Of a stretch of 33,315 nt of DNA, positions 1-33,315 are shown one piece after another. Each line of letters opens with the position of its first letter. Position 1 is the first letter of the stretch. This DNA is from Pseudomonadota bacterium (GTDB lineage Bacteria > Desulfobacterota > JADFVX01): contig JADFVM010000169.1 in the NCBI GenBank assembly GCA_015222555.1, positions 1-33,315 on the forward strand, in the 5' to 3' direction. The position numbers and the translations under genes are program-made. Below the pieces are notes generated by a model. It was not told where the DNA came from. It was given only the letters and a program-made list of their open reading frames with translations, and ran no database searches.

Positions 1-2
1 AT

Positions 3-194
3 CGCTGTTTGACAAGTAAGGGCGAATGTGATCGGGACGAGCTCTGTTCGGCCCATCCGGTCTGGAGGGAAGCTCAGACGGCGCTGGTGGAGGTCCTCGA
101 AAAATATACAGCTAAAGCGCTGGCAGAAAAGCAGAAAAAGTCAATGGAAAAATACCAAACTCCGGATAGAGAAAAGGCTGTGGAAAAAAAATGA
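3..194 (+). CDS. Rrf2 family transcriptional regulator, C-terminal fragment (gene truncated by window start)
   Basis: Frame stays open upstream of the TTG at 9; peptide RCLTSKGECDRDELCSAHPVWREAQTALVEVLEKYT resembles the Rrf2 Cys-containing C-terminal region. Confidence 0.65.
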   Translation, partial: RCLTSKGECDRDELCSAHPVWREAQTALVEVLEKYTAKALAEKQKKSMEKYQTPDREKAVEKK

Positions 195-524
195 ATCCAT
201 TTTGGTTAATGGAACATAGAAGATATTAGGGACACATCCCAATAAAAAAGGAATGGATTTATTTGCTATCAATGCCCTGGATTCCCGATCCCGTCGGGAA
301 TGATTTAAACCCTGCCCCCTCTGCGCCCCCATACCTTAAGCGGGAGGGACAGAGACTGCCAGGTACATATCCGATCTTAATCTTTTTTTTTAAAGGCGGG
401 AGAAAGAGCAGGATAAAATCACTTTTTTGAAATCACCGCTATCTCCCCCGCCCCTGCCGGTTTACTGCTTCCATTTGCACCCCGTTATCTTTCAATAAAC
501 ATCAATGCTATAATTTTAAACAGA

Positions 525-611
525 TTAGACTACCATGCTGACTGCCAGTATCGCAGGGTACGCTACGATAAAACCAAGAAATAATACTATGTCGAAAGCG
601 TTGTTCTTCAT
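525..611 (-). CDS. Putative 28-aa single-TM miniprotein MKNNAFDIVLFLGFIVAYPAILAVSMVV
   Basis: Below the ORF-track size cutoff; read from the reverse complement; near-perfect Shine-Dalgarno (AAAGGAGG) 8 nt upstream of ATG; hydrophobic core. Confidence 0.5.
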   Translation of the reverse strand: MKNNAFDIVLFLGFIVAYPAILAVSMVV

Positions 612-829
612 GATCGTTACCTCCTTTAGTTTTTTATTCGTCACTTCTGAGGTGAGTCGAACCGGCCTTTTCGTGACCTTGTTATAAGCATAATAACGAA
701 TTCAAGATTAAAGGAAGATTAAAGAGGAAAAATATATCTTTTTACCAGGATAAACTGAAATACTTTCTAAGTTATCAAAGGAAGACCGGGACAAGGGGTA
801 TGAAAAGAGGTCTGTTTTAAGCGAAGGTA

Positions 830-2038
830 TTACTCGTACCGGAGCGCTACGATGGGGTCAAGGAGTGACGCCTTTCTTGCCGGGTAAATGCCGAAAAGCA
901 TCCCCACAAAAATTGAAAAGAAGAAGGCAAGGAGAATGGAAAAGGGGGTGATCACCGTTTCCCAGTTGCCAAATTCCGCGATGCCGTAGGCCATGGAAGC
1001 GCCGAGGATTATTCCGATTATCCCCCCGGTGACGGTAATGACGAGTGCCTCTATAAGAAACTGGAGCATAATATCCCGCCGTCTGGCCCCGACGGCCATA
1101 CGGACCCCTATCTCCCTTGTCCTCTCCGTCACAGAGACAAGCATAATATTCATCACCCCGATCCCCCCCACAAGAAGTGAGACAGCGGCAACCCCTCCGA
1201 GAAGAACGGTAAAGGTCTGTCCCGTTTCCTTCAGTGCGGAGATAAACTCCGTGTAGTCCCGGATGCTGAAGTCGGCGTCGGCCCCCGGCTGTATCCTGTG
1301 CCTGATCCTTAAGAGCTTTTCCACCGATTGTTTGACCTCTTCGATCCTGTCGATACTTTCTACCTGGATGTAGATATTCTCCACGTGATTCTGCGAAAAG
1401 AGCCGTTTCTGCGAAGTTGTCAGGGGGATGACTACCTGGTTGTCGGGATCCCGCCAAGAGGTAGCCCCCTTCGACTTCAACACACCGATCACCTGAAAGT
1501 TGGCCCCCTTTACCTTTATCTGCTTCCCGACGGCAATCCCGCCGCCGAAGAGTTCCTCCTTTACCGTCGTACCGAGAACGGCCACCTTGCGTATCAGCTT
1601 GAGATCCTTGCCGTCGATGAAACGCCCCGTCTCGACGGGGAAATTGTTCAGTTCCGAGTATTCGGGGGTAGTCCCGTTGATCGCCGTAGAGGTATTTTTA
1701 TTGGCGTACTTGACCTGGGCCATATTCTGGACGGAAGAACCGACGAGATTAATGCCGCTCACTCCGCGCCGGATCGCCTCGCCATCCTCCATTGTAAGGG
1801 TCGTCACCGTGCCTCTGTGCACATGTCCCACCCTTGCCGAGCCGGGTGATACCCTGAGCAGGTTGGTCCCGAAACGCTGGATCGACTGGGAGACCTGTTT
1901 TTTAGCCCCCTCCCCGATGGAGAGCATAGAGATAATCGCCCCCACACCGATAATAATGCCCAGCATGGTAAGAAAGGAACGCATCTTGTTGGCGCCGATC
2001 CCCCGGAAGGCGATCTTGACCGCCCGCCATAAAAGCAT
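830..2038 (-). CDS. MacB-type ABC transporter permease (FtsX-like)
   Basis: MLLWRAVKIAFRGIGANKMRSFLTMLGIIIGVGAIISML N-terminus and C-terminal GVMNIMLVSVTERTREIGVRMAVGARRRDIMLQFLIEA; start reassigned from 2110 to the MLLWRA Met at 2038. Confidence 0.92.
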   Translation of the reverse strand: MLLWRAVKIAFRGIGANKMRSFLTMLGIIIGVGAIISMLSIGEGAKKQVSQSIQRFGTNLLRVSPGSARVGHVHRGTVTTLTMEDGEAIRRGVSGINLVGSSVQNMAQVKYANKNTSTAINGTTPEYSELNNFPVETGRFIDGKDLKLIRKVAVLGTTVKEELFGGGIAVGKQIKVKGANFQVIGVLKSKGATSWRDPDNQVVIPLTTSQKRLFSQNHVENIYIQVESIDRIEEVKQSVEKLLRIRHRIQPGADADFSIRDYTEFISALKETGQTFTVLLGGVAAVSLLVGGIGVMNIMLVSVTERTREIGVRMAVGARRRDIMLQFLIEALVITVTGGIIGIILGASMAYGIAEFGNWETVITPFSILLAFFFSIFVGMLFGIYPARKASLLDPIVALRYE

Positions 2039-2040
2039 TG

Positions 2041-2724
2041 TCAGGCCTCTCCCTTTAATTTGTCGCTTAGTATGGCGCCGTCGCGTATCTGTATGACGCG
2101 CCTGCACCACTGGGCAATCTCATGTTCATGGGTGACGATGATAATCGTTGTCCCCCTTTCATTCAGCGCCTCAAAGAGGGCCATAATCTCGTCGCCTGTT
2201 TTGGTGTCGAGATTCCCCGTCGGCTCGTCGGCCAGTATCACCGGAGGGGCACAGACGAGGGCGCGGGCAATGGCGACGCGCTGGCGTTCTCCACCGGAAA
2301 GCTGGGTTGGCTTGTGGGTTGCACGGTGGGCCAGGCCCACTTCCTTCAGTGCCTTCAGTGCCCGCTCCGAGGCATTTCGAAATCCTGCATAAATAAGGGG
2401 AAGTTCCACATTCTCTCTGGCCGTGTAACGGCTCAAAAGGTTGAAGGTCTGGAAGACAAAACCAATTTTCCGGTTCCTGATAGAAGCGAGTTCCACCTCG
2501 TTCATACCGGCCACATCGTCATCATCGAGGAGGTAACTGCCGCTGGTGGGGCGATCGAGACAACCGATTATATTCATGAGCGTGCTCTTGCCGCTGCCAG
2601 ACGACCCCATGATTGCAGTAAACTCGCCATTCAGGACATCAAGAGAGATCCCCTTAAGGGCCGCTACTTCCACGTCCCCCATGCTGTAGACCTTGCTTAC
2701 CTCTCTTACCCTGATGAGACTCAT
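2041..2724 (-). CDS. MacB/LolD-type ABC transporter ATP-binding protein
   Basis: Walker [10 protein letters not shown], signature [15 protein letters not shown], Walker [13 protein letters not shown]. Confidence 0.95.
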
Positions 2725-3872
2725 CGTTTTCTTCCCAGCCGCCAGAATCCGCCACTCCTGCCTTTATCCTTCTTTAACTTTGAAAGTTCAATCCTGTCGC
2801 CCTCCTTCAAATCGCCGCTGATCTCTGACAGTATTCCGTCACTTTTGCCAAGGGTGACGGGTGTCCAGACAGTGCCTTCATCATCCAGGCGGTTGACACC
2901 CGTTTCATCCCCCCGAATCTTCACCGCCTCGGCAGGCACAAGGAGTACGGACTGACGCAGATCGTAGAGTATCTCCACATTGGCCGTCATCATCGGCTTG
3001 AGCATGAGGCGCTCCCTGTCAACGACCTCGACGGCGACATCGAAAACGGTAACGGTGCTTTCCACCCGCCCTTTAGGCGCGATGCGCAGCACCCGCCCTT
3101 TAAAATTTTTCTCCGGGTATGCATCGACGGTGATGGACGCCTCCTGCCCCGGCGCGATGCGGCCGATATCCGTCTCGTCCACCATGGTTCCCACGTATAG
3201 CCTGTCAAGGTCGGCCAGGGTAAAAAGAGGGGTCCCCTCCGAGGCTGAGGATAGGGTGGAGGCGATGACCTGCCCCTTTTCCACGTATTTCTTTATGATC
3301 GTTCCCGCAAGGGGCGCCCTGATCTTGGTATCTTTCAGCCTGTCCTTCGCCTCCCTGAGTGACTCACGCGTCCTGATCAGTTCCGCTTCGGCCACCTTGA
3401 CATCGCTCTTCGCACGCTCCTTGGCGATGACGGCGTCGTCCAGCTCCTGCCGGGAGATCACTCCATCGTCAAAGAGCCGTTTTTTCCGATCGAGCCGAAG
3501 TTCGGTATCCTTATGGTTTACTTTTGCCTTTTCGAGCCTTGCCTCAGACATTTTGAGATCCGCATTCGCCTGGTTGACACGTGACTGCTCCGTACCGGGG
3601 TCGAGCTTCACCACTACAGCGTTTTTTTTCAGCAGATCCCCCTCTTCAAAGGGAAAATCGATGATCTCTCCCCCCGCCTTCGACTTGACCTCCACCTCGG
3701 TGTAGGCCGTAACGACACCGGAGGCGGCCACGATAAGGTTCAGGTCTCCACGAATCACCTTGGCCGACACAACCTCCGTCTTTCCCTCCTTTACCTCGGC
3801 AGGGCGAAGCAAAAACACCGCGCCGCCTGCTCCAAGAATCAGGAAGAGCGACAAAAACAACCACTTCTTCAT
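2721..3872 (-). CDS. Efflux periplasmic adaptor (MacA/HlyD-type membrane fusion protein)
   Basis: N-terminal TM/signal, lipoyl-like and coiled-coil region, [14 protein letters not shown], beta-barrel segment; overlaps the ATPase gene by 4 bp. Confidence 0.92.
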
Positions 3873-5422
3873 TTTTTTACAGCCTCCTTCATATCGCCGT
3901 CAGCGATAGCCGCAATCTCGATTTTTTCATCAATCAGGAGTGTCCCTTTCACGCGGGACAGTTCCACCAGTGATTTATTATAGTCGAGAATGGCGTTGAT
4001 TTCCTTACGTCTTGCTTCTTCCAGCTCTTCCTGGTACTGGAGCACATCGTGACTGGTTGAAAGCCCCTCCCTGAATTTGAGTTCCTCCGCCCTGAGCGCC
4101 TCTTGTGCCAGCCGGGTAGCGACCTTCGTCACCTCTATCCGTTTGCTGTTGCTCATGACCTCTCCGATGGCATTGTCTATCTCCACAATGATGTCCTGCT
4201 CAAGGCGCTTAAGGGCAAGAAGGGCCCTTCTTTTTTCGATCTCCGAGATATGCAGGTCATTTTTTGCCGCCCTGTCACCGAGAGGGTAGGTTAAGAAAAC
4301 CCCTAAAGACCATTCGGGATTACCCTCCATATTGCTGAAAGAGTTTCCCAGGCTATTGCCGAGACCGTTAAATCCGTAACTTGCCTCCAGGTCTATCTGC
4401 GGCGCCTTCTGTTTCCTGTAATACCGTATCGATAAGCCCTTCTTTTCCAGATCCAGCTTCGCCTGCTCATAATCGGGACGGCTTAAGAGTCCGTCCCTGA
4501 TACTTTCATCCAGGTCAAGGGCAACGGGGGCAACACTTGGGGAGTCGACAAGAACTAGCCGACTCTTTCTTGCAGCGTAAAGGTCGTCGAAGATCAAACG
4601 CTTCAGCCTGTTTTCCTGTTCCCCCACAATCTTGCCGGCAATAATGACCGATTCCCTTCGCGCCGCAACGCCGGCTTCCGCCTGTATCACCTCCAGCGGG
4701 GAGATCACTTCAGCCCTATACTTTTTACGATTAAGTTCCAGCAAGGACTGGGCAAGATTGAGGGATTCCTTTTTGACCTTCAGGTCCTCAACGGCAAGGA
4801 CATGCTCCCAGTAGGTCTTTTTATAGTCCGCTACCGTATCAATAATGCGCTTTTTTAATTCGCTCAGTGAAATCTCCCTGTTTTTTAGGGCGATACGGAT
4901 GTTGTAAAGGTTGGCATCACTGCCGCTGTTCTTCAGGAGAGGTTGCTTCACCCTGAGCCCGGCAAAGGCATCATGTTCCGGTTCAAAATTATTGAAACTG
5001 TTTTTGGTGCGACTGTTCTCCACTTCGAAGCCATATTCCGTACCATAACCTGTTTTTGCCGAAATACCTGTACTCAAAGTATAATTTTCGGATTCAGCGG
5101 CATCCCGTCCACCGGAAGAAAGAGAGGCACGGGAATTGAGCGGGGTATGAGACTCCAGCCGTGTGACAGAGGCCGAAAAGGAGGGGTCAAGATCTGCCTT
5201 TGCCTTTTCTAACCTGGCGGACTCGATAGAAGGCCCGGACCTTTCAATGCTGATATCGAGGTTATTCTTAAGCAGCAGCACCTTGCCCTCTTCCATGGTC
5301 AGATAAAGGGCATTGTCATTCTGGACAGAATCAGACTGGCTGAATTCTTCAGCAATAATAAGGGAAGGAATAAAAAAAAGAGAGGACAGAAAAAGAAACA
5401 CCTTCATAGGGGGGGATATCAT
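3869..5422 (-). CDS. TolC family outer membrane efflux protein
   Basis: Signal peptide, duplicated coiled-coil OEP repeats, operonic with MFP and ABC genes (4-bp overlap). Confidence 0.9.
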   Translation of the reverse strand: MISPPMKVFLFLSSLFFIPSLIIAEEFSQSDSVQNDNALYLTMEEGKVLLLKNNLDISIERSGPSIESARLEKAKADLDPSFSASVTRLESHTPLNSRASLSSGGRDAAESENYTLSTGISAKTGYGTEYGFEVENSRTKNSFNNFEPEHDAFAGLRVKQPLLKNSGSDANLYNIRIALKNREISLSELKKRIIDTVADYKKTYWEHVLAVEDLKVKKESLNLAQSLLELNRKKYRAEVISPLEVIQAEAGVAARRESVIIAGKIVGEQENRLKRLIFDDLYAARKSRLVLVDSPSVAPVALDLDESIRDGLLSRPDYEQAKLDLEKKGLSIRYYRKQKAPQIDLEASYGFNGLGNSLGNSFSNMEGNPEWSLGVFLTYPLGDRAAKNDLHISEIEKRRALLALKRLEQDIIVEIDNAIGEVMSNSKRIEVTKVATRLAQEALRAEELKFREGLSTSHDVLQYQEELEEARRKEINAILDYNKSLVELSRVKGTLLIDEKIEIAAIADGDMKEAVKK

Positions 5423-5661
5423 AACCTCTTCTCCTGTTCAACTTATGATCCAGTATCAAGAGTACTCGATTTCATCTAAAAAAGTAACTTATATGATATT
5501 TTATATCTGATCAAATAGCATCAAATAGTGACGACGACTGTTTTACTGTCCTTTCCGCCTTTAGGGGGGTAACACTGGGGGAAAACCAGGGACACTGCCC
5601 CTATTTATGTGAATAAAATGAAGTAATCAAAAAAGTTCCCGGTAAAATCCCCAAAAAACAT

Positions 5662-5860
5662 TTGACTCTCACATAAATCCAGCCTGTAAACATTGTCGCC
5701 TCCATGGCACCCACGGTTGTTGAAGGCTGGAAAGCCATTCCTTCAAGGCAATACGATTAGCCGGGATAGTCCCTTCAGCAACAATTTATCCGGACGCTGT
5801 TTTGATACAACTGGAAATTATTTTCTTGTAAATGTCCAGGCCGATGTAATACATTTTCAT
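5662..5860 (-). pseudogene. Degenerate IS110-family transposase, N-terminal remnant
   Basis: Reverse-complement translation MKMYYIGLDIYKKIISSCIKTASG*IVAEGTIPANRIALKEWLSSLQQPW / (frame change) MEATMFTGWIY matches the IS110 N-terminal DEDD domain pattern; in-frame TAA plus a 1-nt frameshift. Confidence 0.75.
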
Positions 5861-6056
5861 TTGGTTAAATTCTGGGCGAGGATATCTCGGCCCGGCTGCT
5901 ATTAAAGCATATTTACCATCGGTAGGCGTCCCTTTGCCCGTTACCTATACATTCTAACAGCTGAGCCCATTAACCTCTTGACACCCTGATTGACAAACCG
6001 GAATCTCCAGACTAGAATACAATACATGGAAGCCTATCCTTAAGGAGAAAAAACTC

Positions 6057-6800
6057 ATGAAAAAAATACCATTTTTGTTGTTGGCAATCTCTTATGTCGT
6101 GATCTTTTCCGTCGAAGTGAGAGCCGAAAAGATCACAACCTCGACCGGCTTCAAATACCAGATGCATCAAATATTCGATAGTTACAATCACGTAATGATA
6201 AGTATAAACCTGGAAAAACTGGATATTGCAGACCTCCATCTCGAGGACATGCTGGAAGCTATAAATAACGCGAAAGAGCTTGCCCCGGAAAAAGAGCATG
6301 GGCGCATCCTTGATACCTTCGGTAAGCTTCAGAAGGTAATTGCGGAACTGAGAGCTGCAATGAAGCGCGGCGACCGGCTGACAACCAAGATCTATTCAAT
6401 GGACATGTTTAACGGTTGTATTTACTGCCACAAAAAGTCAAACCTCGATTATCTTTTCAAAACGACGAGGCGCACGACACTTTTCGGGGAGTACATGCAT
6501 AAGGTTTCGGAACATCTGGATCTGGCAAGAATCGAAATAGAAAATGAAAGCGAAGATGAGAGAGTCAAAAAGCATATAAAGCTTATGGCATATTATCTCG
6601 ATCTTCTGAAACCGACTTTTCCGGAAGAGGGCCCATCAGGCATTATCCTGGATAAAAAGGACTTCAGTGAGCGCATCGGTAAGGTCAGGAAAGGACTGGA
6701 CAGGTATGTCACCGGGGAAAAGTTGCCCGACCTTGAGAGTGCGAGGACTTCGCTGAACGCTCTTTGCGTGGCCTGCCACGAGCCGGAGCGCATAAAGTAA
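6057..6800 (+). CDS. Periplasmic diheme c-type cytochrome-like protein
   Basis: Signal peptide; two heme motifs CIYCH and CVACH; helical Met/His-rich N-terminal region; AAGGAG SD upstream. Confidence 0.75.
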   Translation: MKKIPFLLLAISYVVIFSVEVRAEKITTSTGFKYQMHQIFDSYNHVMISINLEKLDIADLHLEDMLEAINNAKELAPEKEHGRILDTFGKLQKVIAELRAAMKRGDRLTTKIYSMDMFNGCIYCHKKSNLDYLFKTTRRTTLFGEYMHKVSEHLDLARIEIENESEDERVKKHIKLMAYYLDLLKPTFPEEGPSGIILDKKDFSERIGKVRKGLDRYVTGEKLPDLESARTSLNALCVACHEPERIK

Positions 6801-7080
6801 GAGAAAATAAACAAGAGAGAAAAGTGCCCCCTGAAAAAAATCATTTGAGCTAGTACAATAGCGACTATTTTTTCTATTTTTGAAAGAGATGGAAAGACTG
6901 TCCTGGCCTGCTCCGGATTTCAGCCCTCCAAGGGTAAACTTGAACAGCAACTATTTAAAGCCGCCCCCCCAACCATAATTCCCTCGCCGGCACAGTGGTG
7001 AGAGAAACCACATTTTCCTTGCCCCTGCCCGATGAAAACAGTATCCTTTCGGATTCCAAGCCCAGAGGGACTGGATAAGT

Positions 7081-7133
7081 ACCTTCACGAAATTATTTTA
7101 TGCCAGAAAAACGCATAAAATAATTTCTAAGGT
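7081..7133. repeat. Long perfect inverted repeat (14-bp arms GAAATTATTTTATG/CATAAAATAATTTC, 11-nt loop, plus outer ACCTT/AAGGT arm)
   Basis: Arms at 7089-7102 and 7114-7127, outer arms 7081-7085 and 7129-7133; ends 28 bp before the rdgC-like start. Confidence 0.85.
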
Positions 7134-7161
7134 TCTAAATCGACTTCAAAGGAGAAACAAA

Positions 7162-8361
7162 ATGGGTATTCTTTCCAACACCGTCAGCATATGTCAATTC
7201 CGGGTAACAGGTGCCCTTCCCGAGGGGGATCTCTACCAGTGGTCTTCAGACCGCTTGGCGGAGAATGCCTTCAAGTCTATCGACAATACGGCCCAAGAAC
7301 TTTCCTTAGGCTGGGTCCATGTCGATGACATGGAGCAGGGCAGTTTCGATACCCCCCGCGCATTCTGGCGCGACAACTATACCGTCTTTACGCTCCGCCG
7401 TGACCAGAGAAAGGCCCCTTCCGTACTTTTAAAGGCCGAAATGGCCAAGGCTGAGAGTGAATTTCTTGCAGCAAACCCGACGTTCAAGAGGGTGCCAAAG
7501 GGGGAGAGGGACAACCTTCGCGACAGGGTCCGCGCCTCCCTCTTTTCCAGGATACTCCCTTCACCAACTACATATGATGCCCTATGGGATCGGAAGAATG
7601 GCATTGTCACATTTACAAGCCTGAGCCCCAAGACTGTAGACCTCTTCGAGGACCTTTTCAGGAAGACATTCGTAGGGCTGAGGCTCGTTATGATCCATCC
7701 CTTAGCGCGTGGAGAAATGGTCCTCGACGATGAGACGGCCACCCTCCTTAAGCAGGCGAACAGGGCCTCTTCGGAGGACGTTGTATCCCTCATCAAAGAG
7801 AACACCTGGCTTGGTATGGACTTCATGCGCTGGCTCATGTATAAGACGATGGAGGACTCATCCGAATACGAGGTGAACCGACCGGGACACTTCATGGAGG
7901 GGGAACCCTATGTGGCCTACATCAACGACCGTCTCATTCTCAAGGGGGCTAGTGAAAGGGGAGTACAGAAGATCTCCGTGGCCGGTCCCCAGGACAACTT
8001 TAGTGAGGTCCGCACCGCCGTGAGGCTCGGGAAGGAGATCACCGAGGCCACAATCTACCTGGAGAGAGAGGAAGAAGAATCCTGGAAGCTCACCCTGAAG
8101 GGGGAGATGTTCCACTTTGCTTCGCTCAAGTCCCCCGCCGTCAGGATAGAGAAGGACGAGGTGACCGACGAAGGGAGTGAAAGGGAGGCCGTCTTCTACG
8201 AGCGGATGTACCTGCTGGAAAAGGGGCTGCAACTCTTCGACAGCCTCTATGCCGATTTCCTCCGTTCAAGGCTCGGCAGCGGATGGGCGAAAGAGGCGGC
8301 TGACATCGAGGAGTGGCTTGCCTCCGATGATGAAAGCAGTAATGGGGGCGGAACTTGCTAA
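7162..8361 (+). CDS. rdgC: Recombination-associated protein RdgC family
   Basis: N-terminus MGILSNTVSICQFRVTG..., single-domain protein of about 400 aa with overall resemblance to RdgC-like proteins of deltaproteobacteria; SD ggag upstream. Confidence 0.7.
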   Translation: MGILSNTVSICQFRVTGALPEGDLYQWSSDRLAENAFKSIDNTAQELSLGWVHVDDMEQGSFDTPRAFWRDNYTVFTLRRDQRKAPSVLLKAEMAKAESEFLAANPTFKRVPKGERDNLRDRVRASLFSRILPSPTTYDALWDRKNGIVTFTSLSPKTVDLFEDLFRKTFVGLRLVMIHPLARGEMVLDDETATLLKQANRASSEDVVSLIKENTWLGMDFMRWLMYKTMEDSSEYEVNRPGHFMEGEPYVAYINDRLILKGASERGVQKISVAGPQDNFSEVRTAVRLGKEITEATIYLEREEEESWKLTLKGEMFHFASLKSPAVRIEKDEVTDEGSEREAVFYERMYLLEKGLQLFDSLYADFLRSRLGSGWAKEAADIEEWLASDDESSNGGGTC

Positions 8362-8394
8362 GTGTTTGGAATTTCAGAAACCTCAAAAAATTCA

Positions 8395-8421
8395 TTGACA
8401 CCGGGGCCCCACTACTGTAAT
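8395..8421 (+). promoter_or_regulatory. Putative sigma70-type promoter TTGACA-N15-TGTAAT (alternative -10 TAATTA with N17)
   Basis: Consensus -35 TTGACA at 8395-8400 and TGTAAT at 8416-8421. Confidence 0.4.
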
Positions 8422-8432
8422 TATTAGAGGCT

Positions 8433-8528
8433 ATGAATAATCAAGTCACAGGCAGAGTGCTTACCGTGCTAAAATCCGCAACCTGGATTTTTCGTACAGG
8501 TGCGCCCGTGGCTTGGAGTGATTTGTAA
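8433..8528 (+). CDS. 31-aa sORF, peptide MNNQVTGRVLTVLKSATWIFRTGAPVAWSDL, resembling the IS5-family transposase motif WIxRTGAPWRDLP
   Basis: Too short for the ORF track; read directly; WIFRTGAP core matches the IS5 N-terminal motif; bounded by promoter-like and terminator sequences. Confidence 0.4.
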   Translation: MNNQVTGRVLTVLKSATWIFRTGAPVAWSDL

Positions 8529-8554
8529 CGTAAAGTAAGAATACAACAAAAAAC

Positions 8555-8594
8555 TTAAAAAAGGCCGCGGGCGACAACCCCGCGGCCTTTTTTT
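8555..8594 (+). terminator. Strong Rho-independent terminator
   Basis: GGCCGCGGG-cgacaac-CCCGCGGCC followed by TTTTTTT, preceded by an A-run (could work bidirectionally). Confidence 0.9.
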
Positions 8595-8775
8595 ATTTAG
8601 TAACTTAGAAATAACATGCTGCTTTTTTTGCAGAAAGTTATTTAGCTTCGCAGAATCGCCCATAGAAGCAATGCTTCGAAGACTTGATTACGTAAAGACA
8701 CTTACACCCCTCAAGGGGGTCTTGTGCCCTGTGGGTATACTAAAAAGAGTCCAGTTCATCTGGTGGGCTAAGAAA

Positions 8776-9780
8776 ATGAAAAAGTTTATTTCATCCGGTT
8801 ATTTTCTCATCATATTTTCAGCAATGGCACTGTCCTTCAAGTCCATACTGGTGAAGTTCGCCTTCGCCCTGGGCGTGGAGCCCATGACACTCATGCTGAT
8901 GCGACTCTTTATCGCTCTTCCTTTTTTCATCTTGGCGCTTGCCTTCATGGAGGGGAGGGTTGCCTTCAAGCTAAGGGCGCGCGAGGCGGGCAGCTTTGCC
9001 CTGATGGGAATCGCAGGGATGGGATGCGCCATGATGTTCTCCTTCTATTCCCTGGAGAGGATCGATGCGTCTCTTTCCAACCTACTCGTATTTACCTATC
9101 CAGCCATGACCATCGTTCTGCTTGCCATCTTTTCAGGAGAGAGGCTGTCCATGTCGAAACTCTTTTCATTGTTGGTAACATTCATCGGCCTTTCATTGGT
9201 CGTTAGAATTGATGAGGCAAAAACGATGACGGTCTATGGGAGCGGGGCCCTATTAGCCCTGCTGAGTGCGCTTTGCTATGCTCTGTATAACGTGGTCGGC
9301 GAAAAGGTGATGAAGGGCATATCACCCGTTCGGGTGTCTTCTTATAGCAGCGTTTTTCTGGTGGGATTTTTCGGCTTGTCCTTTGGCAACCGCGCCTATC
9401 CGGAAAGTGCTGAACTCTGGGGAATTGCCGCGGCACTTGGCATCCTGACAGGAGTCATCCCCTTTTTATGCTACATGTACGGGGTGAAAAAAATAGGGGC
9501 CTCAAAGGCGGTTATCATCAGCTCCCTGGGACCCGTTTTTACGGTGTTGTGGGCCTCTCTCTTTCTGGGAGAAATGCTGGATGCCATACAGATCGCAGGA
9601 ATGTGTCTCATCATTCTTGGTGTGATGACGATCAAGGTTCGGTCGCCACTACGTTTCGTAAAGGGAACGGCCGGCGAGATCGGAACTCAACTCGATTTGA
9701 TTTCATCGGATGCACCATCGAAGCGACCTGTTTTTGCATTTATTTGTATGACAGGCCGTGAGAAGGATAGACTTGATTAA
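8776..9780 (+). CDS. EamA/DMT superfamily transporter
   Basis: About ten TM helices with duplicated EamA pattern (SLERIDASLSNLLVFTYPAMTIVLLAIFSGERLS, GASKAVIISSLGPVFTVLWASLFLGEML); start reassigned to ATG 8776. Confidence 0.88.
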   Translation: MKKFISSGYFLIIFSAMALSFKSILVKFAFALGVEPMTLMLMRLFIALPFFILALAFMEGRVAFKLRAREAGSFALMGIAGMGCAMMFSFYSLERIDASLSNLLVFTYPAMTIVLLAIFSGERLSMSKLFSLLVTFIGLSLVVRIDEAKTMTVYGSGALLALLSALCYALYNVVGEKVMKGISPVRVSSYSSVFLVGFFGLSFGNRAYPESAELWGIAAALGILTGVIPFLCYMYGVKKIGASKAVIISSLGPVFTVLWASLFLGEMLDAIQIAGMCLIILGVMTIKVRSPLRFVKGTAGEIGTQLDLISSDAPSKRPVFAFICMTGREKDRLD

Positions 9781-9798
9781 TAATTGCTGGAGAATATA

Positions 9799-9838
9799 AA
9801 AAGAGTCAGCCCGTCAAGGGCTGACTCTTTATTTTTTT
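9799..9838. terminator. Rho-independent terminator, likely bidirectional between convergent genes
   Basis: AAAGAGTCAGCCC-gtca-AGGGCTGACTCTTT then T-run. Confidence 0.9.
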
Positions 9839-9850
9839 ACTTGTTGAGCA

Positions 9851-10144
9851 TCAATCTTCCTGGTAGTGCGGTGCCCCCAGTTCCTTGAGAGAGAAATTAT
9901 TGAAAACACGATGTCCGTCGTAGTCAAGAACCCGCAAATCATCTGCCTGGTTCAGGTCGCCCATGACCACGTTAAAATGGTTGCCATATTGTTTCTTAAC
10001 CTTATCTTCAGAGACCTCATAAGAGATGAATTTTTTAATTCCCTTCGTCGCTAACTTTTTAACCAGCCTTGGTTCGATAATGGAATCGTAGGAGGTTAAA
10101 ATAAGAATAGGCCCCGTACCGGTGAAATAAATTCCCGCTTTCAT
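9851..10144 (-). CDS. Conserved small protein of unknown function (97 aa)
   Basis: Intact ORF, SD (aaggaggc) upstream, followed by the terminator; no recognised domain. Confidence 0.6.
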   Translation of the reverse strand: MKAGIYFTGTGPILILTSYDSIIEPRLVKKLATKGIKKFISYEVSEDKVKKQYGNHFNVVMGDLNQADDLRVLDYDGHRVFNNFSLKELGAPHYQED

Positions 10145-10275
10145 GATATGCCTCCTTTTTGTATTTCAAAAATTAAAGTCCCTTATATTTTAAGTTTACG
10201 TTAATAAATGGACATTTGCAAAAAAAAGACTGGAGCAAAAGACGACACCCTTAACATTAAGGAATAAAAGGTGGG

Positions 10276-10599
10276 TCAGTAATACTCAATTTTGTAGGAC
10301 TTGAGCAGCTGTGTCTCCCCATCGAAAATGAGCGTCCTTTTTTCGCCAAATACGGTTGGCGCTGTATATGAGTAGGTGCTACGTGTGTCAATAAAGTATT
10401 CCTCTATCCAGATGCCGGTGATCGTTTCTTCCCCATCGATTACCTCGTCGGGACTGTGCCACTTTTTTACCACATCCTCATAAGTGATCCTGCCAATGCC
10501 GTTATCGAGATAGTCTGTGAGCATCTTGTGGCCTTTGGTGGCGGCGCAGGCTGACAGAACCAGCATCGCTGTAAAAAGGAATACTGCCTTTAGATTCAT
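10276..10599 (-). CDS. Small lipoprotein of unknown function (107 aa)
   Basis: MNLKAVFLFTAMLVLSACAATKG with LSAC lipobox; start corrected to 10599; SD gggagg upstream. Confidence 0.7.
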   Translation of the reverse strand: MNLKAVFLFTAMLVLSACAATKGHKMLTDYLDNGIGRITYEDVVKKWHSPDEVIDGEETITGIWIEEYFIDTRSTYSYTAPTVFGEKRTLIFDGETQLLKSYKIEYY

Positions 10600-10768
10600 A
10601 TGATTTCCTCCCTTGTTTCGAAACTCTTGCCTTAAAAAAAGTATACACCAAAAAAGAAGCAAAGGGGGACAGGCCTCAATACAGTAAACTTCTCTGCTCG
10701 GCTTATTTGGAGGGGGTAAGAAAAACCTCTTAACAGAGTACATTTAATTTCCGGGGAAGGGCAAAGAC

Positions 10769-10797
10769 TTGACAAGGCCATTAAGGCACTTTATTCT
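10769..10797 (+). promoter_or_regulatory. Putative sigma70 promoter TTGACA-N17-TATTCT upstream of the moeB-like gene
   Basis: -35 at 10769-10774, -10 at 10792-10797. Confidence 0.6.
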
Positions 10798-10842
10798 AAA
10801 ACTTTAGTCTAAAGTCTAAAACAAAAAAAGAGGTAAACTGAA

Positions 10843-11970
10843 ATGGAACTAAGTGAAGAACAACTTGAACGTTATTCAAGACATTTGATTTTGCCTGAGG
10901 TTGGGGAGGAAGGTCAGAAAAAGTTGCTTAAGAGCAAGGTCTTTGTCCTCGGCGCCGGGGGCCTGGGCTCGCCGTCGCTTTACTACCTGGCTGCAGCAGG
11001 TGTGGGGACCATCGGCCTTGCTGACGGCGATGCAGTGGAACTGACCAACCTCCAGCGTCAGATAATACATTCAAACGACAGAGTGGGTGCAAGAAAGACC
11101 GACTCGGCTAAACAGACCATAACGGGACTCAATCCGGATGTCAATGTCGTTACCTATGATTGTCGCATAACAGCCGATAACGTGAGGGAGATTATCAGGG
11201 ATTACGACATCATCCTCGACGGGAGTGATAACTTCCCAACGAGGTTTCTCATGAATGATGCCGCCTACTTTGAAAAAAAGCCACTTGTCTCGGGTGCCAT
11301 GTTCCGTTTTGACGGTCAGGTCTCCGTCTTCAGTGGTCACGATGACTACCCCTGCTACAGGTGTCTTTACAGCGAGCCACCACCGCCCGGGCTTGCACCG
11401 AGCTGTAACGAGGCCGGTGTATTGGGCGCCCTTCCCGGTGTGATAGGCGTCATGCAGGCTGTGGAGGCCATAAAAATCATCCTTGGTGCAGGCAAGCCGC
11501 TCATGGGTAAACTTCTCGTCTTCGACGCCCTGGATGCCAGTTTTAAAAAGCTCGCAGTGAGGAAAGACCCCGAGTGTGCTCTCTGCAGTGAGAAGGCGAC
11601 TATTAAAGAAGTCGTTGCCTACGAAGAAGCCTGCGAATTGAGGGCGCCCGTCGGCACCCCTCTTATAAAGGTAGGAGAACTTCATGAGCGGCTCAAATCA
11701 AGTGAGCCTCCCGTACTCCTCGACATCAGGGAGACAGGTGAGCTTTCGAGCCATCTCGGTCACCTTGAAGGGATTGTCCACATACCGCTTGGGCTACTTG
11801 AAAAGCGTGTTGGAGAGCTGGATGGTGTGAGGGACAGAGAGATATCCATTATCTGCCGGTCCGGACAGAGGGCGGTGCCAGCGTCAGATATTCTTAAAAA
11901 GAATAACTTCAGGAATGTGAATATCCTCGATGGAGGCATGCTGACCTGGCATAAGGAGTTTGGTGAATAA
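10843..11970 (+). CDS. MoeB/ThiF-like adenylyltransferase fused to a rhodanese domain (MoeBR/MoeZ type)
   Basis: GAGGLGSPSLYYLAAAGVGTIGLADGD nucleotide-binding region, CYRC/CALC zinc cysteines, C-terminal rhodanese with CRSGQRA. Confidence 0.93.
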   Translation: MELSEEQLERYSRHLILPEVGEEGQKKLLKSKVFVLGAGGLGSPSLYYLAAAGVGTIGLADGDAVELTNLQRQIIHSNDRVGARKTDSAKQTITGLNPDVNVVTYDCRITADNVREIIRDYDIILDGSDNFPTRFLMNDAAYFEKKPLVSGAMFRFDGQVSVFSGHDDYPCYRCLYSEPPPPGLAPSCNEAGVLGALPGVIGVMQAVEAIKIILGAGKPLMGKLLVFDALDASFKKLAVRKDPECALCSEKATIKEVVAYEEACELRAPVGTPLIKVGELHERLKSSEPPVLLDIRETGELSSHLGHLEGIVHIPLGLLEKRVGELDGVRDREISIICRSGQRAVPASDILKKNNFRNVNILDGGMLTWHKEFGE

Positions 11971-12016
11971 TATAGGCAACGATGGTAACAAAAGGAGGAA
12001 TGACAACAAGCATCCT

Positions 12017-13195
12017 ATGACGCTTGCAGTTGTATTCGCCCGAGCCTTTTTGCTCTTGCTACTCTTGTCAGCCCCTTCATATGGACAAGTGCGCGAATTA
12101 AATATAATCTACACGGGCAGCCTGCAGGGGCAACTGGAACCCTGCGGCTGCTCTCCAAAAACAGACTTCGGCGGTGTAGCAAGAATATCAGGCTATCTAA
12201 CAGAACATGAAAGATCACTTTCTCCTTATATCCTTCTCGATGCAGGCAATTTTTCAGATAAGGACACAGCCCAGGGAAGGCTGAAGATAAAAGCGATGTT
12301 GAAGTCCTTCAGCCTTATGAGATATAATGCCCTTGCTTTAATGGGCCGGGAAAGCAGTTTTGATCGGGATTTTCTCTGTTCCTTACAGGGAAAATACAAT
12401 GTACCTGTTGTATCCGGATTTAAAGACGCTGAACACTCGCTTACATTAAGGCAGGATAGCCTTAATATAAATGTGAGCGCCCATCCTGAGGGGATTAAGG
12501 CTGAGATGTTGAACATTTTGCTGACGGAACTTCCCCTTGACGAGGCAAGGCTTATAAAAGGGTGGGATCTTATCATCACTTCATCGGGAGAAGAGCTTGA
12601 AGAGCCTGTCAGAACAGATGGAACTGTGCTTGTGTCGGGCTATCCAAAGGGAAAAAAGCTTGGTATTCTGACGGTGAAAACCAATGGTCAAAGAATGGTT
12701 GACTTTACACACAGATGGGTTTCTATTGGTAAGGAATTAGAAGAGGATGAGAGGGCCCGAGACGTACTTAATGATTATGATAAAGAAGTGGCCAGGCTCA
12801 TTGCTGAAGCTGAAAAACCGGAGACGGGTACGACCTACGCAGGTGTGGCCAAATGTTCCGGGTGCCATCAGCCATTCGAGGAAAGCTGGAAGAAGACAGC
12901 TCACGCCAAGGCCGTTGCAACCCTTGAGTCGGCAGGAAAATCGGCAGACCCTGAATGCCTGATCTGTCATACCGTCGGATATGGTGAGGAGGGCGGCTTT
13001 TTCAGCATTGAAACGACACCGGAGCTTAAAAATGTACAGTGTGAGGCATGTCATGGCCTGGATATGGAGCATCTGACAGACTTTTCAAGGCCCATGCAGC
13101 CTGTCACTGAAAGGGTCTGCCTGAAATGTCATACAGAAAGTAATAGCCCTGATTTTGACTATCCCCTTTATCTGGAGAAAATTAAACACTGGTAA
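12017..13195 (+). CDS. Exported tetraheme c-type cytochrome with N-terminal 5'-nucleotidase-like (metallophosphoesterase-fold) domain
   Basis: Signal peptide; LNIIYTGSLQGQLEPCGCSPKTDFGGVARI; heme motifs CSGCH, CLICH, CEACH, CLKCH. Start uncertain (TTG 11960, GTG 11963 or ATG 12017). Confidence 0.8.
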   Translation: MTLAVVFARAFLLLLLLSAPSYGQVRELNIIYTGSLQGQLEPCGCSPKTDFGGVARISGYLTEHERSLSPYILLDAGNFSDKDTAQGRLKIKAMLKSFSLMRYNALALMGRESSFDRDFLCSLQGKYNVPVVSGFKDAEHSLTLRQDSLNINVSAHPEGIKAEMLNILLTELPLDEARLIKGWDLIITSSGEELEEPVRTDGTVLVSGYPKGKKLGILTVKTNGQRMVDFTHRWVSIGKELEEDERARDVLNDYDKEVARLIAEAEKPETGTTYAGVAKCSGCHQPFEESWKKTAHAKAVATLESAGKSADPECLICHTVGYGEEGGFFSIETTPELKNVQCEACHGLDMEHLTDFSRPMQPVTERVCLKCHTESNSPDFDYPLYLEKIKHW

Positions 13196-13277
13196 TTATT
13201 CAGCTTATGTCTTGCGCTGAGGTAAAATAGAGCTAAGCTGTAAAGTTAAATACAAATATAAATGTCGGAGGAATTAA

Positions 13278-13907
13278 ATGAGTCTTAAGAAAATATCTGT
13301 AATGCTGTTAACTTTACTTTTGTTGCCCCTGTCCGCAGAGGCCGGCAAAAAGCCTTCCCTTGAAGGTGCATATACAACTCTGCCGGGAGCAGAGTTTAAA
13401 TTTGACGGCAAGACAGTTGAGGTTGTAGAGTTTCTCAGCTTCAGTTGCGGTACCTGTTATGCCTTTGAAAGGTCGGTCCCCATCATAAAAGGGAACTTCC
13501 CAAAAAAGATCAAATGGACAATCGTGCCTATTTATTGGGGAGGTAAAAAAGGCTCCCTTCCTGCGGAAGCTTATCTTCTCGCTGTGGAGGCTGGAAAAGG
13601 AGAAAAGATGAAAAAAGCCCTCTTTCAGGCTAGCATGGTTGATAAGCTAAACATTACAGATGTTAATGTTCTGGAGCGCATCGCCGGCAGAGTGGGTCTC
13701 GGCTTTGATTTTAGCAGAAAAATCAGGACCGGGGCAAAGGCCGGAGAAGTTCAGAAAGGGTTGGATCTGGCCAAGACATACAGCATTAACGAAACACCTA
13801 CCCTGGTTATTGCCGGCAATGTGGCAACTAATCCACATACTGCACATCACGATCTTGATCAATTCAGGATGAATGTTATTACCATTATAAAGAGTATACT
13901 CAAATAG
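13278..13907 (+). CDS. DsbA-like periplasmic thiol:disulfide oxidoreductase
   Basis: Signal peptide; VVEFLSFSCGTCYAFE with CGTC active site; helical insertion; NETPTLVIAGN cis-Pro region. Confidence 0.88.
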   Translation: MSLKKISVMLLTLLLLPLSAEAGKKPSLEGAYTTLPGAEFKFDGKTVEVVEFLSFSCGTCYAFERSVPIIKGNFPKKIKWTIVPIYWGGKKGSLPAEAYLLAVEAGKGEKMKKALFQASMVDKLNITDVNVLERIAGRVGLGFDFSRKIRTGAKAGEVQKGLDLAKTYSINETPTLVIAGNVATNPHTAHHDLDQFRMNVITIIKSILK

Positions 13908-13986
13908 AGTGTTTTTTAATAACCAACCCCAAGCGATTAAAAAACCAAAGCCTCTGGACGTGGATTCTTTACTCCTTTTTGGATTT

Positions 13987-14018
13987 AAAACTCCGCTGCC
14001 TGCAGCGGAGAGTTTTAT
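13987..14018. terminator. Rho-independent terminator between convergent genes
   Basis: AAAACTCCGCTGC-ct-GCAGCGGAGAGTTTT palindrome. Confidence 0.8.
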
Positions 14019-14059
14019 TCCTTATCCCCTCTCCCAGTTCTTTTATCCCTAATCCTCAT

Positions 14060-14830
14060 TTAAAGAAACTCCAGGGCGGCAACTGAAGCCTTGATGAGAT
14101 TAGACTCGCCAATTTCCAGTGCATCCCGCGTAACAGACTCTCCCTGGATGCCGCGAACGTTGATTACAGCGGTGATGCATCCTCCCTTCAGACCGAGGCA
14201 GGAAGTCATTGTAAAGAGCGTGGCCGCCTCCATTTCAAAGTTAAGGACATTAAGGCTGCTCCACTCATCAGTGGAGCCCTTAAGTCTCCGCAGGACATAG
14301 CCGGAGTAGGTATCACTCCGTTCCTCTCCAGGATAAAAGGTGTCTGACGAGGCGGTGATTCCGACATGATAGGCAATTCCCGCCGCCCTGGAGCCTTCGA
14401 TGAGTGCCGAGACCACATTGTGATCGGCAACTGCCGGATACTCGACAGGCGCATAGTCTTTTGATGCGCCATCAAGCCGTACAGCACCCGTGGTGATTAC
14501 CACATCGCCGATCTCCAAGTGATCCTGGATAGCTCCTGTCGTCCCGACACGGACAAAGGTCCTCACACCGATCTTCGCCAGCTCTTCGATGGCTATGGCC
14601 GTAGAGGGCCCGCCAATCCCTGTCGATGTGACAAGAAAATTCCTGTCACCTGTTCTGGCAAGATAGGTGCAGTATTCCCGGTGCCAGGCAAGCTTTTGTG
14701 TTTCTCCTCCAAATCTGGAAGCGATCTCCTTTGCAATATGTTCCACACGAAAGGGATCTCCCGGCATGAGGACCACCTGCGCCCCCTCAATCATCGCGTC
14801 ATCGAGATCAATATGATACATCTTTTCCAT
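14060..14830 (-). CDS. udp: Uridine phosphorylase / nucleoside phosphorylase family
   Basis: VVLMPGDPFRVEHIA, VTSTGIGGPSTAIAIEELAKIGVRTFVRVGTTGA, NFEMEAATLF motif; start corrected to 14830. Confidence 0.88.
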   Translation of the reverse strand: MEKMYHIDLDDAMIEGAQVVLMPGDPFRVEHIAKEIASRFGGETQKLAWHREYCTYLARTGDRNFLVTSTGIGGPSTAIAIEELAKIGVRTFVRVGTTGAIQDHLEIGDVVITTGAVRLDGASKDYAPVEYPAVADHNVVSALIEGSRAAGIAYHVGITASSDTFYPGEERSDTYSGYVLRRLKGSTDEWSSLNVLNFEMEAATLFTMTSCLGLKGGCITAVINVRGIQGESVTRDALEIGESNLIKASVAALEFL

Positions 14831-15071
14831 TTTTGGGCTCCCTCCGTTAATCCCGTATCTATGCTGAAATACGTTCATCACTATGCCAGAAAAAAGAGGT
14901 TATATCCAGCCTTTGTTTTAATTTGCTACCCTCCGTTTTCTATATGTTTAGTGCTGCTCAGTTTCTCACGTGGAGATATTCAAGTAATCAAAAGTTTGAC
15001 AACCCTCTAATTCAGCGATAGAGTGTTTATTAACAGCCCCGATTATTTTAATTTCCATTTTCTGGATATAT

Positions 15072-15719
15072 ATGATCCAATTAATCAGAAAATATCTTTT
15101 ATTGTCTATTCTATCCTTTTTTTTCTCTATCACATCCTTTGTCTTTCCCATGGACGGTTTTGCCGGGGAGAAAGTTTATCTTGAAAAGGGGGTATTTCTT
15201 GTCGCAAAGACGGGAATTGGAGGACAATATTTCAAACAAACGGTCATTTTGCTGATTAAGCATGGACGAGAGGGCACGTCAGGTCTTATTATCAACAGGC
15301 CATCAAAACACTTGTTGTCGTCTGTCCTTCCTGGTTTCAAGCAATTTGAAAACAGTAAGGAGCTCTTGTTCGTAGGGGGACCTCTAAAGCCGCACATCCC
15401 ATTGTTGCTTTTAAGGGCTGAAGAGGCGCCCCATGGATGGGTAAAAATAGTTGATGATGTTTATTATAGTCACAATATCGATATTATCGCCCGTAAGACA
15501 AAAGACAAGGACGTGGTGCAAAGTTTGCGTGTTTATGGAGGTTATGCAGGTTGGGCGTCGGGTCAGCTTGAGGCAGAGATATCAAGGGGAGGGTGGAGTA
15601 TTGAGCATGCCGATGCAGGCAGCATTTTTGATAAAAACCCCGAGGACGTCTGGGGTGATTTAATAAAAAAAAGGGAAACAACACCGGCGGGCATGATGCT
15701 TGTGAACTACGAAAAATAG
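15072..15719 (+). CDS. YqgE/AlgH (UPF0301) family protein with N-terminal signal/TM segment
   Basis: GIGGQYFKQTVILLIKHGREGTSGLIINRPS, LFVGGPL, VYGGYAGWASGQLEAEISRGGW; hydrophobic N-terminus MIQLIRKYLLLSILSFFFSITSFVFPMDGFAGE. Confidence 0.9.
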   Translation: MIQLIRKYLLLSILSFFFSITSFVFPMDGFAGEKVYLEKGVFLVAKTGIGGQYFKQTVILLIKHGREGTSGLIINRPSKHLLSSVLPGFKQFENSKELLFVGGPLKPHIPLLLLRAEEAPHGWVKIVDDVYYSHNIDIIARKTKDKDVVQSLRVYGGYAGWASGQLEAEISRGGWSIEHADAGSIFDKNPEDVWGDLIKKRETTPAGMMLVNYEK

Positions 15720-15789
15720 GGCCGGAGACCATGTTATATAAAAAAAGGAGAATTTGTTTGATAACTTTGGGACGGAGTCTTTATAGATG

Positions 15790-16140
15790 AAGCGTATTCC
15801 TGTTCCCGACGATGACGATGGAAAACAAGCGATATAAGCTCTTCGGTGTTGTCACCAACATGGATTGGGAGGGCGGGGAACTTATCCACCGCCCTCTGTG
15901 TCAATATAGTTGAGACACCTACCTTATGTTAAATTAAAGTAGAGGGTAGGCAGGAGAAAGTTTTATGTATAAGGAAGAAAAAGAACTGATTGAGGGAATG
16001 GAAGGAGCCCGTAGGGCGGGGGGTAAACTCCCCTCAGACGATTTTGGAGAGATGATTTAAGGAAGAGGTGCGTTTAAATTTACCTGAAAACCACTGATGT
16101 AGCCATTACAAACGGATTATAGGCATCAGGATGAAGCGGA
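15790..16140 (+). pseudogene. Degenerate IS1380-like transposase remnant, apparently interrupted by about 100 bp of other sequence
   Basis: ENKRYKLFGVVTNMDWEGGELIH (15821-15889) and RRAGGKLPSDDFGE (about 16008-16049) resemble consecutive segments of the IS1380 C-terminal region; stops and frame breaks throughout. Confidence 0.55.
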
Positions 16141-16294
16141 AAAATCCCAAGAGGATGACCAGGGCCTGCTTGTAGGGGAGAAATTGGCCGGCCTGATTAG
16201 TGACGGTGGATTTAGGATATAATTCTTTGCTTGTAAGTGACCATGATAAAAGGCTATAATAAGGTCGCTAAATTTAAGAGATGAGACCTGTCGA

Positions 16295-16585
16295 ATGCTT
16301 GCTTTTTCAGACAATAAGGCCCCAAAAAAATACAATAATCCACGCACATTAGCGGGTATTGGCCTCATTATATTAAGCTATATTGCCGGCTGGCCAGTCA
16401 TAGGTGCGCTGGGCATTATCTCTACCTGGATGAACAGGCCGGACCTGGTTTTGGTCGGTGGCCCTGCCGTTTACATCCTGTCTTACCTTATACTTCTGGC
16501 AGGCATTATTCTTGCCGGAAAAGAATGTGCAAAAATGGTGACGACGAAGGCAATAATCTTTGCAAAATGGCTATTGCCGGTGTAA
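16295..16585 (+). CDS. Small two-TM membrane protein of unknown function (96 aa)
   Basis: ORF with two hydrophobic segments; no recognised family. Confidence 0.5.
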   Translation: MLAFSDNKAPKKYNNPRTLAGIGLIILSYIAGWPVIGALGIISTWMNRPDLVLVGGPAVYILSYLILLAGIILAGKECAKMVTTKAIIFAKWLLPV

Positions 16586-16744
16586 TTAAAGTCAGGATGT
16601 TCTATGCATCGTTGTTAAGTCGATGTTAATTTACTTCTTCAAAAGCAGGATTGGAACGCTATCGGCTATCGACTCGTTTCTTATCTTCACCGTAAATAAA
16701 AGAAGAGAACAATTTACTGCGCTGCAGGTTTCAGGAGTTGTATT

Positions 16745-17248
16745 ATGGTAAAGGGTAAAAGAGACATGCGAAACTACATCCGACACCCTTCTGACATTCC
16801 GCTTGAGATTGTTACGGAAACACTGCAGGACAGGTCCCCTCAAACAATGAAAGACGTCAGCCTGGGCGGTCTTTCATTTTTCTCAGAGCAAGCACATAAT
16901 ATATGGGATATCATCAAAGTTAGCATCCCCTATGTTAAACCGGCCTTTGTCAGTGAAGGTCAGGTAACGTGGTGTATTAAACAGGGAGATCGATATGAGG
17001 TGGGAGTTGAGTTCTTCACTGCAGACGATGACAGCAGGGCCCGTATAGTTAAGCAAGTTTTTTATATTGAAGATTTTATAAAAGAGGTGAAAAAGCCGGG
17101 TAGAGGCAGGGACGACATTGAATTAGCGGCACGTGAATGGATTAAACGGCATGTTGTTGATTCTCTCGAAAATGAACCCGATCTTTTTACCTCTAAAATT
17201 AGCCCGAAAAAAGGATCAGACCTTAATAACAGCGATCAACTACTCTGA
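16745..17248 (+). CDS. PilZ domain protein (putative c-di-GMP receptor)
   Basis: RNYIRHPSDIPLEI (RxxxR-type) followed by DVSLGGLSFF (D/NxSxxG) pattern. Confidence 0.85.
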   Translation: MVKGKRDMRNYIRHPSDIPLEIVTETLQDRSPQTMKDVSLGGLSFFSEQAHNIWDIIKVSIPYVKPAFVSEGQVTWCIKQGDRYEVGVEFFTADDDSRARIVKQVFYIEDFIKEVKKPGRGRDDIELAAREWIKRHVVDSLENEPDLFTSKISPKKGSDLNNSDQLL

Positions 17249-17671
17249 ACCTGACGTCTTTCCCTCTGCCTTGCCGATATAACCCATAGCAAGATGTTGA
17301 GGGACATACTTTATCTCGCCAGTTGATTTATTATAGTAAACAGGATTACTTCCCTTAAAGCCGACGGAGGGATCCTTTGACATGATAAATGCGTGGGTAT
17401 CCCAGAAAAAAAGCCAACCCGATCCATCCCTGCAGTCTATCCCGTCATAAAGAGCAATCTCTCTTCCCGTCCGGAAGAATTCCTCATTCAGATAAGTAAG
17501 CAAGGCTTGCGCCGCCTCTTCCTTATTCTGAGTTGCCTTCATCCCCGGAAGTGCAATCTCACGTCCTTTGTCCTTCCTCTTTTTCGGTATGCGCTCTGAG
17601 AGGGAATATCCCATATAGAGGAAAAACACGAAGGCAACGGCGATAAAACTATAAAGATAAATTCCATCCAT
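17240..17671 (-). CDS. Membrane-anchored protein with Imm35/YrhB-like domain
   Basis: N-terminal TM; GWLFFWDTHAFIMSKDPSVGFKGSNPVYYNKSTGEIKYVP resembles the Imm35 core GWxFFxxS...L.GN.P..V.K.TGE. Confidence 0.55.
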   Translation of the reverse strand: MDGIYLYSFIAVAFVFFLYMGYSLSERIPKKRKDKGREIALPGMKATQNKEEAAQALLTYLNEEFFRTGREIALYDGIDCRDGSGWLFFWDTHAFIMSKDPSVGFKGSNPVYYNKSTGEIKYVPQHLAMGYIGKAEGKTSGSE

Positions 17672-17713
17672 ACTGCTATTAGAGATTTAAAATGCTAAAA
17701 AGTATCATTTTTT

Positions 17714-18064
17714 TTATTCAGCAATAATATGAAAGTAGGATATGGACAAAGCGGATTGTTCAGCCTGCCGGTTCGGCTTGCCTTGCCTTGACTTCTCTGA
17801 AAGTATGGTTTTTTCATTGGTAATGGAGGGGGGATGATTCATCGGTTTCATATTGATTTTGCAGTCTCTACAGATATAACCCCAGGTATTCGTTAGTTCA
17901 CTTGCACCTTCTCTCGGCTTGCGGTGCTTACATTGTCTGCAGTGAATTTCAGCAACATTTTTCAGGTAGAGATCATCGTCAATGGAGAGTTTCCCTCGCC
18001 TGAAGTCGATCCATATGACATTTGATGAGCTATCTGTTATATGGGTGGGCTCTGGTTTAAGCAA
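17714..18064 (-). CDS. Small zinc-ribbon-like protein of unknown function
   Basis: CRQC-x17-CRDC double CxxC arrangement. Confidence 0.45.
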   Translation of the reverse strand: MLKPEPTHITDSSSNVIWIDFRRGKLSIDDDLYLKNVAEIHCRQCKHRKPREGASELTNTWGYICRDCKINMKPMNHPPSITNEKTILSEKSRQGKPNRQAEQSALSISYFHIIAE

Positions 18065-18188
18065 TTGTTCTCATTTTCCTCTGATTTGAAAATAAATCTC
18101 ATTATACAATATGATAAGCAATTCTACGACGATTATTTCATTCTTTGAAAAGAGTGTCAGGCGGGATCTTGCTAAAAAGAAGGCAGCA

Positions 18189-19457
18189 TCAATGACTCTT
18201 TTTTTTTGATCGCCGGAAAAGAGATCTGATCCCCTTGCGGGGTGAACTCAAAAGACGAATGGTTCTCAGCTGGATGAGATATTCAGTCCATATCATTATT
18301 GCCTCCCAGAAGTTCTCTATAAAACGTACATACCATGGCCGCTTTAACCAGTTTATATACTCTATTTCTCTACTTTCCTCCAGGTCTGCGAGAAACATCC
18401 GGGCCATGTCTTCTGCAAAATGGCTGTCAATGACTTCCTGGTTTGCCTCCAGGTTCCAGCGAAGGCTCCATTTGTCCAGGTTACTTGATCCTATGGAAAT
18501 CCAGTCGTCGCAGAGCATTACTTTGGAATGAAGAAAGCGGGGGGCATATTCAAAGATACGAACGCCATTGCGAAGCAGGGACTGGTAATAACGCTGGCTG
18601 ATTCGTCTCACAGAGGGATGATCTGTCTGCTTCCCCGGCAGAAGGAGACGCACATCAACACCGGCACGGGCCGCTTTTCTCAGGGCTCGACGGATCTTCC
18701 ATGAAGGGATGAAATAGGCCATTTCTATCCAGATGCGTTTCCTGGATTTTCGAATTCTTTTAAGGAGCGATCTAATGATGTCGCGACGGTGAGGTGGCAG
18801 TAAAAGGGCTACCCTGCCTTCCATATCGGCAGCTTCAATAGAATGATTGCCGATGGGCAGGTTGATGAAGGGCTCTCCCCATTGGTTCCAGATTGACTGG
18901 AATGAGGATTGCCAGTCTGAAACAACAGGGCCGGATATCTCTACCATAGTATCGAGCCAGAAATCGGACGGTTGATGTAAAGGAGAAAAGTCATCTGTAA
19001 CTCCTGCACCTCCCGTGTATGCGATTAGGTTATCAATGAGAAGCAGTTTGCGATGGTTTCTACGCAGGTTTGCAAGCCACTTGCCATAGCGAAGGGGGTT
19101 ATAAAAAATAAGAAAAACACCATTTTCAGCCAGGCGTTTCCTGTCTTTACTGTTGAGATTCCACGATCCAAAATCATCAAGAAGAAGATAGACAAAAACC
19201 CCTCTTTTTGCGGCCTTGCAAAGAGCATCAATAAAGCTTGTAGCAACATGGCCGGATTCAAAGATGTACATTTCCATGAGAACGTACTTCTCAGCCCCCT
19301 TAATTGATTTAAGCATGGCCGGAAAAAAGTTGTTTCCATTTTTCAGGCACTTGAAGCTGTTTCCCTTGTACCAGGGCGTTCCTTCCATGACAGGAATATT
19401 TTTTTCTCTCTTCTTCATCGTCAAGTTAAATATATCGGGATAAAGATAGAAGATCAA
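18189..19457 (-). CDS. Cardiolipin synthase-like phospholipase D family protein (ClsB type)
   Basis: Two HKD motifs HRKLLLIDNLIAYTGG and HSKVMLCDDWISIGSSNLD; no N-terminal TM pair, as in ClsB. Internal starts (Met near 19418) possible. Confidence 0.9.
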   Translation of the reverse strand: MIFYLYPDIFNLTMKKREKNIPVMEGTPWYKGNSFKCLKNGNNFFPAMLKSIKGAEKYVLMEMYIFESGHVATSFIDALCKAAKRGVFVYLLLDDFGSWNLNSKDRKRLAENGVFLIFYNPLRYGKWLANLRRNHRKLLLIDNLIAYTGGAGVTDDFSPLHQPSDFWLDTMVEISGPVVSDWQSSFQSIWNQWGEPFINLPIGNHSIEAADMEGRVALLLPPHRRDIIRSLLKRIRKSRKRIWIEMAYFIPSWKIRRALRKAARAGVDVRLLLPGKQTDHPSVRRISQRYYQSLLRNGVRIFEYAPRFLHSKVMLCDDWISIGSSNLDKWSLRWNLEANQEVIDSHFAEDMARMFLADLEESREIEYINWLKRPWYVRFIENFWEAIMIWTEYLIQLRTIRLLSSPRKGIRSLFRRSKKKSH

Positions 19458-19545
19458 CTCTTCCCGCTTGCATTTTTCACCGGCTGGCTTTATTCAGATA
19501 GTGCTTTGACCTGGTTTTCAGGCGTCGAGATGATCTTTGATGAGT

Positions 19546-22047
19546 TTAGTTCTCTTCAACCCCTTCAGGACCGAAAGGCTTGAAGACGATGATAAGTTGA
19601 GGTAAAAGTGTGAGTGCGGCAATGAGTGCTATAATCATTGCGAGGCCAGTGAGAAGCCCAAAATAAATACTTGGAATGAAATTTGAGAGGATGAGGATTG
19701 AAAAACCGATGATAATTGTGATAGAGGTGTCATACATGGCATATCCTATGCTCTCGTGGCATCGATGCATTGTATTGATATAATTCCTGTCTTTTTCCAC
19801 CTCTTTCTTGAACCTGTGAATGTAGTGGATGGTGTCATCTACGGCGATGCCGACGCTGATTGAAGCGATGGTGATGGTCATCATGTCAAGAGGAATACCC
19901 ATCCATCCCATGAACCCGAGCACAGAACCGACGGAAAGAAGATTGGGGAAAATAGCGATGAGCGCGATTTTTATTGATCTGAAGAGGATCAGGAACATGA
20001 ACATGAGTGCCGCAACGACAGCAGCAAGTGTCAGGATTTGGGAGCTAAAGAGGCTTTGAAGCATGTTGTTGTACAATACCAACAGGCCGGAAAGGTGAAT
20101 GCGTTCCTCCTTAAAGCCAAGCTTGTCGGTGAGGTCGCCTTTAATCTGCTTAAGCAGTTCATTTCTTCTTAAGTCTTCTTCGGAATCCCTTACACGAACA
20201 GCAAAACGGACCTGATCGTTTTCAACAGAAACATAGGGTGATAAAATGATCTTCTTGAACTTCTCCGGTAGCTCTTTATAGATGAGGGCCAGTTTAAAAT
20301 TATCCAGAGGTTCTCCCTTGTTCAACTTCTCACCCACCTTCAGCATTGTTCCAAGAGACAGGACCTTCCCTGTTTCGCTAAGGCTGTCCAGATAATCATG
20401 TATTTTTGTTACCTCTTCCATCTTGTCCGATGTAAACCAGTATTTGGGATCATCTTTGGCAGCCTCAAACTCTTCTTCAAATTCGTCAAATTCATCAAAT
20501 TCTTCATCCTCTGTTGTAGCTGCCTGTTCAATAACTACTTCCTCTTCATTAAAATCAAGTGTGATATTTAGTGGTGTCGTGCCGCCCAGATGCTGATCGA
20601 TGACTTTCATTCCCTGATAGATCTCTGTGGACTCTTTGAAGTAGTCTATAAAACTGTTTTCAACGATGAGCCTCCTCCCTCCCGCAACACTTAGAATCAA
20701 TAAAATGGCGCTTCCGACAATGATGAGTGATCCGTGACGTTCTGTAAAATTGGCAAGCACTTTTGTCAGTGCGAAGCGGGATTCAAATGTGGTATCAGGG
20801 ATTTTTTTTTCAAAAAATATTAGTACTGTAGGAAAAATTAGAAAAGTCAGAATCAATGATACGCCAATTCCGGCGCTCATCATCCAGCCAAAATTGATCA
20901 CAGGCAGTATGTCACAGAGAATAAGAGAACTGAAACCTGCCACTGTCGTTAAGACAGCATAAGTACAAGGTTTAGCCATGGAAGTGACTGTATCAAGAAT
21001 AAGCTGATGCTCAGTTGCCTCGGGATTGAGAGCAATCAGTTCGCGATACCTGACAATAAGGTGGATGGTGACGGCCATGGTGATAATAATCTGAATGGAG
21101 ATGAAGTTGGACGAAATTACTGTTACTTCCCAGCCGAACATTCCCAGTAGACCGCAGGTTGCGATAACGGAAAATGAGCAGCAAATAATGGGCATCAATA
21201 TCCATCGTCGTTGTCTGAAAATTAGCCATAAGGTAATGATTAGAAAACACAAGACACCAATTCCGAAAAGCCTGAGATCATTTTTTACGAAGGAAATCAG
21301 GTCATCGGCAATCATGCTGACACCGCCAAGAAAGAGGTCGGCCTCTCCCCTGTATTTGTCCATGATGGACCTAACATCATGGATGGTCCGGTGTTGTTTG
21401 ATCCGCATCCTGTCCCGATGTTCTTTAAAGCGGACAAGCAGTTCTTTCAGCTCACGCTCTTCACCATCTGTCAAGTCTTCAAGCTTTTGTTTGTCTTTGA
21501 GCTCATTACGGCGGGACAGGAGCTGGTGAAAAACCTTATCTTCTGCCAGATTGGCCTGAAGAGCAGTCGTTTTGAAATCATGGCTGACCAGCATATTGCT
21601 GTAGATTGGACTATTCAGAAACTCCTCCCGGGCCAGCTTTCTGTCCGCATTAGGCGATTCAAGGGTTTGGACATTCTTGACCATTTCCTTGATCGGCATG
21701 GGCGGACTTTCGAGCATCGGCACATTCAGTAAGGAGGTGACGGACTCTACGCCTTCCAGCTGGTTGAGCTCATCACTGAGGTGGCGGATATTATCAAGTG
21801 TCTTGTTTGAAAGGAGATTTTCCCTTGGTGTATAGGTTATGACCAGGAAATCCGGGCTGCCGTACCGGTCATTGATTATCCGTGTATAACGGAGGTCCTC
21901 ATCATCTTCAAGGATAAGGGTTTCTGCAGAGGCATCAACTTCCAGTTTTCTTGCCTCGTATCCAAGGAAGGCAATAACTGCAAGGATGACAAGCAGGACC
22001 AGCCTGGGGTATTGAAGAATAAAGTTGTCGTATAAGCGTCTTAGCAT
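19546..22047 (-). CDS. RND superfamily (MMPL-type) exporter, putative lipid transporter
   Basis: 833 aa with two 5-6 TM bundles and two large periplasmic loops; GIAVDDTIHYIHRFKKE and ITMAVTIHLIVRYRE RND helices. Confidence 0.92.
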   Translation of the reverse strand: MLRRLYDNFILQYPRLVLLVILAVIAFLGYEARKLEVDASAETLILEDDEDLRYTRIINDRYGSPDFLVITYTPRENLLSNKTLDNIRHLSDELNQLEGVESVTSLLNVPMLESPPMPIKEMVKNVQTLESPNADRKLAREEFLNSPIYSNMLVSHDFKTTALQANLAEDKVFHQLLSRRNELKDKQKLEDLTDGEERELKELLVRFKEHRDRMRIKQHRTIHDVRSIMDKYRGEADLFLGGVSMIADDLISFVKNDLRLFGIGVLCFLIITLWLIFRQRRWILMPIICCSFSVIATCGLLGMFGWEVTVISSNFISIQIIITMAVTIHLIVRYRELIALNPEATEHQLILDTVTSMAKPCTYAVLTTVAGFSSLILCDILPVINFGWMMSAGIGVSLILTFLIFPTVLIFFEKKIPDTTFESRFALTKVLANFTERHGSLIIVGSAILLILSVAGGRRLIVENSFIDYFKESTEIYQGMKVIDQHLGGTTPLNITLDFNEEEVVIEQAATTEDEEFDEFDEFEEEFEAAKDDPKYWFTSDKMEEVTKIHDYLDSLSETGKVLSLGTMLKVGEKLNKGEPLDNFKLALIYKELPEKFKKIILSPYVSVENDQVRFAVRVRDSEEDLRRNELLKQIKGDLTDKLGFKEERIHLSGLLVLYNNMLQSLFSSQILTLAAVVAALMFMFLILFRSIKIALIAIFPNLLSVGSVLGFMGWMGIPLDMMTITIASISVGIAVDDTIHYIHRFKKEVEKDRNYINTMHRCHESIGYAMYDTSITIIIGFSILILSNFIPSIYFGLLTGLAMIIALIAALTLLPQLIIVFKPFGPEGVEEN

Positions 22048-22070
22048 TAAAGAGCTGTCATCCCGTCCTG

Positions 22071-22673
22071 TTACTTTTTGCCGTCAGGAAGTGCAAAGTT
22101 TCCCGATCTTTGTAATTTTGCCAGTAGAGTTTCAACCGTTCCTTTTTTCAGGATGCCGTCAAATTGGGAACGATAGGTCTGGACAATGCTGACTCCCTGA
22201 ATTTCCACATCATATATCTTCCAGCCCCTTTTTGATTTATAAAACTTATACAGCATATCTACATCGTTATCCTTTGATACAAGGTGTGTCATGATGCGGA
22301 TTTTCTTTTTCACCATGAAGGGTTCCTCATAGACTGCCTCTTCATCGCTGTAAAGGTCCAGTTTTTCAATGTAGGATTCCTGGATACGTTCAACAAAAAG
22401 TGAGGTGTATTCCTTCTGCTGTTCTTCATTTAACGTGGGCCAGTATTTTCTCCCCAGGCTTAGTTTTCCCATTTTCTCGAAGTCAAATATGGGAATAATA
22501 GTCTCTAGAATTTCAGCATTTCTCTTCTGCTTATCCATATCATTTTTCTGAAGGAGAGAAATTACGTTGTCCATCCGCTCTCTTAGCATGGCGTCTACAT
22601 CGCTTTTGTCATCGGCAAAAACAGGTTGCGAAAAAATAAACAAGAAAATAAATAAATAAATGAGCCTTTTCAT
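22071..22673 (-). CDS. mlaC: MlaC/Ttg2D-family periplasmic phospholipid-binding protein
   Basis: Signal peptide; LGRKYWPTLNEEQQKEYTSLFVERIQESYIEKLDLY, GWKIYDVEIQGVSIVQTYRSQFDGIL. Confidence 0.92.
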   Translation of the reverse strand: MKRLIYLFIFLFIFSQPVFADDKSDVDAMLRERMDNVISLLQKNDMDKQKRNAEILETIIPIFDFEKMGKLSLGRKYWPTLNEEQQKEYTSLFVERIQESYIEKLDLYSDEEAVYEEPFMVKKKIRIMTHLVSKDNDVDMLYKFYKSKRGWKIYDVEIQGVSIVQTYRSQFDGILKKGTVETLLAKLQRSGNFALPDGKK

Positions 22674-22675
22674 GA

Positions 22676-23569
22676 CTACTCCCTGACTTTCTTTTTTCTG
22701 TTTTGTTCATAAGCATCCCTTAAAAAGGGGTACAGATCAAGGGCATCCTTTTTTATGCTTTCATATTCACCGATATGATGGGATGCTTCATTCAATATAT
22801 TAAAAGATTTGACAGCCAGTTCCTCTTCCGCTTTTTTTATGTAACTTACAGGGTCCATGAAATAGTCAGGGACAAGGCCGACAACATCACGCAGGTTGGA
22901 TGGGCCGAGAAGAGGCAGGACGATGTGAAATCCACCTCCCAGGCCATAATGGCCCAGGGTTTGACCAAAGTCCTCAGGATAGGCCTCCAGGTTAAACCAG
23001 TTTTTTGCCGGGTCTCCAAGGCCGAGAATGCCCACTGTGGTGTTAACGCCGAAGCGCGTTAATTCTATGCCGGCGCGCTTAAATTTCAGTTGAAGGACGT
23101 TATTGACAAAACGAAGGGGAAAGAGAAGGTTATTAAAGAATCTTGTGACAGAGCGACGTGCGCTTAATGGAACAACTTTTTTGTAGCCGTTGGCCACCGG
23201 TTTGAGCAACCAGAAATAAAACTTATCATTAACAGATGTCATGATTCGGTTATAGCCGCTTAGGGGATCAAAAACTTCTTTGGAAGACGCCTCTTCAAAC
23301 TCTTCTTCCAGGTCGAAGAAGTCTTCATCTTCCTCGTTTTCAGAGCTGTCTATCACGCCCGCATCGGTGACGACCGCTGTTTCAAGTGATGCCATTAAAA
23401 TAGGTGTGGGCGTAAAGTCATAATTCTCTTGAAAAATGACCTCATTTTTTGCAAGGATTGGCTTGGTAGAGTGATTTGATCTGTCAATATCAGAGGGAAT
23501 GTAGGCATGAATAGCTGTGGCATGAAAGAGGAGAAAAATAAAGGCAAAAAAAATATAAAAACGGGACAT
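22676..23569 (-). CDS. mlaA: MlaA/VacJ family protein
   Basis: DPLSGYNRIMTSVNDKFYFWLLKPVANGYKKVVP, GLGDPAKNWFNLEAYPEDFGQTLGHYGLGGGFHIVLPLLGPSNLRDVVG. Confidence 0.95.
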   Translation of the reverse strand: MSRFYIFFAFIFLLFHATAIHAYIPSDIDRSNHSTKPILAKNEVIFQENYDFTPTPILMASLETAVVTDAGVIDSSENEEDEDFFDLEEEFEEASSKEVFDPLSGYNRIMTSVNDKFYFWLLKPVANGYKKVVPLSARRSVTRFFNNLLFPLRFVNNVLQLKFKRAGIELTRFGVNTTVGILGLGDPAKNWFNLEAYPEDFGQTLGHYGLGGGFHIVLPLLGPSNLRDVVGLVPDYFMDPVSYIKKAEEELAVKSFNILNEASHHIGEYESIKKDALDLYPFLRDAYEQNRKKKVRE

Positions 23570-23875
23570 TTAAATGTTTAACCTCTTATAGCCATAGCCG
23601 GAACAAGTTTTTATTTTCAGTACTATTAAACCTGCATTTACAGAACAATAATTTAATCTTTATAACAGATTGGGGAAGATTAATCAACGCAGCAAAAATA
23701 AAAAATTGCGAATATTTTAAAGTGGTAAAACAGAGGTGTTTTTAAGTTTAATTGATGTGTCGATCAGATGTTTATTGCGTGGAAAGAAAGAATCTTCGAA
23801 AAACTGACATTTTCAGTTTCTTTACGGTTAACAGCAAGTATCGATGAAAATCAGAAAACGATCCTTCATGGACAG

Positions 23876-24883
23876 CTATTCAGCCATGATGCAACGGTTT
23901 CGACCTTCTTCCTTTGCCTTATAAAGAGCTTCATCGGCTCTGGCGACCAGATCGTCAGGATTGCCCGATTTGTCTGGCTGCATGACTGCAACACCAAGGC
24001 TGATACTGACAAAATCCGCTACATCTGAATAGGCATGTGGGATATTTTGTTTCTCAATATTTGCCCGCATTTCTTCTGCTACTTTTGCAGCCCCGTCAGC
24101 GTCTGTGCCGGGAAGTATGGCCACGAATTCCTCGCCTCCATAACGGGCAAGAAAGTCACCGGAGCGGATAATGGTCTCATCGAGAGTCGAGGCGACCTGT
24201 TTCAGGCAGTCATCTCCACCCTGATGTCCGTAACCGTCATTATATTTTTTGAAAAAGTCGATGTCGAGAATGACAACGGCAACCTGGTGCTTTTCTCTCC
24301 AGCCCCGTTTCCATTCCTGCGCCAGCATTTCATCAAAATGGCGGCGGTTGGCAATACCTGTGAGACCGTCAAGCACTGAAAGCCGCTGCAGGATGGCATT
24401 GCTTTTTTTCAGTTCTTCCTGAAGCTTTTCCATTTCACGGTATGCTTCGTCGCGTTGGAGCTGTAACAGATAGGTTTTAGAGTGCGCCCGGATTCTGGCA
24501 ACCAGTTCAATTTTGTCGGGCAATTTTACCAGGTAATCACTGGCGCCATTTTCAAAGGCCTGTCTCTTGGCCATAGGATCTTCCTTGGTGGAAAGGACAA
24601 TAACCGGGGTAGCCGACGTGGCAGGGTTGGCGCGATAAAACTTTAAAAGTGTATATCCGTCCACATCGGGCATGACAAGGTCCTGCAGGATGATGCTTGG
24701 CTGTATCTCGTTGGCTGTTTGGACGGCTTTTGACGATTCCTGACAATAATGGAACTCAATATCCTTGTCGTCCACCAGCATTCTGCGTATCGCTTCTGAT
24801 ACGATGGCCTGGTCATCTACGAGTAATACCACCGGATGGGGCAGGTCTTTTTTCTCTTCTTCAGGTATATGGTCTTCGCTCAT
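23876..24883 (-). CDS. wspR: Response regulator diguanylate cyclase (REC-GGDEF), WspR-like
   Basis: REC domain (LQDLVMPDVDG) and GGEEF active site with RSGD I-site 5 residues upstream; terminal gene of wsp-type operon. Confidence 0.93.
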   Translation of the reverse strand: MSEDHIPEEEKKDLPHPVVLLVDDQAIVSEAIRRMLVDDKDIEFHYCQESSKAVQTANEIQPSIILQDLVMPDVDGYTLLKFYRANPATSATPVIVLSTKEDPMAKRQAFENGASDYLVKLPDKIELVARIRAHSKTYLLQLQRDEAYREMEKLQEELKKSNAILQRLSVLDGLTGIANRRHFDEMLAQEWKRGWREKHQVAVVILDIDFFKKYNDGYGHQGGDDCLKQVASTLDETIIRSGDFLARYGGEEFVAILPGTDADGAAKVAEEMRANIEKQNIPHAYSDVADFVSISLGVAVMQPDKSGNPDDLVARADEALYKAKEEGRNRCIMAE

Positions 24884-24895
24884 GATCGCAGTACT

Positions 24896-25927
24896 TTATT
24901 TGGATTTTATCTGATAAGCAAGTATTTTTTTTGTCAGCGCCTCAGCAATGTCATCAATGGGTAGAATGTCTACAGCGGCATTCAATTCAACGGCGGCCTT
25001 GGGCATGCCGTATACCCTGCATGTCTCCGCATTTTGCGCAACCGTATAGATTCCATTCTGCTTCAGTTGGAGTAAGCCATCAGCGCCGTCTTTGCCCATT
25101 CCTGTCAGAAGCGCTGCAACGGCTTTTCCGCCCCAGTTCTTAAGGATGCTGTTAAAAAAGACATCGACAGAAGGTCTGTAAGGAGTCTGTAATGGATTCT
25201 CTTTGTATACGAGGCAACTTCTCTCGTTAATATAGAGATGATTGTTCGTGCCGGCAACAAGAACCGTGCCGTGATTTAGCCTGTCCCCATCCATGGCAAG
25301 ACGTACGGGAAGTTTTGAATATTCACCAAGCCAGTCGGCAAAACCCTGTGAAAAGTTTTCGTCTACATGCTGCACAATAACAACGGCTGCCGGCAGGTCC
25401 TTTGGAAGAGTGGAAAGAATTTTTATGAGGGCTGCAGGCCCTCCTGTAGACGCTCCCAGTGCAAGTAAGCATTTGTCTGATGTGTCAGGTTTGGGTGACA
25501 CGCTTAAATTGAGTGAAGTTTTTTTCCGATCTGCATCGATGAGTTTGCCGATGGTCCGTATTTTCTTGAGAAGCTCATTTTTACCATCTGCCTCTCCACT
25601 TGTGCCGAGGATGGGGGTACTTACGGCATCCAGCGCGCCCACACTCATGGCCTCAAAAACTTTGGCTGCGTTGGCAGTGACTGAAGCGGTGACCACCAGT
25701 ATAGGACATGGGGAATTGGCCATGATGTTTCGAGATGCTTCCACACCATTCATCTCAGGCATGATGAGGTCCATAAGTATGAGATCAGGCACGTCGTCGG
25801 CACATCGACTCACCGCTTCCTTGCCGTCCTTTGCAATCCATGCAACCTCATATCCTTGTACCGTTGTTATGATGCGCCGCATGACTTCTACGGCCATTTT
25901 CATGTCATTGACGATGGCAATTCTCAT
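24896..25927 (-). CDS. wspF: CheB-type methylesterase response regulator, WspF-like
   Basis: REC (LILMDLIMPEMNG) plus CheB catalytic domain (GASTGGPAAL, VVQHV, LLTGMGKDGADGL). Confidence 0.93.
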   Translation of the reverse strand: MRIAIVNDMKMAVEVMRRIITTVQGYEVAWIAKDGKEAVSRCADDVPDLILMDLIMPEMNGVEASRNIMANSPCPILVVTASVTANAAKVFEAMSVGALDAVSTPILGTSGEADGKNELLKKIRTIGKLIDADRKKTSLNLSVSPKPDTSDKCLLALGASTGGPAALIKILSTLPKDLPAAVVIVQHVDENFSQGFADWLGEYSKLPVRLAMDGDRLNHGTVLVAGTNNHLYINERSCLVYKENPLQTPYRPSVDVFFNSILKNWGGKAVAALLTGMGKDGADGLLQLKQNGIYTVAQNAETCRVYGMPKAAVELNAAVDILPIDDIAEALTKKILAYQIKSK

Positions 25928-28698
25928 AGATTTCCTTCTCCGATAAGATCTGTAACAGCATTAAGAAAGGTATTGTCGTGAAAGCTGCCTTTCGTCAGAT
26001 AATAATCTGCGCCTGCGTCGAGACCGCGCCTGCGGTCTTCCGCCCTTTCCTTATAAGATACAATGATAACGGGAATAGAACTGAAGTTGCGGTCACTTTT
26101 GATCAAACGTACCAGTTCAAAACCGTCCATGCGCGGCATGTCAATATCGCTGATGATGAGGTCATAGTTCTGGTATGATCGAATGGCGTTCCAGCCGTCC
26201 CTTCCGTCTACGGCAATATCCACACTGTAACCTGCTTTTTCCAAAAGGTTGCGCTCCACTTCACGAACGGTGAGAGAGTCGTCCACCACCAGGATATGCT
26301 TGCGTTCTTCCTCTAAAGCTTCACTTAATGTGCGCTGCACTTTACCGATGCGATCTTTTTTTACAAGCGAGTCTACAGAATATACCAGATCATCTACATC
26401 AATGATCAAGACAGGTGAACCATCTTCAAGAAGCGCGGTGGCGCTAATATCGTCTATTTTACCAAGAAGTGGATCAAGGGTCTGCACGGCAAGTTCCTTT
26501 TGACCAATGAAGCGGTCAACCACAACGCCGTAGGTTTTTTCATGAGTACCAATTATTACGACAGACATCTCCTCCCCCTCAACTAGCTGCGATCCAAAAC
26601 CAAAGACAAGTGATGCTCCAACAATGCCTATGTTCTGACCATCTATACTGATGAACTGGTGGTCTTCAAGTACTTCGACATGATTGGAGGGGATTTTTAC
26701 GGCGTGATTGATCCGTGCCAGGGGAAAGGCGTAGGGTTCTCCGGCAATGTCCACAATCAATGTCGACATAACAGAAAGAGTTATAGGTAATTGCAGATGG
26801 AAACATGTGCCCTTTCCCAGTTCTGTCGTTGTTTTGATTGCCCCATGCATGGCCTGAATTGTGTCCAGCACGACATCGAGACCCACACCTCTACCAGACA
26901 GGTCTGTCACTTCATCCCTTGTTGAGAAGCGTGGAAGAAAAAGAAAGTCTAACAGCTCTTCTTCGCTTAGGTTTGCGCCCATCTCAGGTGTTACCTGACC
27001 TTTTTCAATGACCTTCTTTCTCAAATGGTCCAGATCTATACCACGTCCGTCATCTTCAATGATAATGGATAACATGCCATTACTATGTGTCGCAGTCAGC
27101 CGTATTAGTGCCTGTTCCGGTTTCTCTGACTCAAGACGCTCTTCCGGTGATTCAATGCCGTGGTCAATTGCATTACGCAAAAGATGGTTAAGAGGGGCTT
27201 CCATCTTTTCAAGAACATCTCTGTCCACCTGTGTAGCAAGCCCATTAATCTCAAGTCGGATCTTTTTCCCTAGTGACTTTGCAATATCGCGTACCATACG
27301 TTGAAAACCGTGGACACCATCTAAAAAAGGACGCATGCGTGTCACGATGGTTTCACGATGCAAGCGTTCAGACAGGTTAGTTATTCGTTGGTCATAGCTG
27401 TCAAGTTCACTTATCTGCTCGGAGAGTATTTGCCGGCATTTTACTGCCTTGGCTTGGGCCGCGTGCACCTGCTGTGATACAGTTTCACGGGCATGCAGGT
27501 CGTCCAACGTGTCTCTAAGGGAGTCAAGAACCTCGACCAGCTCAGTATGTTCGTGCTTTAATCTGCCCAGCGAAGACACATAGGGGTGCAACCATCCCGC
27601 TTCAACCTTAACTTCTCCGGCAAGGCTCATCAGGTAATTCCATCGTTCCGCGGTGACGCGCAGAACACGGTCTTTTTCTGCCTCTCCCTTGCTCTTTTTT
27701 GCAGGCTTTGCTTCGGTTTGTGATGATTGTTCGATTTGAGGTGATGTATTAGTTTCGGTGATTAAAATGCTGTCCTGAATCTCCTTTAGTGAGGCGTCAT
27801 CCTTTGATTTGATAAAACCGAGTGCTTTAAGAAGGTTTCCCAGACTATCGCCATGTTTTGTCCCCCAGTTGGCTATCTCATTTTCAGATAGTTTTGCAAT
27901 GGAGGTAATGGCATCAACCCCGGCAAGTAGCACATCGACGTAATCTGCATTGAGCGTAATATCAGAATTCTGGGCGGCAACAAAGACATCTTCCATGATA
28001 TGGGCCAGTTGCACCACCGGGTCGACACCCACCAGACGGGCGGCGCCTTTGACGGAGTGGGCGGCACGCATGAGCGCCTCCAGCCTTTTGGCAGCCGTGG
28101 GGTCTTCCTCCAGCGCCAGAAGAGATTCTGTGATAATTTTCCCCTGATCGGCCACTTCGGTGCGGAAGAGATCAATCATAGACGCATTGGCCAAATCAAC
28201 AGTTCTGTCGGCCGGTTGTTCCGCCTCGGTCTCTGCGGCTACTTCCTCCTTTTTTGATGAACGTGACGAAGGTTTCTCGGATATGGCCGTGCCAGGCTTG
28301 ATATCACCGATAGCGCCGACGATATCATCCATTTCTTTTTTGTGACTGTCTTCCCATCCCTTGATTTCTTCCTCGGAAAGTTCTGAAATCGAAGTGATCA
28401 GGTCATTGCCGCTTAACAGTATATCTACATGGTCGCTAGTAAGCACTATTTCTGCATTTTGAGCAGCGACAAAGGCATCTTCCATGACGTGGGCCAGTTT
28501 CACCACAGGATCGATACCAACAAGACGAGCGGCGCCTTTAACGGAATGAGCGGCACGCATTAGCGCCTCCAGGCGATCGGCAGCACTGGGGTCTTCCTCC
28601 AGTGCAAGCAGCCCGTCTGTTATGATTTTACCCTGTTCACCAACCTCTGTGCGGAACAGGTCAATCATGGAAAAATTACTTAGATCATCATTTGCCAT
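25924..28698 (-). CDS. wspE: Hybrid CheA histidine kinase with two N-terminal Hpt domains and C-terminal REC, WspE-like
   Basis: Two AAHSVKGAARLVG Hpt motifs, LLRNAIDHGIESPEER N-box, GRGVGLDVV, CheW-like domain, REC (LIISDIDMPRMDG). Confidence 0.95.
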   Translation of the reverse strand: MANDDLSNFSMIDLFRTEVGEQGKIITDGLLALEEDPSAADRLEALMRAAHSVKGAARLVGIDPVVKLAHVMEDAFVAAQNAEIVLTSDHVDILLSGNDLITSISELSEEEIKGWEDSHKKEMDDIVGAIGDIKPGTAISEKPSSRSSKKEEVAAETEAEQPADRTVDLANASMIDLFRTEVADQGKIITESLLALEEDPTAAKRLEALMRAAHSVKGAARLVGVDPVVQLAHIMEDVFVAAQNSDITLNADYVDVLLAGVDAITSIAKLSENEIANWGTKHGDSLGNLLKALGFIKSKDDASLKEIQDSILITETNTSPQIEQSSQTEAKPAKKSKGEAEKDRVLRVTAERWNYLMSLAGEVKVEAGWLHPYVSSLGRLKHEHTELVEVLDSLRDTLDDLHARETVSQQVHAAQAKAVKCRQILSEQISELDSYDQRITNLSERLHRETIVTRMRPFLDGVHGFQRMVRDIAKSLGKKIRLEINGLATQVDRDVLEKMEAPLNHLLRNAIDHGIESPEERLESEKPEQALIRLTATHSNGMLSIIIEDDGRGIDLDHLRKKVIEKGQVTPEMGANLSEEELLDFLFLPRFSTRDEVTDLSGRGVGLDVVLDTIQAMHGAIKTTTELGKGTCFHLQLPITLSVMSTLIVDIAGEPYAFPLARINHAVKIPSNHVEVLEDHQFISIDGQNIGIVGASLVFGFGSQLVEGEEMSVVIIGTHEKTYGVVVDRFIGQKELAVQTLDPLLGKIDDISATALLEDGSPVLIIDVDDLVYSVDSLVKKDRIGKVQRTLSEALEEERKHILVVDDSLTVREVERNLLEKAGYSVDIAVDGRDGWNAIRSYQNYDLIISDIDMPRMDGFELVRLIKSDRNFSSIPVIIVSYKERAEDRRRGLDAGADYYLTKGSFHDNTFLNAVTDLIGEGNL

Positions 28699-28700
28699 TC

Positions 28701-29387
28701 TTACTGAAGGCTCCTCTCTATCTGGGAAATCAATAAGTCCTCATCGATGCAACCCACAGATTTGCCGTCATACTTGATAATACCCCGCATATAACTTGCC
28801 AGTGAATCTGATAAAGTCTTGGGCAGCGCTTCCATCTCTTCCCCTTTGAAATGATAAATACCAATGATTTCAGTGACGGGAAATGCAAATCGTTTACCTT
28901 CTTTTTCAAGAACAAGCAAACGTTTGAATTTGGCGTGGCTTTCTTCATCATAATCACGCTCACCCTTTGAAAGACCGAGTATTGCGCCAAGAGAAAAGCA
29001 GGGTTGAACCTCTCCAGCCGAACTAACAACACCCTTTAAGATTGAATTCTTGTTATGGGGTAGCCTGTGGATTTTAGACATCTTTGTGATTTCTCTGCAA
29101 AGATTTGCAGCAAGCGTTACCCATTCGTCACCGATACGGAAGATAATAACCGCCCGTGTTTCAGATAATGCATCATCTTTATCCCCTGAAAGTACACTAG
29201 TCCATTCCCTGCGGTAATCCTCAGGCACACGTTGCTCATAAACTTCAAGGCTGGCCGCATGAAAGACATCGCAGTTGCGGCAGTGAATGACAGTTTCAAG
29301 TTCCGGACAACGTGGTGTCTCTGTTCCCCAGACACCAATCCGTTGCCAGCAATTTTCTCTATCAAGGTTTTTCTTTTTCTTAGCCAT
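28701..29387 (-). CDS. wspD: CheW-domain protein, WspD-like
   Basis: CheW fold residues AVIIFRIGDEWVTLAANLCREITKMSKIHRLPH; N-terminal Cys-containing extension CWQRIGVWGTETPRCPELETVIHCRNCDVFHAA; operon position. Confidence 0.88.
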   Translation of the reverse strand: MAKKKKNLDRENCWQRIGVWGTETPRCPELETVIHCRNCDVFHAASLEVYEQRVPEDYRREWTSVLSGDKDDALSETRAVIIFRIGDEWVTLAANLCREITKMSKIHRLPHNKNSILKGVVSSAGEVQPCFSLGAILGLSKGERDYDEESHAKFKRLLVLEKEGKRFAFPVTEIIGIYHFKGEEMEALPKTLSDSLASYMRGIIKYDGKSVGCIDEDLLISQIERSLQ

Positions 29388-29417
29388 TGTTTATGATTTC
29401 CATCTCCTTCTCTGAAG

Positions 29418-30737
29418 CTATGACCCTGCCTTTTTGTCCTCTCTTCTTTTGACTCGTTCTGCGCGAGTTCTGAATCCTTCCGCTTTATTGAGATCACCCA
29501 TCCGCTCAGACAAAGTGGCTAAATAGGTGAGGGCTTCATAAAATGTCGGATCAAGATAAACAGCCTTTCTTAGGTACTCATCAGCCTGGTAGGCATCACC
29601 CATGGAATCCACTGCTTTACCGAGAATGAAATAGACTTGTGCTGACACAGCGTCCTCTTTTATCAGTTCTTCACATAGGGCAACCGTTTCCTTAAAGGCA
29701 CCCTCATCGGCCAACCTGATGGCTTCAGCAATTTTAGCTTCAGCATGGGAGGGCTGCTTTTCATTACTTTCATCCCTACGCTTCATGAGCGGGGGCTTTG
29801 CCGTCAGAGATTCAATCTTTGTGAGGGGCGGCGTCTTTCCCGGGACTGTTTGTTTCTTTTCCGGATCGGTTTGAATTTGAATTTTACTTCTTTCCCTCTG
29901 AATGGGTGTAGAAATATTGAGAAGGGCATTAATCCTTTTTGCCTCTTTTATTTTTGCAAAAGAAAAGGCCATGGGATAATCCAGTTGATCAAATCGATGG
30001 GTAGATAAACTTGCCGTTTCTGCATGACCAACAAAAAGAACACCGTCGCTGCAGAGTAATTGCGATAATGCTGCAATCGCCTTTTTCTTTGCCGATTCGT
30101 CAAAATAGATCAAAAGATTTCGGCAGAATATAACATCGTAACAGTCACGGTCAGAGACAAAATCATGGGCAAGCAGATTGCCCTGCTGAAAATTGACAGC
30201 GCCATGAACCTTATCTTTCAGGCGATATTCTTCGCCTTCTTTCGAAAAATGACGCTCACGAAAGTCGAGATCCTTCCCGCGGAATGAATAAGCGCGAAAT
30301 AATCCCGACTTAGCCGACTTGATAAACTGATCACTAATATCGACAGCGTCTATTTGAAACTGATCACTGTTCAGGCCCATATCGAAGAGAAGCATGGCAA
30401 TGGAATAGGGTTCCTCACCGGTAGAACAGGGAGCGCTCAGTATCCGTAATGGAGAAGTAGGCTCAATGTTTGTCCTGAATTGTCTGACATATTGCCCCAG
30501 TGCTGTAAATGGTGTTCTGTCACGAAAAAAGAATGTTTCCGGGATGACGACGGCCTCAGTGAGTTTTCGCAGTTCAGATGGATCATTGTTAAGCCTTTTA
30601 AGGTAATCATAAACGCTAGAGGAGCCACATTCGGACATGCACTTATGAATGTGCTTTTCAACTGTTGAAATGCCAATGGACTGAGCATTAAGTCCAATTT
30701 GATCTTCTAATAATTTTAAAACCAGTGTGATATCCAT
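29418..30737 (-). CDS. wspC: CheR-type methyltransferase with TPR repeats, WspC-like
   Basis: ETFFFRDRTPFTAL, LSAPCSTGEEPYSIAMLL, CRNLLIYFDE; C-terminal TPR region. Confidence 0.93.
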   Translation of the reverse strand: MDITLVLKLLEDQIGLNAQSIGISTVEKHIHKCMSECGSSSVYDYLKRLNNDPSELRKLTEAVVIPETFFFRDRTPFTALGQYVRQFRTNIEPTSPLRILSAPCSTGEEPYSIAMLLFDMGLNSDQFQIDAVDISDQFIKSAKSGLFRAYSFRGKDLDFRERHFSKEGEEYRLKDKVHGAVNFQQGNLLAHDFVSDRDCYDVIFCRNLLIYFDESAKKKAIAALSQLLCSDGVLFVGHAETASLSTHRFDQLDYPMAFSFAKIKEAKRINALLNISTPIQRERSKIQIQTDPEKKQTVPGKTPPLTKIESLTAKPPLMKRRDESNEKQPSHAEAKIAEAIRLADEGAFKETVALCEELIKEDAVSAQVYFILGKAVDSMGDAYQADEYLRKAVYLDPTFYEALTYLATLSERMGDLNKAEGFRTRAERVKRREDKKAGS

Positions 30738-30774
30738 GGGCTACAATATTTTTAAAGTTGCCGGTGGCAAGACG

Positions 30775-31251
30775 CTAGTCATCTGACGATTCGCCTTTAA
30801 ACAAGATCTCGTAGGCCTCTTCCGGAAGTAGTTTTGCTATATTTATCCTTTGGGCAACACCCTTGTCATCGGTGGCAACACTATCGAGATAGGGCTCCTC
30901 TTCAAGATTGACACCTGAACTTGAAAACTCACTTTCATCCCAATTGACGGTTTCTGTTAAATGTTCATTGAGTATGCCTATGCAAAACTGCTGGCCATCG
31001 TCCTTATTATAGTTTGTCAGGACGATTCTCGAACTTAACTTGGGTTCACATTTTTTGTCAGTCATTAAATAGCAAACGTCTATGACGGGAATAGTTTTCC
31101 CTCTATAGTTCAAAAGACCAGCAACATAGGAAGGCGCTTTCGGGATCTTCTTCAGATGAACAAAGGGGATGATCTCTATCACATTTTTTGCTTCAAGGAG
31201 GTAGCGGTCATCACCCGATTTGAATTGCAGAAAGAGCATGATATTAATCAA
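30775..31251 (-). CDS. wspB: CheW-domain protein, WspB-like
   Basis: FKSGDDRYLLEAKNVIEIIPFVHLKKIPKAPSYVAGLLNYRGKTIPVIDVC; 4-bp overlap with the MCP gene. Confidence 0.9.
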   Translation of the reverse strand: MINIMLFLQFKSGDDRYLLEAKNVIEIIPFVHLKKIPKAPSYVAGLLNYRGKTIPVIDVCYLMTDKKCEPKLSSRIVLTNYNKDDGQQFCIGILNEHLTETVNWDESEFSSSGVNLEEEPYLDSVATDDKGVAQRINIAKLLPEEAYEILFKGESSDD

Positions 31252-33263
31252 GAATTATCTTTGACTTTAAACTTGATAACACCGCCTTGCAGGGTGTGCG
31301 CAGCGTCATTGAGCTGCATAATCGCCTCATTGGATTCCTTCAGTGATTCCACCGTTTGCTGCGCTGCTTCATTAAGTTGAATCATGGATTGATTGATATG
31401 TCCTGCCCCTTCGGCCTGGAACTGCATACCCTGATGTACAGTTTCAAACCGTGGCGTTAAGGTCTGAACCTGTTCAATTATCTGGCCAAGCTGTGAAGCC
31501 ACTTCTCTAACATTGTTGACACTATGTCGCACCTGCTCGGAAAATTTCTCCATACTCATAACACCTGATGATACAGCTGTTTGCATTTCTTTTACCATCT
31601 GTTCTATATCAAGTGTGGCAACGGCAGTCTGATCGGCAAGGCGGCGAATTTCCTTGGCAACTACGGAGAAGCCAAATCCATATTCACCCGCTTTCTCGGC
31701 CTCGATGGCGGCATTGAGTGAGAGAAGGTTTGTTTGATCGGCCACCTTTGTTATTGTCGTAACAACAGTGCTAATATTGCCGGCCTTTTCATTAAGTACT
31801 TCAAATTTAGATGAGATTGTTCCTGCCGCTTCAACAATGTTATTCATTGTTGATTCCATGCTTTCCAGACCTGTTTGACCGACTTCTGCAGCCGTGGCTG
31901 TGCTTTCTGCAACATTGGAAACTTCATCCATGGTGGTGACCAGTTCCTTTGACGTCGCTGAGATTTCTGTTGCCGTTGTTACGATTTCATTGGTCGTTGC
32001 CGCCTGCTCGGCAACGGTGGCTTCCTGTTGCTTAGCTGTTGCTGCAATAGAGTTTGCGGCAGATGCCAGTTGGATGCCGGATCGCTGTACCTGGGTGACC
32101 AGTCCATTGAGATTGCCTATCATTCGCTGCATTCCATCGCCCAGCTGGAATATAGCATCATCACCTTCAATTTCTATTTTGCCTGTAAGGTCTCCCTCAG
32201 CGGCCTTGGTGACGACGCCAAGAATCATGTCAACACGCTGCTGCAGAGATTCCATTGTTCTTACCTTCTCTTCGCTCGCTTCGCTGATATAGGTAATCAT
32301 GTTTTGCAGCTGCTTTGCCAGTTCGCCTATGGCATCTGTTCCAGAAAAGCTGACTTCTACTGAATAGTTGCCCTGGGCAACCTTGTTAACAACTCGCAAT
32401 AAATCATCGACCTTTGCTCTCATCTCTTCTGCCGCAGCATGCTCCCTCTTCATACGTTCCTGTTCGCGAGCGGCAGCCTCATCGTTGCTGTCAGACATAT
32501 GATTAAATGCAATAGCCAGTTTGCCCAATTCATCTTCTGTCGAGACAGGGACGGCCCTGGCGTCCAGTTCCCCATTTGCTCTTCTGTTGACTACATCCAT
32601 GAGGCTGTTTAAGGGAGTGATGATCCAGAATTTAAACAGAAGGTTCACCAGGAGGAGACCTATAATGAAGAAGGCGGTACTGCCACCGATTGACATCCAG
32701 AGTTCGTGATTAACTGCATCATAAATTTCATCGAGAGAGAAGCTGATGCGAACAGCGCCGTTAATATCGCCATCCTTAACATCATGGCACTGGAGGCAGT
32801 TTACACCGGCTGTGTCTTCAGTTGCCTTGAAGGGTGTAATGACGACGAGAGTCCTCTTCCCATTGGTCTCAATGATTTCATGTATTTCCTCTCCTCTTAA
32901 TGCACGCGCATCCAGGTTGTCCCTGGGCGCGCTTCCCGGCGTACCCGGACCATATTGATTTTTAACGGGATCCCCGCGGAGTGACCTTGCTTCTATTACT
33001 CCCTTACGTGCAAGCATTTTTTTACTGATTATCTCGCGCTGGTCCATTGTGCCTGTGAGCATCATCGTATTCAAACTGTCAAAATACATGGTGGTTAAGT
33101 CTCTTGTCTGCTCCTGCACCTGTTCCATTAGCACTGCTTGCTCCCGCGTGACGTTATAAGTTGTAAGCAAAGCGATGACAATGGCAAAAATGAAGGCCAC
33201 GGAAAAGTTGACTTTTGATCTGATAGGTAAGCGATTAATAAACTCCAGGCGGTTTAAAATCAT
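31248..33263 (-). CDS. wspA: Methyl-accepting chemotaxis protein with periplasmic c-type heme motif, WspA-like
   Basis: Two TMs, periplasmic CLQCHD, HAMP repeats, MCP hairpin tip NLLSLNAAIEAEKAGEYGFGFSVVAKEIRRLADQ; first gene of operon, SD aaaaggag upstream. Confidence 0.93.
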   Translation of the reverse strand: MILNRLEFINRLPIRSKVNFSVAFIFAIVIALLTTYNVTREQAVLMEQVQEQTRDLTTMYFDSLNTMMLTGTMDQREIISKKMLARKGVIEARSLRGDPVKNQYGPGTPGSAPRDNLDARALRGEEIHEIIETNGKRTLVVITPFKATEDTAGVNCLQCHDVKDGDINGAVRISFSLDEIYDAVNHELWMSIGGSTAFFIIGLLLVNLLFKFWIITPLNSLMDVVNRRANGELDARAVPVSTEDELGKLAIAFNHMSDSNDEAAAREQERMKREHAAAEEMRAKVDDLLRVVNKVAQGNYSVEVSFSGTDAIGELAKQLQNMITYISEASEEKVRTMESLQQRVDMILGVVTKAAEGDLTGKIEIEGDDAIFQLGDGMQRMIGNLNGLVTQVQRSGIQLASAANSIAATAKQQEATVAEQAATTNEIVTTATEISATSKELVTTMDEVSNVAESTATAAEVGQTGLESMESTMNNIVEAAGTISSKFEVLNEKAGNISTVVTTITKVADQTNLLSLNAAIEAEKAGEYGFGFSVVAKEIRRLADQTAVATLDIEQMVKEMQTAVSSGVMSMEKFSEQVRHSVNNVREVASQLGQIIEQVQTLTPRFETVHQGMQFQAEGAGHINQSMIQLNEAAQQTVESLKESNEAIMQLNDAAHTLQGGVIKFKVKDNS

Positions 33264-33315
33264 AACAGTTCTCCTTTTATATATTTCAAAAAACTTTTCG
33301 TAATAAGATGTTAAA

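Follow-up and report, generated by a model that had tools for sequence, protein, structure and literature searches.

The window analysed in our study comprises 33,315 nucleotides and is the entire contig (C68) of a draft genome of 2.7 Mb in 383 contigs, which is 95% complete. Judged from its closest labelled neighbours in the MlaC and RND trees, its relatives belong to the Thermodesulfobacteriota (Desulfobacterota). Four genes on the minus strand, encoding MlaA, MlaC, an RND/MMPL transporter and a phospholipase-D-family protein, are separated by gaps of 2, 23 and 88 nt (Table 1). An earlier note on this DNA had described the first three as nearly contiguous, and our ORF check reproduced the coordinates and the 2 and 23 nt gaps. 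Their families were recovered by Pfam: MlaA (PF04333) matched with E=2.8e-68 and 229.9 bits (gathering cut-off 25), MlaC (PF05494) with E=7.6e-39 and 133.6 bits (gathering cut-off 26), and MMPL (PF03176) matched the RND protein in two stretches above the gathering cut-off (E=4e-31). At the level of sequence, the assignment of MlaA, MlaC and MMPL/RND to their families is secure.

Table 1. Genes and protein features of the locus (positions refer to the window).
Feature	Position	Strand	Remarks
mlaA	22676..23569	-	297 aa; MlaA domain aa 100-293; ORF check and Pfam
mlaC	22071..22673	-	200 aa; periplasmic lipid-carrier family; triad-specific MlaC clade
RND/MMPL (HAE3/HpnN-MmpL type) inner-membrane transporter gene	19546..22047	-	833 aa; proposed counterpart of MlaFEDB
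ClsB-like phospholipase-D-family gene	18189..19457	-	422 aa; outside the conserved unit
RND acidic-aromatic segment, aa 502-531	20455..20544	-	disordered, second periplasmic domain; includes DEEFDEFDEFEEEFEAA; may serve to dock MlaC
MlaA acidic-aromatic segment, aa 78-98	23276..23338	-	NEEDEDFFDLEEEFEEASSKE; resembles the RND segment
MlaC LGRKYW, aa 73-78	22440..22457	-	one-residue insertion; alignment of seven triad MlaCs
RND aa 737-738, DD of GIAVDD in TM10	19834..19839	-	candidate proton-relay acids

For the fourth gene, read before as a ClsB-type cardiolipin synthase, the position was reproduced, the name less securely so. Its product matched PLDc_2 in two stretches above the gathering cut-off (E=1.4e-45), but reached only 239 bits with the NCBIfam model ClsB (cut-off 281) and 241 bits with bac_cardiolipin (cut-off 290). 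As both values lie below the equivalog cut-offs, the protein is called Cls-like here and the name ClsB is approximate. The gene has a TTG start with an in-frame ATG 13 codons downstream, and the annotated start may be too early. Upstream of mlaA, on the same strand, a chemosensory cluster (window 23876-33263) encodes a GGDEF-type response regulator, a CheB-like protein, a CheA-type kinase carrying two Hpt domains, a receptor of the HAMP-MCP type, CheW and CheR.

In the canonical Mla system, MlaA is located in the outer membrane, MlaC in the periplasm and the ATP-driven MlaFEDB complex (MCE-ABC) in the inner membrane. The supposition that MlaFEDB is missing here agrees with our whole-genome profile searches, in which neither the MCE protein/MlaD (PF02470) nor the MlaE permease (PF02405) had a match in the host genome. 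Thus, the MlaD and MlaE proteins that define a canonical Mla system were not detected, and MlaC is present in exactly one copy, that of the operon itself. Control genomes were positive for PF02470, PF02405 and PF05494, showing that these searches were functional; absence of MlaFEDB from draft MAGs is never absolute.

Among 59 sampled genomes of the phylum, 57 contain MlaE. The two exceptions are the host genome and its sole family sister (G001, assembly 85% complete), which carries the same triad of mlaA, mlaC and RND genes with an RND protein 68% identical to that of the host. MlaC was found in 32 of the 59 genomes and lies within 8 kb of MlaE in 23 of these. Three of the other nine are triad carriers; in the rest, MlaC and MlaE are located on separate draft contigs. 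The sister genome also contains two near-identical mlaA ends at contig edges (L025:1-513 at the start of C94; L070:4047-4820 at the end of C60), which are probably strain variants or the result of an assembly break.

The earlier note had made its proposal depend on conservation of the gene neighbourhood in relatives, and the triad turned out to be kept across three phyla. Genes for MlaA, MlaC and RND adjoin one another at ten more distinct loci, six of them in Desulfobacterota (L010, L013, L014, L025, L026, L034), one in a Lambdaproteobacterium (L015) and three in Elusimicrobia (L017, L018, L020); L035 repeats L014, and L032/L033 repeat L025/L026. Such recurrence argues against a chance neighbourhood. 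The gene order is mlaC-RND-mlaA in L026 and mlaA-mlaC-RND in the other triad loci. The flanking genes vary and encode e.g. a ZIP transporter (L010), an amidohydrolase (L013), an aldehyde dehydrogenase (L015) or DnaB and alanine racemase (L017). With a threshold as permissive as E<=1, tblastn detected no Cls at the other triad loci. Differing flanks and the lack of a Cls nearby indicate that the conserved unit is the triad, and the Cls-like gene is a local neighbour. Since a Cls adjoins the triad in this window only, the idea of cardiolipin as cargo, derived earlier from the neighbouring synthase, was dropped.

In the MlaC tree, nine triad MlaCs form one clade (support 100/100). MlaCs of the families f35/f69, which are linked to RND genes as well, form a separate clade (100/99) closer to the canonical MlaCs. 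All seven triad MlaCs that were aligned share a one-residue insertion, LG[RKP]xxW as opposed to LGxxW in the others. The RND tree groups the triad RNDs together (88/79), beside a second, MlaC-linked group (100/100) and a third group unlinked to MlaC (99/100). Judged from these trees, either the RND gained an MlaC partner on two occasions, or a single exchange of MlaC took place; each of these histories supports a working RND-MlaC pair. The second MlaC lineage linked to the same RND orthogroup is represented by L039, L041, L043, L045, L047 and L048, and in some of these f35/f69 loci MlaA is divergently oriented.

The RND orthogroup had a match at E<=1e-80 in 19 of 395 genomes of the phylum and adjoins MlaC in 11 of the 19 (G000, G001, G034, G071, G132, G133, G208, G293, G332, G349, G368). 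None of these 11 genomes has MlaE beside MlaC, compared to 23 of the remaining 29 genomes with MlaC (Fisher p=5e-6, a value uncorrected for relatedness and therefore indicative only). MlaE is wholly missing in five of the 11. In each of the other six there is a single MlaE, encoded by a long frame (382-395 aa), which is a STAS-MlaE fusion in both proteins scanned (G034, G332). Its neighbours are an MCE protein in G034 and an auxiliary lipoprotein in G332, and an MCE gene adjoins it in G071, too. The long-frame MlaE is part of a different MCE system that is unlinked to MlaC. Two triad genomes outside the phylum sample, G395 (L010) and G404 (L020), contain short-type MlaE genes on other contigs, so that the mutual exclusion of RND-MlaC and MlaE is strong but not universal. 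Furthermore, MlaC is not an obligatory partner of the RND, because the orthogroup occurs away from MlaC as well (L036-L038, L040, L042, L044), and some genomes with such an unlinked RND retain a normal MlaC-MlaE locus. Neighbours of the RND genes in this unlinked subclade include QueF or fumarase genes.

The AlphaFold2 model of the RND protein (pLDDT 83.5) exhibits the RND/MMPL topology with two periplasmic domains and a disordered stretch at aa 502-531. Together, the MMPL domain pair and the predicted topology place it among the HAE3/MMPL-type RND proteins. The nearest structures are MmpL5/MmpL4, NPC1-type proteins, MmpL3 and HpnN, mostly lipid transporters, and the nearest solved sequence is HpnN (5khn, E=2.9e-10). 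The TM10 motif GIAVDD is nearly invariant, with D737 conserved in at least 90% of the RND alignment. At the matching position of TM4 the RND has no acidic residue, and in L020, one of the triad loci, the RND is devoid of the TM10 acids. By analogy with other RND proteins, proton coupling may proceed via the TM10 acids.

The MlaC model (pLDDT 89.5) matches MlaC/Ttg2D structures (8dte, 2qgu, 5uwa), several of which are lipid-bound, and together with the PF05494 match it assigns the protein to the MlaC family and its carrier fold. MlaC scores higher with the HpnM model than with the E. coli MlaC model, in both cases below the cut-off. MlaA possesses a signal-peptide-like N-terminus, an acidic N-terminal extension and no C-terminal tail past the domain. 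No lipoprotein signal was found in the window MlaA. As there is no cysteine anywhere in the protein, it cannot be a lipoprotein; presence of a lipobox varies among the MlaAs of the phylum.

MlaA and RND each carry an acidic-aromatic segment, located directly before a DP[LFI]xGYN-type motif in MlaA and directly before an invariant YW in RND. Both segments are readable in ten loci (e.g. EDEDFFDLEEEFEEA and DEEFDEFDEFEEEFEAA). Pairs of MlaA and RND segments from the same genome scored higher than shuffles in eight of the ten loci at p<0.05, six of them at p<=0.004. The mean score against RND segments was 37 for MlaAs from these loci and about 25 for canonical MlaAs (averaged by hand). Across the ten loci, matched pairs scored no better than mismatched pairs, and acidic N-termini also occur in several of the phylum's canonical MlaAs. 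On these grounds a pair-specific, co-evolved motif was rejected and the shared segment stays a lead. The acidic segments are partly low-complexity, and the likeness could be due to composition. Alternatively, the segments on MlaA and RND could serve to dock MlaC. A basic surface on triad MlaCs complementing the acidic segments was considered and rejected, the net charge being near neutral and not raised. In E. coli, the binding surfaces for MlaA and MlaD on MlaC overlap, and a flexible C-terminal tail of MlaA is required for MlaC binding (PMC10245069). Most MlaAs of the phylum seem to lack this tail, which, together with the overlapping surfaces, makes the docking lead worth testing.

Taken together, we consider it probable (about 0.7) that the triad is a self-contained lipid-trafficking operon, a variant of Mla driven by the proton motive force in which the RND replaces MlaFEDB as the inner-membrane partner of MlaC. 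This reading builds on computed gene content and order, conservation, co-phylogeny, undetected MlaE/MlaD and the predicted RND fold. That an RND sits in the place of MlaFEDB, as the earlier note had suggested, is supported by the searches, which detected no mlaFEDB in the host genome, and by the neighbourhood conserved across phyla. The comparison with HpnM/HpnN drawn there proved apt as well, the RND being nearest to HpnN and MlaC scoring higher with HpnM than with E. coli MlaC. MlaA, as a lipid channel in the outer membrane, would pass the presumed cargo, phospholipid, from this membrane into MlaC. The soluble carrier would then cross the periplasm and dock on the periplasmic domains of the RND, perhaps through the acidic-aromatic segment found on both MlaA and RND. 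The RND/MMPL protein would be the energised inner-membrane station in place of MlaFEDB. MlaA and MlaC are retrograde components in E. coli, for which reason we lean towards retrograde transport here. The most specific version, a proton-driven Mla that returns outer-membrane phospholipids and in which disordered acidic-aromatic segments on MlaA and RND hand over MlaC, is tentative and stands somewhat short of even odds.

Transport in the opposite direction by the same parts is a serious alternative, though we regard it as less likely: the RND would extract lipid from the inner membrane and load MlaC, which would deliver it to the outer membrane either by way of MlaA or directly, in the manner proposed for HpnN with hopanoids and BstABC with sterols. 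The RND lipid transporters HpnN, BstA and MmpL3 are described in the literature as exporters, and the best structural matches of the RND are of the MmpL type, the best sequence match being HpnN. The retrograde role of MlaA and MlaC in E. coli speaks against it, as does the fact that in the phylum the RND takes the place of the MCE-ABC complex otherwise used by the same MlaA and MlaC families.

It is improbable that the RND is a separate efflux pump for hydrophobic compounds such as solvents or xenobiotics, which only shares a transcript with a reduced MlaA-MlaC pair. Monoterpenes are exported by RNDs of the HAE3 type such as AmeD (PMC6394551), and the orthogroup is also found away from MlaC. 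Co-phylogeny and repeated linkage to two MlaC lineages in different contexts speak against this explanation, which would moreover leave MlaA-MlaC of the host genome without a known inner-membrane partner. MlaFEDB might also be missing through an assembly gap, with a normal Mla system present and the RND incidental. The 383 contigs and 95% completeness of the MAG and the 85% of its sister would allow for this, but MlaE is missing from two independent MAGs of the family and present in 57 of the 59 phylum genomes, and in nine more genomes with RND and MlaC linked no MlaE adjoins MlaC, so that a gap is very unlikely. Transport of hopanoids (or sterols) of the HpnMN type is the least probable explanation: the HpnM and HpnN models match MlaC and RND, and HpnN is the closest solved sequence, but MlaC reaches 62.5 bits against the HpnM cut-off of 160.1 and RND 110 and 95.9 bits against the NCBIfam HpnN cut-offs of 751.85 and 1100, MlaA is part of the unit, and the lack of a match for squalene-hopene cyclase (PF13243) in the genome makes such a role unlikely.

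Like canonical Mla of E. coli, the proposed proton-driven variant uses members of the MlaA and MlaC families, presumably in the same roles. It differs in that no MlaE/MlaD was detected in its host and the inner-membrane station is an RND, so that the pathway would be powered by the proton gradient and not by ATP. In addition, the MlaA of the window lacks the MlaC-binding C-terminal tail (PMC10245069) and a lipobox. Like the HpnM/HpnN pair, the triad combines an MlaC-family carrier gene with an adjoining HpnN-like RND gene; unlike it, it includes MlaA, its host has no detected hopanoid cyclase, and its scores are far below the cut-offs. The BstABC system of Methylococcus, too, consists of an RND, a soluble periplasmic carrier and an outer-membrane component, but transports sterols, and its partners are not MlaC and MlaA: BstB is a binding protein of PF12974, and BstC comes from a different family (PMC10942540). 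AmeABCD resembles the triad in that an HAE3 RND is encoded with outer-membrane and periplasmic partners; these are DUF1302 and LolA-like DUF1329 proteins instead of MlaA and MlaC, and the system exports monoterpenes (PMC6394551). Veillonella MlaEFD (PMC10665443) and Brucella Mpc (PMC12436622), MCE systems of minimal or chimeric form, illustrate that Mla modules are mixed and replaced in evolution. In both, the MCE-ABC core is retained and MlaA/C are lost or altered, whereas the triad host exhibits the reverse. Thus RND-based comparators are known (HpnM/HpnN, BstABC, AmeABCD), each with other partners or cargo. In the openly licensed papers, which cover part of the literature, we found no description of a partnership of MlaC with an RND, MMPL or HpnN protein.

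Traffic between MlaA and MlaC is thought to depend on MlaFEDB and ATP, and its direction and energetics have long been disputed. Here, lipid traffic between both membranes may have a power source that has yet to be described. If this holds true, the energy source of Mla would be exchangeable, the same carrier working with a proton-driven pump. The carrier steps would be separable from the engine, and three genes would provide a minimal system for reconstitution. How Gram-negative bacteria lacking any MCE system keep up their outer membrane would then be predicted as well.

MlaAs related to that of the window also occur outside the triad. Three of them, at L011:2076-2870, L012:7851-8633 and L016:7839-8735, are 51-65% identical to the window MlaA and have no adjoining MlaC or RND. 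In L012, the product of the next gene has 719 aa and includes an LPG_synthase_C domain.
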